A stretch of DNA of 64,000 nucleotides from Rhodococcus sp. OK519 (GTDB lineage Bacteria > Actinomycetota > Actinomycetes > Mycobacteriales > Mycobacteriaceae): contig NZ_QAOW01000001.1 in NCBI RefSeq assembly GCF_003051005.1, forward strand, positions 62,001 through 126,000, given 5' to 3'. The position numbers and the translations under genes were made by a program. The notes below the pieces were generated by a model that was not told the origin of the DNA, made no database searches, and saw nothing but the letters and a program-made list of their open reading frames with translations. Shown here piece after piece: positions 1 to 64,000 of the stretch (positions are counted from its first letter, which is position 1; each line of letters begins with the position of its first letter).

Positions 1-1290
1 GAGCCCACGGAGCAGCTCGGGACCATTCCGGCGCCGCTGATCGAACATGCCGAGCAGATCGGGTTTCCCGTAGTTCTCCTGCGTCATCGGGTGCCGTTCG
101 TGCAGATCTGCGAGAGCATCAACAGCCAGCTCTCCGACTCCTCACTACGCAGACTGCAGATTGCGGACCGGATGTCGCGGGTGCTGTCCGCGTCGATCGA
201 GGAACCCGCAGCGGTGGACGCGATCCTCGCGGCGCTGAGCCGGGAAACGCGTTCCGAGGTGACGTTGAGGTCGATGTCGGGTGAGTCGATCGGCCGGGCC
301 GGACCCGTGCTCGCGCACGACGCGGTCACCGCATTCGATGCACCCGTCGCGTTCGGCGGTACCGTCGTCGCGACGTTGACCCTGTTCCCGGCGCACGACG
401 CCGACATCTATCTGATCAGCGCGGGAATCGAGCGTGCACCGGAGATCCTGGCCATCGCGCTGCTCAGCACCCGGCCGCCGACAACGGAGGAACGACTGCG
501 CACGCGCTTCTTCTCCCTCCTCACGACAGCGGACCATCCGCCTTCCGACCTGTTCGTGCAGCTCGACGGGATCGCCGAACGGCTGGGCCTCGCGGCGGAC
601 AGCGCCTATCTCTCGCTGCTGGTGGAGTACGACGACGAGGTGTCGATCGGGATGGTGCAGGCCGCCGTCGAGGCGTCCAGCCGGACGCACATCGGCCAAC
701 TGGTGGGGAAGGAGTATCTGGCGGTTCTCGAGTTCGACCGATGGACCACGATGGAAACAGAACGGGCGCAGTTGATGTCGAGACTGGTGCGGGGCCCGTC
801 GCGCGCTCGGTCTGTCGTGGTCGGCCCCGGTGCCAGGAACCGGCACGGAATCCGGCAATGCATGGCGGAGACCAGAACCACGCGCTCCTTGCACCGCGAG
901 CACAGCGACGGCGCGGTGTTCGACGCCCGGGATTACGCTGTGGCGCGGCTGTTGACCGGGCTGCCCGACGACGGCACGCTCGCCGACTTCGTCGACGACC
1001 AGATCGGTGAGTTGCTGCGCCGCGACCGGGAGCGCCACGGCGAGCTGTTCGAGACGTTGCTCGCGTACGTGACCAACTGGGGGAGCAAGACCGAGACGGC
1101 GCGGGCACTCGGGATCCAGCGGCAGACCCTCTACCAGCGGCTGGACCGACTGCTCGCCGTGCTGGGACCGCTGCCTGCGGGATCGGCCCGTATCCCGGGC
1201 GTGGTGACCGCGGTGTTCCTCGAGCACGCCGCGCGACAACGCCGCGGGGCCCCACCGTCGCAGCGACGGCGGGGCGCCGGGCGAGGGTGA
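1..1290 (+). CDS. PucR-family transcriptional regulator (5' end outside window)
   Basis: The reading frame is open from base 1, so the start lies upstream of the window. The first visible residues (GFPVVLLRHRVPFVQI) fit the end of the PucR N-terminal ligand-sensing domain. The C-terminus (about residues 350-405 of the visible part) carries the PucR-type HTH_30 domain, KTETARALGIQRQTLYQRL. PucR proteins are soluble activators or repressors of nitrogen-compound catabolism such as purines and amines. It ends 6 bases from the convergent glxD, so it may control the neighbouring amine genes; that link is inferred from position only. The last residues are a basic, low-complexity tail. Confidence 0.85.
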   Translation, partial: EPTEQLGTIPAPLIEHAEQIGFPVVLLRHRVPFVQICESINSQLSDSSLRRLQIADRMSRVLSASIEEPAAVDAILAALSRETRSEVTLRSMSGESIGRAGPVLAHDAVTAFDAPVAFGGTVVATLTLFPAHDADIYLISAGIERAPEILAIALLSTRPPTTEERLRTRFFSLLTTADHPPSDLFVQLDGIAERLGLAADSAYLSLLVEYDDEVSIGMVQAAVEASSRTHIGQLVGKEYLAVLEFDRWTTMETERAQLMSRLVRGPSRARSVVVGPGARNRHGIRQCMAETRTTRSLHREHSDGAVFDARDYAVARLLTGLPDDGTLADFVDDQIGELLRRDRERHGELFETLLAYVTNWGSKTETARALGIQRQTLYQRLDRLLAVLGPLPAGSARIPGVVTAVFLEHAARQRRGAPPSQRRRGAGRG

Positions 1291-1296
1291 GGCGTC

Positions 1297-2622
1297 TCAG
1301 AGCTGTCCCGGAATCCAGGTCGTTCCGGCCAGGGGCACCCGAGCCATGGCCGACGCCTCGATGGTCAGCGCGACGAGGTCCTGCGGTTCGAGGTTGCGCA
1401 GGTGCGACTTGCCGCACGCGCGGGCGAGAGTCTGGGCCTCCATCGTCAGCACTCGCAGGTAGTTCGCGAGCCGGCGTCCGCCCTCGACCGGGTCGAAGTT
1501 CTTCTGCAACTCCGGATCCTGCGTCGTGATGCCGGCGGGGTCGAGTCCGGCCTGGAAGTCGTCGTAGAAGCCGGCCGACGACCCGAGCGCCTCGTACTGC
1601 TTCTGGAAACGAGGGTGGTTGTCGCCCAGCGCGATCAGGGCCGCGGTGCCGATCGCCACCGCATCCGCGCCGAGGGCCATTGCCTTCGCGACGTCGGCGC
1701 CCGAGCGGATGCCGCCGGAGACGATGAGCTGGACCCCGCCCGGTGTCCGGTGCACACCCATCTCCTGCAGAGCCTGCACCGCCTGCGGGATCGCGGCCAG
1801 CGTCGGGATGCCGACGTGCTCGATGAACACGTCCTGCGTGGCCGCCGTGCCGCCCTGCATGCCGTCGACCACGACAACGTCGGCGCCGGCCTTCACCGCG
1901 AGCTTGACGTCGTAGTACGTGCGGGTGGCGCCGACCTTGACGTAGATCGGCTTCTCCCAGCCGGTGATCTCGCGGAGTTCGATGATCTTGATGGCGAGGT
2001 CGTCCGGCCCGGTCCAGTCGGGGTGGCGGCACGCGCTGCGCTGGTCGACGCCGACCGGAAGCGTGCGCATGCCGGCGACCCGGTCGGTGATCTTCTGGCC
2101 CAACAGCATTCCGCCGCCACCCGGCTTGGCGCCTTGGCCCAGCACGATCTCGATGGCGTCGGCCTTGCGGAGGTCGTCGGGGTTCATGCCGTACCGCGAC
2201 GGCAGGTACTGGTAGACCAGGTGCTTGGACTGGCCGCGCTCCTCGGGCGTCATGCCGCCGTCGCCGGTCGTGGTGGAGGTGCCGACCTCGCCGGCCCCGC
2301 GCCCGAGGGCCTCCTTCGCCCGCCCGGACAGCGCGCCGAAGCTCATGCCCGCGATGGTGATCGGGATATCCAGGTGCAGTGGGTGCTTCGCGTGCCGATC
2401 GCCGAGCACGATGTCGGTGTCGCAGCGTTCGCGGTAGCCCTCGAGCGGGTAGCGGGACATCGAGGCCCCGAGAAACAGCAGGTCGTCGAAGTGCGGGAGT
2501 CTGCGCTTGGCGCCCCAGCCGCGGATGTCGTAGATGCCGGTCTCGGCGGCGCGCTGGATCTCGTGGATGACGTCGCGGTCGAACGTCGCGGATTCGCGCA
2601 GACCGGGGGTGTGCGTGGTCAT
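1297..2622 (-). CDS. glxD: FMN-binding glutamate synthase-like subunit (GlxD / candidate N-methylglutamate synthase large subunit MgsC)
   Basis: The 441-residue protein matches the FMN/Fe-S synthase domain of glutamate synthase as a stand-alone subunit. Visible signatures are MSFGALSGRAKEALGRGA, GQGAKPGGGGMLLGQKI, KVGATRTYYDVKLAVKAGAD and GGIRSGADVAKAMALGADAV, which form the FMN-binding barrel. The ATG at 2622 is chosen because AGGAGG lies just upstream; a longer frame to 2883 runs into glxC and is not supported. It is the last gene of the glnT-glxB-glxC-glxD cluster, 25 bases after glxC. By homology it transfers the gamma-glutamyl amide nitrogen, or methylamine from gamma-glutamylmethylamide, to 2-oxoglutarate. 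The methylamine version is inferred from context. Confidence 0.88.
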   Translation of the reverse strand: MTTHTPGLRESATFDRDVIHEIQRAAETGIYDIRGWGAKRRLPHFDDLLFLGASMSRYPLEGYRERCDTDIVLGDRHAKHPLHLDIPITIAGMSFGALSGRAKEALGRGAGEVGTSTTTGDGGMTPEERGQSKHLVYQYLPSRYGMNPDDLRKADAIEIVLGQGAKPGGGGMLLGQKITDRVAGMRTLPVGVDQRSACRHPDWTGPDDLAIKIIELREITGWEKPIYVKVGATRTYYDVKLAVKAGADVVVVDGMQGGTAATQDVFIEHVGIPTLAAIPQAVQALQEMGVHRTPGGVQLIVSGGIRSGADVAKAMALGADAVAIGTAALIALGDNHPRFQKQYEALGSSAGFYDDFQAGLDPAGITTQDPELQKNFDPVEGGRRLANYLRVLTMEAQTLARACGKSHLRNLEPQDLVALTIEASAMARVPLAGTTWIPGQL

Positions 2623-2647
2623 GGGGGCCTCCTGGGGATGGCGCGCG

Positions 2648-3346
2648 TCAGTACGCTGCGGCGTTGTCGACGTGGAAGTTGTAGAGCGTGCGGGCCGAGC
2701 CGTAGCGGGTGAACTCGGCGGGGTCGGCGTCGAATCCGGCGGCGTCCAGGAGTTCCCGCAACTCGGCCAGGTGTTCGACGCGGATCTCCTTCTTGATGCA
2801 GTCGGCGCCCAGCGAGGCGACGGTGCCGCGCACGTAGATGCGGGCCTCGTACAGCGAATCACCCAGCGCTTCACCGGCGTCACCGAGGACGACGAGCCGT
2901 CCGGCCTGGCCCATGAAGGCGCTCATGTGGCCGATGCTGCCGCCGACGACGATGTCGACGCCCTTCATCGAGATGCCGCAGCGGGCGGCGGCGTTGCCCT
3001 CGATGACGAGCAGACCGCCGTGTGCGGTGGCCCCCGCGGACTGCGACGCGTCGCCGGTGACGTGGACGCTGCCGGACATCATGTTCTCGGCGACGCCGAC
3101 ACCGGCGTTGCCGACGATCGTGACGCTCGCGTGCTGGTTCATGCCGGCCGCGTAGTAGCCGACGTGCCCCTCGACGCGTACGTCGATGGGTGCGTCCAGT
3201 CCGCACGCGAGGGCATGTGCGCCGGCCGGTTCGACGACGGTGACCGACACCGGGGCCGTGGTTGACTGCAGGGCCGCGTTGAGGGTGCGGGTGCCGATGG
3301 ATGAGACGTCGTACATGGTGGTCGGGACGGCGGTCAGCGGTGCCAT
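2648..3346 (-). CDS. glxC: GXGXG-repeat glutamate synthase subunit (GlxC / candidate MgsB)
   Basis: The 232-residue protein corresponds to the C-terminal right-handed beta-helix of glutamate synthase as a separate subunit. Repeated glycine-rich turns are visible, for example GNAGVGVAENMMSG, GNAAARCGISMKG and LGDAGEALGDSLYEAR. The ATG at 3346 overlaps the glxB stop by 13 bases, which suggests translational coupling. In N-methylglutamate synthase this is the beta-helix subunit that holds the complex together. No catalytic residues are expected here. It should act in the cytoplasm with GlxB and GlxD. Confidence 0.85.
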   Translation of the reverse strand: MAPLTAVPTTMYDVSSIGTRTLNAALQSTTAPVSVTVVEPAGAHALACGLDAPIDVRVEGHVGYYAAGMNQHASVTIVGNAGVGVAENMMSGSVHVTGDASQSAGATAHGGLLVIEGNAAARCGISMKGVDIVVGGSIGHMSAFMGQAGRLVVLGDAGEALGDSLYEARIYVRGTVASLGADCIKKEIRVEHLAELRELLDAAGFDADPAEFTRYGSARTLYNFHVDNAAAY

Positions 3347-4230
3347 ACGTAAACCTCTTCCGGTTCCGGTTCGAAGATGCGGGCGGCGGCGATACCGGGC
3401 AGTCCGGCGAGCGCGCGGTACTCGGACGCCATCGCGACGTAGTCGCGGTGTTCGGCGATGATCGCGGGCTTGCACGCGATCGGGTCGCGCACCACGGCGA
3501 ACGAGTCCTGTGTGGACACGAGCAGTGTGTAGAAGCCGTCGAACCGTTCGCCGAGCAGACGCAGGGCCTTCTCCAGGTCGACGCCCTCGGCGAGTTGCTT
3601 CGCGACGAAGCGGGCGCCCACCTCGGTGTCGTTCTCGCTGTCGAACGCAACGCCCTCGGCCTCGAGTTCACGCTTGATGCTCAGATGGTTGGAGAACGAG
3701 CCGTTGTGTACCAGGCACTGATCGGGGCCCACTGCGAACGGGTGCGAACCCGCTGCGGTGACGGCGGATTCGGTCGCCATGCGGGTGTGCGCGACGCCCT
3801 GCCAACCCGAGGCGGCGGGCAGCCCGAACCGGTGGGCGAGGTCCACCGGATCACCCATGCCCTTGAGTACCGTGACGTCGTCGCCGAACCCGATGAGGAT
3901 CGCGTCCGGCGCCTCGCCGAGTGCCGCATCCGCGAGCGCCGGCGCCGGAACCGGGGCGTGCAGAAGCGTGTTCGTGCCCACTTCGATGCCGGCCACGGCG
4001 ACACCCAGCGCACTGCCGACTGCGGTGGCCAGCGACTCCGCCGGGACGCCGACGCCCAGCAGCGACACCGTCGCGTGCGCTGCCGGAGACCACGTCGGGT
4101 CCCCGTAGATGGCCATGCCGGCCGAGTCCGGTCCGCGGTCGACCATCTGGTCGAGCATCCCGGTGAGCAGCTCACCGAGATGCGGATACAGCGAAGGCTC
4201 CCGCAGATGGAGCCCGACGATTCCGCACAT
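3334..4230 (-). CDS. glxB: Class II glutamine amidotransferase subunit (GlxB / candidate MgsA)
   Basis: The 298-residue protein begins MCGIVGLHL, which places the nucleophile Cys2 of Ntn amidotransferases at the mature N-terminus. Further class II residues appear in DRGPDSAGMAIYGD, THTRMATESAV, HPFAVGPDQCLVHNG and ENDTEVGARFVAKQL. The start at 4230 is fixed by the catalytic Cys2. It lies 28 bases after glnT and overlaps glxC. Known role of the family: release of ammonia (or methylamine from gamma-glutamylmethylamide) that is channelled to GlxC/GlxD. Which substrate is used cannot be read from the sequence. Confidence 0.88.
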   Translation of the reverse strand: MCGIVGLHLREPSLYPHLGELLTGMLDQMVDRGPDSAGMAIYGDPTWSPAAHATVSLLGVGVPAESLATAVGSALGVAVAGIEVGTNTLLHAPVPAPALADAALGEAPDAILIGFGDDVTVLKGMGDPVDLAHRFGLPAASGWQGVAHTRMATESAVTAAGSHPFAVGPDQCLVHNGSFSNHLSIKRELEAEGVAFDSENDTEVGARFVAKQLAEGVDLEKALRLLGERFDGFYTLLVSTQDSFAVVRDPIACKPAIIAEHRDYVAMASEYRALAGLPGIAAARIFEPEPEEVYVWHR

Positions 4231-4258
4231 GTGTTGTCTCCCTTGATTCCTGTGGCTG

Positions 4259-5614
4259 TCAGAAGGCGGTGAGGTAGCTGTCCACCTCCCACGGTGTGAC
4301 CGTGCTGTGCCATTCGAAGAATTCGTCCCGCTTGAGCGCGGCGAAGTAGTCGGCGACGCCTGCTCCGGCGGCATCGAGAGCTCCGGTGACGACGCTGTCC
4401 CGGGCCATCGCGTCCATCGCGTGCAACAGCGTCATCGGCAGGTCGTCGGGGCAGATGCCGCCGCCGGGCTCGCCCGGATCGGTGCCGCGGCGGATGCCGT
4501 CGAGCCCGGCCGCGATCGTCACGGCCGACGCGAGATACGGGTTGGCCGAGCCGTCCCCACCGCGCAGTTCGACGCGATTGGCGTCCGGCACCCGCAGGTA
4601 GTGGGTCCGGTCGTTGCCGCCGTACGTGGGCCGGCGCGGAGACCACGTCGCGCCGGTGCTCGTCGAGAGGGCGCCGGTTCGCTTGTAGGAGTTGACCGTC
4701 GGAGCGAGCACACCCTGGAGGCCGCCGGCGTGCTCGAGGATGCCGCCGATGAACGCATACGCGGTGGGGGACAGGCCCAGCCCGCGCGGGTCGGCGCGGT
4801 CGGGGAAGACGGGGTCGCCGCCGCGCCACAGCGACAGGTGCATGTGCATGCCGTTGCCGGTTCGGTCGGCGAACGGTTTGGGCATGAACGTCGCGGTCAT
4901 GCCGCGCTGTTCGGCGAGCACCGAGATGAGGTAGCGGAGGGTGACGACACGGTCGGCGGTGGTGAGGGCGTCGGCGTACTGGAAGTTCTGCTCGAACTGG
5001 CCGTTGCCGTCCTCGTGGTCGTTGGCGTAGTTGCCCCAGCCCAACTGGTTCATCGCGGCCGAGATCGCGGTGAGGTGCTCGTACATGCGGGTGACGTCGC
5101 GGGCGTCGTAGCAGGGGCGGCGGGAGGTATCGAGAGTGTCGGCGGTGCGGAGGCCTCCGCGTTCGTCGCGGTCGACCAGGAAGTACTCGATCTCGGTGCC
5201 GACGTTGACATCCAGGCCGAGGTCGGCGGCCTGCTCGAGCACCGTCTTCAGGATCACGCGTGGCGCGAAGGGCCACGGCTCGCCCTGGACGTGCGGATCA
5301 CAGTGCACCAGTGCGAGACCGGGGCGCACGAACGGAATGGGAGTGAACGACGCGGCATCGGGGACGGCGACGAGATCGGGGTCCTTCGGGACCTGGCCCA
5401 TCGCCCCGGCCGCGTATCCGGCGAAGCCGACGCCGTCCTCCTGGAGTTCCTCCACTGCCTCGACGGGAACGAGTTTGGCGCACGGCTTCCCGGCGAGGTT
5501 GGTGAACACCGCCAGGATGAATCGGGTGTCGGTGGCGCGAGCGAGGGTCGCGAGATCGGGGGTGTCCGCGCCGGGCAGGCACATCACGGTGAGGTCTGCG
5601 GGGTCGAGCGCCAT
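4259..5614 (-). CDS. glnT: Type III glutamine synthetase-like enzyme; candidate gamma-glutamylmethylamide synthetase (GlnT/GmaS)
   Basis: The 451-residue ligase carries glutamine synthetase motifs in order: GTEIEYFLVDRD (metal/ATP site), DRTGNGMHMHLSLW (the glycine/HxH motif), PTVNSYKR and NRVELRGGDGSANPYLA. The length fits GlnT/GmaS enzymes. The ATG at 5614 has GAGGAG 6 bases upstream. It heads a minus-strand operon with glxB, glxC and glxD. GmaS and GlnT are close relatives: the first joins methylamine to glutamate, the second ammonia. The divergent N-demethylase operon and the split synthase subunits favour GmaS, but this is an inference. Expression probably starts in the 281-base divergent region. 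Confidence 0.85.
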   Translation of the reverse strand: MALDPADLTVMCLPGADTPDLATLARATDTRFILAVFTNLAGKPCAKLVPVEAVEELQEDGVGFAGYAAGAMGQVPKDPDLVAVPDAASFTPIPFVRPGLALVHCDPHVQGEPWPFAPRVILKTVLEQAADLGLDVNVGTEIEYFLVDRDERGGLRTADTLDTSRRPCYDARDVTRMYEHLTAISAAMNQLGWGNYANDHEDGNGQFEQNFQYADALTTADRVVTLRYLISVLAEQRGMTATFMPKPFADRTGNGMHMHLSLWRGGDPVFPDRADPRGLGLSPTAYAFIGGILEHAGGLQGVLAPTVNSYKRTGALSTSTGATWSPRRPTYGGNDRTHYLRVPDANRVELRGGDGSANPYLASAVTIAAGLDGIRRGTDPGEPGGGICPDDLPMTLLHAMDAMARDSVVTGALDAAGAGVADYFAALKRDEFFEWHSTVTPWEVDSYLTAF

Positions 5615-5679
5615 GTGAACTCCTCGTGTTCCGACGAACGTTTCCTTAAGTGAATCGGTGTTGCATGTCAGGAAACATA

Positions 5680-5696
5680 GCATCCGTGACGGATGC
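5680..5696. promoter_or_regulatory. Perfect dyad in the glnT/cupin divergent promoter region
   Basis: GCATCCGTGACGGATGC is an 8-base perfect inverted repeat around one central G. It sits 66 bases upstream of the glnT start in the only non-coding stretch (5615-5895) between the two divergent operons. It is a strong operator candidate; the PucR regulator at the window start is one possible ligand. Around 5789-5818 there are also GTTAC and GTAAC half-sites that resemble, but do not match in spacing, GlnR boxes. Confidence 0.45.
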
Positions 5697-5895
5697 ATTA
5701 CGGCCGGGTGAGGTTGTCGTGACGTCTTCACGCGGGGTGCTGTTCTCGGAGGATCGTGCGGAAATCGCAGCGGGCAAGGAGGATTCGGTTACAAGGATTA
5801 ACCGCCGCGTAACTGCGATGCGGGTTTCACCTCACTATCGTGCGTTTCACGCCAGCGATCGGCGTTCTCTCCCGACTTCCATCCGAGGAGCAGTC

Positions 5896-6273
5896 ATGTC
5901 CGAGACGACCACCACGCCCGCGTTCCGGGTCACCGCCGGCTTCTGGAAGTCGCTCCCGCAGATGCCGCTGGACGAGTTCCCCGGCACCAGGGGCTACATC
6001 GCCGACGTGCACCCCAACCCCGAGGGTTCGGCGATGGCTTCCGGCTACTTCGAGCTGCTCCACACCGAGGCACCTCTGGACTACGTCTACGAATACGACG
6101 AGATGAAGGTGGTGCTGGACGGCGAGTTGCGCCTCGAGAATCTCGATACCGGGCAGGTCGAGGTGGCCGGGCCGCGGGACGCGATCTTCTTCCCGGCAGG
6201 TTCGCGGATCCGCTTCACGACGCCCGATCGGGCGCTGGCGTTCTATGTCGGCCTGCGTTCGTTCGCGCCGTAG
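5896..6273 (+). CDS. Small cupin-domain protein, first gene of the N-demethylase operon
   Basis: The 125-residue protein has a single cupin fold. The conserved parts are EYDEMKVVLDGELRLEN (first cupin motif region) and GPRDAIFFPAGSRIRFTTPD (second motif). It resembles EutQ-like cupins rather than histidine-rich dioxygenase cupins: few metal-ligand histidines are visible, so it may bind a ligand rather than catalyse. The ATG at 5896 has GAGGAG 6 bases upstream; a longer frame from 5650 would run through the promoter region. It begins a tight plus-strand operon with the DmmA-like, reductase and DUF3445 genes. Its precise function is not known to me. Confidence 0.75.
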   Translation: MSETTTTPAFRVTAGFWKSLPQMPLDEFPGTRGYIADVHPNPEGSAMASGYFELLHTEAPLDYVYEYDEMKVVLDGELRLENLDTGQVEVAGPRDAIFFPAGSRIRFTTPDRALAFYVGLRSFAP

Positions 6274-6282
6274 GGGTCTGCG

Positions 6283-6801
6283 ATGAGCGTGTGTATGGAG
6301 ACCACGAGTGTGCCGCGGTGGGGCATGGGGACGACCGGGACCGCCGACAGTGGACGGTACGTCACCGTGCTGTCGTTCGGCGCCGCCGCCGAGCCGAGGG
6401 CCCGTGCGCTGGTCACCGGACTGAGCGGTCGTCGGGTCAGTTGGCTGCGGATGCCGCCTGGCTGGACCTCCGGCGCCCAGGCGGTGCTGGGCCGCGAACT
6501 TGCTGCCGCCCGCGTGGGCTGGAGACTCGCGCTCGTCGGCGATGAGGTGACGGTGTTGCAGGCGCGCGCGTGTGCGGTCGAGGCTGGAGCGCTTTCGGAG
6601 GAGATTCTCGCCGACGTCGTGGGCGTCGACCTGCGGCGTGTCTACTGCGCGCACTGCCACCGGATCCATGCGACCGGTGCCGTCGTAGGCGGGACCAGTG
6701 CGTGTCCGTCGTGCGGGACGAACCTGATGATTCATCACCACGTTTCGCGACTGCGCAGTGCCTACCTCGGCTACCTGTACGACGCGGAGGAATGCCGATG
6801 A
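6283..6801 (+). CDS. Zinc-ribbon DmmA-like subunit of dimethylamine monooxygenase / oxidative N-demethylase
   Basis: The 172-residue protein has an alpha/beta N-terminal region and a C-terminal zinc ribbon formed by CAHCH and CPSCG, about 22 residues apart. This architecture matches the small DmmA-like subunit that accompanies haem-dependent oxidative N-demethylases. It begins 10 bases after the cupin stop. Its TGA overlaps the ATG of the reductase (ATGA), so the subunits are probably made in step. Its role in the complex is probably structural or in electron transfer. Subunit names differ between published systems, so no symbol is given. Confidence 0.72.
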   Translation: MSVCMETTSVPRWGMGTTGTADSGRYVTVLSFGAAAEPRARALVTGLSGRRVSWLRMPPGWTSGAQAVLGRELAAARVGWRLALVGDEVTVLQARACAVEAGALSEEILADVVGVDLRRVYCAHCHRIHATGAVVGGTSACPSCGTNLMIHHHVSRLRSAYLGYLYDAEECR

Positions 6802-7745
6802 GAATGCTGGTTGTCGATGCCGTCACCGATCTCACCGATGGCGTGCGACAGATCGGATTGACCGCCCCCGACGGCGGTTCACTGCAGTCGTTCACGCCCG
6901 GCAGCCACGTCGTGGTGTCCTGCGGGATCGACCGGCAGGGGCATGCGCGTCGCAACGCCTACTCCCTCACCGGCGCCGGAATCGTGCCCGACGCCTACTC
7001 GATCTCGGTGCGCCGCTGCGACGCCGGACGTGGCGGTTCGCTGTGGATGCACGGCCTCAGTGTGGGGGAGAGCGTCGAGGTCACCGGGCCGCGCAGCGGA
7101 TTCGCACCAGTTCTCACCGCGCGCCATCATGTCCTCGTCGCCGGCGGCATCGGGGTTGCGCCGATCCTGTCGCACGCGCGGGCGGCGGCGCGGTGGGGCC
7201 GGTCGTTCGAGGTTCACTACGTGTCGCGGGGCGGCGACGGACCGCACCTGGCGGATCTCGCCGCGGTGTGCGCGGAGCGACTGACGACCTATCGCGACGC
7301 TGAGGCATTGTGGACTGCGCTCGGTCCGGCCCTGCTCGACCGTCCGCTCGGATCCCATCTCTACACCTGTGGGCCCGCATCGCTGATGGAGGAGGTGGAC
7401 CGCCGCGCATCGTCAGCCGGCTGGCCTGGCGCTCGAATACATCACGAGCACTTCGGCATCGGCGACCTCGAACCCGGACGTCCGTTCGTTGCGCGGCTCT
7501 CCCGTTCGGGCCTCGACGTGGAGGTGCCGTCCGGGACGAGTCTGCTCGACGCCCTCGTACGGCGCGGGGTGAGCGTCCCGAACCTGTGCCGACAGGGCGT
7601 GTGCGGTGAGTGTCGCACCCCCGTCGTCGGGGGTGTGGTGGAGCACCGAGACCTGTATCTGTCCGATGACGAGAAAATGGCGGGCGACTGCATGATGCCG
7701 TGTGTGTCCCGCGCCGCCGGATCACGATTGGAGCTGGAACTGTGA
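6798..7745 (+). CDS. Phthalate-dioxygenase-type reductase (flavin, NAD(P)H and plant-type [2Fe-2S]) of the N-demethylase
   Basis: The 315-residue protein has the PDR order: flavin-binding barrel (RRNAYSLTGAG), NAD-binding domain (VLVAGGIGVAPILSHAR, YTCGPASLMEEV) and C-terminal ferredoxin (CRQGVCGEC followed about 29 residues later by CMMPC). It passes electrons from NAD(P)H through flavin to the [2Fe-2S] cluster and then to the haem subunit. The ATG at 6798 is chosen because GGAGG lies 7 bases upstream; an earlier in-frame ATG at 6792 is too close to that site. Start and stop both overlap the neighbours by 4 bases. Confidence 0.86.
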   Translation: MRMLVVDAVTDLTDGVRQIGLTAPDGGSLQSFTPGSHVVVSCGIDRQGHARRNAYSLTGAGIVPDAYSISVRRCDAGRGGSLWMHGLSVGESVEVTGPRSGFAPVLTARHHVLVAGGIGVAPILSHARAAARWGRSFEVHYVSRGGDGPHLADLAAVCAERLTTYRDAEALWTALGPALLDRPLGSHLYTCGPASLMEEVDRRASSAGWPGARIHHEHFGIGDLEPGRPFVARLSRSGLDVEVPSGTSLLDALVRRGVSVPNLCRQGVCGECRTPVVGGVVEHRDLYLSDDEKMAGDCMMPCVSRAAGSRLELEL

Positions 7746-8707
7746 GCACAGCAATGGATTACCGGGTGCCCGCTCGGGTCACGTCCTTTCCCTTTCCGTT
7801 CCCGCGGGATGCCTACCGCTACAGCGCCAACGTCGAACCTGCCGGCGAACACGTCGTCGACGTCGGGGTGAACTATCGGACCGAGATCGCCGAGCGGGAA
7901 CGGATTCTCGCTGCCGACCCCACGCGCTTCCAGGCCCTGCCGCACATGGAGATCGCGCAGTGGGACGCGATGCTCGAGATCATGCAGCACCTCGCCGACG
8001 CGTACCCCCGCACCATGATGCTCGAGCGAGACGGTGGCATGTGGCGTTGGACCAACTGCGCGCTGGACGTCGAGCAGGCATTCGTCTACGGCGTGCGGTC
8101 GACGCTTCCTGAGTCGCCGCTGCGCTACATCGGTCGGCAGATCCAGGAGGACGTCGTCCTGCTCGATCAGCGCGAGGGGCAACTGTGGGGCGACGCCGGG
8201 CTGGTGACCTTCGCCGCCGACTGGTCGCTGCGGTTCGACGTCGGGATGAGCTTCCTGCAGATCCACGGCCCGGTGCCGCGAATCCACACGGAGGGCATCG
8301 TCACGCGTGCACAGAACTTCCTGATGCGACTCGAGACCGGGGAGCGTTACCGGCGCACCAACTGGACGCTCACCGTGGACGGCCGACTCGATACCTCCAC
8401 CGAGACCTACCCGGAGTGGGGACGCGACCGGCGCACGCTCGCCGAGGGGCCACTCGCCGACGTGGGGGAGCGATTGCATTTGCGGGTCGAGGTGCAACAC
8501 CTGATTCGGCTCGGGCAGTCCGGCGCGATCATGTTCCTCGTCCGCACGCACCTGCTGCCGTTCGCCGAGATCGCGCTGGTTCCGGAGTGGGCGCGGCGCC
8601 TGCGGTCGGTGCTGGTGGAACTGCCCGAGGACATGGCCGAATACAAGGGCATCACCCGCACCCGCCGCCCGGGCATCGACTGGCTCGACCGGTACGCCCC
8701 CGCCTGA
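7742..8707 (+). CDS. DUF3445 haem-dependent oxidative N-demethylase catalytic subunit (candidate dimethylamine monooxygenase)
   Basis: The 321-residue protein matches the DUF3445 family, whose characterised members are PAS-fold haem enzymes that demethylate secondary amines such as dimethylamine, giving methylamine and formaldehyde. Recognisable stretches are PFPFPRDAYRYSANVEPA, VNYRTEIAERERIL, WRWTNCALDVEQAFVYG and RQIQEDVVLLDQREGQLWGD. The GTG at 7742 overlaps the reductase stop (GTGA) and has GGAG 8 bases upstream; ATG 7754 is an alternative. It closes the operon. The physiological substrate is inferred from the family and from the methylamine-type neighbours. Confidence 0.82.
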   Translation: MSTAMDYRVPARVTSFPFPFPRDAYRYSANVEPAGEHVVDVGVNYRTEIAERERILAADPTRFQALPHMEIAQWDAMLEIMQHLADAYPRTMMLERDGGMWRWTNCALDVEQAFVYGVRSTLPESPLRYIGRQIQEDVVLLDQREGQLWGDAGLVTFAADWSLRFDVGMSFLQIHGPVPRIHTEGIVTRAQNFLMRLETGERYRRTNWTLTVDGRLDTSTETYPEWGRDRRTLAEGPLADVGERLHLRVEVQHLIRLGQSGAIMFLVRTHLLPFAEIALVPEWARRLRSVLVELPEDMAEYKGITRTRRPGIDWLDRYAPA

Positions 8708-8711
8708 TCCC

Positions 8712-8769
8712 GTGGCCACCGAATGTCACATGCGTTCAGTCCGACTGGACGCGTGTGACATTCGGCCAC
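8712..8769. terminator. Large imperfect hairpin between convergent operons
   Basis: The arms start GTGGCC and contain GAATGTCACA; the far arm reads TGTGACATTC then GGCCAC. A 3-base bulge interrupts the left arm, and the middle (CAGT-CCG-ACTG) can form its own stem. It fills nearly the whole 71-base gap between the N-demethylase gene and the convergent hydrolase gene. A two-way rho-independent terminator without a U tract is the simplest reading. Confidence 0.6.
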
Positions 8770-8778
8770 GCAAGAGGA

Positions 8779-9441
8779 TCAGTTGCCCCGGGCGATCCAC
8801 TCCTCGAGGTGCGGCGACTCGGTGCCGAGAGCGGTGTCGTCGCCGTGACCGGTGTGGACGCGGGTCTCCGCCGGCAGGGCGAACAGCTTGTCGCGGATCG
8901 ACCCGATGATGGTCGGGAAGTCCGAGAACGAGCGTCCGGTGGCGCCCGGGCCACCCGAGAACAGGGTGTCGCCGGAGAACAGCTCGCCCGCCTCGGGCAG
9001 GTACAGGCATGTCGAGCCGGGGGAGTGGCCGGGGGTGTGGATGGCCTGGATGTCGGTGCCCGCCACAGTGATCCGCTGTCCGTCCTCGAGCGCCAGATGG
9101 CGGACGCCCGGGTGGGTCATCTGCCACAGCACGTCGTCGGCCGGGTTCAGGTAGATCGGAGCGTCGAGCTTCTCGGACAGTTCCGGTGCGACGGTGACGT
9201 GGTCGTTGTGGCCGTGCGTGCACACGATCCCGACCACCTTGCGGCCGCCGACGGCGTCGATGATCGGTTGTGCGGTGTGCGCGGCGTCGATCACCACCAC
9301 CTCGTCGTCGTCACCGACGAGCCAGATGTTGTTGTCGACGTCCCAGGTGCCACCGTCGAGCTCGAACGTGCCCGACGTGACGACCCGGTCGACCCGGAGA
9401 CGGTTTCGATCCCCCGCCGTTCCGCTCGTCCCGCCGCTCAC
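8779..9441 (-). CDS. Metallo-beta-lactamase-fold hydrolase paired with mscR; candidate S-formylmycothiol hydrolase
   Basis: The 220-residue protein has the MBL metal motif THGHNDH, a later TPGHSPGST histidine, GDTLFSGG and a final HTGHGDDT. It resembles glyoxalase II-type hydrolases. The GTG at 9441 overlaps the mscR stop by 4 bases (GTGA), so the two are translated together. The same pair is found in M. tuberculosis (Rv2259-Rv2260). Hydrolysis of S-formylmycothiol made by MscR is a reasonable role but is inferred from context. It converges with the N-demethylase operon, the likely source of formaldehyde. Confidence 0.8.
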
Positions 9442-10526
9442 AGGACCACCACCGAACGCAGCACCTCGCCGCGGTGCATGGTCTCGAACGCCTGCTCCAC
9501 GTCCTCGAGCTTGATCCGCTCGGTCACGAACTTCTCGAGCGGCAGACGACCCTGCTGGTACAGATCGACGAGCATCGGGAAGTCGCGCTCGGGCAGGCAG
9601 TCGCCGTACCACGACGACTTGAGCGAGCCGCCGCGCGAGAAGAAGTCGACCAGCGGCATCTCGAGCGTCATGTCCGGGGTGGGAACGCCGACGAGGACGA
9701 CGGTTCCCGCCAGGTCGCGGGCGTAGAACGCCTGCTTCCAGGTTTCCGGGCGGCCGACGGCGTCAACCACGACGTCCGTGCCGAAGCCGTCGGTGAGTTC
9801 CTGGATGGCTTCCACGACGTCGTCGACCTTCGACGCATCGATCGTGTGGGTGGCACCGAGCTCGACGGCCCACTCGAGCTTCTTCGGGTCCCGGTCGATC
9901 GCGATGATCTTGTTGGCGCCGGCGAGGCGCGAACCCATGATCGCGGCGTCGCCGACGCCGCCGCAGCCGATGACGGCCACCGAGTCGCCGCGCGTGACGT
10001 TGCCGGTGTTCATGGCGGCACCCATGCCGGCCATGACACCGCACCCGAGCAGGCCGACGACGGCAGGATCGGCGGTGGGGTCGACCTTGGTGCACTGGCC
10101 GGCCGCGACCAGGGTCTTGTCGGCGAACGCGCCGATGCCGAGGGCCGGAGTCAGCTCGGTGCCGTCCTCGAGGGTCATCTTCTGCTTGGCGTTGTGGGTG
10201 TCGAAGCAGTACTGCGGACGACCGCGCTTGCAGGCGCGACACTTTCCGCACACCGCGCGCCAGTTGAGTACGACGAAGTCGCCGACCTCGACGGTGTCGA
10301 CACCCTCACCGACGGCCTCGACGATGCCCGCGGCCTCGTGGCCGAGAAGGAACGGGAACTCGTCGTTGATGCCGCCGTCGCGGTAGGTCAGGTCGGTGTG
10401 GCAGACGCCGCACGCCGCGATCGCGACGACGGCCTCACCCGGTCCGGGATCGGGGATCGTGATGTTCACGAGTTCGACGGGCGCATCCTTCGAGCGGGCG
10501 ATGACGCCCCGTACCTGCTGCGGCAT
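9438..10526 (-). CDS. mscR: Mycothiol-dependent formaldehyde dehydrogenase / S-nitrosomycothiol reductase
   Basis: The 362-residue zinc alcohol dehydrogenase has the catalytic zinc motifs [12 protein letters not shown] and GHEAAGIVE, the structural zinc cysteines [15 protein letters not shown] and the NAD-binding [10 protein letters not shown]. Length and sequence fit MscR/AdhE2, which oxidises S-hydroxymethylmycothiol formed from formaldehyde. The ATG at 10526 has a GTGGAG site upstream; the frame extends to 10607 without a better start. It is coupled to the downstream hydrolase gene. A 133-base gap separates it from the co-directional LuxR gene and should hold its promoter. Confidence 0.92.
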
Positions 10527-10659
10527 GGTTTCTCCACTCCATTCGGTCGACGTGAACGCACGGGCACACACATGGTGGCGTGTGCATCCGACTACGAGGG
10601 TAGTCACCGGCGGTGCGCGTCGGGACTGGTCGACCGGAGAGGTGGACCTGGCCGAACGG

Positions 10660-11922
10660 TCAGGCGATGGGGCGGATACCGGCTTCGCCGCCCAGCGCGG
10701 CCGCTTCCGCGCGGGTAGCGACGTCGAGTTTGCGTAGGACGCCTGCGACGTGGAACTTCACGGTGCTCTCGCTGACGCCGAGACGTTCGGCAATGGCGCG
10801 GTTGCGCCGCCCCGCGACGAGGTGCCCGAGCACCTCTGCTTCACGCGGGGCCAGGTCCGCAAGCGCGTGATGCGATGTGGGCGTGGACGGTGCATGTGCT
10901 GGAAGAACCGCGACCACACGCGTGCCCCATCCGTCGGTGGCTTCGATTTCCACTGTTCCCGAGAGTGTTTCGACACGCGGGCGCAACTGTCGATCGAGAT
11001 CGTCGGCGTCGGCCAGGCCATGGCCGTCACCCCGGACGTCGACGGTCAGGCCGGCCTCCGTACACGTCCACGCCACGCGGATGCGCGTGACGTCGGCTTG
11101 CCCCGACATCGCGAGAACCGCGCCCCGGGCGACGGCTCGCGCCGCGTGCGCCACTTCGCCGGGAACCGTGCTACCGGCCGAATGTGGCTCCACCAGAGTC
11201 ACATCCAGGTCGCGGTGCCTCAGCAGGCCACGCAACTCGCCGCGCAGTCGCGCGAACGCGGTGACGACGGATTCCTCCGAGAACTCGCGGTGCGAGTCCA
11301 CAGCTGTGCGCAGCTTGATCAGTGCCGACGACGCCGTCTCCCGTGCCGCCGTACGCGCACGTGAATCGTCGAGATCGTCGGATCGCAGTGTCGACAGCAG
11401 CGTCTCGAGCGTCGTGGCGTGCACCTCGGTGAGCTCGGCAATGGTGCGGGCACGCTCGGCTGAAGCAGCGCGAGACTCCGCGAGGTAGGCCGGGCTCGCG
11501 CCCTGTACCTGCAACTGGATGCCGGTCGCGACGATGCCGAACATCGACCGGACGGTCTCGAGTACCGGCGCCCGAGTCGGTGCGCCGGGCGGGACGATCA
11601 CGAGCAGGGTGTCGGAGCGGTCCAAGATCGCGTACACCTCGCGCGGCCCGCCGGCGATCCCGGCACGTCCACGGAAGATCTGTCCATGCTCGAGACCGGC
11701 TCGCAGAGAGTCCAATTCGGCGATCGTGACGCGGTCGACGATGGCGGGGTCCCCGGCAACCTTCCGGGGCCGGCCCGTGCACTCGCGCGTGAAGATCACC
11801 AGCGCGGTATGCGGGACGGTGTCGGCGAGAATCGCCGAGAACCGGCGTCCGATGTCGGACAGACGGCCGACCAGCACGTTGCGCAGGCCGTCCAGTACGG
11901 CTTCGGTTCCGATCTCGCTCAC
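10660..11922 (-). CDS. LuxR-type regulator with a degenerate sensor-kinase (HATPase-like) segment
   Basis: The 420-residue protein ends in a LuxR/NarL HTH ([20 protein letters not shown], then [19 protein letters not shown]). Before it, about residues 245-350, lies a HATPase_c-like stretch ([37 protein letters not shown]). The preceding helical part (about 150-235) sits where a HisKA_3 domain would be, but no ELHD-type phospho-acceptor histidine is visible. The N-terminus resembles a sensor module. The GTG at 11922 is the likely start. A kinase-like sensor fused directly to a DNA-binding domain is unusual; the ligand and targets are unknown. Confidence 0.78.
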
Positions 11923-11937
11923 ACCGTCACGATATCG

Positions 11938-11978
11938 GCAGCGGCGGATGAGCCCCCGACGGTCCCATCCGCCGCTGC
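11938..11978 (-). terminator. Rho-independent-type hairpin upstream of the LuxR gene
   Basis: A 13-base perfect stem (arm GCAGCGGCGGATG) with a 15-base loop lies 14 bases downstream of the small gene ending at 11993 and 15 bases before the LuxR start. Its position fits termination of the minus-strand transcript from 12770. No U tract is present. It could also attenuate read-through into the LuxR gene. Confidence 0.65.
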
Positions 11979-11992
11979 ACGGTGTCAGGTGG

Positions 11993-12190
11993 TCACAGGC
12001 CGAGCAGCTGCTCCAGCGAGCCGAACGACACCGACTCCAGTGACCCGAACGCCGCACCGAGATCGGTGCCGGTGGCGTCGACGGTGACGTGATACTCGGC
12101 TGGCATCAACACGATCCGGGAATCGTCGGATCGAAAGGAGTTGTGGAACTGTCGCTCCGGCACACGCACTGGCTCGAACGGACTCGACAT
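11993..12190 (-). CDS. Small hypothetical protein following the secreted low-complexity protein
   Basis: This 65-residue frame starts MSSPFEPVRVPE (an earlier in-frame start exists at 12220) and ends with two FGSLE units, FGSLESVSFGSLEQLLGL. It lies on the same strand as the secreted protein upstream, 70 bases away, and is followed by a strong hairpin at 11938-11978, which supports a real transcript end. No domain is recognised and no signal peptide is seen. It could be a small accessory protein; a non-coding tail of the upstream transcript is the alternative. Confidence 0.45.
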   Translation of the reverse strand: MSSPFEPVRVPERQFHNSFRSDDSRIVLMPAEYHVTVDATGTDLGAAFGSLESVSFGSLEQLLGL

Positions 12191-12260
12191 CGATACGGCG
12201 GGTGGGGTTCGGTGACCCACCAGCCGCGTCCCCCACGTGGGTCGATCGGAGCGAACTCGT

Positions 12261-12770
12261 TCAGGAGCCGAAAGCGAGTGTCAGCATGTCGAGCAGGCCG
12301 GCCAGGGGGTTCTCCGGAGTCGTGATCTCGTCTGTACCGCCGCCTGGTTTCGGCGTCTCCGTGCCCGTGCCCGTGCCCGTGCCCGTTCCCGTGCCCGGGT
12401 CGCCGCCGCCGGTCCCGGGATCGACGATCTCCTCCTCCTCGCCACCGTTCCCCTGCTGGCCGCCGCTCCCGCCGCCACCGGTCCCCGGGTCGGGGGTGAT
12501 GACGCCGATCTCGGTACCGTCGTTCGGGGGTCCCCCGCACGTGCGGAGGGTGAAGCAGTCGCCCTTCGGGGGAATGATCACCGTCCCCCCTCCGTCGCCG
12601 GGCTCGGGTACGACGATGATGTCCTTCTCGGTCGAGGTGCCATTGTCGACGATCTCGTATTTGTCCCCGTCGCCCTTCTCGATCGCGCCGGCGGTCGCGG
12701 GCAGGAAGAGCGCGCCTGCTGCGATGGCGGACGCGATGGCGATTGTTCTTCCACTCAGTCTTCGCGGCAT
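12261..12770 (-). CDS. Secreted Gly/Pro/Thr-rich low-complexity protein
   Basis: The 169-residue product starts at the ATG at 12770 (AAGGAG upstream) and has a clear Sec signal peptide (basic MPRRLSGR, hydrophobic IAIASAIAAGALFLPA, then TAGA cleavage region). The mature part is acidic and glycine-rich with repeated PDPGTGGG-like segments, a run of Gly-Thr dipeptides and one cysteine pair (CFTLRTC). The C-terminus (LAGLLDMLTLAFGS) is hydrophobic. No enzyme motif is visible; a cell-envelope or matrix role is possible. About 410 bases of non-coding sequence lie upstream. Confidence 0.72.
   Translation of the reverse strand: MPRRLSGRTIAIASAIAAGALFLPATAGAIEKGDGDKYEIVDNGTSTEKDIIVVPEPGDGGGTVIIPPKGDCFTLRTCGGPPNDGTEIGVITPDPGTGGGGSGGQQGNGGEEEEIVDPGTGGGDPGTGTGTGTGTGTETPKPGGGTDEITTPENPLAGLLDMLTLAFGS
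12361..12398. repeat. Hexanucleotide tandem repeat inside the secreted protein gene
   Basis: About six units of GTGCCC (one changed to GTTCCC) run in tandem and encode the Gly-Thr repeat of the secreted protein on the minus strand. Because the unit is a multiple of three, unit gain or loss would change protein length without a frameshift. Confidence 0.75.
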
Positions 12771-13181
12771 TCTTGACTCCTTCGCTGGGATGTGGTTTCG
12801 GTAGGGGGACATGGATTTGCCGCGAGGTGATTCGCCGACCTGGAGAAACAACTCTCTGAATCGAGAAAGTAGTGTGCACGCCGACTGCCCGGTAATTCCA
12901 TGCCGGTAACTTTCAGTGCCTTCGACCTCGATGCACGGCCTGTGGCCGTGCGAATTCGGTACCGACAGAAAGTTTTGGCGATTCGGGTCGAGATGTCGAT
13001 TTGCAGCGCAATTTCATCGACACGTGAATGCTCCTGGGTCTCGTTGTTTCGAGTGTTGGTAGGGGAAACAGTGATCACTAAACACCTGTCGACAAGGACA
13101 TATGGGTAAATTCTCTCTGTATCGATAAAGTTCTTTCGACGGGCGAGTGGGGTCGCGTTTCGGTGGGACGCCCGAGCGGAA
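12771..13181. other. Non-coding upstream region of the secreted protein gene
   Basis: I see no convincing gene in these 411 bases, although a 69-codon plus-strand frame (12900-13109) is open. The base composition is more AT-rich than the surroundings. It holds a 10-base palindrome AGTGATCACT at 13070-13079 and should contain the minus-strand promoter for the gene starting at 12770, with a long 5' leader if the palindrome marks the regulatory site. Confidence 0.5.
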
Positions 13182-13502
13182 TCAGTCCAGTGCGCGGCCT
13201 CGGGACCGTGCGTCCTCGGGTCGCATCGCGCCCGCCACGGGACGGCCGTCCGGTCCGGCAGTCTCCGGGCCGGTCCAGTTGGAAGGTGCTGGACTGTCGG
13301 TGTTCGTCGCGGCTTCCTCGGCATCGAAACCGGCGCGCCCAGGCCGGATCGGATACCCAGGCTCGTCGAGCACTCCTACGAAAGATGTTGCGGGACGGAA
13401 CTGTTCGAGCCGGAACCGTTTCTGTGGCCGGTCGCGGGGCATGTACCAGTAAACGAACCCGGCCAGTGCGGACATGCAGGCGAGGGTGATTGCGGTGCTC
13501 AT
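13182..13502 (-). CDS. Small single-pass membrane protein, unknown function
   Basis: The 106-residue protein begins with a membrane segment (ITLACMSALAGFVYWYMP, residues 5-22) followed by a basic stretch (RDRPQKRFRLEQFRP) and a hydrophilic, proline-rich tail. The ATG at 13502 was chosen because the protein then begins directly with the membrane segment; the same frame continues to 14120 only as a shadow of the MocR gene. It is divergent from that regulator across 63 bases and could be under its control. I do not recognise a family. Confidence 0.62.
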   Translation of the reverse strand: MSTAITLACMSALAGFVYWYMPRDRPQKRFRLEQFRPATSFVGVLDEPGYPIRPGRAGFDAEEAATNTDSPAPSNWTGPETAGPDGRPVAGAMRPEDARSRGRALD

Positions 13503-13529
13503 GTCAGCAAGTGTGGAGAACAAGTGGCC

Positions 13530-13562
13530 TTGAGATAAACGTCCAGAACTCGAATACTGGAC
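13530..13562 (+). promoter_or_regulatory. Promoter with overlapping dyad for a leaderless MocR-type gene
   Basis: TTGAGA (13530-13535), a 17-base spacer and AATACT (13553-13558) form a good sigma70-type promoter. The GTG start codon follows 7 bases after the -10 box, where transcription should begin, so the mRNA would be leaderless. A dyad GTCCAG (13541-13546) / CTGGAC (13557-13562) overlaps the spacer and the -10 box, as expected for an autoregulatory operator. Confidence 0.55.
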
Positions 13563-13565
13563 CGC

Positions 13566-15038
13566 GTGATGATGCATGCTGTGGGCGCCCGGGCGGTGTC
13601 GCGCGATCTCGGCGGGTGGCGAGACGATGCCGGTCGGCGATCCGCCTATCGGGCGCTGGCCGACGGAATCCGGCTGCTCGTCCACGATGGGCGCATCCCG
13701 CTCGGCGCCGCGCTTCCTGGCGAGCGGGAACTTGCGGGGGAGCTGAACGTCAGTCGGACCACTGTCACGACCGCGTACTCGGTGCTGCGTGAGGAGGGTT
13801 ACCTGTCGAGTCGTCAAGGCTCGCGGAGCACGGTCACGGTTCCCGTGATGTCGCGGGACGCCGGGCGCGTCGGGGCCCGGAGACGTGCGGCGCCCGGCGG
13901 CGACGCGGTGGACCTCAGCTACGCCTCGATGGTCGCGCCGGTGGCGGAGGTGCAGGAGGCATACAGTGCTGCGCTGCAGTCGCTTCCGCCGTTCCTCGAC
14001 ACGCACGGCATGGAACCGATCGGGATCGCCGTGCTGCGGGAGGCCATCGCGGCGCGTTACCGAGCGCGGGGTCTGGAAACGTCCCCGGACCAGATCATGG
14101 TCACCTCCGGTGCCCAGCACGCCCTCCGGCTACTCCTCGGCGTTCTCGCCGCACCGGGGGAGCGGGTGCTCGTCGACCATCCGACCTATCCCAACGCGCT
14201 CGCCGCGATCCGCCGTGTGGGGGCGCGGCCGATTCCGGTTCCCGTGCGTCCGGAGGGCGGCGTCTCCCGGTCCTGGGATCTCGGCGGAATCCGCAGTGCT
14301 GCACGGCAGACCGCTGCGCGCATGGCGTATTTCATCCCGGACTTCCACAATCCGACCGGGTTGTGTCTCGACGACGCGGGTCGCGCGGAACTCGCCCGCA
14401 TCGCCCGTGACACCCGCATGACGCTGGTGGTCGACGAGACGATGGTCGACCTGTGGCTGGATGCGCCTCCACCGGCGCCGGTCGCGACCTATGCGCGGGG
14501 GCAGGGTGAGTCGGACGTCGTCACGATCGGCTCGGTATCGAAGTCGCACTGGGGTGGTCTGCGTATCGGATGGATCCGGGCGGAGCCCGAGTTGATCACC
14601 AGGCTCGTGGGTTCCCGGTCGGCGAGCGACCTCGGCACCCCGGTCATGGACCAGCTTGCCGCGGTCCACCTGTTGGGTGCGGGCGACGCGCCGATCGAGG
14701 ACCGGCGCCAGGTTCTGCGTAGCCAGCGCGCGGTGCTGCTGGACGAGTTGTCGGCGCGGCTGCCCGACTGGGTTCCTACCGTCGGAACCGGCGGAATGTC
14801 GTTGTGGCTCAAGATGCCCGCGTCGGTGTCGACGGCACTCGCGGCGACCGCGCCGAGTCACGGCGTGGTGCTGGCCGCGGGCCCCCGGTTCGGTGTCGAG
14901 GGAGCGTTCGAGCGGTACATCCGGTTGCCGTACGCGCGGCCCGCCGACGAGTTGCGCCGGGCGGTGGCCGGCGTCGCGGCCGCCTACGACGCGCTCGGGG
15001 TCACCGTCGATCCCGCCGAGCCGACTCTCGTCGTCTGA
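13566..15038 (+). CDS. MocR-type GntR regulator with PLP-dependent aminotransferase domain
   Basis: The 490-residue protein has an N-terminal winged helix (residues about 20-85: GERELAGELNVSRTTVTTAY) fused to a fold-type I aminotransferase domain. Visible signatures are DHPTYPN, DFHNPTG, VVDETMVDLWLD and the lysine motif SVSKSHWGGLRIGW, in which the PLP lysine follows SVS. MocR proteins sense PLP or amino compounds and usually regulate a nearby or divergent gene. Start options are GTG 13566 and ATGs at 13569 and 13572; the promoter spacing favours 13566. The regulated target may be the divergent small membrane protein. Confidence 0.88.
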   Translation: MMMHAVGARAVSRDLGGWRDDAGRRSAYRALADGIRLLVHDGRIPLGAALPGERELAGELNVSRTTVTTAYSVLREEGYLSSRQGSRSTVTVPVMSRDAGRVGARRRAAPGGDAVDLSYASMVAPVAEVQEAYSAALQSLPPFLDTHGMEPIGIAVLREAIAARYRARGLETSPDQIMVTSGAQHALRLLLGVLAAPGERVLVDHPTYPNALAAIRRVGARPIPVPVRPEGGVSRSWDLGGIRSAARQTAARMAYFIPDFHNPTGLCLDDAGRAELARIARDTRMTLVVDETMVDLWLDAPPPAPVATYARGQGESDVVTIGSVSKSHWGGLRIGWIRAEPELITRLVGSRSASDLGTPVMDQLAAVHLLGAGDAPIEDRRQVLRSQRAVLLDELSARLPDWVPTVGTGGMSLWLKMPASVSTALAATAPSHGVVLAAGPRFGVEGAFERYIRLPYARPADELRRAVAGVAAAYDALGVTVDPAEPTLVV

Positions 15039-15049
15039 GACTGAGACTG

Positions 15050-15085
15050 CGACGGGCCGGACACCGCGTGGCGTCCGGCCCGTCG
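15050..15085. terminator. Strong bidirectional terminator hairpin
   Basis: A 13-base perfect stem (arm CGACGGGCCGGAC) encloses a 10-base loop. It lies between the convergent MocR-type gene and the CoA-transferase-family gene and would stop transcription from both sides. Confidence 0.85.
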
Positions 15086-15095
15086 TGGAAAAGGT

Positions 15096-16196
15096 TCAGC
15101 GCCAGAGAGAGTCGACATCCGTTGCCGAGCGCGCGGGCGGCTGCGGCGTCGTGGTGGGTGTGCGCGAGAAGCGCGGCGCCGGCGCGTGCTGCGTGACCCC
15201 TTCGAGTTCGATGATGCTGCCGCGGGCCGCGATGTGCGGGTCCTGCGGGGCCTCGGAGAACGTCAGAACCGGCGTCGTGCAGGCATCGGTCCCGTCGAAG
15301 ATCTTGGTCCACTCGTCGCGGGTCTTGCCGAGGAAGCGGTCCGTGAGGATCTGGCGCAGTTCGGGCCAGCGGCTCCCGTCCTGCTGGCCGGGCAGTTCGG
15401 CGGGATCGAGTTCGAGGCCCCTCAGCAGTTCGGCGTAGAACTGGGGCTCGATCGCACCGACCGCCATGTACTTGCCATCGGACGTCTCGTAGGTGTCGTA
15501 GTAGGGGGCGCCGCCGTCGAGGAAGTTCACGCCCCGCTCGTCGGACCACATGCCGATACGGCGGAAGTTCCAGATGATGTGCGACAGCGCGAGCGTGCCG
15601 TCGATCATCGCGGCGTCGATGACCTGGCCCTTGCCCGACGTCTGACGCTCGATGAGCGCCGCGAGGAGGCCGAACAGCAGGAACATCGAGCCGCCACCGA
15701 AGTCGCCGACCATGTTCAGCGGCGGCACCGGGCGCTCGCCCTTGCGGCCCACGGCGTGCAGGATGCCCGTCAGGGAGATGTAGTTGAGGTCGTGGCCCGC
15801 GGACTGCGCGAGTGGGCCGTCCTGGCCCCAACCCGTCATCCGGCCGTACACGACGCGCGGGCAGCGCTCCAGGACGACGTCGGGGCCCAGGCCCATGCGT
15901 TCCATGACGCCGGGCCGGAAGCCCTCGATCAGGATGTCGGCGCGGCCCAGCAGGTCGAGGATCTTCTCGACGTCGGCCGGGTTCTTCAGGTCGGCTTCGA
16001 CGACGCGGCGGTTGCGCGCCGTCTGGTCGCCCACCGTGCCCTCCGACGGGAGCATGCCCGAACGCTGGACCCGCACCACATCGGCGCCCAGGTCGGCGAG
16101 CAGAGTGGCGGCGTGCGGACCCGGTCCGATACCGGCGAACTCGACGACGCGGATGCCTGTGAGCGGGCCCTGCCGCTCAGCTCCTGCAGTGGTCAC
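15096..16196 (-). CDS. mcr: Alpha-methylacyl-CoA racemase (CaiB/BaiF CoA-transferase superfamily)
   Basis: The 366-residue protein starts with the superfamily signature [30 protein letters not shown] (spread over residues 12-41). The residues that carry out 1,1-proton transfer in the M. tuberculosis racemase are present in context: His in SAGHDLNY, Asp in NMVGDFGGG and Glu in [12 protein letters not shown]. The length fits Mcr. It interconverts (R)- and (S)-2-methylacyl-CoA, needed before beta-oxidation of branched chains and sterol side chains. It stands alone between two convergent or divergent neighbours. Confidence 0.9.
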
Positions 16197-16325
16197 GTGA
16201 TTCCTCCTGGATGATGGACGATGTCCGTTCCTGTGACGGTAACCCGCCCCATATGCCTCGTGTGGTCGGGGTCACTGCAGTGGGCGACTTGTCGCTGGCA
16301 GCCGTCGGGGCGCACAGTTGATGAC

Positions 16326-16706
16326 ATGGCCTTCCCTGGAGAACTCGTTGCGTTCCTGGCCAGTACCGACCTGGACGTGTCGTCGATGTTCTACGTCGAC
16401 ACGCTCGGTCTGGCCGTCACCGAGCGGACGCCGTTCGCGCTCGTCGTCGACGGCGGTGGGGGGACGGAACTGCGCATCACGCTCGTCCAGTCGAAGGCCG
16501 AGACCGGCTACACGGTGTTGGGGTGGCGCACGAACGATCTGTCGGCCACCGTCGAGGACCTTCGCGGCAAGGGCGTCGACCTCCTGCGCTACCAGGGCAT
16601 GGACCAGGACGACTACGGCGCGTGGACGGCGCCCGACGGCACGCGCGTCGCATGGTTCCACGATCCGCACGGCAACGTCCTCTCGATCCACCAGCCGCCG
16701 AGCTGA
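16326..16706 (+). CDS. VOC-superfamily (glyoxalase-fold) protein
   Basis: The 126-residue protein has the two beta-alpha-beta-beta-beta halves of the VOC fold: FLASTDLDVSSMFYVDTLGL at the start and DPHGNVLSIHQ at the end. The final part (DGTRVAWFHDPHGN) is typical of glyoxalase/bleomycin-resistance proteins. The ATG at 16326 is preferred over the frame extension to 16221, which lacks conserved sequence. It lies 4 bases before the alpha/beta hydrolase gene, so both may be one transcript. Substrate unknown. Confidence 0.8.
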   Translation: MAFPGELVAFLASTDLDVSSMFYVDTLGLAVTERTPFALVVDGGGGTELRITLVQSKAETGYTVLGWRTNDLSATVEDLRGKGVDLLRYQGMDQDDYGAWTAPDGTRVAWFHDPHGNVLSIHQPPS

Positions 16707-16710
16707 TCCG

Positions 16711-17427
16711 ATGGGATACGTCACGGCCGCCGGTGCGCGGCTGCATTACGAGGTGCACGGAGACGGGGAACCGCTGGTGCTGCTGCACGGCAACAGTGAG
16801 AACCTCGGATACTTCGCGGCGCAGGTTCCGGTCTTCGCCGAGCGCTACCGGGTGCTCGCACTCGACACCCGTGCGCACGGCGAGTCGACGCGCGGCGACG
16901 GGCCGCTCGATTTCGCTCGACTGTCCGACGACGTGTGCGCCGTGCTCGACGCCGTCGGTATCGAGAGCGCGCACCTGCTCGGCTACAGCGACGGCGGCAA
17001 CACCGCGCTCACTCTCGCGCTGCGCGAGCCGGGTCGGGTGCGGTCGCTGATCGTCAACGGCGCCAACCTCGATCCGCACGGGCTCGGCGCCCGGTTCCGT
17101 GTGCCGGCAACGCTCGCGTGGCTGGCGGGCGGCGTCGTCGCGCCACTGTCGGCGAAGGTGCGCCGGCAACACGAGCTGCTCGAGCTGATGGTCCGGCATC
17201 CGCACATCCCGGCCGCGGACCTCGCCTCGATCACCGTGCCGACGCTCGTCATCGTCGGCGAGCGCGATGCGATCCCGCGCCGGCACACCGAACTGATCGC
17301 ACATTCGATCCCCGATGCCGAACTGATGTTCGTGCCCGACGCCGGGCACGCGTGCGCCGCGCAGCGACCGGAGGTGTTCAACGCGGCCGTCCTCGACTTC
17401 CTCGCGCACGTCGAGGCGCACGACTGA
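16711..17427 (+). CDS. Alpha/beta hydrolase
   Basis: The 238-residue protein has the oxyanion loop LHGNSENLG, the nucleophile elbow GYSDGG, an acid in GERDAIPRRH and the catalytic histidine in DAGHACA. This is the complete triad of the alpha/beta hydrolase fold. It starts 4 bases after the VOC gene and ends 3 bases before a convergent membrane protein gene. The substrate cannot be predicted; small esters are the usual class. Confidence 0.85.
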   Translation: MGYVTAAGARLHYEVHGDGEPLVLLHGNSENLGYFAAQVPVFAERYRVLALDTRAHGESTRGDGPLDFARLSDDVCAVLDAVGIESAHLLGYSDGGNTALTLALREPGRVRSLIVNGANLDPHGLGARFRVPATLAWLAGGVVAPLSAKVRRQHELLELMVRHPHIPAADLASITVPTLVIVGERDAIPRRHTELIAHSIPDAELMFVPDAGHACAAQRPEVFNAAVLDFLAHVEAHD

Positions 17428-17430
17428 CCG

Positions 17431-17856
17431 CTACAGCAGCTGCGCCGCCGCGAAGCCCGCCAGCAGCACCACGAACGCACCCACCTCGCCGACGATCAGT
17501 GCGATCATCGCCACACGCAACCCGGAGTCGGGATGCTCGAACTGGTTGGTGGTGTCGCGGCGGGCGCCGTGCGCGATGTAGCTGCCGATCGCGGCGACGA
17601 AGAAGAACACCAGGATTCCCGCACACGTCGCGTTGACGGCCGTGGGCCAGTCGCTCAGCTCCACGAACACCGACACCAACAGCGTGGCAAACGAATACAT
17701 CAGCGCCGAGCGGTGCGCGATGTCGACGTACGGGTGGGCGACGTGCTCGGGAGACGTCGCCATCTGTCGGTACTTCCACACCCCGAGGAGCAGGGCCAGC
17801 AGGAAGATCAGCCCCGCCGCGAGCAGTGTCAGGCGGGTGTCGAGTCCCAGGGTCAT
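17431..17856 (-). CDS. Four-helix hypothetical membrane protein
   Basis: The 141-residue protein contains four hydrophobic helices (about residues 8-26, 50-68, 78-95 and 115-138) and few polar loops. The loop after helix 1 carries KYRQMATSPEHVAHPYVDIAHR. I do not recognise a named family. The ATG at 17856 is 41 bases from the divergent purT start. It may be an integral membrane protein of lineage-specific function. Confidence 0.72.
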   Translation of the reverse strand: MTLGLDTRLTLLAAGLIFLLALLLGVWKYRQMATSPEHVAHPYVDIAHRSALMYSFATLLVSVFVELSDWPTAVNATCAGILVFFFVAAIGSYIAHGARRDTTNQFEHPDSGLRVAMIALIVGEVGAFVVLLAGFAAAQLL

Positions 17857-17897
17857 CGCGACAGTATCGCCAGTGACAACCGCATATAGTCCGATTC

Positions 17898-19112
17898 ATG
17901 CGCCGCGACACTCCCTCTGACACTCCTGCCCGAATCGGCACCCCGCTGAGCCCGAGCGCCACCCGCGTGATGCTGCTGGGCTCCGGGGAGCTCGGCAAGG
18001 AGGTGATCATCGCGTTGCAGCGTCTGGGCGTCGAGGTGATCGCCGTCGACCGCTACGCCGACGCCCCGGGACACCAGGTGGCGCACCGCGCCCACACGAT
18101 CGACATGGGCGATCCCGCCGAACTGCTGCGGGTCATCGAGGCCGAGCGTCCGCACTTCGTGGTCCCCGAGATCGAGGCCATCGCGACCGAGGCGCTCGCC
18201 GACGTCGAGGAGCGTGGCGTGGCCGTCGTCATCCCCACCGCGCGCGCCACCCAGTTGACGATGAACCGTGAGGGCATCCGCCGTCTCGCCGCCGAGGAAC
18301 TGGGCCTGCCGACGTCGCCGTACGCGTTCGCGGACTCGCTCGACGAGATGCGCGCCGCCACCGAGCGGATCGGCTTCCCGTGCGTGATCAAGCCGGTGAT
18401 GTCGTCGTCGGGCAAGGGACAGTCCGTGGTCCGTAGCGCGGACGACCTCGAAACATCCTGGGAATACGCACTTTCCGGCGGGCGGGTGAACAAGGGGCGG
18501 GTGATCGTCGAGGGCTTCGTCGACTTCGACTACGAGATCACCCTGCTCACCGTCCGCGCCGTCGACGGCACCCATTTCTGCGAGCCCATCGGACACCTGC
18601 AGGATGCGGGTGACTACGTCGAGTCGTGGCAGCCGCAGGCGATGAGCCCGGCCGCGCTCGCCGCCGCGCGCGACGTCGCCGAGAAGGTCACCACCGCGCT
18701 CGGCGGCCGTGGCATCTTCGGCGTCGAACTGTTCGTCAAGGGCGACGACGTCTACTTCTCCGAGGTGAGCCCCCGCCCGCACGACACCGGTCTGGTGACG
18801 CTGCGCTCGCAGCGGTTCTCCGAGTTCGAACTGCACGCCCGCGCCATCCTCGGACTGCCTGTCGACACCACCCTCGCCGCGCCCGGCGCGTCCGCGGTGA
18901 TCTACGGCGGCGTCGAGTCCGTCGGCGTCGCGTTCGAGGGCGTCGCCGACGCCCTGGCAGTGCCGGAGACGGATCTGCGTCTGTTCGGCAAGCCCGAGGC
19001 GTTCACCCGTCGTCGCATGGGTGTCGCGGTGTCCACCGGGCCCGACACCTCGACCGCGCGTGAGCGGGCCCGCGAGGCGGCGTCCCGCGTGCGCGTCGTC
19101 GTGCCGGAGTGA
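17898..19112 (+). CDS. purT: Formate-dependent phosphoribosylglycinamide formyltransferase (PurT)
   Basis: The 404-residue ATP-grasp enzyme has the nucleotide-binding start [13 protein letters not shown], the ATP-grasp motifs [15 protein letters not shown] and [27 protein letters not shown] and the C-terminal domain of PurT. It makes formyl-GAR from GAR, formate and ATP, in place of the folate route. M. tuberculosis has purT next to the rhodanese and metZ genes; here those lie about 3.5 kb downstream. Formate from formaldehyde oxidation (mscR) could feed it, but this is only a metabolic inference. Confidence 0.93.
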
Positions 19113-19122
19113 GCAGTCCGGC

Positions 19123-19605
19123 GTGAGTACCGGCGCCCTGGTTCTGCTCGGCCTGGTGATGCTGGTCGGGCTGGTCGGCATCGTGGTGCCGGTCCTGCCC
19201 GGCACGCTGCTGATCGCCGGTGCGCTGCTGGTGTGGTCCATCCTCGACGCCACCACGACCGGATGGGTCGTGTTCGCGGTGGCCACGTTGTTGCTGGTGG
19301 CGTCGGGTGTCGTCAAGTACACGTGGCCGGGCCGTCGGATGCGCGGCGCCGGCGTCCCGGGCCGGTCGGTGATGTTCGGCGGTCTGGTGGGGATCGTCGG
19401 GTTCTTCGTGGTTCCCGTCGTCGGACTGCTGCTCGGCTTCCTGCTCGGCACCTACGCCGCCGAGGCCGCCCGGCACCGCACCCACCGCGACGCGTGGGTG
19501 TCGACCGTGCACGCCACCAAGGCCGTCGGGCTGTCGATCCTCGTCGAACTGTTCGGCGCGCTGCTCGCGGTCGGACTGTGGCTGGGCGCGGTGCTGGCGC
19601 TCTGA
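19123..19605 (+). CDS. DUF456 membrane protein
   Basis: The 160-residue protein has about five hydrophobic helices with glycine-rich turns, including VGIVVPVLPGTLLIAGALLVW and FGGLVGIVGFFVVPVVGLLLG (each broken by the membrane boundary), as in DUF456 proteins. The GTG at 19123 is 10 bases after purT. Function unknown. It converges with the amidohydrolase gene, whose stop is at the next base but one. Confidence 0.78.
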   Translation: MSTGALVLLGLVMLVGLVGIVVPVLPGTLLIAGALLVWSILDATTTGWVVFAVATLLLVASGVVKYTWPGRRMRGAGVPGRSVMFGGLVGIVGFFVVPVVGLLLGFLLGTYAAEAARHRTHRDAWVSTVHATKAVGLSILVELFGALLAVGLWLGAVLAL

Positions 19606-19606
19606 T

Positions 19607-20350
19607 TCAGGCGCCGCAGCGGTACCACTCGCGCGCGTTGCCGCCGAGTACGGCCTCGAGGTCGTCCCCGACGGCGTCGGCGATGATCTCGACGTCCGCG
19701 GCCTCGAACGCGCGGCGTGCGCGGGTGCCGGGCAGGTCGGTGCCGAACATCAGCGCATTCGGGTTGACGGCGTGGATCTGCCGGATGACGGCGGCGACGT
19801 CGCTGATCGAGGTGCGCCCGAACCCGGTCGCCTTCACCTTCGCGCCGCGATCGACGAGGTTGAGCAGATAGCGCAGGCCGCGCGTCGACATGCCCAGATG
19901 GTCGATGCTCACCGCCGGCAGTTTCGCGAACACCGGTTCGAGCGAGAGCAGCAGCGTCGCGTCCACGTAGAACTCGGCGTGCCAGCCGACCAGATCGTGC
20001 GCGCGCAGGGCCTGCGTGGTGAGGATCTGCACGTCCGTCGCGCTCCGTCGCAGGTTGAAGCGCACCCCGCGGACCCCGGCTCGATCCAGCTCGAGGATGT
20101 CCGCGTCGGTGACGTCGGGGTCGAGGTGGGTGACGCCCACCCAGCCGTCGCCCAGTTCCTTCAGCGCGGCCAGCAACTGCGGGCGACCGAGAGCGCCCTG
20201 GTACGACGCCGTCACCACCGCCCCGCCGTCCACCCCGAACCCGGCCATGCGGGCGCGGTAGTCGTCGATCGTGAACGGTTCGGGCAGGTAGCCGTTGTTC
20301 TCCACGAGCGGGAACCGCGGGTCGATGATGTGCACGTGCGCGTCAAACAC
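19607..20350 (-). CDS. Amidohydrolase-family (TIM-barrel) hydrolase, 2-pyrone-4,6-dicarboxylate lactonase-like
   Basis: The 247-residue protein begins with the metal motif FDAHVHIIDPRF and continues with VVTASYQGALGRPQLL, GVRGVRFNLRRS, VSIDHLGMS and LMFGTDLPGTRA, typical of amidohydrolase_2 enzymes. The GTG at 20350 puts the metal-binding HxH near the N-terminus, as usual. A longer frame to 20659 overlaps fprA and is rejected. Substrate unknown; aromatic-acid lactones are one family substrate class. It sits downstream of fprA on the same strand. Confidence 0.78.
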   Translation of the reverse strand: MFDAHVHIIDPRFPLVENNGYLPEPFTIDDYRARMAGFGVDGGAVVTASYQGALGRPQLLAALKELGDGWVGVTHLDPDVTDADILELDRAGVRGVRFNLRRSATDVQILTTQALRAHDLVGWHAEFYVDATLLLSLEPVFAKLPAVSIDHLGMSTRGLRYLLNLVDRGAKVKATGFGRTSISDVAAVIRQIHAVNPNALMFGTDLPGTRARRAFEAADVEIIADAVGDDLEAVLGGNAREWYRCGA

Positions 20351-20374
20351 GTGTTCATCATGCCCCGCGAAGAG

Positions 20375-20421
20375 CTGAAGGGACCGTTCATACGCTGACA
20401 GCGCACGAAGGGTCCCTTCAG
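20375..20421 (-). terminator. Long hairpin between fprA and the amidohydrolase gene
   Basis: An 11-base perfect inverted repeat (arm CTGAAGGGACC) spans a 25-base spacer, which itself contains CGCTG-A-CAGCG. It lies 16 bases downstream of the fprA stop and 25 bases upstream of the next start, so it could terminate fprA transcription or act as an operator for the downstream gene. Confidence 0.55.
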
Positions 20422-20436
20422 CTGGAAGCCCGAGAA

Positions 20437-21816
20437 TCAGGCCTTGCGCGGCTCGCTGGCGCGGAGCATGTCCTCGCGCTCGACGACCTTGATTCGCTCG
20501 CGGCCCTCGGGCTCGCCGAGGGAACGCTCGTGGGCGTCGAGGCGGTACCAGCCCTGCCACGTGGTGTACGGGACACCCTTGCCCTCGAGGAACTCGATCA
20601 CCGCATCCGTGGCCGGCTCGGCGGCACCCGCGAAGGTGGGGGCGTCCTCGAGCAGGCACGCGATGGTCTCGTTGGCGTCGCCCTTGGTGTGGCCGATGAG
20701 GCCGACGGGGCCGCGCTTGATCCAGCCGGTCACGTAGGTGGCCGGCACAAAGCGCGATGCGTCGCTCGCGGCGTCATCGGAGAGGACGCGTCCGGCCTCG
20801 TTGGGAACGGTCCCGGCCTGCTCGTCGAACGGCAGCTGCGAGATGTTCTGCGACAGGTAGCCGACGGCACGGTAGACGGCCTGGACGTCCCAGTCGTTGA
20901 ACTTGCCGGTGCCGCGGACGTTGCCGGTGCCGTCCAGCTCGGTGCGCTCGGTGCGCAGGCCCACGACCTTGCCGCCCTCGCCGAGCACCTCGGTGGGCGA
21001 CTCGAAGAAGTGCAGGAACAGCTTGTGCGGGCGGTCGCCCTGGTCGCGGATGGCCCAGTCCTGCAGCGTGTTGGCGACCATGTCGACCTGCTTGGAGCTG
21101 CGGCGGGCGATCTCGGAGCCCTCGTCGTAGTCGATGTCCTCGGGGTCGACGATGACCTCGATCGTCGGCGAGTGGTCGAGTTCGCGCAGCTCGAGCGGCG
21201 TGAACTTGGCCTGCGCCGGGCCGCGACGGCCGAACACGTGAACCTCGACGGCCTTGTTGTTCTTGAGGCCCTCGTACACGTTCGCGGGGATCTCGGTCGG
21301 CAGCAGTTCGTCACCGGTCTTGGCCAGGACGCGGGCGATGTCGAGCGCGACGTTGCCGACGCCCAGAACAGCAACCTTCTCGGCCTCGAGCGGCCAGGTG
21401 CGCGGGACGTCGGGGTGGCCGTCGTACCAGGACACGAAGTCGGCGGCGCCGTACGAGCCGTCGAGCTCGATGCCCGGGATGCTGAGCGCGCGGTCCGCGT
21501 TGGCGCCGGTCGAGAAGATCACCGCATCGTAGAAGCGGCGCAGGTCCTCGAGGGTGATGTCGGTGCCGTAGTCGATGTTGCCGAGGAGGCGGACCGCGTC
21601 CTTGTCGAGCACCTTGTGCAGGGCGGTGATGATGCCCTTGATCCGCGGATGGTCGGGCGCGACGCCGTACCGGATCAGGCCGAACGGGGCCGGCATCCGC
21701 TCGAACAGGTCGATGCTCACCTCGGTGTCGGACTTCATGAGCGCATCGGCGGCATAGATTCCGGCCGGGCCGGCACCGACGATGGCTACGCGCAGTGGAC
21801 GAGTCTGGTCAGTCAT
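20437..21816 (-). CDS. fprA: NADPH-ferredoxin reductase FprA
   Basis: The 459-residue protein is an adrenodoxin-reductase-type flavoenzyme. It has the FAD motif VAIVGAGPAGIYAADAL, the conserved PFGLIRYGVAPDHPRIK, the NADPH motif LGVGNVALDIARVL, FGRRGPAQAKFTPLELREL and the C-terminal GWIKRGPVGLIGHTKGDA. The ATG at 21816 begins MTDQTRPLR. It supplies electrons from NADPH to ferredoxins, for example for cytochromes P450. The 310-base region upstream is shared with a divergent gene and is rich in inverted repeats. Confidence 0.92.
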   Translation of the reverse strand: MTDQTRPLRVAIVGAGPAGIYAADALMKSDTEVSIDLFERMPAPFGLIRYGVAPDHPRIKGIITALHKVLDKDAVRLLGNIDYGTDITLEDLRRFYDAVIFSTGANADRALSIPGIELDGSYGAADFVSWYDGHPDVPRTWPLEAEKVAVLGVGNVALDIARVLAKTGDELLPTEIPANVYEGLKNNKAVEVHVFGRRGPAQAKFTPLELRELDHSPTIEVIVDPEDIDYDEGSEIARRSSKQVDMVANTLQDWAIRDQGDRPHKLFLHFFESPTEVLGEGGKVVGLRTERTELDGTGNVRGTGKFNDWDVQAVYRAVGYLSQNISQLPFDEQAGTVPNEAGRVLSDDAASDASRFVPATYVTGWIKRGPVGLIGHTKGDANETIACLLEDAPTFAGAAEPATDAVIEFLEGKGVPYTTWQGWYRLDAHERSLGEPEGRERIKVVEREDMLRASEPRKA

Positions 21817-22126
21817 CTGAGGCGAACTACCTTTTCGATTGGACGGACGTGCGTGTGCTTGCGACACGAATGCGTGAGGCTCCCAGCTTAAACTGAGCCC
21901 CACCTAACTCGAGGTGTCACGGAGCGGGGTGGGGCGTGAATTCCCACGAATTCACGCGTCTCCGTCTTCATGCTAGAACCCGAAGACCGCTGACACCTCA
22001 TGCTTCGAGGTGTGGAGGGGCCGGGGTACTGCGCCCGGAGTTGAGGGGGCACAAACGGCGTTTGTGCCTCGGGTTGTGTGGGACCCGGGTGCGCACAGCG
22101 GGCACGCACGAGCGAAAATCGCAGGT
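21817..22126. promoter_or_regulatory. Divergent promoter region with three inverted repeats
   Basis: No gene is supported in this stretch. Three perfect dyads occur: 21934-21957 (10-base arm GCGTGAATTC around CCAC), 21993-22013 (arm ACACCTC, 7-base loop) and 22048-22068 (arm GGCACAAAC, 3-base loop). The third lies 59 bases upstream of the start at 22127. Together they may be operators or RNA hairpins controlling fprA and the divergent membrane-protein gene. Confidence 0.6.
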
Positions 22127-22549
22127 ATGAGCGACGAACCCGCACCTGTCGACGATCCCCGGCGGACCACTGCAAAACCCTTCATCCTCGCTGTGTCAAT
22201 AGTCGCGATCATGATGATCGGAATTGTCGTGTCGGCGATGCTGAGGCCCGCCGAAGAGGTCCGGTCCGACGCCGAGCAGCTCAACGCGTCCGCGAGCGAC
22301 TTCGTCCGAGCGAGCAACAACGACGACGCCCAGGCCGTCGACCGCATGATCTGCGACGGGTTCGTCGAGGATCGTTCGCCCATCGCCGGGCGTGGGGGCG
22401 AGGTCCGCGTCGAGGAAGTCACGAACGCCGTCGTGAACGGCAACGACGCCACCGCCGACGTCCGAATCGATGCGGGCGACGACAAGGGCCCGGCGACGTC
22501 GACGTGGAAGTTCGTCCAGGGCGACGGCCGCTGGCTCGTCTGCACCTGA
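22127..22549 (+). CDS. Single-pass membrane-anchored hypothetical protein
   Basis: The 140-residue protein has a short cytoplasmic N-terminus, one membrane helix (FILAVSIVAIMMIGIVVSAM, residues 19-38) and an extracytoplasmic domain of about 100 residues with a cysteine at MICDGF and one near the end (WLVCT), which could form a disulfide. The pattern of a helix pair followed by beta strands ending in W-L-V-C resembles DUF4878/SnoaL-like secreted domains. It stands 84 bases before the rhodanese gene. Confidence 0.7.
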   Translation: MSDEPAPVDDPRRTTAKPFILAVSIVAIMMIGIVVSAMLRPAEEVRSDAEQLNASASDFVRASNNDDAQAVDRMICDGFVEDRSPIAGRGGEVRVEEVTNAVVNGNDATADVRIDAGDDKGPATSTWKFVQGDGRWLVCT

Positions 22550-22633
22550 AGCTGACGCGCCCGGCCTCGGGTATCTCGGAACACCGGCTATCCGCGTGCT
22601 ACGCCCGATTCGACTCTGTGGAAAGCTGGTGCG

Positions 22634-23053
22634 GTGAGCTACGCAGGTGACATAACGCCGCAGCAAGCCTGGGAGCTGCTGCGCGAGCATCCGGATGCCG
22701 TGCTCGTGGATGTGCGGACCGACGCGGAATGGCGATACGTCGGTGTGCCCGACACGTCGTCGATCGACCGCCGGACCGTGCTCCTCGAATGGGTGAGCTA
22801 TCCCACGGGTGCGCGCAACGAGTCCTTCGTCGACCAGCTCGTCGAGGCGGGTATCGACAATGGGTCGGAGCGACCGGTGATCTTCCTGTGTCGTTCCGGG
22901 CAGCGCTCGATCGGTGCGGCCGAGGCGGCGACGGCGGCCGGTATCGGCCCCGCCTACAACGTGCTCGACGGGTTCGAGGGCGGTCTCGGCAGCGACGGGC
23001 GACGGGGTGTCAGCGGCTGGCGGGCCGTGGGCCTGCCCTGGACGCAGTCGTGA
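22634..23053 (+). CDS. Rhodanese-like sulfurtransferase (MetZ partner)
   Basis: The 139-residue single-domain rhodanese has the active-site loop CRSGQRS with a catalytic cysteine and the substrate-binding VLVDVRTDAEW. The GTG at 22634 is the start; its TGA overlaps the metZ GTG (GTGA). The same rhodanese-metZ order is found in M. tuberculosis (Rv0390-Rv0391). It may deliver sulfane sulfur for homocysteine synthesis, as inferred from the coupling. Confidence 0.85.
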   Translation: MSYAGDITPQQAWELLREHPDAVLVDVRTDAEWRYVGVPDTSSIDRRTVLLEWVSYPTGARNESFVDQLVEAGIDNGSERPVIFLCRSGQRSIGAAEAATAAGIGPAYNVLDGFEGGLGSDGRRGVSGWRAVGLPWTQS

Positions 23054-24273
23054 GCGCGATCCCGCAGGGCGGGTCGTTCCGCAAACAGCTCCCCGATTCC
23101 GTCCGCCCGGCCACCCTCGGTGTCCGCGGTGGCACGCTGCGCTCCGGTTTCGAGGAGACGTCCGAGGCGATCTACCTCAACTCGGGCTTCGTCTACCGGT
23201 CGGCCGAGGCCGCCGAGCAGGCGTTCACCGGCGAGGTCGACCACTTCGTCTACTCCCGCTACGGCAACCCCACCGTCAAGATGTTCGAGGAGCGACTGCG
23301 CCTCCTCGACGGCGCCGAGGGCTGCTACGCCACCGCGTCGGGCATGTCCGCGGTGTTCACTGCGCTCGCCGCGCTGCTCGGCCAGGGCGACCGCCTGGTG
23401 GCCGCCCGCAGCCTGTTCGGCTCGTGCTTCGTGGTGTGCAACGAGATCCTGCCCCGCTGGGGCGTGGAGACCGTGTTCGTCGACGGCGAGGACCTCGACC
23501 AGTGGGAGCAGGCGCTCTCGGTACCGACCACGGCCGTGTTCTTCGAGACGCCGTCCAACCCGATGCAGACCCTCGTCGACGTCCGCAAGGTGTCGGAGAT
23601 GGCGCACGCCGCCGGCGCGAAGGTGGTGCTCGACAACGTCTTCGCCACCCCGCTGCTGCAGCGCAGTCTCGACCTGGGCGCCGACGTCATCGTCTACTCG
23701 GGCACCAAGCACATCGACGGCCAGGGACGTGTCCTCGGCGGTGCGATCCTGGGCCCGCAGGACTACATCGACGGCCCGGTGCAGCAGCTGATTCGGCACA
23801 CCGGCCCGGCGCTGAGCCCGTTCAACGCGCACACCCTCCTCAAGGGCCTCGAGACGATGCCGCTGCGCGTGGGTCACTCGGTGGACAGCGCGCTGCGCAT
23901 CGCGCAGTTCCTGGAATCCGAGGCCGCGATCCGGTGGGTCAAGTACCCGTACCTCGAGTCGCACCCGCAGCACGAACTCGCGAAGTCGCAGATGAGCGGC
24001 GGCGGCACGGTCGTCACGTTCGAACTGGACTCGGCCGACGGTGAGGGCAAGAAGCGGGCCTTCGAGCTGCTGAACAAGCTGCAGGTCATCGACATCTCGA
24101 ACAACCTCGGTGACTCCAAGTCGCTCATCACCCACCCGGCCACCACCACGCACCGCGCGATGGGGCCGGAGGGTCGTGCCGCAATCGGTCTGTCCGACGG
24201 CGTCGTGCGGCTGTCGGTGGGCCTCGAGGATCCCGAGGATCTGCTGGAGGACCTGGCGCAGGCGCTGCGCTAG
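23050..24273 (+). CDS. metZ: O-succinylhomoserine sulfhydrylase (MetZ)
   Basis: The 407-residue protein belongs to the Cys/Met metabolism PLP enzymes. It has VYSRYGNPTVKMFEERLRLL, YATASGMSAVF, the PLP lysine in YSGTKHIDGQGR and the C-terminal SLGDSKSLITHPATTTH-type region (here NLGDSKSLITHPATTTH). It makes homocysteine from O-succinylhomoserine and sulfide. The GTG at 23050 overlaps the rhodanese stop. The longer frame to 22729 is a shadow of that gene. Confidence 0.93.
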   Translation: MSAIPQGGSFRKQLPDSVRPATLGVRGGTLRSGFEETSEAIYLNSGFVYRSAEAAEQAFTGEVDHFVYSRYGNPTVKMFEERLRLLDGAEGCYATASGMSAVFTALAALLGQGDRLVAARSLFGSCFVVCNEILPRWGVETVFVDGEDLDQWEQALSVPTTAVFFETPSNPMQTLVDVRKVSEMAHAAGAKVVLDNVFATPLLQRSLDLGADVIVYSGTKHIDGQGRVLGGAILGPQDYIDGPVQQLIRHTGPALSPFNAHTLLKGLETMPLRVGHSVDSALRIAQFLESEAAIRWVKYPYLESHPQHELAKSQMSGGGTVVTFELDSADGEGKKRAFELLNKLQVIDISNNLGDSKSLITHPATTTHRAMGPEGRAAIGLSDGVVRLSVGLEDPEDLLEDLAQALR

Positions 24274-24298
24274 ACGCACGCACGGGAGGGGTTGGACC

Positions 24299-25654
24299 AT
24301 CGACGTCGTACTGCTGGGTACCGGCAGCGCCGACGGGTGGCCCAACCCCTTCTGCGTGTGCGCGTCGTGCCGCACCGCAGCCGAGCGTGGTGAGATCCGC
24401 GGGCAGACCGCGGCCCTGATCGACGGCGCGATCCTGCTCGACTGCGGTCCGGACGCGCCCCGCGCCGCCGTGCGTGCCGGACGTTCGCTGGCCTCTGTCC
24501 GGTACATCCTCCTCACCCATGCCCATCCGGACCACCTGAATCCGGCTGCGCTGCTGTTTCGGTCGTGGGTGCAGGCCGACCGACCGCTCGACGTGATCGG
24601 CCCGGCCGACGCGCTCGACCTGTGCCGCGACTGGGTGGGGCCCGACGATCCGGTGAACTTCGTCCCGGTCGTCCCCGGCGATCGAATTGCACTGAACGGG
24701 TACACGCTTCGGGTTCTCGAGGCCGCGCACCGAGTGTTCCGCGACGGGGACAGCGTCCTCTACGACGTCACGTCCCCCGCCGGATCCCGGCTGTTGTGGG
24801 CCACCGACACCGGGCCGCTACCGTCGTCCACGCTCGACGCCGTCCGGGACGCCCGATACGACGCACTGTTTCTCGAGGAGACCTTCGGCACGCGCACCGA
24901 CCTCGGCGCCGGACATCACGACCTGACGACATTCCCGCGCACCCTCGCCGCACTGCGGGACGCCGACGCCATCACCGCCGCGACCGACGTCGTCGCGGTG
25001 CACCTGAGCCACTACAACCCGCCGACGCCCGAACTGTCGGAGCGCCTGGCGCCGTGGGGTGCTCGCGTGGTGGACGACGGGGCGACGGTGACAGTGGGTG
25101 TTGCGCGTCCGGTAGACGCGGCGCCGTCGACTCGAACACTCGTCCTCGGCGGTGCCCGGGCCGGCAAGTCGACGTACGCCGAGACGCTGCTGGCCGCCGA
25201 GCCCCGCGTCACCTATCTGGCGACCGGGGGAGTGCAGGAAGGCGACCGGGAGTGGGCGGAGCGGGTCGCCCTGCACCGCGCCCGTCGTCCTACGGGCTGG
25301 ACGACGGTCGAAACGTCGGACGTCGCGGCGGTACTGCGGAACGTCCGCGAACCCGTGCTGCTGGACTGTCTCGGCACCTGGCTCACGGCGCGACTCGACC
25401 ACCACCGTGTGTGGTCGGGCGGCGACTGGGCGGACGTCGACGCCGACATCATCGACCTGCTGGGTGCGCTGCGCCGGGTGGTGGTGCCCGTCGTCGCGGT
25501 CAGCAACGAGGTGGGCAGCGGCGTGGTCCCGCCGACCGCGGCGGGCCGACGGTTCCGGGATCTGCTGGGGCGGGTGAACTCCGCCGTCGCGGCCGAATCC
25601 GAGTCGGTGGTGCTCGTGGTCGCGGGTGTGCCGACGTCGCTGCGCTCGTTCTGA
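24299..25654 (+). CDS. cobU: Fusion of an MBL-fold hydrolase and adenosylcobinamide kinase/guanylyltransferase (CobU)
   Basis: Two domains are joined. Residues about 1-275 form a metallo-beta-lactamase fold (LLGTGSADGWPNPF, LTHAHPDHLNP, ATDTGPLPSS, VAVHLSHYNPP). Residues about 280-451 are CobU: P-loop VLGGARAGKSTYAE, HRARRPTGWTTVE, LLDCLGTWLTARL and SNEVGSGVVPPTAAGRRF. CobU activates adenosylcobinamide for cobalamin assembly or salvage. No ATG, GTG or TTG fits the start; an in-frame ATC at 24299 has GGAGGGG 7 bases upstream and begins IDVVLLGTG. The true start is therefore uncertain. It follows metZ by 25 bases. Confidence 0.8.
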   Translation: MDVVLLGTGSADGWPNPFCVCASCRTAAERGEIRGQTAALIDGAILLDCGPDAPRAAVRAGRSLASVRYILLTHAHPDHLNPAALLFRSWVQADRPLDVIGPADALDLCRDWVGPDDPVNFVPVVPGDRIALNGYTLRVLEAAHRVFRDGDSVLYDVTSPAGSRLLWATDTGPLPSSTLDAVRDARYDALFLEETFGTRTDLGAGHHDLTTFPRTLAALRDADAITAATDVVAVHLSHYNPPTPELSERLAPWGARVVDDGATVTVGVARPVDAAPSTRTLVLGGARAGKSTYAETLLAAEPRVTYLATGGVQEGDREWAERVALHRARRPTGWTTVETSDVAAVLRNVREPVLLDCLGTWLTARLDHHRVWSGGDWADVDADIIDLLGALRRVVVPVVAVSNEVGSGVVPPTAAGRRFRDLLGRVNSAVAAESESVVLVVAGVPTSLRSF

Positions 25655-25736
25655 AGGATTGCTCCACGGGGCGCCGACCGTCGAGCCTAGGCTGACACGA
25701 GGGGCCGCCCGGGGGTACGCCTGATTCGAGGTGTTC

Positions 25737-26876
25737 ATGACTTCTGTACAGGGCCATTGTGATTCGGCGTTCGACGGCGTCCGGGACGTGTTCGAGGAGA
25801 GCTTCGACGGCGGGCAGAACCTGGGGGCCGCGGTGGCGGTGTTCGCGGATGGACGGCCGGTCGTGGATCTGTGGGGCGGCGTCGCCGACCGGGGTACCGG
25901 GCGCGCGTGGGCGTGGGACACGCCGTGTGTGGTGTTCTCGTGCACCAAGGCGGTGACGGCGGCGTCGGCGCTGCTGCTCGCCGAACGCGGGTACCTCACC
26001 GTCGACGCCCCGGTGGCCGAGTGGTGGCCGGAGTTCGCGGAGAACGGCAAGGACGACGTCACGCTCGAGCATCTGCTGACACATCAGGCGGGTCTGCCGG
26101 CGTTCGACGGGCCGGTCTCCGTGGCCCAGGCCGCCGATCCGGTCGAGATGGCACGGCGACTCGCCCGGCAGGCGCCGGAGTGGGAACCCGGCACCGCGTT
26201 CGGCTATCACGCGCTCACATTCGGGTGGTTGATCGCCGAGGCGGTGCGCCGACATGCAGGGACGACGGTGGGCCGGTTCGTACGCGAGGAGTTCGGTTCG
26301 GACCTGTGGATCGGGGCACCGCCGGGCACGATCGAGCGGGCGGCACGGATCAGCGTCCCGCGTCGCGGGGAACCGAAATCGGCGCTCACGGACATCGCCA
26401 CCCAGACCCGGATCGGTGCCGCGTATTCGGAACCGGCGTCGCTCATCTTCCGCGCTACCGCCAATCCGGCGGCGTCGTACAACGATCCGGCCCTGCTGGC
26501 GGGCGGTTGGCCGTCGGCGGGCATGGTGACAACGGCCCGTGCCCTCGCCCGCTTCTACCGGGATCTGGTGCACGGGGTGTCGCTGAGTTACGAGACGCTG
26601 TCCGACGCGGTCCGGGTCAGAGTCCGGGGACTGGACCAGGTGCTGCTCACCGACAGCGCATACGGTCTGGGGTTCATGCGTCCCGCACAGAGTTTCGAGC
26701 TACCCGAGGTGGCGTCCGCCGCGTTCGGGCATCCCGGTGCGGGCGGGGCGGTGGGACTGGGCGATCCGGACCACGGCCTGGCGATCGCGTTCGTGCCGAA
26801 CCTCAAACGCGACTACTTCGCCGGGGACCGTCGCGCGCACCGGCTGATCGAGGCCGCGTACGCCTCGGTCATGTGA
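25737..26876 (+). CDS. Serine hydrolase of the class C beta-lactamase/EstB family
   Basis: The 379-residue protein has the SxxK nucleophile motif in VVFSCTKAVTAAS and the tyrosine motif in GYHALTFGWL, followed by a C-terminal HPGAGGAVGLGDPDHG region that replaces the KTG box. This pattern is typical of EstB-like esterases rather than true beta-lactamases. No signal peptide is visible, so it is probably cytoplasmic. The ATG at 25737 has GAGG upstream; a GTG two codons earlier is possible. Confidence 0.82.
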   Translation: MTSVQGHCDSAFDGVRDVFEESFDGGQNLGAAVAVFADGRPVVDLWGGVADRGTGRAWAWDTPCVVFSCTKAVTAASALLLAERGYLTVDAPVAEWWPEFAENGKDDVTLEHLLTHQAGLPAFDGPVSVAQAADPVEMARRLARQAPEWEPGTAFGYHALTFGWLIAEAVRRHAGTTVGRFVREEFGSDLWIGAPPGTIERAARISVPRRGEPKSALTDIATQTRIGAAYSEPASLIFRATANPAASYNDPALLAGGWPSAGMVTTARALARFYRDLVHGVSLSYETLSDAVRVRVRGLDQVLLTDSAYGLGFMRPAQSFELPEVASAAFGHPGAGGAVGLGDPDHGLAIAFVPNLKRDYFAGDRRAHRLIEAAYASVM

Positions 26877-26887
26877 AACATTGTGGT

Positions 26888-27703
26888 TCAGAAGGGGTTC
26901 GCGGTGCGTCCCACCAGATCCGCGACCGACTCGAGCACCAGCGTGGGACGGTACGGGAACGTCTCGACCGTTGCGCGGGTGGAGATGCCGGTGAGCACGA
27001 GGATGGTCTGCAGACCGGCTTCGAGCCCCGACACGACGTCGGTGTCCATCCGGTCGCCGATCATCAACGTGTTCTCCGAGTGCGCGCCGATCGCGCGCAG
27101 CGCCGACCGCATCATCAGCGGGTTCGGCTTACCCACGTAGTAGGGTTCGCGACCGGTCGCGCGGGTGATGAGTGCCGCGACCGAACCCGTTGCGGGAAGC
27201 GAACCGTCGCGAGACGGACCGGTGGCATCCGGGTTGGTGGCGATGAACCGGGCACCGCGCTCGACGAGGCGGATCGCCGTGGTGATCGCCTCGAACGAGT
27301 ACGTGCGGGTCTCGCCGAGCACGACATAGTCGGGATCGTTGTCGGTGAGGACGTAGCCGATCTCGTGCAGCGCCGTCGTGAGGCCGGATTCGCCCACCAC
27401 GTAGGCGCTTCCGCCGGGGCGCTGGTTCTTCAGGAACGTCGCCGTCGCGAGGGCGGATGTCCAGATCGACTTCTCGGGGATGTCGAGGCCACTGCGTAGC
27501 AGGCGTGCCCGCAGATCGCGTGGCGTCCGGATCGAGTTGTTGGTCAGCACGACGAACGGCGTGCCGGCCTCCTGCAGCTCGGCGAGGAACTGGTCGGCGC
27601 CGGGAATGATGTGTTCTTCGTGGACGAGAACTCCGTCCATGTCCATGAGATACGTCCAGCCGGGGTTCCGCTCTTCGGTGCTCACGGGTCCAGTATCCGT
27701 CAT
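26888..27703 (-). CDS. HAD-superfamily (NagD-like) phosphatase
   Basis: The 271-residue protein has the HAD motifs [10 protein letters not shown] (nucleophile and acid aspartates), [11 protein letters not shown] (motif II), [12 protein letters not shown] (motif III lysine) and [15 protein letters not shown] (motif IV). NagD-type enzymes hydrolyse nucleotide or small sugar and glycerol phosphates. The ATG at 27703 overlaps the stop of the upstream esterase gene (ATGA), so the two are coupled. Substrate unknown. Confidence 0.86.
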
Positions 27704-28704
27704 GCCCCGATCGCCGGTCCGATCACCGCCCACGAGTCCCGCATCTCGGCCTCGAACACGCCCCACGTGTGGCTGCCGACGTCGCGGTAGACGACGGTCG
27801 CGGGGATCCCGAGTGACCGCAAACGGGCGTCCATCACCGCGGTGCAGCGCATCGTGATCGATTCCAGCAGGCCGCCGACGAGGCCCTGCGGAATCGCGAT
27901 CAGCGGGTCGAGGCGATCGATGGCGCCCGGCATACCGGTCGCGGCGGACAGGAACAACACCTTGCCGCGCAACCGTTCTGCCTGCACCACGGGGTCGTGC
28001 TCGATCCACTGCGGCCCGCCGCCGGGGCCCCACATGTTGTTGACGTTGCCGCCTCCGCGGACCTCGACCATCGAGCGAACCATGGCCTGCCCGTTGAAGT
28101 CGCTGGTCCCCGCGCACCCGCTGTAGGAGCCGATGGCGCGGTAGACGTCGGGCGCCTGGATCCCGAGGTCGAGCACCGGGCCGGCCGCCATGGACACCCC
28201 GCCGAGCGCGTTGACGCCGGTGGTGCCGAACTGACGATCGATCACCGGCGGCAGTTCCCGTGTCAGGAACGTCTCCCACTTGTTGCGGCCCAGGACGGGG
28301 TCGTCGTTGTCCCAGTCGGTGTACATGGAGTACTTGCCGCCCACCGGAAGCACCACGTTGACGTGCTTGTCCGCGAAGAACTGCGTCACGTCGGTGTTGT
28401 TGTACCAGGAGACGCCGTCTTCGCCGCCGGTGATGCCGGTGAGTAGATAGAACGTGGGTGCCGGCCCGCCTCCGACAGGGTGGATCACGTCGCTGGTGAC
28501 CACACGGTCCATCGACGGCGAGTACACCGAGATACGGGTCACGCGGTCACTCACCTGGACCGTCCCGGCCACGTACGCGGCACCCGACGGAGCCGCACGC
28601 GCAGTGAGTGCCCCGCCGAGCAGCGAGACGACGAGCACCCCTACGAGAGTGAGTGAGTGGAGGATCCAGTGCCTGGCACCGGCGGTTGCCCCAGAACTTC
28701 GCAT
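27700..28704 (-). CDS. Exported alpha/beta-fold esterase, mycolyltransferase (Ag85)-like
   Basis: The 334-residue protein starts with a twin-basic or Sec signal (TM-like [18 protein letters not shown], cleavage near ARAAP) and continues with the Ag85-type fold. Visible are [18 protein letters not shown], the nucleophile elbow GGVSMAAG and the catalytic histidine in GSHTWGVF. These match corynebacterial/rhodococcal mycolyltransferase-type esterases that attach mycolates to envelope glycans. The ATG at 28704 has GGAGG 6 bases upstream. A mycolyl role is inferred from family resemblance only. Confidence 0.78.
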
Positions 28705-28854
28705 CGCGCACCTCCGGCCGAATCGGCCTGAATTGCTTTCTGGCTGAGTGCAGCTCGGCTCAGCATATCCGCGCGACAGACGCCGAGGGACGGGATCGAA
28801 GCCCGTCGGGACCCGCATATCGACAATCCGGCCCGTTGCGTCTTGGATGTCTGT

Positions 28855-29574
28855 ATGGACGGCAACCGAATACCCGATCCGGTCCGCGCGACGGCCGGAT
28901 TCGTCGCGCTGCTCGGTGACGGCGCGAGACTCGCGGCGGGCACGGCACTGGACGTCGCGTCCCGGTTGCCCGGTGTCGGCACCGGTCTCACCGTGCTCGA
29001 GTCCCGGGGCGCCGAGGCGCTGCGGACGGCGGACGCGCTCACCGACCGCGTGCTGCGGGCCGTCGTTCGCCGCATTGTCGCGGCGGCGCTCGCGGAAGTG
29101 GACATCACCGCGGTAGTGCGCGATCACGTCGACCTCGACTCCATCGCCGAGGGCATCGATATCGAGCGGATCATCGACCGCGTCGACGTCGACGCGATCG
29201 CGGCGCGGGTGGACATCGCCCCCATCTTGGGCCGGGTGGACGTCGACGATGTCGCGGCGCGGGTGGACATCGAACGAATCATCGACCGGGTGGACGTGAA
29301 CGCGATCGCCGCGAAGGTCGATGTGGACAAGATTGCGGCGGAGGTCGATGTGGACGCGGTGATCGGACGCGTCGATCTGGTCGGGCTGTCCAACGAGGTC
29401 ATCGAGGGTGTCGATCTACCTCGGATCATCCGCGAATCGACGAGCTCGATGTCCACCGAGGCGGTGCGCGGTGCCCGGTCGCAGGGCATGGCGGCCGACG
29501 ACGCCGTCGCCGGTTTCGTCGGTCGTCTGTTCAGTCGCGAAGGTCGCGAAGGTCGCGAAGGTAGTGAGGCATGA
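28855..29574 (+). CDS. Nonapeptide-repeat protein of unknown function
   Basis: The 239-residue protein has a short helical N-terminus and then about nine consecutive 9-residue repeats (roughly residues 80-180) of the form V-D-[VIL]-x-x-[IV]-[AI]-x-[RKE]: for example VDVDAIAAR, VDIERIIDR, VDVNAIAAK, VDVDKIAAE. Such periodicity suggests a solenoid or coiled surface. The C-terminus carries three REG units encoded by a 9-base tandem repeat. The start at 28855 (ATG) is preferred over TTG 28843. Its TGA overlaps the next gene (ATGA), an RDD membrane protein. Confidence 0.75.
   Translation: MDGNRIPDPVRATAGFVALLGDGARLAAGTALDVASRLPGVGTGLTVLESRGAEALRTADALTDRVLRAVVRRIVAAALAEVDITAVVRDHVDLDSIAEGIDIERIIDRVDVDAIAARVDIAPILGRVDVDDVAARVDIERIIDRVDVNAIAAKVDVDKIAAEVDVDAVIGRVDLVGLSNEVIEGVDLPRIIRESTSSMSTEAVRGARSQGMAADDAVAGFVGRLFSREGREGREGSEA
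29534..29560 (+). repeat. Three tandem copies of a 9-base unit at the 3' end of the nonapeptide-repeat gene
   Basis: The unit TCGCGAAGG is repeated three times without error and encodes the REG-REG-REG tail. It is in frame, so copy-number change would only lengthen or shorten the tail. Confidence 0.8.
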
Positions 29575-30044
29575 TCGACGTTCGGCGCCCGGACCCTGAG
29601 CATCGCCCGGCAGGCATCGTCACGCGCGGTCTGGCCGCGCTCATCGACATCGGTGTCGTGCTGTTCCTGATGGGTGTGATCTACATGGGTCTCACGTTCA
29701 CCCGATTGTTGTTCTCGCCGCAAGCGTTTCAGTTCCCACAGGCACAGATCCTGCTGTCGGCGACGACGTTCGTGGTGCTGTCCGTCCTGTATCTCACGGT
29801 GTGCTGGTCCACCAGCGGCCGCACCGTCGGGGCGATCGCGATGGGTCTGCGACTCGTCAGCCGCAACGGCCGTCTCGTCCGGTTCCCGCGCTGTGCGGCC
29901 CGCGCCGTGCTGTGCGTGCTGTTCGGTTTCGGGCTGTTCTGGGCAGCCGTGGATCCGCGGCGGCGCTCGCTGCAGGACATCCTGCTGCGCACGTCGGTGG
30001 TCTACGACTGGCGACCGGATCCGCACCTCGTCGAGCATCACTGA
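29571..30044 (+). CDS. RDD-family membrane protein
   Basis: The 157-residue protein contains the RDD arrangement: an early TRGLAALIDIGVVLF helix with arginine and two aspartate-type positions, two further helices and the typical SGRTVGAIAMGLRLVSRNG and DPRRRSLQDILLRTSVVYD. It is coupled to the nonapeptide-repeat gene by an ATGA overlap. RDD proteins are membrane proteins of varied or unknown transport-related function. Confidence 0.85.
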   Translation: MIDVRRPDPEHRPAGIVTRGLAALIDIGVVLFLMGVIYMGLTFTRLLFSPQAFQFPQAQILLSATTFVVLSVLYLTVCWSTSGRTVGAIAMGLRLVSRNGRLVRFPRCAARAVLCVLFGFGLFWAAVDPRRRSLQDILLRTSVVYDWRPDPHLVEHH

Positions 30045-30142
30045 GACACCATGGGATACCACTGAGACCGGGGACTGCACCGGGAGAGTGATGCGGGGCA
30101 TACTCGAAGCCACAGCGAATCAGGTAGACGATCGGAGAACCG

Positions 30143-31156
30143 GTGGTACAGGGATTGAAGTTGGGTTTGAAGGCGTCCGCGGAGCAGTTCGGCCCGCGTG
30201 ACCTCGTCGAACTGGGTGTGATGGCCGAGGAACACGGCCTCGACAGTGTCACCGTCAGCGACCACTTCCAGCCCTGGCGGCACAACGGCGGTCATGCTCC
30301 GTTCTCGATCGCGTGGATGACGGCGGTCGGCGAGCGCACCCAGCGCCTCCAGCTGGGCACGTCGGTGATGACCCCGACGTTCCGCTACAACCCGGCAGTG
30401 GTCGCGCAGGCGTTCGCGACGATGGGTTGCCTGTACCCGGGACGCGTCATGCTCGGTGTCGGCACCGGTGAGGCGCTCAACGAGATCGCGACCGGGTTCA
30501 AGGGCGAATGGCCCGAGTTCAAGGAGCGTTTCGCCCGCCTGCGCGAGTCGGTGCAGCTGATGCGTGACCTGTGGACCGGTGACCGCGTCGACTTCGAGGG
30601 CGAGTACTACAGCACCAAGGGCGCGTCGATCTACGACGTTCCCGAGGGCGGCATCCCGGTCTACATCGCGGCCGGCGGACCGGTCGTCGCGCGTTACGCG
30701 GGCCGCGCGGGTGAGGGCTTCATCTGCACGTCGGGCAAGGGCATGGACCTGTACACCGAGAAGCTGATCCCTGCGGTCAAGGAGGGCGCCGAGAAGGCGG
30801 CACGCAACTTCGCGGACATCGACCGGATGATCGAGATCAAGATCTCGTACGACACCGACGCCGACGCCGCGCTCGAGAACACCCGGTTCTGGGCGCCGCT
30901 GTCGCTGACGGCGGAGCAGAAGCACAGCATCGACGACCCGATCGAGATGGAGGCCGCGGCGGACGCACTGCCGATCGAGCAGGTTGCCAAGCGCTGGATC
31001 GTGTCGTCGGATCCCGACGAGGCCGTCGCGATGATCAAGCCGTACCTCGACGCGGGCCTCAACCACCTCGTCTTCCACGCGCCCGGTCACGATCAGAAGC
31101 GGTTCCTCGACCTGTTCGAGCGCGACCTCGCGCCGCGTCTGCGCGCGCTGGCCTGA
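30143..31156 (+). CDS. fgd1: F420-dependent glucose-6-phosphate dehydrogenase
   Basis: The 337-residue luciferase-like protein has the active-site residues of Fgd1 in [11 protein letters not shown] (catalytic His region) and [10 protein letters not shown] (Glu), plus RLGTSVMT-type (here [14 protein letters not shown]) F420 pocket residues. It oxidises glucose-6-phosphate and reduces coenzyme F420, the main F420H2 source in this group. The length equals M. tuberculosis Fgd1. Start GTG 30143. It opens the conserved fgd-pta-ackA segment. Confidence 0.95.
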
Positions 31157-31194
31157 CGCCGGTTCGCCCGGAACCGGCCTCTAGGCTCGTTCCC

Positions 31195-31797
31195 ATGGAA
31201 GCGAGTGAAGAAGTCCGGGCGGCGGCACACCGAATCGGCGAGGTCTTCGGTGTGTCGCCGCAGGTGTTGCGGTTCCGGGCGCCGGTAGATCCGGACGGCG
31301 ACGGTGAGGATCCGGACGAGGTGTCGATCGCGGTCGGCGACGGATGCCCCGGGCCGGGCTACGCGTCCTACGCGACCCTGGACATGTCTCGCTTCCCGAC
31401 GAATGTCACCACCGATGACGGCCGGCCGATTCGCACCGAGCTGATCACCGTCGGCCGCAGCGGCTATCGGCTTCTGTCCGACATCCTGGCCCAGTGCGCG
31501 TTCCAGGTCGCGTCCGGCTCGCTGCACGTCACCCCGAACATCATCGTCCCCAACGCCGTTCACGCCGCCGATCCGGACCGATCCACCCGGCACGTGCTGC
31601 TGGTCGTCCCGTTCGTCTGGGCCGCGCTCGAGATCCTCGTCGAACGCGACGACGACGTGACCACCTGGCTGCAGGCGGTGCCGATCACCGACTCCGAATT
31701 GCGGTTCGCTTCCGAGTTCGGCACCGACGAACTGTTCAGGCGCCTCGAATCGGCGGGCGCCGACGTCTCCGACATCGATCGCGCCTCGGTGGTCTGA
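31195..31797 (+). CDS. SUFU-domain (suppressor of fused) protein
   Basis: The 200-residue protein matches bacterial SUFU-domain proteins: RTELITVGRSGYRLLSDIL, HVLLVVPFVWAALEIL and TWLQAVPITDSELRFASEFG are typical conserved blocks. Bacterial SUFU proteins are often immunity proteins or scaffold proteins, but no toxin gene is beside it. It lies between fgd1 and pta, where M. tuberculosis has no gene. Function unknown. Confidence 0.72.
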   Translation: MEASEEVRAAAHRIGEVFGVSPQVLRFRAPVDPDGDGEDPDEVSIAVGDGCPGPGYASYATLDMSRFPTNVTTDDGRPIRTELITVGRSGYRLLSDILAQCAFQVASGSLHVTPNIIVPNAVHAADPDRSTRHVLLVVPFVWAALEILVERDDDVTTWLQAVPITDSELRFASEFGTDELFRRLESAGADVSDIDRASVV

Positions 31798-31924
31798 TCC
31801 CCGGTGTCGGCGGGCCAGGGGGCCATCCGGCGGATCGTCCACGGCCCCAGCTCGGTGGATGCGAAGGCGGTGGCCGGACCCCGTAGGACGCCGATTGTGC
31901 GCGATCGTCACTAGGCTGTGGCTC

Positions 31925-34006
31925 ATGGCTGTTCCGGGCACCGTGTCGAGCGTCTACATCGCCTCACCAGAGGGCGACACGGGTAAATCGACAGTGGCGC
32001 TGGGTGTGCTGCAGATGCTGTGCGCCTCTACCGCGCGGGTGGGCGTGTTCCGTCCCATCGCTCGCGCAACCGACGAGACCGACCACATCCTCGAGCTCCT
32101 GATCGACCACACGACGGCGGACCTCACCTACGAGCAGTGCCTCGGCGTGACGTACGAGCAGGTGCATACCGACCCGGACGGCGCGCTGAGCGACATCGTC
32201 TCCCGCTACCACGAGGTGGCGGCGGAATGCGATGCCGTCGTGATCGTCGGCAGCGACTACACCGACGTCGCGAGTCCCAGCGAACTCGGCTACAACGCCC
32301 GCATCGCGGCCAACCTCGAGGCTCCCGTGCTGCTGACGCTGCGGGGCCAGCACCGCAGCCCCGACGAGGTGCGGCAGTTGGCGCAGATGTGTGCGGTGGA
32401 ACTGGCGTCGCAGCACGCGTACCTGGTGGCGGTCATAGCGAATCGGTGCGCGCCGGAGATGCTCGACGAGTACGCGTCGTCCCTCGACGGGTTGGGCGTG
32501 CCCGCGTGGAGCCTGCCGGAGATCCCGCTCCTGGTGGCGCCGACCATGGCGGAACTGCTGGTCGCGGTGGACGGCGAGTTGTACAGCGGTGACACGGCCC
32601 TGCTGCAGCGCGAGGCGCTGAAGGTGATGGTGGGCGGCATGACCGCCGAGCACATCCTCGAGCGTCTCGCCGAGGGCACCGTCGTGATCGTGCCCGGCGA
32701 CCGCTCCGACGTCCTGCTCGCTATGGTGAGCGCGCATGAGGCGCAGGGATTCCCGTCGCTGGCGGGCATCATCATGAACGGCGGCATCGCGCCGCATCCC
32801 GCGATCGCGAAGCTCATGGCCGGGCTCAATCCGCGGCTGCCGATTCTCACCACCGAGATGGGCACCTTCGACACCGCGCACACCGCCGCACAGACCCGCG
32901 GCCGTGTCGCGGTGGGTTCGCTGCGCAAGGTCGACACCGCGCTGAGTCTGATGGAGCGGCGGGTGGACGCCCCGACGCTGATCGAGCGCCTGCGCCTGCA
33001 GATCCCGTCGGTCACGACGCCGCAGATGTTCGAATACCAGTTGATCGACCGCGCGCGCTCGGACCGCAGGCACATCGTGCTGCCCGAGGGGGAGGACGAT
33101 CGCATCCTGCGGGCGGCCGGGCGCCTGCTGCGCCGCCGGGTGGTGGACCTGACGATCCTCGGCGACGAGGCGAAGGTCCGCGGACGCGCCGCCGAACTGG
33201 GTGTGGACCTCTCGACGGCCGTCGTGCTCGACCCGCGCCGCTCCGACTACGTGACGGAGTTCGCCACCGAATACGCCACGCTGCGCGCTCACAAGGGCAT
33301 GACCGTGGAGCGGGCGCGCGAGATCATGACCGACATCTCGTACTTCGGAACCATGATGGTGCACAGAGGGATTGCGGATGGCATGGTGTCGGGCGCCGCG
33401 CACACCACGGCGCACACCATCCGCCCGTCCCTGGAGATCATCAAGACCCGCCCGGGGGTGTCGACGGTGTCGAGCATCTTCCTGATGTGTCTGTCGGATC
33501 GGGTGCTCGCGTACGGCGACTGCGCCGTGGTGCCCGACCCGACCGCCGAGCAACTCGCGGACATCGCGATCTCGTCGGCGGAGACGGCGTCCCGATTCGG
33601 GGTCGAGCCTCGTGTCGCGATGCTGTCCTACTCGACGGGTGATTCCGGGTCGGGTGCCGACGTCGACAAGGTGCGTACCGCGACCACGCTGGTGCGCGCG
33701 CGACGCCCGGATCTGTTGGTGGAGGGTCCGATCCAGTACGACGCGGCGGTGGAACCGTCGGTGGCCGACGCGAAGCTGCCCGGTTCGGAGGTGGCGGGCC
33801 GGGCCACGGTGTTCGTGTTCCCGGACCTCAACACCGGCAACAACACCTACAAGGCCGTTCAGCGCAGTGCCGGCGCGGTGGCGGTCGGGCCGGTGCTGCA
33901 GGGCCTGAACAAGCCGGTGAACGACCTGTCACGTGGTGCGCTGGTCCAGGACATCGTCAACACCGTCGCGATCACCGCCATCCAGGCGCAGGAGGATCAT
34001 TCGTGA
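31925..34006 (+). CDS. pta: Phosphate acetyltransferase (long form)
   Basis: The 693-residue protein has three parts: a P-loop-like N-terminal domain ([15 protein letters not shown]), a DRTGG domain in the middle and the C-terminal phosphotransacetylase domain ([55 protein letters not shown]). It interconverts acetyl-CoA and acetyl phosphate. The ATG at 31925 begins MAVPGTV. The ackA GTG overlaps its stop. Confidence 0.95.
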
Positions 34007-35193
34007 CCGAACCCGTTGTGCTGGTCATCAACTCCGGGTCGTCGTCGATCAAGTTCCAGCTGGTGCATCCCGTCTCGGGCGAGTCGATGGGGACCGGGCT
34101 GGTGGAACGCATCGGCGAGCCGACGGGCCGCATCGTGTACCGCTACCCGGGGGGGGAGGTCGACCGTCAGCTGCCCATCGCCGACCACACCGCCGGCCTG
34201 CAGGCCGCGGAGGACGTGATCGCCGAGACCGGCCCGGCGTTGCGCGAGCGCGGCATCGTCGCGGTGGGGCACCGCGTGGTGCACGGCGGCGCCGTGTTCC
34301 ACGAACCGACCGTGGTCGACGACGCCGTCCTGAAGGAACTGCGCCGGCTCTCGACCCTGGCGCCGCTGCACAATCCGCCCAACGTCGTCGGTATCGAGGT
34401 CGCGATGGCGCAGCTGCCCGACGTCCCGCACGTCGCGGTGTTCGACACGGCCTTCTTCCACACCCTGCCCGAGGCCGCCGCGACCTACGCGATCGATGCC
34501 GAGGTGGCCCGCGCGAACCGGGTGCGCCGCTACGGTTTCCACGGGACCTCACACGAGTACGTGAGCGGTCGGACAGCCGCCTTCCTCGGGCGCGACACCG
34601 CGGACCTGAACCAGATCGTGCTGCACCTGGGCAACGGGGCGTCGGCGTCGGCGATCCGCGGCGGCCGCGCGGTCGACACGTCGATGGGTATGACGCCGCT
34701 CGAGGGGCTGGTGATGGGGACCCGCAGCGGCGACCTCGACCCCGGGATCATCCTGTACCTCAACCGGAACGCGGGACTGGACGTCGACCAGATCGACGAC
34801 CTCCTCAACCGGCACTCCGGGCTCAAGGGGCTGTGCGGCGAGAACGACTTCCGCTCGGTCCTCGGACTCGTCGCCGACGGCAACCCGGACGCGAAGCTCG
34901 CATACGACGTCTACGTGCACCGGTTGCGGCGCTACATCGGCGCGTACCTCGTCGAACTCGGCGGCGTGGACGTCATCACGTTCACCGGCGGGGTCGGGGA
35001 GAACAACGTGGACGTCCGCCGCGATGCCCTTGCGGGACTGGGGCGTCTCGGTATCGTGGTCGACGAGAGACTCAACCAGTCGCCCGATCGGGGCGAGCGA
35101 CGCATCAGCGCAGACGATTCCGCGGTCGAGGTGCTCGTGGTCCCCACCAACGAGGAACTCGCGATCGCACGCAAGGCGGTGGCGCTGGCCTGA
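34003..35193 (+). CDS. ackA: Acetate kinase
   Basis: The 396-residue protein has the ASKHA phosphate motif [57 protein letters not shown] and the C-terminal FTGGVGENN adenosine motif. It makes ATP and acetate from acetyl phosphate with Pta. GTG 34003 overlaps the pta stop (GTGA), which supports coupled synthesis. Confidence 0.96.
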
Positions 35194-35227
35194 GGGTCGG
35201 CCGCGCGGGTGGCAAGCACATCGCGGC

Positions 35228-35242
35228 CCGGGACTGTCCCGG
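35228..35242. terminator. Short GC hairpin after ackA
   Basis: CCGGGA-CTG-TCCCGG forms a 6-base stem with a 3-base loop 35 bases after the ackA stop and 85 bases before ctaD. It may end the fgd-pta-ackA transcript; an operator for ctaD is the alternative. Confidence 0.4.
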
Positions 35243-35327
35243 ATCGGGAGAATTGGTGTCCGTCGGCGGGAACTGTCGGGACCTTAGGCCCTCGCGACGG
35301 AACCCTCGGACGTCCGACCATGTCGGT

Positions 35328-37097
35328 ATGGTTGCCAACCCCGAGATCGATCTCGCTCCACCCCGAACGCTGACGCCGTCGCGACCGGCACCCGCCCGCA
35401 GCGGCGCAGCCGGGTCCAAGGGGTCGTTCATCTACAAGATGATCACCACCACCGATCCCAAGGTGCTCGGGATCATGTACCTGGTCACGGCGTTCGCGTT
35501 CTTCTTGATCGGCGGCCTCATGGCGCTGCTGATGCGTACCGAGTTGGCGATCCCGGGGATGCAGTTCCTCTCGAACGAGCAGTTCAACCAGCTGTTCACG
35601 ATGCACGGCACGATCATGCTGCTGCTGTACGCGACCCCGGTCGTGTTCGGTTTCGCCAACTACATCGTCCCGCTGCAGATCGGTGCGCCGGACGTGAGCT
35701 TTCCGCGGCTCAACGCGCTGAGCTACTGGTTCTACCTGTTCGGTGGACTGATCGCGTCGGCCGGCTTCATCACCCCCGGTGGTGCCGCGGACTTCGGCTG
35801 GACGGCGTACGTGCCGTTGTCGAACGGCCTGCACAGCCCGGGCGTCGGCGCGGACCTGTGGATCATCGGTCTGGCGCTCGGCGGTGTCGGCACGATCCTC
35901 GGTGGCGTCAACTTCATCACCACCATCGTGTGCCTGCGGGCCCCCGGCATGACCATGTTCCGGATGCCGATCTTCACCTGGAACATCTTCATCACGTCCC
36001 TGCTGGTCCTGCTCGTGTTCCCGTTGCTGGCTGCCGCCCTGATCGGTCTGTGGGTGGATCGGAACCTCGGTGCGCACCTGTTCGACCCAGCAACCGGCGG
36101 GGTGATGTTGTGGCAGCACCTGTTCTGGTTCTTCGGCCATCCCGAGGTGTACGTGATCGCGCTGCCGTTCTTCGGCATCGTCTCCGAGATCTTCCCGGTG
36201 TTCTCGCGTAAGCCGATCTTCGGCTACAGCGGCCTGGTGTACGCCACCATGGGCATCGCGGCCCTGTCGATCGCCGTGTGGGCGCACCACATGTACGCCA
36301 CGGGCGCGGTACTGCTGCCGTTCTTCTCCTTCATGACGTTCCTCATCGCGGTCCCGACCGGTGTGAAGTTCTTCAACTGGATCGGCACCCTGTGGCGCGG
36401 TCAGCTGACGTTCGAGTCGCCGATGTTGTTCGCCGTCGGCTTCCTCGTGACGTTCCTGTTCGGTGGCCTGTCCGGCGTGCTGCTCGCGAGCCCGCCGCTC
36501 GACTTCCACGTCACCGACACCTATTTCGTGGTTGCGCATTTCCACTACGTACTCTTCGGCACCATCGTGTTCGCCACCTACGCGGGTATCTACTTCTGGT
36601 TCCCGAAGATGACCGGCCGCATGATGGACGAGCGCCTCGCGAAATGGCACTTCTGGACGACGCTGATCGGCTTCCACGCCACCTTCCTGGTCCAGCACTG
36701 GCTCGGAGCCTCGGGGATGCCGCGTCGCTACGCCGACTACCTGCCCACCGACGGCTTCACCACGCTGAACACGATCTCCACGGTCGGCTCGTTCATCCTG
36801 GGCGCCTCGACGCTGCCGTTCCTGTGGAACGTCTTCAAGAGCTACCGCTACGGGCAGATCGTCACGGTCGACGATCCGTGGGGCTACGGCAACTCGCTCG
36901 AGTGGGCCACCAGTTGCCCGCCGCCGCGTCACAACTTCACCGAGCTGCCCCGGATCCGTTCGGAGCGACCGGCGTTCGAGTTGCACTACCCGCACATGGT
37001 GGAGCGGATGCGCGAGGAGGCGCACGTCGGACTCGGTCACGGCAACGGCAAGGGTGACAAGGGCACAGTCGCCGAACTGCACGAGACGAGGGTCTGA
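35328..37097 (+). CDS. ctaD: Cytochrome c oxidase subunit I (CtaD)
   Basis: The 589-residue protein has twelve membrane helices and the ligand residues of haem-copper oxidases: [16 protein letters not shown] (haem a His), [11 protein letters not shown] (CuB His and the cross-linked Tyr), HHMYATG (CuB His pair) and HFHYVLFG (haem His pair). The ATG at 35328 gives a hydrophilic N-terminus; the open frame upstream (from 33933) is a shadow of pta and ackA. It is the only cytochrome oxidase gene here and lies between ackA and pknG, where M. tuberculosis has none, so it may be an additional copy. Confidence 0.95.
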
Positions 37098-37099
37098 CG

Positions 37100-40577
<3,478 letters not shown>

Positions 40578-40581
<4 letters not shown>

Positions 40582-41942
40582 TGATACTCCCGCAGTCGGG
40601 GCCACAGTCCCACCGGTATCGCCACGACCGCCACGGTCGTGAGAACCGCGGCGCCGGGGCCGAGGGCGGACAACACCCGTGACGACCGCGCCACATCGTC
40701 GCGCAGTTCCGTTCTCGCGGTGTCGGCGCCCGCGGCCAGCGCGGCATCCACGGTGTCGAACTGCGCGGCGGACGCGTCGGGTTCGGGACCGACCGTCGTC
40801 ATGGCGGCCGCCGTCCAGTCTCCGGTCGCGAGCGCGTCGAGCATTCGCTGGTGTGATGCGGTCCAGTTGTCCATCGCCTGGTTCGCGCGGTCGATGTCGT
40901 CGTGCCCCACGCTGCCCGAGTAGCTGTCGAGAAGCTGTCGCAGTTCGCTCGTGTTCTCCTGGTACAGCTGCGCGTGCTCCTCCTTCTCCTCCCGCCGAAC
41001 CAGTTGCAGGATCTCCTGGGTGCGCGCCTGCTGCGCGAGGATCCGCGCGGACGCGAACGTCGCCAGCGGCTCCGATCCGTCGCGTATCGCACGGTGCGCA
41101 CTCGTGGCGGAGATGACCCCCACGATCAGCATCCACACCAGGAGTGCGGCCATGGCCGCCGTCGCGCAGAGCAGCCCGGGATTGAGGGTGCGACGGGTGC
41201 GTCTCGACATCACGGACTGGGTGGCCACCAGCCCGATCAGCAGCGCGACGAGCAGCCCGATGGCCAGCCACGGTGGCCGGCCGAATTCCGACTGGGGGGC
41301 GAGCGAAGCGGCGGATCGTTCGGTGTGCAGCGCCTGCGCCGCGGGCAGGATCTCGGTCTGCATCAGCGACGACGCCTCGGCGAGGTACGCCGTACCCACC
41401 GGATTGCCCACCCGGTTGTTGGTGCGCGCGGTCTCGACGAGTCCCGTGTACACCGGGAGTTTCGTCGCGATCTCGGTGAGCAGGCGTCGGCTCTCGTCGT
41501 TGCCGGGGAGGCCGTCGGATGTCGCGACCAGTTCGGACGACGCCGTCCCGATCGCCTGCGCGTAGCGATCACGGGCCGTGCTGGGTTCGACGCCGCCGGA
41601 GAGGAACGCGGTGGCGGCCGCAGCATCGGCGACCGACAGCGACGCGTACAGATTCTGGGACGACCGGGCCAGTGGCTCGGTCGTCGACAGCAGCGTGTCG
41701 ATGTCCTGCTTGCGCTCGCTCGCCACCGTCGCCGCGATCAGGCCGACCGCCAGCGTGCCGAGCAGCAGTGCCACACCGATCGCGAGGAGTCTGGCCGGTG
41801 TGGATCGGAGCAGGTCACGATTGGTGATCTGGCGTGGCCGAGTACCGACGGCACCGTTGGCCCCCACGCCACCCCAGATCCTGCGGGCAGCGGTGGGCAT
41901 CGCCTGTTCGTCGTCCGCCGTCTTCGTTTCCGGCAGTGCCAC
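40578..41942 (-). CDS. glnX: Membrane signal-transducing protein GlnX
   Basis: The 454-residue protein has four membrane helices (about 48-70, 223-244, 256-280 and 425-447) and two helical extracytoplasmic domains, each a likely four-helix bundle. It is the membrane relay between GlnH and PknG. The GTG at 41942 is the start (MALPETKT). The order glnX-glnH-pknG on one strand is conserved with M. tuberculosis. Confidence 0.9.
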
Positions 41943-42100
41943 GGCTGGTACCTCGGTTCGCCGTCCGGACTGGTGCGCCGTTCCGCAGTTCCGAGCATAT
42001 AAGCAGCACCGCGAGGATGTTCCGCCGTTTTCGGATGACGCGGGGAATACTGTGGGGACAGGTGAGCGGCTCGGCGGACAGGGCAGGTGAGAGGTACTCC

Positions 42101-42940
42101 ATGCGCGGTGACGGAGACGGCTGGGCGACGACGCCCGACGGGGTGCGGCATTGGGGCCGCCACGGCGCGGCGGGCCTGCTGCTGCGTGCTCCGCTGGAGG
42201 ACGGAACGCCCGCTGTCCTGCTGCAACACCGGGCCGCCTGGAGTCATCAGGGCGGCACGTGGGCCCTGCCCGGCGGTGCCCGCGACAGCCACGAGACCAC
42301 GATCCACGCCGCGGTCCGCGAGGCCCAGGAGGAGACCGGAATCGACGCCGGCGCGGTCCGGGTGCGGACCGAGCGGGTCACCGCCAGCGTCGACGGCGGC
42401 TGGACGTACACGACGGTGATCGCCGACGCGGAGAAGACGCTGGCCCTGGTACCCAACGGCGAGAGCACCGAGCTGCGCTGGGTTCCGGAGGCCGACGTGG
42501 AGCACATGCCGCTGCACCCGGGATTCGCGACGTCGTGGCCCGGCCTGCAGACCACCGAGGTCCGGGTACTGCTCGACACCGCGAACGTCCTCGGCTCACG
42601 ACCGACCGGTTGGTGGCGTGACCGAGCCGGCGCGACGAGCGCACTGCTCGACCGGATCGCCCAGGTGCTGCCGCGCACCATCGAACTGCCCGACGGCGGG
42701 TTCGGCTGGCTGCCTCGCATCGAGGCCGTGCTCGAGGGCGAGGCCCGTGCCGTCGATCATGTCGACGCGCGAGTCCCGGTGCACGCGGCGGGGGGCAGCG
42801 GGGACGACGAGGTGGCCCGCCTGGCGGCCGACGTCGGCGCGCTCACCGCCGTCGTGACCGCCGACCGCGGACTGCGCAGCCGGCTGCCCGGGTCGGTGCT
42901 GGCGCTGCCGCCGTCGACCGTGCTGTCCTGGCTGGACTGA
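42101..42940 (+). CDS. mutT3: NUDIX hydrolase fused to a NYN/PIN-like domain (MutT3 position)
   Basis: The 279-residue protein has a NUDIX domain (residues 10-145) with a complete Nudix box, GGARDSHETTIHAAVREAQEE followed by TG, split here for length. The C-terminal part (about 150-279) begins LLDTANVLGSRPTGWWRDR and ends TAVVTADRGLRSRLPG, resembling NYN-type nuclease domains. The gene sits where mutT3 (Rv0413) is found. A role in cleaning oxidised nucleotides is inferred for the first domain; the second is unexplained. The frame extension upstream of ATG 42101 is not supported. Confidence 0.8.
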   Translation: MRGDGDGWATTPDGVRHWGRHGAAGLLLRAPLEDGTPAVLLQHRAAWSHQGGTWALPGGARDSHETTIHAAVREAQEETGIDAGAVRVRTERVTASVDGGWTYTTVIADAEKTLALVPNGESTELRWVPEADVEHMPLHPGFATSWPGLQTTEVRVLLDTANVLGSRPTGWWRDRAGATSALLDRIAQVLPRTIELPDGGFGWLPRIEAVLEGEARAVDHVDARVPVHAAGGSGDDEVARLAADVGALTAVVTADRGLRSRLPGSVLALPPSTVLSWLD

Positions 42941-42950
42941 CTGGTTCGGT

Positions 42951-43361
42951 TCAGCCTCGATCGAGAACGAATCGCCGACCGTCACTCTCGGTCGGCCGGA
43001 TCTCGACGAAGTTGTACTTCGCCGTGGGGACCCACGACTGCAGATCCAGGGCCTCGGCCGCGTTGATCTCGTCGAACCGCACGAGGGTGCGGGCGATGCC
43101 CCGGACGACGACGCTCCACGCCGCCGTTGCGTCCGCGTGATCCACCTGGAACGTCGTCATCGGCTTGAGCGTGAGTTCGGTGAGCTTGTCGCCCTCCGCG
43201 GAGCGGAAGTAGATCCTGCCGTCGTGGACCGCGTAGTTGACCGGGTAGACGTCAGGCCTGTCGTCGACGACGAGGATCAATCGTCCGAGCCGCTCCGTGG
43301 CCAACAGGTCCAGGCATTCCTGTTCGGTGAGTGTCGTGACGGGTCCGGTCCGATCCGGCAT
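42951..43361 (-). CDS. Pyridoxamine 5'-phosphate oxidase-like (split-barrel) protein
   Basis: The 136-residue protein has the flavin split-barrel signature ERLGRLILVVDDRPDVYPVN (start of barrel), YFRSAEGDKL and VVVRGIARTLV. Such proteins bind FMN, F420 or haem; the ligand is not clear here. GGAGGAG precedes the ATG at 43361. It ends 10 bases from the convergent NUDIX gene. Confidence 0.85.
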   Translation of the reverse strand: MPDRTGPVTTLTEQECLDLLATERLGRLILVVDDRPDVYPVNYAVHDGRIYFRSAEGDKLTELTLKPMTTFQVDHADATAAWSVVVRGIARTLVRFDEINAAEALDLQSWVPTAKYNFVEIRPTESDGRRFVLDRG

Positions 43362-43448
43362 GTCTCCTCCGATCCTCGGTGAGCTTTCACCTCCGACTCT
43401 GCCCCTCGGATGCTGCTTGTGCCAGACAGTGCAGGTGTGAGTTGCGCG

Positions 43449-44192
43449 TCAGCGCGCGCCGCCGAGGATCCGGCGCAGCTGCCGCGCCTGGGCCGCGAGT
43501 TCGCCGTCGGCGGTGAACAGTTCGGTTTCGTCGACACACAGAGCCGACGTCCACCACACCGTGCGGTGCCGCAGCCGATGCCACTCCCCGCCGGGTCTGT
43601 GCACGCCCGGCGCGAAGTGCACCGTCAGTTCGACGGTCGGGATCGACACGGGCGCCGTAAGAGTCGCGAACAGCCCCGGTGGCAGGGCGTCGAGCAGGAT
43701 GGCGGCTCGTTCGGTGCCGGTGACGTCCAGAGTGGGCCGGAGTCGGATCCACACGTCGAACTCGGGATCGGATCCACCGGCGAAGGGCCGTGCCGCGTTG
43801 ATCGGTCGGATGTCGAGGTGTTGCGAGAACGGAACGAAGTCGATCGGAATGTCCAGGACTGCAAGACTGTCCGGATCGAAGTCGGCATCGACCGTCGGGG
43901 CGTGAGCGGCCGGAGAGGTGCTGCGAGACAGGCGAACCAGTGCGGTCGCGGCATCGTCGATCGAGACGTGCACGCCAGGGGTACGGCCGCCGGTGTCCGA
44001 CCGCACGGCGGTGCGGATCGGTCCGGGGCGAACCGGGGAGTTGAAGTGCGCGGTCGCGGCAACCGGGACCGCGTCGGTCTCGACGGCCGCGGCCCGCAGC
44101 ATCGATGCCAGCACCAGGCCGCCGTGGATGCCGTCGAAGGCTCGCCAGGTGTCGTCGAAGTGGGTGGGGAACTCGCTGGTGATCGCGGTCAT
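43449..44192 (-). CDS. Thioesterase-family (double hot-dog) protein
   Basis: The 247-residue protein has the TesB-like two-hot-dog arrangement: WRAFDGIHGGLVLASMLRA in the first and VWWTSALCVDETELFTADGELAAQARQLRRIL at the end (broken over two lines of the fold). It should hydrolyse acyl-CoA esters. GGAGG precedes the ATG at 44192, which overlaps the stop of the MFS gene (ATGA). It is co-transcribed with the transporter. Confidence 0.8.
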   Translation of the reverse strand: MTAITSEFPTHFDDTWRAFDGIHGGLVLASMLRAAAVETDAVPVAATAHFNSPVRPGPIRTAVRSDTGGRTPGVHVSIDDAATALVRLSRSTSPAAHAPTVDADFDPDSLAVLDIPIDFVPFSQHLDIRPINAARPFAGGSDPEFDVWIRLRPTLDVTGTERAAILLDALPPGLFATLTAPVSIPTVELTVHFAPGVHRPGGEWHRLRHRTVWWTSALCVDETELFTADGELAAQARQLRRILGGAR

Positions 44193-45580
44193 GGCGAAAC
44201 CTCCTGAGCGGTAACGGCGGGAGCGGTCGGCGGCCGCTCGGGGGTGCGGGGAGACATTCCGAGCGCGGTGACTGCGCCGACGGCGGCGAGCGCCGCGATC
44301 GCCCACCACGCCGCGGTGAATCCGGACGAGGCCAGGAGAGCGACGAGAATCGCGATACCGAGAACACTCCCGATTTGGCGACCGGTGTTGACGACGGCGC
44401 TGCCGGTCGCACCGAGCGCGGGCGGCAGGGTTGCGGTGGCTGTCGCGAGGATCGTCGGCAGCGCCAGCCCCACGCCGGCGCCCCCGATGATCCATCCCGG
44501 CAGCATCCCGGCCGCGTAGTTGGGGGCGGCGTCGACGCCGGCGAGCACGAAGACGATCCCGGCGCCCCAGAGCGCGCTGCCGAGCGCCGCCACCGTCCCG
44601 GACGAAAACCGCCGGCTCAGCAGCTGTCCGATCACCGCGAACACCGGGACCAGCATCGGTCCGGGCGCGACGGCGAGACCGGTGCGCAGTGCCGAGTACC
44701 CCCACTGGTTCTGCATCCACAGGATGTTCGCGAGCAGTCCCGCGGCGAACGACGCGCTGAACGCGATCGCGGTGATGTTGGACCACGCGAACGGGCGCAC
44801 GCGTAGCAGCGCGGGATCGAGCAGGGGGTTGTCGTGGTGCATCGTGCGTCGGGCGAACCAGGCGAGGGCGACCACGCCGAGGATCGCGGCAGCGAGGGTA
44901 GCGGCGTGTGTCCAGCCCCATTCGGGGCCCTGGACCAGTGCCAGCGAGACCGCGCCGACGCCGAATGCGAGCAGGACCGCCCCCGGCCCGTCGACGCGTG
45001 CCGGATTCGGATCGCGTGACTCGGGGACCGTGCGCGCGGCTACCCACAGCAGGATGACGCCGATCGGGACGTTGATCAGGAAGATCCATCGCCACGACGC
45101 GGCCACCAGCAAGCCGCCGAGCACCGGTCCCAGCGCGGCGGCCGCCGCGCCGGTCGCGGCCCACAGGCGTACGCCGAGCGCGCGGCGCGCCTCGGGTAGC
45201 GCGGCAATGACGAGTCCGAGGCTTGCCGGCGTCAGGATCGCCGCCCCCGCGGCCTGGGCGAGGCGGAACGCGACCAGTGCCCACAACGACGGCGCGAGGG
45301 CGCACGCCGCGCTCGCGACGGTGAACAGCGCGAGTCCCACGAGAAAGGCGCGACGCCTGCCGACCCGGTCGGCCCACCGCCCGGCCGGAATCAACAGGGC
45401 CGCATAGACGATCGCGTAGCCGCTCAGCACCCAACTGAGCTGCGCGAGCGGCGTGCCCGAGTAGTCGGCCGCGATGTCGTCGAGGGCGACGTTGACGACG
45501 AAGAGATCGAGGTTCGCGACGAACGGTGCTCCGGCGAGGACGGCGAGCACCGCCCCGAATCTCTGACTTTGCTTTTGCAT
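44189..45580 (-). CDS. MFS multidrug-type transporter (DHA2 family)
   Basis: The 463-residue protein has about fourteen membrane helices and the DHA2 motifs NLDLFVVNVALDDI (motif D1), GRWADRVGRRRAFLVG (motif A) and AILTPASLGLVIAALP (motif C-like GPVLGG nearby). It probably exports drugs or metabolites by proton antiport. It is divergent from an HxlR regulator, with a dyad at its start codon. Substrate unknown. Confidence 0.88.
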   Translation of the reverse strand: MQKQSQRFGAVLAVLAGAPFVANLDLFVVNVALDDIAADYSGTPLAQLSWVLSGYAIVYAALLIPAGRWADRVGRRRAFLVGLALFTVASAACALAPSLWALVAFRLAQAAGAAILTPASLGLVIAALPEARRALGVRLWAATGAAAAALGPVLGGLLVAASWRWIFLINVPIGVILLWVAARTVPESRDPNPARVDGPGAVLLAFGVGAVSLALVQGPEWGWTHAATLAAAILGVVALAWFARRTMHHDNPLLDPALLRVRPFAWSNITAIAFSASFAAGLLANILWMQNQWGYSALRTGLAVAPGPMLVPVFAVIGQLLSRRFSSGTVAALGSALWGAGIVFVLAGVDAAPNYAAGMLPGWIIGGAGVGLALPTILATATATLPPALGATGSAVVNTGRQIGSVLGIAILVALLASSGFTAAWWAIAALAAVGAVTALGMSPRTPERPPTAPAVTAQEVSP

Positions 45581-45606
45581 AGTCAGGAGTGTGAACCCTG
45601 GCTATG
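45578..45606. promoter_or_regulatory. Dyad operator at the MFS start codon
   Basis: CATAGTCAGG (45578-45587) and CCTGGCTATG (45597-45606) form an inverted repeat with 9 of 10 matching positions and a 9-base spacer. The left arm overlaps the MFS start codon and the right arm lies 32 bases before the HxlR start. It is the best candidate binding site for the HxlR protein. Confidence 0.6.
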
Positions 45607-45637
45607 GATTTGACAAGTCAGCGCGTAGCCTGGGCGT

Positions 45638-46150
45638 ATGGAGGCAGCACGACTCGACGGGTTTCTCGCGGACCGGGACGCGTGGCGTCCTACCCAGTGC
45701 TCGATCGCCAAGGCGATGGATGTGGTCGGGACGCGGTCGGCGATGCTGATCCTGCGCGAGGCGTACTACGGGACCACTCGCTTCGATCACTTCGCGGAGC
45801 GGGTCGGGATCACCGAGGCGGTCGCGGCGGCGCGGCTACGAGAACTCACGTCCGAGGGGCTGTTCGAGCGTCGGCCCTACAAGGAGCCGGGTCAGCGCAC
45901 CCGTCATGAGTACGTGCTCACGGAAAAGGGGCGTGATCTGCTGCCTGCGGTGCTGGCGCTGATGCAGTGGGGCGACCGGTATCTACAGGGGGAGCGGGGC
46001 GGCCCGCTCGACCTCGCCGACGACACGAACGGCGAACCCGTGCACGTCGAGGTGCGCAGCGAATCGGGACGTCAGGTGCCGCTGGAGGAGATCCGCGTCG
46101 TCCCGAACGTCACCGAGGAACAGGCCCGCCGCGCGATGCGCCGACCCTGA
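45638..46150 (+). CDS. HxlR-family transcriptional regulator
   Basis: The 170-residue winged-helix protein has the HxlR pattern: CSIAKAMDVVGTRSAMLIL, RFDHFAERVGITEAVAAARL and YVLTEKGRDLLPAVLALMQWGD. HxlR proteins often sense electrophiles or drugs and control adjacent exporters. The divergent MFS-thioesterase operon is the likely target. The C-terminal 40 residues extend beyond the usual family length. Start ATG 45638. Confidence 0.9.
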   Translation: MEAARLDGFLADRDAWRPTQCSIAKAMDVVGTRSAMLILREAYYGTTRFDHFAERVGITEAVAAARLRELTSEGLFERRPYKEPGQRTRHEYVLTEKGRDLLPAVLALMQWGDRYLQGERGGPLDLADDTNGEPVHVEVRSESGRQVPLEEIRVVPNVTEEQARRAMRRP

Positions 46151-46155
46151 TACCT

Positions 46156-46220
46156 CCGCGTTTTGCGCACTTATCGACCTTTGGGGGCCTGAAATTCAGC
46201 GATAAGTGCGCAAAACGCGG
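46156..46220. repeat. Long perfect inverted repeat between convergent genes
   Basis: Two 21-base arms, identical when inverted (46156-46176 and 46200-46220, starting CCGCGTTTTGCGCAC), flank a 23-base spacer; a G-U pair extends the stem outward. The spacer contains CTGAA-A-TTCAG. It lies 5 bases after the HxlR stop and 11 bases before the next gene's stop. It may be a two-way terminator or a repetitive extragenic palindrome. Confidence 0.75.
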
Positions 46221-46231
46221 GGGAGGGCAGG

Positions 46232-46636
46232 TCAGGCGGTGGCCTTCTTGTTCTTTTCCTTGCGCTCCGCGACCTCGTCCTTGAGCAGGAACATCGGCAG
46301 CAGGACGGTCGCGAGGGCGGTCACGAGCCACACGACGAGCGACGCCAGAATCCAGGTGCGCCAACCGCTGATCGACAGCCCGGTGATGACCGACGCGATG
46401 ACGAGCGAGACGAACGTCGACACCAGGCCGATGCCGCCGAGGAAGGCCGGGGCGTTGCGGGCCGCGATCTTCATGATGAACGGCGACAGCAGGCTCTGCG
46501 CGACGGCGAACACGATGGCCGCGGTGATGAACCCGGTGGCAGTGACGTGCACGTCCGGCAGCAACCACACGGCCGCCAGGATTCCGATCGCGGCCGAGCC
46601 GAGGAAGATTGCCGTCCGGATGAGGAAACGAATCAT
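46232..46636 (-). CDS. Four-helix membrane protein of the 'phage holin superfamily' (PF04020-like)
   Basis: The 134-residue protein has four membrane helices and begins IRFLIRTAIFLGSAAIGILA. The name comes from distant similarity to holins; bacterial members are ordinary membrane proteins. The last residues are a charged tail (EVAERKEKNKKATA). The ATG at 46636 is preferred; the long frame to 48289 is a shadow of the mannosyltransferase gene. No phage genes are nearby. Confidence 0.75.
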   Translation of the reverse strand: MIRFLIRTAIFLGSAAIGILAAVWLLPDVHVTATGFITAAIVFAVAQSLLSPFIMKIAARNAPAFLGGIGLVSTFVSLVIASVITGLSISGWRTWILASLVVWLVTALATVLLPMFLLKDEVAERKEKNKKATA

Positions 46637-46900
46637 GTTCGGGGCCTTTCGTGTCGACCGTGCCGGCGATCGTGTGAATCGGATGGTCGATTCTCGGCGG
46701 AGTCTATCCAGCCCGGCGCTCCGGACGGTGCAAGATGAGTCCGGTCGTGTTGCGGGGACGGTAACGGGACGAAGTGGCGATGCGACAACCGGATCGGGCT
46801 CCCGGTGACCGGATGCGGTTTCCGTCCGGCCGGGGTCATTGCTTAGTCTTGGTATCGAGGCTGTGGGTTCTGGGGCGGACCACGATCGGAAGGGCGAGTC

Positions 46901-48163
46901 GTGCTGAGGAAGGTTCTCGTCGAGGGGCGCGAGATGCCGCGTCGGACAGAGACTCTGACGATTCTCGCGTTGTGGGCCGTCGCCTCGGTGGTGTTGCTGT
47001 TCACGACGGTGCGGCCGTGGATGCCGAAGATCGGGCTCCTCGCAGGTGGCGCGGACCTCGACGTGTACCGCGACGGCGCCCGCCACGTCATGGAGGACCT
47101 CCCGCTCTACACCGAACCGGTGATCCACGGACTGCTCTACACCTACACGCCGTTCTCGACGCTGATGTTCCTCCCGTTCGGCCTGCTGCCCGGCGGGTAC
47201 GACAAGTACCTGTGGATGGCGGCCAACGTCGCGCTGCTGATCGCGATCGTGGCGCTGTGCTGGCGGATGCTGGGCTACCGGATCACCCCGTACGTGGTGT
47301 CGGCGTCGGCGCTGCTGGCGGCGTCGTGCACGTTCCTCGAACCCGTGCGGACCACGCTGTTCTACGGGCAGATCAATCTGGTGCTGCTGGCCTTGATCCT
47401 GTGGGACGCCTCGCGCGGTGAGCGGAGCAGGCTCAAGGGTGTCGGTGTCGGCATCGCGGCGGGCATCAAGCTCACGCCTGCATACTTCGTCCTCTACTAC
47501 CTGGTGTTGCGGCAGTGGCGAGCGGCCGCCGTCGCGGTCGGGTCCATCGTGGCCACGATCGGCGTCAGTTGGCTGGTGCTGCCGAACGATTCGAGGCAGT
47601 ACTGGACGGAGACGTTCTTCGAATCCACCCGCATCGCGGAGGACACACATCCGTCCAACCAGTCGATCCGCGGTGCGATCGCGCACCTCACCGGCAAGCC
47701 CGCGCCCGTCGCACTGTGGCTGATCCTCGTTATCTGCGCGGTCGCGGTGAGCATGTGGATCGTGGTGCGGCTGCATCGGCGGGGCGAGACGCTGCTCGCG
47801 GTCACGGTCGCCGGACTGAGCGCGGCGGCGGTGTCGCCGTTCTCGTGGAGTCACCACTGGGTGTGGTTCGTTCCGCTGCTGGTCTACGTGGTGCACCGGA
47901 CGCTGACCGACCGGCGGTGGTGGATCGCGGCCGTCGTGGTGTACGCCGCGGCAGGCGCGTGGCCGTACCAATGGGAAGCCGACAACGTCGTTGTGGGCCT
48001 GTTCCTGTTCCCGCCGTGGTGGACCCTCGCGGACGTCCTGATGAACGTATATCTGCTCGTCTATCTGGCTGTTCTCGTCGGTGCCGCGGTGATCGCGTTC
48101 CGCGGCGAACCGGACCGCGTCGAGGAGAAGCCGACACCGGTGCATGAGCCCGAACCGGTGTGA
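46901..48163 (+). CDS. GT87-family (DUF2029) polyprenyl-phosphate-dependent mannosyltransferase
   Basis: The 420-residue integral membrane protein has about ten helices and the GT-C features ADLDVYRDGARHV (the early aspartate motif) and YTYTPFSTLMFLPFGLLPGG. GT87 enzymes such as PimE add mannose from polyprenyl phosphate-mannose to envelope phosphatidylinositol mannosides or lipomannan. The GTG at 46901 is the start. A 264-base gap separates it from the divergent holin-like gene. Confidence 0.85.
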   Translation: MLRKVLVEGREMPRRTETLTILALWAVASVVLLFTTVRPWMPKIGLLAGGADLDVYRDGARHVMEDLPLYTEPVIHGLLYTYTPFSTLMFLPFGLLPGGYDKYLWMAANVALLIAIVALCWRMLGYRITPYVVSASALLAASCTFLEPVRTTLFYGQINLVLLALILWDASRGERSRLKGVGVGIAAGIKLTPAYFVLYYLVLRQWRAAAVAVGSIVATIGVSWLVLPNDSRQYWTETFFESTRIAEDTHPSNQSIRGAIAHLTGKPAPVALWLILVICAVAVSMWIVVRLHRRGETLLAVTVAGLSAAAVSPFSWSHHWVWFVPLLVYVVHRTLTDRRWWIAAVVVYAAAGAWPYQWEADNVVVGLFLFPPWWTLADVLMNVYLLVYLAVLVGAAVIAFRGEPDRVEEKPTPVHEPEPV

Positions 48164-48179
48164 TGCCACCATTCCGGGC

Positions 48180-48602
48180 ATGCGTATTCGACATCTGATC
48201 GCCGCCGTCCCCGTAGCCCTGCTGGTTCTCACCGGTTGCAGTGACGGTGGCGACGCCGACTCGAAGGCTGACGGCAAGACGACCGTCACCGTCGATCCCT
48301 CCGCCGACGCGCAGGACTCCGCGGTCTCGGTGATGTGTGCCCAGGTGGTCGCCTACCTCGACGCGACGCAGCAGCAGGCCGAGGCGGCCGATCAGCCGTT
48401 CGACCGTGCGGCGAAGGGCAACGAGTTCCTCGACACGTTGAAGGCGAACGGCGGAACCGTGGTCGCGGCCTACAACCAGCAGGCCCAGGCGTCGGGTGAG
48501 CCGATGCTCGACCCGGCGACCGCGACGTGGGACGACGTGCCGGCCGAGGCCCGCGAGCTCATCGAGCAGTCGGTGCAGTCCGGGATCGCCGGGAGCTGCT
48601 GA
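48180..48602 (+). CDS. Small secreted lipoprotein
   Basis: The 140-residue protein has a lipoprotein signal (IAAVPVALLVLTGC, Cys20) and an acidic mature region with cysteines at MCAQ and the last residue. I do not recognise a family; it may be an envelope protein. The ATG at 48180 lies 17 bases after the GT87 gene, so the two may be transcribed together. It converges with thiE, whose stop is 6 bases away. Confidence 0.78.
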   Translation: MRIRHLIAAVPVALLVLTGCSDGGDADSKADGKTTVTVDPSADAQDSAVSVMCAQVVAYLDATQQQAEAADQPFDRAAKGNEFLDTLKANGGTVVAAYNQQAQASGEPMLDPATATWDDVPAEARELIEQSVQSGIAGSC

Positions 48603-48608
48603 CGGGTC

Positions 48609-49301
48609 TCAGCCGCGCAGCGCGTCGGACAGCGCCTGCGCGGCACCCTGCGGGTCGTCGGCCGCGGTGATCGCGCGCACGACGACGATGCGGGTGGCGC
48701 CGGCCTCGAGGATCTCGGGCAGCCGCTCGTGGTCGACGCCGCCGATCGCGAACCACGGGCGGGACGGCTGCGCCTCGGCGGTGCTGCGAACCAGTTCGAT
48801 GCCCGACGCGGCCCGGCCCGGCTTGGTGGGGGTGGCCCACACCGGTCCGGTGCAGAAGTAGTCGACGTCCTCTTCGATCGCGGCGAGGCTGGCCTGCGCG
48901 CGGTTGTTCGTGGAACGTCCGATCACGACATCCGGCCCGACGATCTGACGCGCGTAGTGCACCGGCAGGTCGTTCTGACCGAGGTGCAGGACGTCGGCAC
49001 CCGCTGCGAGCGCGAGGTCGGCGCGGTCGTTGACGGCGAGTAGTGCGCCGTGACGGCGGGCCGCGGCGCCGATCACCGCCAGCGCAGCCAGTTCTTCCTT
49101 GACCTCCATCGGCCCGAACTCGCGTTCACCGGCCGAGCCCTTGTCTCGGAGCTGGACGATGTCGACACCACCGGCGAGCGCCGCGTCGACGAAGTGAGCC
49201 AGATCGCCCTTGTCGCGTCGGGCGTCGGTGCAGAGGTAGAGGCGCGCGTCGGCGAGTCGCTCGCGGGGCGTCAGGCGCTTGACGGACTGGGAGGCATGCA
49301 C
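48609..49301 (-). CDS. thiE: Thiamine-phosphate synthase (ThiE)
   Basis: The 230-residue TIM-barrel protein has [27 protein letters not shown] (phosphate-binding loop), [35 protein letters not shown] and [14 protein letters not shown]. It joins HMP-PP and thiazole phosphate to give thiamine phosphate. The GTG at 49301 is the likely start. It is divergent from thiO; the riboswitch upstream of thiO is on the other strand and does not obviously regulate thiE. Confidence 0.94.
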
Positions 49302-49337
49302 ACCTCGAACGGTAGTCTCTAGTTCGGACGAATCAAC

Positions 49338-49426
49338 ACGGGAGTCCCAGGAGAGTAGGGGCTGAGAGGGGGCCTGCCGGCCCCGACCGTCATACCTGAC
49401 CCGGATCATGCCGGCGCAGGGAGTGA
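49338..49426 (+). promoter_or_regulatory. TPP riboswitch (thi-box)
   Basis: The conserved elements of the TPP aptamer are visible in order: GGGGCTGAGAGG (49359 region), ACCTGACCCGGATCATGCC and GGCGCAGGGAG, with closing stems CGGGAGTCCC at the 5' side. It lies 10 bases upstream of the thiO start and should repress the thiO-thiS-thiG operon when thiamine pyrophosphate is abundant, probably by blocking translation. Confidence 0.93.
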
Positions 49427-49436
49427 GGTGGAGTGA

Positions 49437-50504
49437 ATGACCCGATCGGTATCCGTCGTCGGAGGCGGTGTGATCGGCCTGTCGATCGCGTGGCGTGCTG
49501 CACAGCACGGGTGGGCGGTGACGCTGTACGACCCGGCGCCCGGTAGCGGCGCCTCGTGGGTGGCCGGCGGCATGCTGGCCCCGCTGTCGGAGGGCTGGCC
49601 CGGCGAGGAGATGGCGCTGGCGCTCGGTGCGGCGTCGCTGCAGCGGTGGCCGGACTTCGGCGCCGAACTCGAGCGGATCGCGGATCTGAAACTGTTCACC
49701 TCCGACGATTCGCTCACCGTCGCGCTCGACGCCGCCGACGCCGCGGACCTGCACACGATCGCCGACTGGGTGGCCGAGCAGGGACACGAACTGCACATTC
49801 TCAATCGCGCGCAGATCCGTGAACTCGAGCCCTCGCTGGGCCGCGGCATCCGGCTGGCACTGCGGGCGCCCACCGAACTGGCCGTCGACAACCGCTTGCT
49901 GGTGCGGGCGCTGCGGACCGCCGCGGTCGCGGCCGGCGTCGAGGTGATCGAACGGGTCGTGACGGATCTGGACGTGCTCGACTCCGACCAGGTGGTGCTG
50001 GCGGCCGGATCGAATTCGGCGCAACTGTGGCCGAACCTGCCGGTGCGCCCGGTGAAGGGCGAGATCCTGCGCCTGCGGGCCCGGCCGGGCGTGACGCCCG
50101 CCCCGCTGCGCACCATCCGCGGCAGCGTGCACGGGCGGCCGTCGTACCTGGTGCCACGCGCCGACGGGATCGTCGTGGGCGCAACACAGTACGAGTCGGG
50201 ACACGACACACAGGTCACCGTCGCGGGCGTGCGCGATCTCATCGCCGACGCCGAGGCGTTGATGCCCGGGATCGGCGAGTACGAGCTGTACGAGGCGAAA
50301 GCCGGTCTGCGCCCGATGAGTCCGGACAACCTGCCGATCATCGGACGAGTGTCGGACCGTGTGGTGCTCGCGACCGGGCACGGACGAAACGGCATCCTGA
50401 TGACCCCGGTCACCGCGGACGCGACGGTCGCGATCTTGGGCGGCAACCCCCTGTCGGAGGCGGAAAGTGCCACCGCCGCACGATTTTCACCCGCGAAGGC
50501 ATGA
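49437..50504 (+). CDS. thiO: Glycine oxidase ThiO
   Basis: The 355-residue FAD-dependent DAO-family oxidase has [20 protein letters not shown] at the N-terminus, [32 protein letters not shown] and [14 protein letters not shown] with [13 protein letters not shown] at the end. It oxidises glycine to iminoglycine for thiazole synthesis. It is the first gene under the TPP riboswitch. Start ATG 49437; the thiS start region overlaps the end closely. Confidence 0.94.
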
Positions 50505-50515
50505 GTGAGGTTCGA

Positions 50516-51476
<961 letters not shown>

Positions 51477-51581
51477 GCGCGCCGCGGATCACGGAATGAT
51501 TCAGATCCCAGGCCGAGCGCGAATTCGCGCTAGGCTCGGGACCGACTGCTCCGTTGGTTCGAGTGCCTGGGAGGGCATGCC

Positions 51582-52121
51582 ATGACGACGTTGAGTGCCG
51601 ATCTCCTGGACCTGCTCCGCTCGGACGTCGTGGCGTGGAATGCCCGGCGCGACCAACTGCCCGACGCGCCGGATCTCCACGGCCTCGATCTGTCGGGCGC
51701 CGACCTCGCCGGGGCCAATCTCACGGGCGCCAACATGGAGGGCACGGATCTCTCCGGGGCCGACCTGACGTCGGCCGAACTCGGCGGTGCCAACCTCACC
51801 GGCGCCGACCTGTCGGGAGCCGTCGCCGCGGACGCCGACTTCAGTAAGGCCTATCTGACCAACGCGAAGCTGACCGGGGCGGTGCTCACGCTGTCGTTCC
51901 TGACATCGACGTACCTCGCGCACGCGAACCTGGCGGGGGCGGACCTGTCCGGTGCCTACATGACGGGGGCACATCTCGAGGACGCCGATCTGACCGGGGC
52001 CAGGTTGCGTGGTGCGTACCTCGCGCACGCCGACCTGACCGGCGCGGTGCTGTCCACGGCCGACGTCAGCGGCGCCGACCTGACCGACGTGACAATGCCC
52101 GACGGAGCGGTCCGGGACTGA
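51582..52121 (+). CDS. Pentapeptide-repeat protein
   Basis: The 179-residue protein is almost wholly built of A(D/N)LXX repeats, such as DLSGADLAGANLTGAN and ADLTGARLRGAYLAHADL, starting near residue 33. It should fold as a square right-handed beta-helix, about 26 repeats long. Some pentapeptide proteins (MfpA, Qnr) mimic DNA and shield gyrase; that role is not supported here. It follows thiG by 105 bases and is followed by a weak hairpin (52123-52138). Confidence 0.92.
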   Translation: MTTLSADLLDLLRSDVVAWNARRDQLPDAPDLHGLDLSGADLAGANLTGANMEGTDLSGADLTSAELGGANLTGADLSGAVAADADFSKAYLTNAKLTGAVLTLSFLTSTYLAHANLAGADLSGAYMTGAHLEDADLTGARLRGAYLAHADLTGAVLSTADVSGADLTDVTMPDGAVRD

Positions 52122-52122
52122 C

Positions 52123-52138
52123 TCGGGGTGATCCCCGA
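52123..52138 (+). terminator. Weak hairpin after the pentapeptide-repeat gene
   Basis: TCGGGG-TGAT-CCCCGA forms a 6-base stem with a 4-base loop directly after the stop codon. It may end the upstream transcript. Confidence 0.45.
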
Positions 52139-52231
52139 CATGGCTCGGGGTCGGTGTCATCCCACGGTATGACGCGCGAATAGACCCGAGGTCGATGCGC
52201 AGGTGGGGGCATTTCGGGCAGAGTGGTGCGC

Positions 52232-53191
52232 ATGATTGAAGTGAGGGGACTGACGAAGACCTACGGGTCGACGAAAGCGGTGGACGATCTCACGTTCTCC
52301 GTGAAGCCGGGAATCGTCACCGGCTTCCTCGGACCGAACGGTGCCGGCAAGTCGACGACCATGCGCATGATCCTCGGCCTGGACACGCCGACGTCGGGTA
52401 CTGCGCTGGTCGAGGGGGTTCCGTACCACCAGCTCAAGCAGCCGTTGCGCACGGTCGGCGCGTTGCTCGACGCCAAGTGGGTGCACCCCAACCGTTCGGC
52501 CAAGGCGCATCTGCAGTGGATGGCCGCGGCCAACTCGCTGCCGATGTCGCGCGTCGACGAGGTGCTGCGCCTGGTGGGCTTGAGCGAGGTCGCGGGCAAG
52601 AAGGCCGGCGGATTCTCGCTCGGCATGTCGCAGCGACTGGGCCTGGCGGGCGCGCTGCTGGGCGATCCGAAGGTCCTGTTGTTCGACGAGCCGGTCAACG
52701 GTCTCGACCCGGAGGGCATTGTCTGGATCCGCAAGTTCATGCAGAGTCTCGCCGCCGAGGGCCGCACGGTGCTGGTCTCCAGCCACCTGCTGTCGGAGAT
52801 GTCGCTCACCGCCGAGCACCTCGTCGTGATCGGGCGCGGGCGCCTCATCGCCGACGTCAGCGTCAAGGACTTCGTCGACCGCGCCTCCGATTCGGCGGTG
52901 CGGGTGCGCAGCCCCCAGCTCGACGCACTTCGCGGTGTGCTCACCGCGCAGGGCTTCGCCGTCCACGAGGATCCGGGCGCCGATCACCAGCCCGCGCTGC
53001 TGGTGGCGGGTGCGCGCACCGACGAGGTCGGTGCCCTCGCCGGAGCCAACGGCATCGTGCTGCACGAATTGGCGTCGAAGCAAGGCTCGCTCGAAGAGGC
53101 ATTCATGAAGCTCACCGGTGACGACGTGCAGTACCACGCGCAGATCGCCGGTCAGCCGGCCGCGCAGAACATGGGAGGTGCGCTCCGATGA
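52232..53191 (+). CDS. ABC transporter ATP-binding protein
   Basis: The 319-residue ATPase has Walker A (GPNGAGKSTTMRMI), the signature FSLGMSQRLGLAGALLG, Walker B with LLFDEPVNGLDPEG and the H-loop SSHLLSEMS. A C-terminal extension of about 90 residues resembles those of drug or lantibiotic-type exporters. The ATG at 52232 is chosen; GTG 52223 is possible. It overlaps the permease gene by 4 bases. Confidence 0.92.
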   Translation: MIEVRGLTKTYGSTKAVDDLTFSVKPGIVTGFLGPNGAGKSTTMRMILGLDTPTSGTALVEGVPYHQLKQPLRTVGALLDAKWVHPNRSAKAHLQWMAAANSLPMSRVDEVLRLVGLSEVAGKKAGGFSLGMSQRLGLAGALLGDPKVLLFDEPVNGLDPEGIVWIRKFMQSLAAEGRTVLVSSHLLSEMSLTAEHLVVIGRGRLIADVSVKDFVDRASDSAVRVRSPQLDALRGVLTAQGFAVHEDPGADHQPALLVAGARTDEVGALAGANGIVLHELASKQGSLEEAFMKLTGDDVQYHAQIAGQPAAQNMGGALR

Positions 53192-53940
53192 GCGTGTTGA
53201 ATGCAGAGCGCATCAAGCTCACGTCCACCAAGTCGCCCCTCTGGTGCAGCCTCATCGCCGTCGTGGTGAGCGTCGGATTCGCGGCGATCATGGGTGTGGC
53301 CTACAAGTCGACGGTCGAGTCGGGAGACACCTCGTTCGGCGAGTTCTCGGTAGCCCTGACCCAGGCGGGCGCCGCGCAGTTCGGCGCCATGCTCGTGATG
53401 ATCATGTCGGCGCTGGCGGTCACCACCGAGTACCGGTTCGGCGTTATCCGCACGACGTTCCAGGCGATCCCCAACCGCACCCAGGTGATCGGTGGCAAGG
53501 CCCTGCTCTTGGCGATCGTCGCGGCTGTTCTCGGACTGATCATCGCGCTGCTGTCGTTCACGGTGGGTCAGGCGACGTCGGGCCTGTCGCTGTCGATCGG
53601 CGACGGCAGCAATGCTCGTGAACTGTTCGGCATTCCGATCTACTTTGCGCTGCTGGCGGTGCTCGCGGTGGGGGTGGGCACGCTGATCCGTCAGTCGGCC
53701 GGTGCCATCTCGTTGCTGCTGCTGTGGCCGCTGGTGATCGAGAGCCTCGCGACGATCATCCCGAAGGTGGGCAAGTACGTCGGCGAGTTCGGGCCGTTCA
53801 ACAATGTGTCGTACTTCCTCGGCAGCGGTGGGGGTTTCGACTTCCACTGGGGTCCGTGGGGCGGCCTGCTCTACTTCGCGGCGTTCGTCGCGATCGTGTT
53901 CGGTGCCGCACTGTTCGTGGTGAACAAGCGCGACGCCTGA
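53188..53940 (+). CDS. ABC transporter permease
   Basis: The 250-residue protein has six membrane helices in the ABC-2 arrangement, starting with the cytoplasmic LNAERIKLTSTKSPLWCSLI and a large loop after helix 1 (TVESGDTSFGEF). It pairs with the ATPase gene just upstream (ATGA overlap). The export substrate is unknown; a terminator follows the gene. Confidence 0.88.
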   Translation: MSVLNAERIKLTSTKSPLWCSLIAVVVSVGFAAIMGVAYKSTVESGDTSFGEFSVALTQAGAAQFGAMLVMIMSALAVTTEYRFGVIRTTFQAIPNRTQVIGGKALLLAIVAAVLGLIIALLSFTVGQATSGLSLSIGDGSNARELFGIPIYFALLAVLAVGVGTLIRQSAGAISLLLLWPLVIESLATIIPKVGKYVGEFGPFNNVSYFLGSGGGFDFHWGPWGGLLYFAAFVAIVFGAALFVVNKRDA

Positions 53941-53950
53941 GTCTCCCGCT

Positions 53951-53988
53951 CGAAGCGCCCGGTCGAAGTCTTTCGGCCGGGCGCTTCG
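53951..53988 (+). terminator. Terminator hairpin after the ABC permease gene
   Basis: A 12-base perfect stem (arm CGAAGCGCCCGG) with a 14-base loop lies 11 bases after the permease stop and before the GlxA-type regulator gene. Confidence 0.8.
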
Positions 53989-54023
53989 GCTATCTTCGGC
54001 CTTGACGACGGGAGGGTGACTCG

Positions 54024-55055
54024 ATGCGGATCGGGGTGCTGGCCTACGAGGGCTGTCTGGCAGCGGAGATCTTCGTGTTCACCGACCTGCTCCGAATCGC
54101 CAATCGTGTTGCGCGCGAGACGGGTGTGGCGACCGAGGATCCGTTCCGGGTGTCGGTGATCGCAGCGTCGTCCGACCCTGTCGCGGCGGCGGGAGGCTTT
54201 CCGATCGGCGCCGAGCGTTGGCACCACCGGTTCGATCGGTTGATCGTTCCCGGCTTCGAACTGGTCCCGTCCGAGGATCTCGCCGTACGACTGGAAGCCC
54301 GACGACGCGAGACGAACTTCTTGGCGGCGGCAGGAGACCGGGGAACTCGGATCGCCTCGGTGTGCGTCGGCGCGTTCCTGCTGGGGGAGGCCGGCCTGCT
54401 CGACGGGCGGCGGGTCACCACGTCGTGGCTCTTCGCGTCGCACCTGGCGCGGCGCTACCCGCGGACGATCGTGTGCCCCGAGGCGCTGATCGTCACCGAC
54501 GGGACGGTCACCACGACGGCGGCGTTCAGTGCCGCGCTGGATCTCGCGACCGCGCTGGTCCGGGAACATCTCGGCGACGACATCGCCCGCGCCACCGCGC
54601 GGATCACGCTGGTGGCCGAGAACCGGACCAGCCAGGCCCCGTACATCGTCGATTCGATGCTGCCGTCGGCGCGCAGACCGTTCGCGGACGAGGTGGGGGC
54701 GTGGCTGGTGGAGCGTCTCGCCGAACCGTACGACCTGGGCCGCCTCGCCGACGCGTTCCACGTGAGTACCCGGACGCTGCTGCGGCGCTTCGGGGCCGAG
54801 ACGGGGCGCTCTCCCCTCGACTTCCTCCGTGGGGCACGGGTGCGGGCGGCGCGGAACCTGCTCGAGACCACCGACCTGCCGCTGGCCCGTGTCATCGAAC
54901 GTGTCGGGTACCGGGATGCCGGCACGTTCCGGCGCCTGTTCGTCGAGCAGGTGGGGATGAATCCGGCCGACTACCGCCGCAAGTTTCGTGGCGATGCAGC
55001 CACCATGGGTGGCGATGTCGCCTCTCCCCGGCGAGCCGGGGCCCGGACAGACTGA
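54024..55055 (+). CDS. GlxA-family transcriptional regulator (DJ-1/PfpI domain plus AraC HTH)
   Basis: The 343-residue protein has an N-terminal DJ-1/PfpI-like domain (GVLAYEGCLAAEIFVFTDLL, IASVCVGAFLLGEAGLLDG with the conserved cysteine) and a C-terminal AraC/XylS domain (LADAFHVSTRTLLRRFGAETG, RVGYRDAGTFRRLFVEQVG). Such regulators sense small metabolites, with the first domain as ligand pocket. The downstream dienelactone-hydrolase gene, 34 bases away, is a likely target. Confidence 0.9.
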   Translation: MRIGVLAYEGCLAAEIFVFTDLLRIANRVARETGVATEDPFRVSVIAASSDPVAAAGGFPIGAERWHHRFDRLIVPGFELVPSEDLAVRLEARRRETNFLAAAGDRGTRIASVCVGAFLLGEAGLLDGRRVTTSWLFASHLARRYPRTIVCPEALIVTDGTVTTTAAFSAALDLATALVREHLGDDIARATARITLVAENRTSQAPYIVDSMLPSARRPFADEVGAWLVERLAEPYDLGRLADAFHVSTRTLLRRFGAETGRSPLDFLRGARVRAARNLLETTDLPLARVIERVGYRDAGTFRRLFVEQVGMNPADYRRKFRGDAATMGGDVASPRRAGARTD

Positions 55056-55089
55056 CCGGACCATCATCGATCAGTCACGGAGGACACCG

Positions 55090-55908
55090 GTGCCCCGACG
55101 CAGCCTGCACGAGGACGATCCGCTCGACGACTTCGAGCGGCGCCGCATCGAGGAGAACGGCGTCCCCAAGACCGTCTACGTCGCGGGTTCCGGTCCGGCG
55201 GTGATCGTCATGCCGGAGATGCCGGGGATCAGCCCGCACGTCGCCCGGTTCGGGCGGTGGGTGCGCGACGCCGGGTTCACCGTGTATCTGCCGTCGCTGT
55301 TCGGCCGGGACGGCGCCGTCCCCGGCGTCGAGGAGGGGGTGACGGTGCTCCGCCGGGCATGTGTGAGCGCGGAGTTCCGGGCGCTCGGCGCCGACGGGAC
55401 GACCCCGGCCGTCGCGTGGTTGCGCGCGCTCGCCCGCCGCGCGCACGGGGAGTGTGGCGGACCGGGCGTCGGGGCGATCGGCATGTGTTTCACGGGCAAC
55501 TTCGCGCTGTCGATGATGCTCGAGCCCGCGATGGTGGCGCCGGTGCTCTCGCAGCCGTCGCTGCCGCTGGACGATCCGGACGGAATCGACGGCGGCCCCG
55601 AGGAACTCGCGTCGGTGCGCAAACGTCTCGAGGAGGATGACCTGACGGTGCTGGCCTACCGCTTCGAGGGCGACAAGTTCTGCCGCGCACAGCGGTTCGC
55701 GGCGTACGAGCGGGCGCTCGGCGATCGGTTCGAGGCGCGGGTGTTGCCCGACAGTGCCGCCAATCCGGAGACGTCGCCGTTCTTCGAGCACGTGATCGCG
55801 AGCCCGCACAGCGTCGTCACGGCGCATCTGATCGACGAGGCCGGCCAGCCCACCGTCGCGGCGCGGGACGAGATCCTCACCTTCCTCGCCAAGCGGCTGA
55901 GGCACTGA
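55090..55908 (+). CDS. Dienelactone hydrolase-family protein
   Basis: The 272-residue alpha/beta protein has the cysteine nucleophile elbow GAIGMCFTGNFALS and a histidine near the C-terminus (VIASPHSVVTAHL), as in dienelactone hydrolases. The GTG at 55090 has GGAGG upstream; the longer frame to 54988 is a shadow of the AraC gene. It probably hydrolyses lactones or related esters; the true substrate is unknown. It follows the GlxA-type regulator. Confidence 0.82.
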   Translation: MPRRSLHEDDPLDDFERRRIEENGVPKTVYVAGSGPAVIVMPEMPGISPHVARFGRWVRDAGFTVYLPSLFGRDGAVPGVEEGVTVLRRACVSAEFRALGADGTTPAVAWLRALARRAHGECGGPGVGAIGMCFTGNFALSMMLEPAMVAPVLSQPSLPLDDPDGIDGGPEELASVRKRLEEDDLTVLAYRFEGDKFCRAQRFAAYERALGDRFEARVLPDSAANPETSPFFEHVIASPHSVVTAHLIDEAGQPTVAARDEILTFLAKRLRH

Positions 55909-55940
55909 GGATCCGGGTCGGAGCGGGGTACTCTGCCCGC

Positions 55941-57398
55941 ATGCGGATCAGGGTGGGGTTGGTCGCAGGTCTGTCCGGTGCGCTGCTGCTCGCGGGATGC
56001 AGTGATCCCGACGAGGTGGGTCCACCCGTCGACGGCCCGGGCCTGGCCGCGGCGATCGACGCCGACGCGGTGATGGGCGATCTCGAGCAACTGCAGCGGA
56101 TCGCGGACGCCAACGGCGGCAACCGTTCCGTCGGCACACCCGGCTACGACGCCAGCGTCGACTACGTCGTCGGACAGCTCGAGGGCGCCGGATTCGACGT
56201 CGAGACACCGGAATTCGACGTCGACAAGTTCGCCGCGCAGACTCAGACCCTCGCGTTCGCGGGGCGTGAGGTGCCCGTCGCGGCGCTCACGTATTCGCCG
56301 GGGACGCCGCAGGGTGGGCTCACTGCGCGTCTGGTGCCGGCACCGTCGGACGACACCCCGGGCTGTGAGGCCACCGACTACGACGGCCTGGACGTCACGG
56401 GCGCGGTGGTACTGGTCGATCGCGGCGCGTGCCCCTTCGCGCAGAAGCAGCAGGTGGCGGCCGATCGAGGCGCGGTGGCCGTGCTGGTTGCCGACAACGA
56501 GGATGCCGAGCTTCCCGGCGGCACGCTGGGGGCGAAGGCGGACGCGCGCATCCCCACCGGCGGCGTCAGCAAGGCCGACGGCGTCGTGCTGCGCCAGGGC
56601 GGCGACGTGACCCTCACGCTCGACACGACGGTCGAAACGGTCAAGTCCCGCAACGTGATCGCGCAGACGAAGACCGGCGATTCCGGCAATGTGGTGATGG
56701 TGGGCGCGCACCTGGACTCGGTGCCGGACGGCCCCGGCATCAACGACGACGGCTCGGGTGTCGCGTCGCTGCTCGAGACGGCCCGGCAGCTCGGCGCGAA
56801 GCCGAATACGGCGAACGCGGTGCGGTTCGCCTTCTGGGGTGCCGAGGAGGAGGGGCTGAACGGGTCGACGGCGTACGTCGAGGGTCTCGACGACGCGGCC
56901 CGCGCCGACATCGCGCTGTACCTCAACTTCGACATGGTGGGTTCGCCCAACGCCGGCTACTTCGTCTACGACGGCGACAACTCCGACAACGTGGGCGAAG
57001 GCCCCGGGCCGGAGGGTTCGGCCGGGATCGAGCGCACGTTCGCGGCGATCGTGCTGCAGTTGGGGGTGACGCCGGGCGGAACGGACTTCGACGGGCGATC
57101 GGACTACGGCCCGTTCATCGCGGCCGGCATCCCGTCCGGCGGCCTGTTCACCGGCGCCGAGGAGAAGAAAACGCCGGCTCAGGCACAGCAGTGGGGCGGT
57201 GCGGCCGACGCCATGTTGGACCCGAACTATCACACCGCGCAGGACACCGTCGCGAACATCGACCGCACGGCGCTGGCGCTCAACGCGGAGGCGATCGGGT
57301 ACGGCATCGGGCATTACGCCCAGTCGACCGACGGCGTGAACGGGGTGCCGCCCGCGGGCGACGCTCGGAGCGCGGCCCGGGCCGATGTGGGCAAGTAG
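55941..57398 (+). CDS. lpqL: M28-family aminopeptidase lipoprotein (LpqL)
   Basis: The 485-residue protein has a lipoprotein signal (LSGALLLAGC), a PA domain inserted (VVLVDRGACPFAQKQQVAADRGAVAV, split here by its turn) and the M28 zinc motifs VGAHLDSVPDGPGINDDGSG, FWGAEEEGLNGS and a late HTAQDTVANID histidine. It is the equivalent of Rv0418 in the thiG-lpqL-thiD segment. It acts outside the membrane on peptides. Confidence 0.9.
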   Translation: MRIRVGLVAGLSGALLLAGCSDPDEVGPPVDGPGLAAAIDADAVMGDLEQLQRIADANGGNRSVGTPGYDASVDYVVGQLEGAGFDVETPEFDVDKFAAQTQTLAFAGREVPVAALTYSPGTPQGGLTARLVPAPSDDTPGCEATDYDGLDVTGAVVLVDRGACPFAQKQQVAADRGAVAVLVADNEDAELPGGTLGAKADARIPTGGVSKADGVVLRQGGDVTLTLDTTVETVKSRNVIAQTKTGDSGNVVMVGAHLDSVPDGPGINDDGSGVASLLETARQLGAKPNTANAVRFAFWGAEEEGLNGSTAYVEGLDDAARADIALYLNFDMVGSPNAGYFVYDGDNSDNVGEGPGPEGSAGIERTFAAIVLQLGVTPGGTDFDGRSDYGPFIAAGIPSGGLFTGAEEKKTPAQAQQWGGAADAMLDPNYHTAQDTVANIDRTALALNAEAIGYGIGHYAQSTDGVNGVPPAGDARSAARADVGK

Positions 57399-57462
57399 GC
57401 GCCGAAACCGGCGTCACGCGGCAGTTCTGCGAGACGACCCGGCCACGATTACTCTTGCCGGG

Positions 57463-58329
57463 GTGAGTGACGACCCGGAGGGCGACGCCACACCGGAGCC
57501 GGCCCTGACGGATTCCGGCACGGAGGGCGGCTACGCCAAGGTCACCGGCTCGGTGGCGAAGTGGGTACGCGACGCGGACCGGCAACCCCAGTTGGTCGAC
57601 GCCGTGCGCCGGATCAGGCGCTCACTGCCCGGTGATCCCGCCTTCGGTGACCCCCTCTCGACGGCTGGTCCCGGCGGCGCGCGGGCCGCGGCCCGCATGA
57701 TCGACACCGGATCGGGGGCGTCGCGCGAGGTGAGCATGGCGGCGCTGCAGGTGCTGCAGGCGGTGCTCGAGAAGACGTGGGGCAGCCCCGCGGACGGCGA
57801 GGTCACCATCGTGTTCACCGACCTGGTCGGGTTCTCCAGCTGGTCGCTGCAGGTGGGAGACGGCGCCACGCTGTCGCTGCTGCGGGAGGTCGCGGCCACC
57901 ATCGAGCCGCCCATGATCGCGCGCGGCGGCCAGGTGGTCAAACGGCTGGGCGACGGGCTGATGGTGGTGTTCGACCACCCGGACCGGGCCGTCGAGGCGG
58001 TGTTCGCGGCGCGTGCGGCGCTCGCGACCCTCGGCCACACCGGCTACCGCCCCCGCATGCGCGTCGGATTGCACACCGGCGCCCCGCAGCCCATCGGCGC
58101 GGACTGGTTCGGCGTCGACGTCAATGTGGCCGCCCGCATGATGGAGCTCGGCGGGAACGGCAACGTCGTCGTCTCCGGCAACACGCACGACGCGATCGGC
58201 GAGGAGCGCCTCGGCGAGCTGGGCCTGGTCGCGCGGCGCTACCGGCGTGGGCTGCTGGCGGCGCCGCAGCGCGGGGTGCCCGAGGACCTGCGGGTCTACG
58301 TGCTGCGCCCGGCGCCGGCGGGGCGATGA
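57463..58329 (+). CDS. Class III adenylate/guanylate cyclase
   Basis: The 288-residue protein has an N-terminal regulatory part (1-110) and a C-terminal cyclase domain: metal aspartates in FTDLVGFSSW and KRLGDGLMVVFD, and the transition-state residues in DVNVAARMMEL. All catalytic positions of the class are present, so it should be active. The GTG at 57463 is the start. No membrane segment is seen. It follows lpqL by 64 bases. Confidence 0.88.
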   Translation: MSDDPEGDATPEPALTDSGTEGGYAKVTGSVAKWVRDADRQPQLVDAVRRIRRSLPGDPAFGDPLSTAGPGGARAAARMIDTGSGASREVSMAALQVLQAVLEKTWGSPADGEVTIVFTDLVGFSSWSLQVGDGATLSLLREVAATIEPPMIARGGQVVKRLGDGLMVVFDHPDRAVEAVFAARAALATLGHTGYRPRMRVGLHTGAPQPIGADWFGVDVNVAARMMELGGNGNVVVSGNTHDAIGEERLGELGLVARRYRRGLLAAPQRGVPEDLRVYVLRPAPAGR

Positions 58330-58403
58330 CGGCCTAGCGGACCATTCGGACGACTTCGGGAAACCGTTGCCGCCCCCGACACCCGGCGCGCACACTGGGG
58401 AAC

Positions 58404-58589
58404 GTGACCGAGTCCGGGCATCCGCAGCGCACACCCTTCTACGGGGTGCTGATGATCATCGCGGCGCTGGCCGCGGCGATCGCGGTGAGCTACTACGGGC
58501 CCACGTGGCTCCGGATCACCGTCTACATTCTCGCGGTGCCGGTGGTGGCGGTCGGTTTCGTCATGACCCTGCGCGACTATTCGCGCTGA
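58404..58589 (+). CDS. Small two-helix membrane protein
   Basis: The 61-residue protein has two membrane helices (VLMIIAALAAAIAVSYYG and ITVYILAVPVVAVGFVM). It starts with GTG 58404 and converges with thiD, 12 bases away. Function unknown; the pattern is typical of small actinobacterial DUF-type membrane proteins. Confidence 0.65.
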   Translation: MTESGHPQRTPFYGVLMIIAALAAAIAVSYYGPTWLRITVYILAVPVVAVGFVMTLRDYSR

Positions 58590-58601
58590 TCAGGCGTTCT
58601 G

Positions 58602-59450
<849 letters not shown>

Positions 59451-59529
59451 GGCCTCGAGCCTACCCAGGCGAGGCGGGTGCGACGGACGGTGGTGTGAGT
59501 CGTGCGGCTGGGACACCTACGACGTGAGT

Positions 59530-59564
59530 CGTCCCGGTACCGGAGGGATACCGGCACCGGGACG
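59530..59564 (-). terminator. Terminator hairpin after the minus-strand secreted gene
   Basis: A 9-base perfect stem (CGTCCCGGT / ACCGGGACG) with a 17-base loop lies 38 bases past the stop at 59603. Its core sequence is repeated in the terminator at 62853-62892. Confidence 0.7.
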
Positions 59565-59602
59565 AGGTCAGCGGTGGATCAGGGGATGCGGGCGGATCAG
59601 GA

Positions 59603-60505
59603 CTAGAGCAATTCCCATCCGCCGACGTTGTAGACGGCGCTGGTGGTGGACAGGGAGTTACCGGCGCCCGCGGAGGGCAGGCCCGCCCGCAGGTTGACCG
59701 CCCAGTTCAGCGAGCCGAGCGGGCCGCAACCGGAGGCTCCGGGGACGGCGAAGTCGGTGGCGGTGTGGGGTGCCTGCGGCCAGACGCCGCCGGGCACGTC
59801 GGGGCCGTTGTCCGAGATCCATTCGGCCTGTCCGGCGCTGCCCACGAGTGCGAGGGACAGGTTGATCGGGGTGGCGGCGGAGCCGATGTAGCAGTTGTCG
59901 CCGAGGAGCGGATTGGAAAGCTTGAGCCGCACCGGAAGTTGCATGGCGAGGGTGTAGGGCTGTACGTCGGGCAGGGCGACGGCCTCGACGGTTGCCTGGA
60001 TGGCGGTGGGGCCGAACGTCTCGGCCGAGGCGGCGCCGAATGCTCCGCCGGGAACGGTGATCGGGTTGGCGTACACGCCGAACTTGCCGTCGTCGGCGGC
60101 CGGGACGAAGGTTTGGATTGTGGGGTCGTCGGCGTCCTGGGAGACGCCGCCAGCGATCATCAGGCTGCCGTCGGGGACCGCGACGTCGAGGTTGCCGATG
60201 CGCATGGTGCCGTCCCTGACCACGACCGTCATACAGGTGCCCAGGTCGGTGACGGGGTTGTAGACCAGATCGAGCCGGCAGGTGTCCCAGTTCTCGAATT
60301 CGTATGGCGTGCCGGGTGCGGCCGACGATCCGGTCGAGGAGCCACTGCTGCCGGACGAGCCGCTGCTGCCTTCGGAACTGGACAGGCTGCCGCTGCTACC
60401 GGAGCTGCCTTCGGCCGATCCGGCGGCGTTCGCGACGCCGCCGCCGACCATGGCCAGCGCGGCCGTGGCCGCCAGCACGGCGGAGCGGGTGGTGTTCTTT
60501 CGCAT
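59603..60505 (-). CDS. Secreted protein, paralogue A, with a Ser/Gly linker
   Basis: The 300-residue protein has a Sec signal (MRKNTTRSAVLAATAALAMV, cleavage after VANA) and then a Ser/Gly-rich linker of about 35 residues before the conserved domain, which begins EFENWDTCRLDLVYNP. The domain shares long blocks with the divergent gene at 61344: DLGTCMTVVVRDGTMR, SLMIAGGVSQ, FGPTAIQATVEAVALP and LPVRLKL. Cysteine pairs suggest disulfides. The family is not known to me. The ATG at 60505 aligns with the GTG of the paralogue. Confidence 0.82.
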   Translation of the reverse strand: MRKNTTRSAVLAATAALAMVGGGVANAAGSAEGSSGSSGSLSSSEGSSGSSGSSGSSTGSSAAPGTPYEFENWDTCRLDLVYNPVTDLGTCMTVVVRDGTMRIGNLDVAVPDGSLMIAGGVSQDADDPTIQTFVPAADDGKFGVYANPITVPGGAFGAASAETFGPTAIQATVEAVALPDVQPYTLAMQLPVRLKLSNPLLGDNCYIGSAATPINLSLALVGSAGQAEWISDNGPDVPGGVWPQAPHTATDFAVPGASGCGPLGSLNWAVNLRAGLPSAGAGNSLSTTSAVYNVGGWELL

Positions 60506-60763
60506 GTACTTCCCCCATACGGATGTCGACTCGGCCAGGAGGTTCGGTCGAACCCAGCTGTGACTGCCCGAGTGCACTACTGACAGGTTGGCGCCGCCCT
60601 GGCAGGGGCCTTGGCGACGCCTGGCGTCGAGGTGAGTCGGGCGTGCCCCGGATCGAGATGGGGCGCAGATGCGCTCATCCGAATCCCCCGATGTTCCCCG
60701 TCCAGAGCCGGACCTTGTTGCAGTCCGACTGCGAGCGTGTAACAGATCGTCACACACACAGCG
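60506..60763 (-). repeat. Conserved upstream region of paralogue A (inverted copy of 61068-61343)
   Basis: Read on the minus strand, this region matches the upstream region of paralogue B from TGTGACGATCTGTTAC through GGTCCGGCTC, TCGGGGGA and CCCGACTCACC to the block CTGGCCGAGT...ATGGGGG just before the start codon. The shared stretch is as long as the leader itself, about 250 bases. It marks a duplicated promoter or 5' leader. Confidence 0.75.
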
Positions 60764-61067
60764 GATGTCATGTGCCGGTTTCGGGAGGATCGGCGAAATC
60801 TATCTGCGGTACACCAAAACTGTACTGCAGTACAAACTTTGGCATTGACCGAAAAGGCGACCTGAAAGGTCGGGTGTCGTCACGGCCAGGGCCGGCCCCT
60901 TGCTGGAAGTCGTGCGCCTAGGCGAATATCGGCCGACCGGTATCTCGGACTGTCGACCTGCGTGGATCTCGGAAATGGCAAGGGGCGCAACATTTATTGA
61001 ACGCCCGTCCAGCTGAGGGCCTGCTTGGCAGCGGCCGGGGGAATTGTCGAAACTGTCACGCGAAGGC
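60764..61067. other. Central part of the 838-base divergent intergenic region
   Basis: Apart from the palindrome at 60821-60834, no gene or terminator is visible in this stretch between the two conserved upstream blocks. The base composition is less GC-rich than the coding sequence. Open frames here lack start sites and family resemblance. Confidence 0.5.
60821..60834. promoter_or_regulatory. Perfect palindrome in the divergent region of the secreted paralogues
   Basis: TGTACTGCAGTACA is a 14-base perfect palindrome, bordered by CCAAA and TTTGG arms. It lies between the two conserved upstream blocks of the divergent secreted genes and looks like an operator. The AT-rich surroundings and symmetrical location favour a role in both genes. 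Confidence 0.5.
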
Positions 61068-61343
61068 GTCGTGTGTGTGACGATCTGTTACGCGCACGCA
61101 GTCGGGCCGACATCAGGTCCGGCTCAGGATGGGGAATCTCGGGGGAGATCAGGAACGGGCACAACCCCGCTCGTTCCGGACTTACGCCAGCAGCGCACCC
61201 GACTCACCCCAACGTCATGCATCGTGCTCGAGGTGCAGTGCATATCGAGCCGATGCTCTTCCGTGAGAAATGCACTCGATCAGCGATGTCGAGTCTTGCT
61301 CGAATCGAATCTGGCCGGGTGTGTACCCGAATGGGGGTTCAAC
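61068..61343 (+). repeat. Conserved upstream region of paralogue B (inverted copy of 60506-60763)
   Basis: This block carries the same ordered elements as the copy on the other strand: TGTGACGATCTGTTAC, GGTCCGGCTC, TCGGGGGA, CCCGACTCACC and CTGGCCGGGT...ATGGGGG, ending at the GTG start. TGTGAC-GATCT-GTTAC is close to a dyad. The conservation runs right up to the start codon and shows the two genes and their leaders were duplicated together. Confidence 0.75.
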
Positions 61344-62150
61344 GTGAGAAAACTCATGACCCGCTCCGTGATCCTGGGTGCGGCAACAGCTTTGGCTCTG
61401 GTCGGGGGTGGTGTGGCGGACGCAGCCGCCCCGGTATCGGGGGCGAAGTACGACTTCAAGAATTGGGACACCTGCCAGCTGGACAAGGTCTACGACCCTG
61501 CCACCGACCTGGGCACCTGCATGACGGTTGTGGTCAGGGACGGCACTATGCGTGTCGGCAGCCTCAACGTCCAGATTGCGGATGGAAGCCTGATGATTGC
61601 CGGCGGCGTCAGTCAGCCGGATCCGACCCACCCGACCAATCAGGTCTTCGTTCCCGCCGCCAATGATGGCAAGTTCGGTGTGTACTCGAAGTCGATCAGT
61701 GTCCCCGGTGGCGCACTCGGAACGGGTTCGTCCGAGGACTTCGGCCCGACGGCCATCCAGGCGACGGTCGAAGCCGTGGCCTTGCCGTCGGTGCAGCCGT
61801 ACACCCTCGGTGTCGAGCTTCCGGTTCGGTTGAAGTTGACCAACCCGCTCCTGGGGAACAACTGCTACATCGGTTCTGCCTCCAATCCGATCCGGCTTTC
61901 GTTGGCGCTCCAAGATGCTGGTGCTGCGCAGTGGATTTCGGACACGGTTCCCGGGGTCCCGGGCGGGGTCTGGCCCCAGGCGACGCACAAGGCCACCAAC
62001 TTTGCGGTGCCCGGCGCCACCGGATGCGGTCTCTTCGGCTCGCTCAACTGGGCCGTCAACCAACGTGCCAACCTGCCGTCAGGTGGTTCGGGCAATTCCC
62101 TCTCCACCACCAGCTCCGTCTACAACGCCGCCGGATGGGAGCTGCTGTAG
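61344..62150 (+). CDS. Secreted protein, paralogue B
   Basis: The 268-residue protein has a Sec signal (RKLMTRSVILGAATALALVG, cleavage near VADA) and the same domain as paralogue A, beginning YDFKNWDTCQLDKVYDP and ending with the shared SLSTTSSVYNAAGWELL. It lacks the Ser/Gly linker of paralogue A. The GTG at 61344 aligns with the ATG of A; ATG 61356 is an alternative. Secreted or cell-wall associated; function unknown. It is followed by another secreted protein gene. Confidence 0.82.
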   Translation: MRKLMTRSVILGAATALALVGGGVADAAAPVSGAKYDFKNWDTCQLDKVYDPATDLGTCMTVVVRDGTMRVGSLNVQIADGSLMIAGGVSQPDPTHPTNQVFVPAANDGKFGVYSKSISVPGGALGTGSSEDFGPTAIQATVEAVALPSVQPYTLGVELPVRLKLTNPLLGNNCYIGSASNPIRLSLALQDAGAAQWISDTVPGVPGGVWPQATHKATNFAVPGATGCGLFGSLNWAVNQRANLPSGGSGNSLSTTSSVYNAAGWELL

Positions 62151-62234
62151 CGCCGCGATCGAATCGATTCATCGAAGCCTTTCCACTCGACCGTTCATCC
62201 GAACGGGGCTCCACCTCACACGAAGGAGAAACGA

Positions 62235-62837
62235 ATGGCAACGAAAGTTCTCAACCGGGGTAGTGCGGTTCTGGCCGTCGCCGCGGTCGCGACGTTGACG
62301 GCAGCGGGGATGGCGTACGCGTCGACAACGATCACTCCCGCGAACACGCCGGTCACCGCAACCAGCAGCGATCTCCGGATTCTCACCCCGGGATACACCA
62401 TGCGCTGCACGAATGTGTCAGGCACCGGAACGACCCCGGCTGCGCCCGGCAACGTCAACCCGTCCACTGGCGGGATCGACATCAACATCAGCAGTGTGAG
62501 TCTGTCGAGTTGCACGCTCAACGGCCAGCCGGTGACGGTCGCTGCCAGCGGGACGTGGAAGCTGAAGGTCGACCATGACGGTGCATCTCCACAGGGTTCA
62601 CTGATCATTCCCGCAGGCGGCGCGGTGGTCACGGTGCCGTCGAGTGGTTGCTCGATCACGGTGGGGGCGAGCACCATCGGGCCGCTGCCGTACGCGAAGC
62701 CGTCGGTGACCGCCTCGAACTCCGGGACGGTCAACTTCAACTCCACCGGTGGCGGAGTGTGCCCGCCGGCAGGTCCCGGTACGGCCGCCCTGACAGGCAA
62801 GCTGACGTTCTCGCCGGGAGTCGACGTCACGCCGTGA
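62235..62837 (+). CDS. Secreted beta-rich protein
   Basis: The 200-residue protein has a signal peptide (VLNRGSAVLAVAAVATLTAA, cleavage near AYAS) and a mature part rich in Thr, Ser, Gly and Val with short strands and four cysteines (MRCTN, SSCTLNG, SSGCSI, GGVCPP). It is preceded by AGGAGAAACGA and separated from paralogue B by 84 bases, so a shared transcript is likely. Sequence family unknown to me; it is not a copy of the paralogues. Confidence 0.8.
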   Translation: MATKVLNRGSAVLAVAAVATLTAAGMAYASTTITPANTPVTATSSDLRILTPGYTMRCTNVSGTGTTPAAPGNVNPSTGGIDINISSVSLSSCTLNGQPVTVAASGTWKLKVDHDGASPQGSLIIPAGGAVVTVPSSGCSITVGASTIGPLPYAKPSVTASNSGTVNFNSTGGGVCPPAGPGTAALTGKLTFSPGVDVTP

Positions 62838-62852
62838 CGTTGATCTGACCTA

Positions 62853-62892
62853 GACCGTCCCGGTATCCACGTGGGTGTGTACCGGGACGGTC
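62853..62892 (+). terminator. Strong terminator after the secreted-protein operon
   Basis: A 13-base perfect stem (arm GACCGTCCCGGTA) encloses a 14-base loop, 16 bases after the stop at 62837. It shares the CGTCCCGGT core with the terminator at 59530-59564, which ends the opposite side of this secreted cluster. Confidence 0.88.
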
Positions 62893-62903
62893 GACGGATC
62901 GGA

Positions 62904-62933
62904 TCGAAAAGTATTCAGCTGAAGGCTTTTCGA
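62904..62933. promoter_or_regulatory. Near-perfect 30-base palindrome
   Basis: TCGAAAAG (62904-62911) and CTTTTCGA (62926-62933) flank the palindrome TTCAGCTGAA, with only a 2-base mismatch on each side. It lies just past the terminator and 253 bases before the GNAT start, so it is either a distant operator or a second transcription end. Confidence 0.45.
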
Positions 62934-63148
62934 GAAGCGACTGTACGGTGGTGCAGGGGATCAGCCGGGTGGCTCTTGTGTGATTGCCAATCTGTATCGG
63001 ATGGCCGGGTGAATCGATTGTGTCGACAGCAAGAGGAACCGGTCGGGTGGTATCGATTCCTCTGCTGCATTCGGGATGCGTCTTTCGGTGCTTTGCGCCT
63101 GCGATCTGGAGGGCTCGGAATCGGAGTCGAACGGATTCGGTCAAATGC

Positions 63149-63178
63149 CTGACAGGTTGCCCTGAACGGCTGTACTAA
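63149..63178 (+). promoter_or_regulatory. Candidate promoter of the leaderless GNAT gene
   Basis: CTGACA at 63149-63154, an 18-base spacer and TACTAA at 63173-63178 form a plausible promoter. The GTG start at 63186 follows 7 bases after the -10 box, the same geometry as at 13530-13566, so transcription may begin at the start codon. Confidence 0.45.
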
Positions 63179-63185
63179 TAGTGGC

Positions 63186-63587
63186 GTGGATCACATTGTT
63201 GCATCGAAAGCGTCCCGAGGAGGTGTCGTGTTCGCAGATTCGCCCAGCGCCCACGTGACCGACAACGCCGACCAGAACCGCTTCGAGTTGCGGCTCAACG
63301 GTGACTTGGTGGGAATCGTCGGCTACTACGACACCTCACCTGCCCGTCGTCGCGGCGCGCGGAAACCCACTCCCGTCGTCTCGTTCATGCACACCGTCGT
63401 CGTCGAGGACTTCGGTCACCGCGGGCTCGCCGCCGTCATGGTGCGGCGCTCGCTGGACCGGGCCCGCGACTACGGCTGGCGCGTGCGCCCGGTGTGCACG
63501 TACGTGCAGCGGTTCGTGGAGGCCAACCCGGAGTACCTGGATCTGATGGCGCCGCCCGAGGCGTCCGACGCGATCTCGCTGAACTGA
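63186..63587 (+). CDS. GNAT-like N-acetyltransferase (copy 1)
   Basis: The 133-residue protein resembles small GNAT-fold acetyltransferases: RFELRLNGDLVGIVGYYD forms the first strands, VSFMHTVVVEDFGHRGLAAVMVRRSL the CoA-binding loop (HRGLA replaces the common RGxGxA), and RPVCTYVQRFVEANPEYLDL the C-terminal part. It is about the length of YjdJ-like members. GTG 63186 is favoured by the promoter spacing; GTG 63228 is the alternative start. The substrate is unknown. Confidence 0.75.
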   Translation: MDHIVASKASRGGVVFADSPSAHVTDNADQNRFELRLNGDLVGIVGYYDTSPARRRGARKPTPVVSFMHTVVVEDFGHRGLAAVMVRRSLDRARDYGWRVRPVCTYVQRFVEANPEYLDLMAPPEASDAISLN

Positions 63588-63678
63588 TCGATGCGCGGCC
63601 ACGCCGCGGTCAAGGATCGGCATCGAACCGCCCCACCCGTCCCGAAACGGACCCGGTGCCGGCGGTTCGGCCGGTTTC

Positions 63679-64000
63679 ATGGGGAACGTGAACACCGAAT
63701 CCCCACGAACAGCGGGCGCCGTCGCCGTCGCCGTCCGCATCGTCGACAGCCCGCCGCACGAGCGCTACGAACTCTGGGTGCGCGACGACCTCGTCGGCAT
63801 CCTCGGCTACCGCCGCGACAGTGCCGGGCCGTCCGGTGACGTGCTCACCCTGCTGCACACCGTCGTCCGCGAGGACCGGAGCGGACGTGGTTGGGCGGCG
63901 GTACTGGTGCGGGCCGTGCTCGACCGCGCCCGCAGCGAGGGCGCCCGGATCCGTCCGGTGTGCACCTACGTCACGCGGTTCCTCGGCACCCACACCGAGT
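63679..64000 (+). CDS. GNAT-like N-acetyltransferase (copy 2, cut by the window end)
   Basis: The open frame runs off the end of the window. It is a paralogue of the preceding gene: YELWVRDDLVGILGYRRD, LLHTVVREDRSGRGWAAVLVRAVLDRAR and IRPVCTYVTRFLGTH align with the same positions. It keeps a fuller CoA-loop signature (RSGRGWA). Start ATG 63679 or GTG 63688. The two copies are tandem, 91 bases apart. Confidence 0.75.
   Translation, partial: MGNVNTESPRTAGAVAVAVRIVDSPPHERYELWVRDDLVGILGYRRDSAGPSGDVLTLLHTVVREDRSGRGWAAVLVRAVLDRARSEGARIRPVCTYVTRFLGTHTE

Follow-up and report, generated by a model that had tools for sequence, protein, structure and literature searches.

A ten-gene block of Rhodococcus sp. 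OK519 probably encodes an actinomycete variant of the dimethylamine monooxygenase (Dmm) and N-methylglutamate pathways, serving mainly for nitrogen, whose substrates and step order we infer from the genes. In this variant, simpler or different parts seem to stand in for a four-gene enzyme and a folate helper that the known pathway uses. DmmABC, with a haem DUF3445 subunit fed by a PDR reductase, would convert dimethylamine to methylamine and formaldehyde; GmaS would ligate methylamine and glutamate at the expense of ATP; and MgsABC would transfer the methylamino group to 2-oxoglutarate, yielding N-methylglutamate and glutamate. An FAD oxidoreductase (G000:C1:53305-54507) would then take the place of MgdABCD in converting N-methylglutamate to glutamate and formaldehyde, and formaldehyde would exit via mycothiol through MscR. 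The scheme is built on gene identities, gene order, recurrent linkage, individual residues and the absence of the SoxD marker, all of which are established.

Organization of the locus

The window, a 64,000-nucleotide stretch, corresponds to positions 62,001-126,000 of the forward strand of NZ_QAOW01000001.1 (assembly GCF_003051005.1), position 1 of the window being 62,001. Domains were assigned through Pfam and NCBIfam profile matches on translations of its open reading frames. Every gene named in the sequence-only reading is an open frame where that reading had placed it, and the profile matches agree with both the identities and the arrangement in divergent, coupled and convergent units that it had described. 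On the minus strand lie genes for an mgsC-like, FMN-binding glutamate-synthase-type subunit of N-methylglutamate synthase (1297..2622; PF01645, Glu_synthase FMN domain, 300 bits), an mgsB-like GXGXG subunit (2648..3316; PF01493, 44 bits), an mgsA-like glutamine-amidotransferase subunit (3334..4230; PF13522/PF13537, GATase_6, 61 bits) and the gamma-glutamylmethylamide synthetase-type ligase gmaS, called glnT in other annotations (4259..5614; TIGR03105, 600 bits, cut-off 470). A gap of 281 bases separates gmaS from the divergent plus-strand dmm operon, which comprises a small EutQ-type cupin gene (5896..6273; PF06249, 44 bits), dmmA (6283..6801; NF041259, 102 bits, cut-off 60; PF22289), dmmB for a PDR-type reductase with a [2Fe-2S] (Fer2) domain (6798..7745) and dmmC for the DUF3445/HODM haem oxidative N-demethylase alpha subunit (7754..8707; HODM_asu-like PF11927, 214 bits, cut-off 25). 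Converging on it from the minus strand are mscR, encoding S-(hydroxymethyl)mycothiol dehydrogenase (9438..10526; TIGR03451, 694 bits, cut-off 513), and a coupled gene for an MBL-fold hydrolase (8779..9441; PF00753, 94 bits). Start codons were chosen among several candidates, and the gap and overlap lengths depend on these choices; with them, there is a 4-base overlap both between dmmA and dmmB and between mscR and the MBL gene, the latter if translation begins at the GTG at 9441.

The convergent units meet at a long palindrome (about 8719..8770, strand not assigned) recognized by fold energy and repeat matches, the region 8705-8785 folding at -52.7 kcal/mol (z -8.4). It is a repeated element, with 12 pattern matches in the genome (arms counted singly, about 8 places) and 0 for a reversed-pattern control. 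The block is kept in two sibling genomes, at 88% DNA identity across 1297-10998 in L039 and at 86-91% in L038, where one 178-base stretch is absent, and is thus not a chance reading. To the left of mgsC lies a stretch of ~4.7 kb with a permease, an amidohydrolase and a PucR-type regulator (91-1290). The last was dropped as a candidate regulator of the module, as the stretch is unmatched in siblings L038, L040, and L041, in which XRE-cupin regulator sequence abuts mgsC directly.

A GmaS-type ligase and a cupin-led monooxygenase operon

The best match of the ligase in the PDB is RhGmaS (7cql; 398 bits, 47% identity), to which it is identical at 13 of the 14 binding or catalytic positions examined, taken from the available text on that enzyme (PMC7948447). 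Six of the seven methylamine-pocket residues (Lys30'/Tyr147/Gln175/Asp177/Glu179/Glu186/Asn188) are the same; the exception is Gln175 of the ATP/methylamine pocket, which is replaced by Ala in the window ligase and in almost every actinobacterial relative. Ala48 and Trp300 of RhGmaS, which distinguish GmaS, are present in the window ligase and in all five rows from the genus, whereas the organism's own GSI and 7tdp carry Asp and Glu at these two ammonia-site positions (Asp50' loop and Glu-flap). The signature of ammonia-using glutamine synthetases (Asp50', Glu-flap Glu) is therefore absent from the window ligase in the residue alignment. In a tree made by a quick method, with supports from an unrooted topology and a long-branch warning among the outside rows, the window ligase falls with RhGmaS and R. 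etli GlnT in a 105-row branch (SH-aLRT 98) that excludes GSI and two GSIII paralogues; 9qur is next outside with support 58. The placement between GmaS and GlnT that had been proposed as a check thus groups the product with RhGmaS, although a grouping with GlnT is itself non-discriminating, because the R. etli 'GlnT' sits in a dmm-mgs locus beside mgd-like genes and has all 14 of the 14 RhGmaS residues. Residues and tree agree that the window ligase is most likely of the GmaS type and not an ammonia-using synthetase, its substrate being predicted from this likeness.

AmtB-type proteins carry methylammonium as well as ammonium, a point that bears on whether the ligase and split glutamate synthase might be an ordinary ammonia-assimilating pair lying beside dmm by chance. 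The library name of the ligase family ('type III glutamate--ammonia ligase') and an ammonium transporter close by at L057 would fit such a pair. It is nevertheless an unlikely one, given the Ala and Trp at the two ammonia-site positions, the exclusion of GSI from the RhGmaS clade, the breadth of AmtB-type transport and the recurrent neighbours of the ligase, which are HODM, FAD or Mgd-like genes.

The order dmmA, dmmB, dmmC and the 4-base A/B overlap match dmmDABC of P. aminophilus, with identities of 32% over 100 aa for DmmA, 38% for DmmB and 48% for DmmC; DmmA is weakly conserved (32-38%). DmmB matches phthalate dioxygenase reductase 2pia at 161 bits, and DmmC matches the HODM of PDB 5lte, likewise a PF11927 haem subunit, at 325 bits over query residues 5-316. 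According to the available text of one study, dmmDABC of P. aminophilus is genetically verified, DmmC is needed there for growth on dimethylamine and a strain mutated in dmmD was likewise unable to use dimethylamine as carbon source (PMC4543880), which weighs against the scheme for OK519; the available text of another describes DmmABC as sufficient for activity in E. coli (PMC5520151). At the head of the operon the cupin occupies the place of proteobacterial dmmD. Of the actinobacterial dmm loci, 18 of 23 have a match to it scoring at least 100 bits, vs none of three proteobacterial ones, and DmmD (GcvT-like) had no match in the window or in the flanks of those 23 loci.

The proposed link between DUF3445 and GmaS-Mgs is borne out among 101 genomes: 14 have both HODM and GmaS, 2 HODM alone, 7 GmaS alone and 78 neither (Fisher 2e-10; by genus 8/1/2/20, p 5e-5). 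HODM lies within 14 kb of GmaS in 12 of the 14 genomes with both, and G027, one of the two counted as HODM alone, matches the ligase partially at 291 bits, below the cut-off.

A candidate last step for the N-methylglutamate cycle

MgsABC of the N-methylglutamate pathway is present in the window, as judged from Pfam matches and from homology to the R. etli dmm-mgs locus (mgsC 77%, mgsB 64%, mgsA 49% identity); the mgsA product begins MCG, with Cys directly after the start Met. The module cannot be called 'complete', as it had been, since the MgdABCD step of N-methylglutamate oxidation is absent within the window coordinates. SoxD (PF04267), the marker of the MgdABCD heterotetramer and the only Mgd subunit searched genome-wide, had no match in the genome among 14 candidates scored. 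The likely substitute is the single FAD oxidoreductase gene noted above, which lies beyond the window at a distance of 8.8 kb from mgsC. Its best solved relatives (84-128 bits) are sarcosine oxidase, three dimethylglycine dehydrogenases and glycine oxidase.

Among 80 named loci, 64 carry gmaS and mgsC; with FAD queries drawn from loci outside these 80, an FAD gene was found in 27 of the 64, Mgd in 9, both in none and neither in 28, of which 17 are over 17 kb. Measured between matched stretches, the FAD gene is within 150 bp of gmaS or mgsC in 22 of the 27 loci, and in all 27 it is on the strand of the nearest of these genes. A Streptomyces plasmid has the contiguous row glnT-mgsABC-FAD-MscR, and in all five GmaS-bearing genomes of the genus, OK519 included, the FAD gene is 2.4-8.8 kb from mgsC. 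In the family survey, five of the 21 genomes with GmaS (G028, G038, G042, G061, G090) have SoxD elsewhere as well as an FAD gene near gmaS, so the mutual exclusion of FAD and Mgd is true of loci and not of genomes; SoxD in those five may be part of a sarcosine oxidase. The FAD family has two matches at E <= 0.001 in the 5.28 Mb OK519 genome, one beside the module and one on contig C9 accompanied by genes for a flavin reductase and an M20 amidohydrolase, a different setting which indicates that the family is not exclusive to the N-methylglutamate pathway.

Oxidation of N-methylglutamate by this single-gene enzyme in place of MgdABCD is the least certain step of the scheme, slightly more likely than not. 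No report of the replacement was found in the literature searched, whose coverage mostly left out subscription papers. The DUF3445 enzyme itself could close the cycle by demethylating N-methylglutamate, itself a secondary amine: the sequence-only reading had attributed secondary-amine chemistry to this family, its gene is closely linked to mgs, and SoxD went unmatched in the genome. This is very improbable and was rejected on two genus-mates, G058 and G009, that keep GmaS-Mgs-FAD-MscR without Dmm (no trace of dmm was found in G058, and cupin/DmmA relics only in G009). A HODM match is moreover missing in 7 of 21 GmaS genomes, and the protein is 48% identical to the DmmC that P. aminophilus requires for growth on dimethylamine.

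As far as the available text on Ruegeria pomeroyi goes (PMC5520151, PMC13390433), its dmmDABC, gmaS-mgsABC and mgdABCD share with OK519 the DmmA, reductase, third Dmm subunit, GmaS and MgsABC, and the division into neighbouring operons; its regulator is the AraC-type TmaR. Unlike there, OK519 has no match to DmmD (GcvT-type) or to the SoxD marker of MgdABCD, and instead has a cupin-led dmm operon, a single FAD gene and MscR nearby. Plasmid p42e of Rhizobium etli CFN 42 (L065) likewise unites mgsABC, glnT/gmaS, and dmmABC at one locus; unlike OK519, it also has sarcosine-oxidase-type subunits (read as mgdABCD), a DmmD-like aminomethyltransferase, purU-folD and a GlxA regulator, and would pass C1 units to folate. 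Gma and MgsABC have already been reported from Mycobacterium methylotroph genomes; in the available portion of that report MgdA-D are assigned, unlike here, and the dimethylamine step is apparently ascribed to trimethylamine-oxidation proteins (PMC5023230).

Probable formaldehyde disposal and the wider pathway

That mycothiol rather than folate is the nearby C1 sink accords with the lack of DmmD matches in actinobacterial dmm flanks and with mycothiol synthesis in the genome (MshC TIGR03447, 733 bits, cut-off 485), alongside an MscR that passes its equivalog model and is the sole match in the genome at E <= 1e-120. The description of formaldehyde detoxification as 'built-in' fared less well. 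Almost every genome surveyed (97 of 101) encodes MscR, and of the 23 that carry GmaS or HODM, 5 have it next to the module, all from one genus; adjacency is limited to that genus and the Streptomyces plasmid, and around the 80 named loci MscR matches reach at most 250 bits (L119), where a true MscR scores over 800. The MscR-MBL pair may accordingly be a chance neighbour, a housekeeping pair regulated apart from the module, to which we give a little under an even chance: MscR is kept beside gmaS-mgs in all five gmaS genomes of the genus, even after dmm loss, and directly follows mgs-FAD on the Streptomyces plasmid. The same chemistry would be served either way.

Contig C15 carries a distant TTQ amine-dehydrogenase-like cluster that pairs a light-subunit gene (PF02975, 111 bits; TIGR02659, 121 bits, cut-off 197) with a MauD-like gene (168 bits, equivalog cut-off 189), which may be a second methylamine route. 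Were such a dehydrogenase to handle most methylamine, the N-methylglutamate produced by GmaS-Mgs would be for storage or a by-product. This is improbable, as both C15 genes fall below their equivalog cut-offs, the large protein beside them has no family match in NCBIfam or Pfam at E <= 0.001, and gmaS-mgs is accompanied by an FAD gene in many actinomycetes. Copper methylamine oxidase (PF01179) had 0 matches in the genome, and the single match for RuMP formaldehyde assimilation (TIGR03128) scored 28 bits against a cut-off of 200.

Methylated amines serve widely as a source of nitrogen, and their use has been best described in proteobacteria. There is an even chance that in actinomycetes single-gene FAD oxidoreductases, drawn from two separate families (one a SoxB-like clade, the other an N-methyltryptophan/monomeric-sarcosine-oxidase-like clade), finish the N-methylglutamate pathway in place of MgdABCD, coupled to a DmmD-less, cupin-led dimethylamine monooxygenase and mycothiol-based C1 disposal. 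The pathway is cleanly testable because the two genus-mates without the dimethylamine front end retain the remainder. In the records examined, the first enzyme is labelled as a glutamate-ammonia ligase and the last in generic terms as an FAD oxidoreductase; a recognizable variant, with a candidate for the missing step, would allow a better reading of Rhodococcus, Nocardia, Mycolicibacterium, and Streptomyces genomes.

The gene block and its surroundings

Searches with family models upheld the gene calls of the sequence-only reading. A type III ligase (gmaS, TIGR03105) followed by three split glutamate-synthase subunits (mgsABC) runs from 5614 down to 1297 on the minus strand; a cupin, a DmmA-family protein, a PDR reductase (DmmB) and a DUF3445 protein (DmmC, the HODM subunit) occupy 5896-8707 on the plus strand; and MscR, followed by an MBL protein, runs from 10526 down to 8779 on the minus strand. 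Given the chosen start codons, DmmA overlaps PDR, and MscR overlaps MBL, by 4 bases in each case. The block is conserved in two same-genus siblings (L038 and L039) at about 86-91% DNA identity. In L038, the cupin is shortened (10779-10961), lacking the counterpart of window 6050-6227, with DmmA, PDR and HODM matching in full; the cupin may be dispensable there.

Left of mgsC, the OK519 genome carries, in order, a single-gene FAD oxidoreductase (-), an ammonium transporter (+), a MarR-type regulator (+), a periplasmic-binding-type protein (-), an XRE-cupin regulator (-), an amidohydrolase (-), a cytosine/purine-type permease (-) and a PucR-type regulator (+; window 91-1290). The FAD gene and transporter are also present in genome G075 (L039, L152). 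Genus-mates L038 and L040 align from the FAD gene, inside which L040 is cut, to the XRE-cupin gene and then continue directly into mgsC, and a third, L041, aligns at the FAD-transporter and XRE-cupin parts only; the amidohydrolase-permease-PucR stretch of about 4.7 kb has no match in any of the three. Since the XRE-cupin gene runs directly into mgsC in L038 and L040, this stretch separates the two only in OK519 among the genomes compared. On position alone, the XRE-cupin protein is the better candidate regulator.

The dmm genes as a probable, losable front end

The predicted DIMETHYLAMINE step resembles that of Paracoccus aminophilus plasmid pAMI6, which has the same DmmA-PDR-DUF3445 order and the same 4-base overlap (identities to the window of 32% over 100 aa for DmmA, 38% for DmmB and 48% for DmmC). 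One study states that mutating any of the four P. aminophilus dmm genes abolished growth on dimethylamine, the dmmD mutant being unable to use it as a carbon source (PMC4543880), and another that Ruegeria pomeroyi dmmABC by itself converts dimethylamine to methylamine in E. coli (PMC5520151). In contrast to P. aminophilus, DmmD reaches 100 bits in none of the 23 actinobacterial dmm loci for which long flanks were available; given the growth failure of the dmmD mutant with dimethylamine as carbon source, this absence has to be counted both as a difference and as a caveat. A cupin at ≥100 bits is present in 18 of the 23, with weaker matches in L038 and L046, none in L051 and L098, and L091, counted as without, starting within the operon. 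The three proteobacterial loci show the reverse pattern (DmmD, no cupin), and the single cyanobacterial locus, completing the set of 27, has neither. Seven loci (L047-L050, L088, L090 and L093) carry a tandem pair of DUF3445 genes, each with its own PDR-type reductase and one copy divergent (about 220-280 bits), raising the question of a two-substrate or two-subunit version.

Among 101 family genomes, HODM was found in 16, the ligase above the TIGR03105 cut-off in 21 and both in 14 (Fisher 2e-10; per genus, both 8, HODM only 1, ligase only 2, neither 20, p 5e-5). The two lie no more than 14 kb apart in 12 of these 14 genomes, one pair at 13.1 kb, and G027, counted as HODM without ligase, does match the ligase in part, at 291 bits. 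Dependence is one-sided, HODM being absent from seven ligase genomes. By blastn and tblastn, L041 has no match to window 5728-8718, and L040 retains between gmaS and MBL only a relic of cupin and DmmA pieces (9680-10117), with no dmm match beyond them.

The dmm-less gap of L041 terminates at a near-perfect long palindrome (window 8719-8770; fold z -8.4). Its pattern (≤2 mismatches, arms counted singly) matches 12 times at about eight places in the OK519 genome, where the reversed control gave no matches, and copies at C1:52591-52633 and C1:70721-70763 flank the FAD-to-dmm region. Beside the palindrome, L041 12052-12329 corresponds to locus L057 9012-9289 at 75%, the equivalent OK519 DNA lying near the other of these copies; dmm was perhaps lost from L041 through recombination between copies.

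Since L040 and L041 keep gmaS-mgs, MBL-MscR and the FAD gene after losing dmm, GmaS-Mgs has a separate use, most simply methylamine, and dmm is its losable front end. A distant TTQ amine-dehydrogenase-like cluster on contig C15 (L158 7238-9905; a light subunit, a MauD-like protein and a large protein that matched no family) may offer OK519 an alternative methylamine route.

Identity of the ligase

The closest solved structure to the ligase is RhGmaS (7cql, 398 bits), with 47% identity as against 35% to the OK519 type I synthetase. RhGmaS residues binding ATP, glutamate, Mg2+ and methylamine are given in PMC7948447, according to which Ala48 and Trp300 are Asp and Glu in GS. In a 110-row alignment, the ligase has the RhGmaS residue at 13 of 14 positions compared, and the two ammonia positions of the OK519 GSI are Asp and Glu. 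The sole mismatch, Gln175 to Ala, is common to 47/47 close actinobacterial rows, 5/5 genus rows and 21/22 further actinobacterial rows, and occurs in 5/29 others.

The sequence-only reading had left the glnT product to be placed between GmaS and ammonia-using GlnT. A quick-method tree set it apart from GSI and with RhGmaS, but R. etli GlnT fell there too: 105 rows including all three lie on one side of a branch (SH-aLRT 98), with GSI, 9qur and GSIII paralogues lacking mgs (L063, L064) outside, where long branches call for caution. Named rows were the best 80 of at least 591 confirmed candidates from one scan, the remainder coming from loci fetched earlier. L063 and L064 form a second GSIII subfamily above the TIGR03105 cut-off, with Thr, Ser and Asp replacing the RhGmaS residues at 3 of the 14 positions; the model name spans more than one group.

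Proposed N-methylglutamate oxidation and fate of formaldehyde

The last step of the known pathway is catalyzed by N-methylglutamate dehydrogenase, MgdABCD. Its SoxD-type marker subunit had no match in the OK519 genome and occurs in 12 of 101 genomes (4/16 with HODM, 5/21 with ligase). In R. etli (L065), sarcosine-oxidase-type subunit genes interpreted as mgd adjoin mgs. On Streptomyces and Ca. Mycobacterium methanotrophicum plasmids, by contrast, a single FAD oxidoreductase gene lies immediately 3' of mgsC. The OK519 FAD gene (C1:53308-54492) lies outside the window on its left, 8.8 kb from mgsC, and its product is 53% identical to the Ca. M. methanotrophicum homologue.

The link was examined in the 80 named loci (the best of at least 591 confirmed candidates), separate from the source of the FAD queries. 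Among the 64 with gmaS and mgsC, 27 have FAD at ≥250 bits, nine Mgd-like genes, none both and 28 neither (one-sided Fisher 0.0045, kinship ignored); the 48 exceeding 17 kb give 26, 5, 0 and 17. All 27 FAD genes share the strand of the nearest gmaS/mgsC, 22 within 150 bp. Outside the named set, L047 has the gene on the opposite strand and L054, a short contig end, has none. Counting against the replacement, the flanks retrieved for many loci, chiefly those of more distant kinship, contain neither FAD nor Mgd. The exclusion applies to loci, not genomes; in the five ligase genomes that carry SoxD at another place, gmaS likewise has a FAD gene nearby.

In the FAD tree, which carries a long-branch warning (outliers L109, L111, L122 and L127), two groups stand separate from SoxB rows: a SoxB-like clade containing both OK519 genes (C1 and a further match on C9), and a group found in Streptomyces and other organisms. 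The plasmid member of the latter group reaches 249 bits with the model for N-methyl-L-tryptophan oxidase, which has a cut-off of 257. The OK519 C1 protein scores 125 bits on the SoxB model (cut-off 529), and its five best solved relatives, a sarcosine oxidase, three dimethylglycine dehydrogenases and a glycine oxidase, would be compatible with an N-methyl amino acid substrate, as predicted from neighbours and relatives. The C9 paralogue adjoins a flavin reductase and an M20 amidohydrolase; the family therefore has other uses too.

MscR exceeds its equivalog cut-off, and MshC was found in the OK519 genome. Of the 101 genomes, 97 contain MscR, which adjoins the module in 5 of 23 with GmaS or HODM, all five of the window's genus; the 80 named loci gave only two MscR-type flank matches of ≥60 bits (L119, 250 bits; L147, 78 bits), and the Streptomyces plasmid provides a second full adjacency. 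No RuMP enzyme above cut-off was found in OK519; together these are compatible with amines serving as nitrogen source, their carbon being burned.

For actinobacteria, the N-methylglutamate pathway as such is already on record, because Gma and MgsABC in Mycobacterium were described in 2015 (PMC5023230). Judged from sequence, the block is probably an actinomycete variant of the known dimethylamine monooxygenase and N-methylglutamate pathway. Its main interest lies less in the 'complete module' of the sequence-only reading than in the recurrent single FAD gene, which seems to replace MgdABCD.
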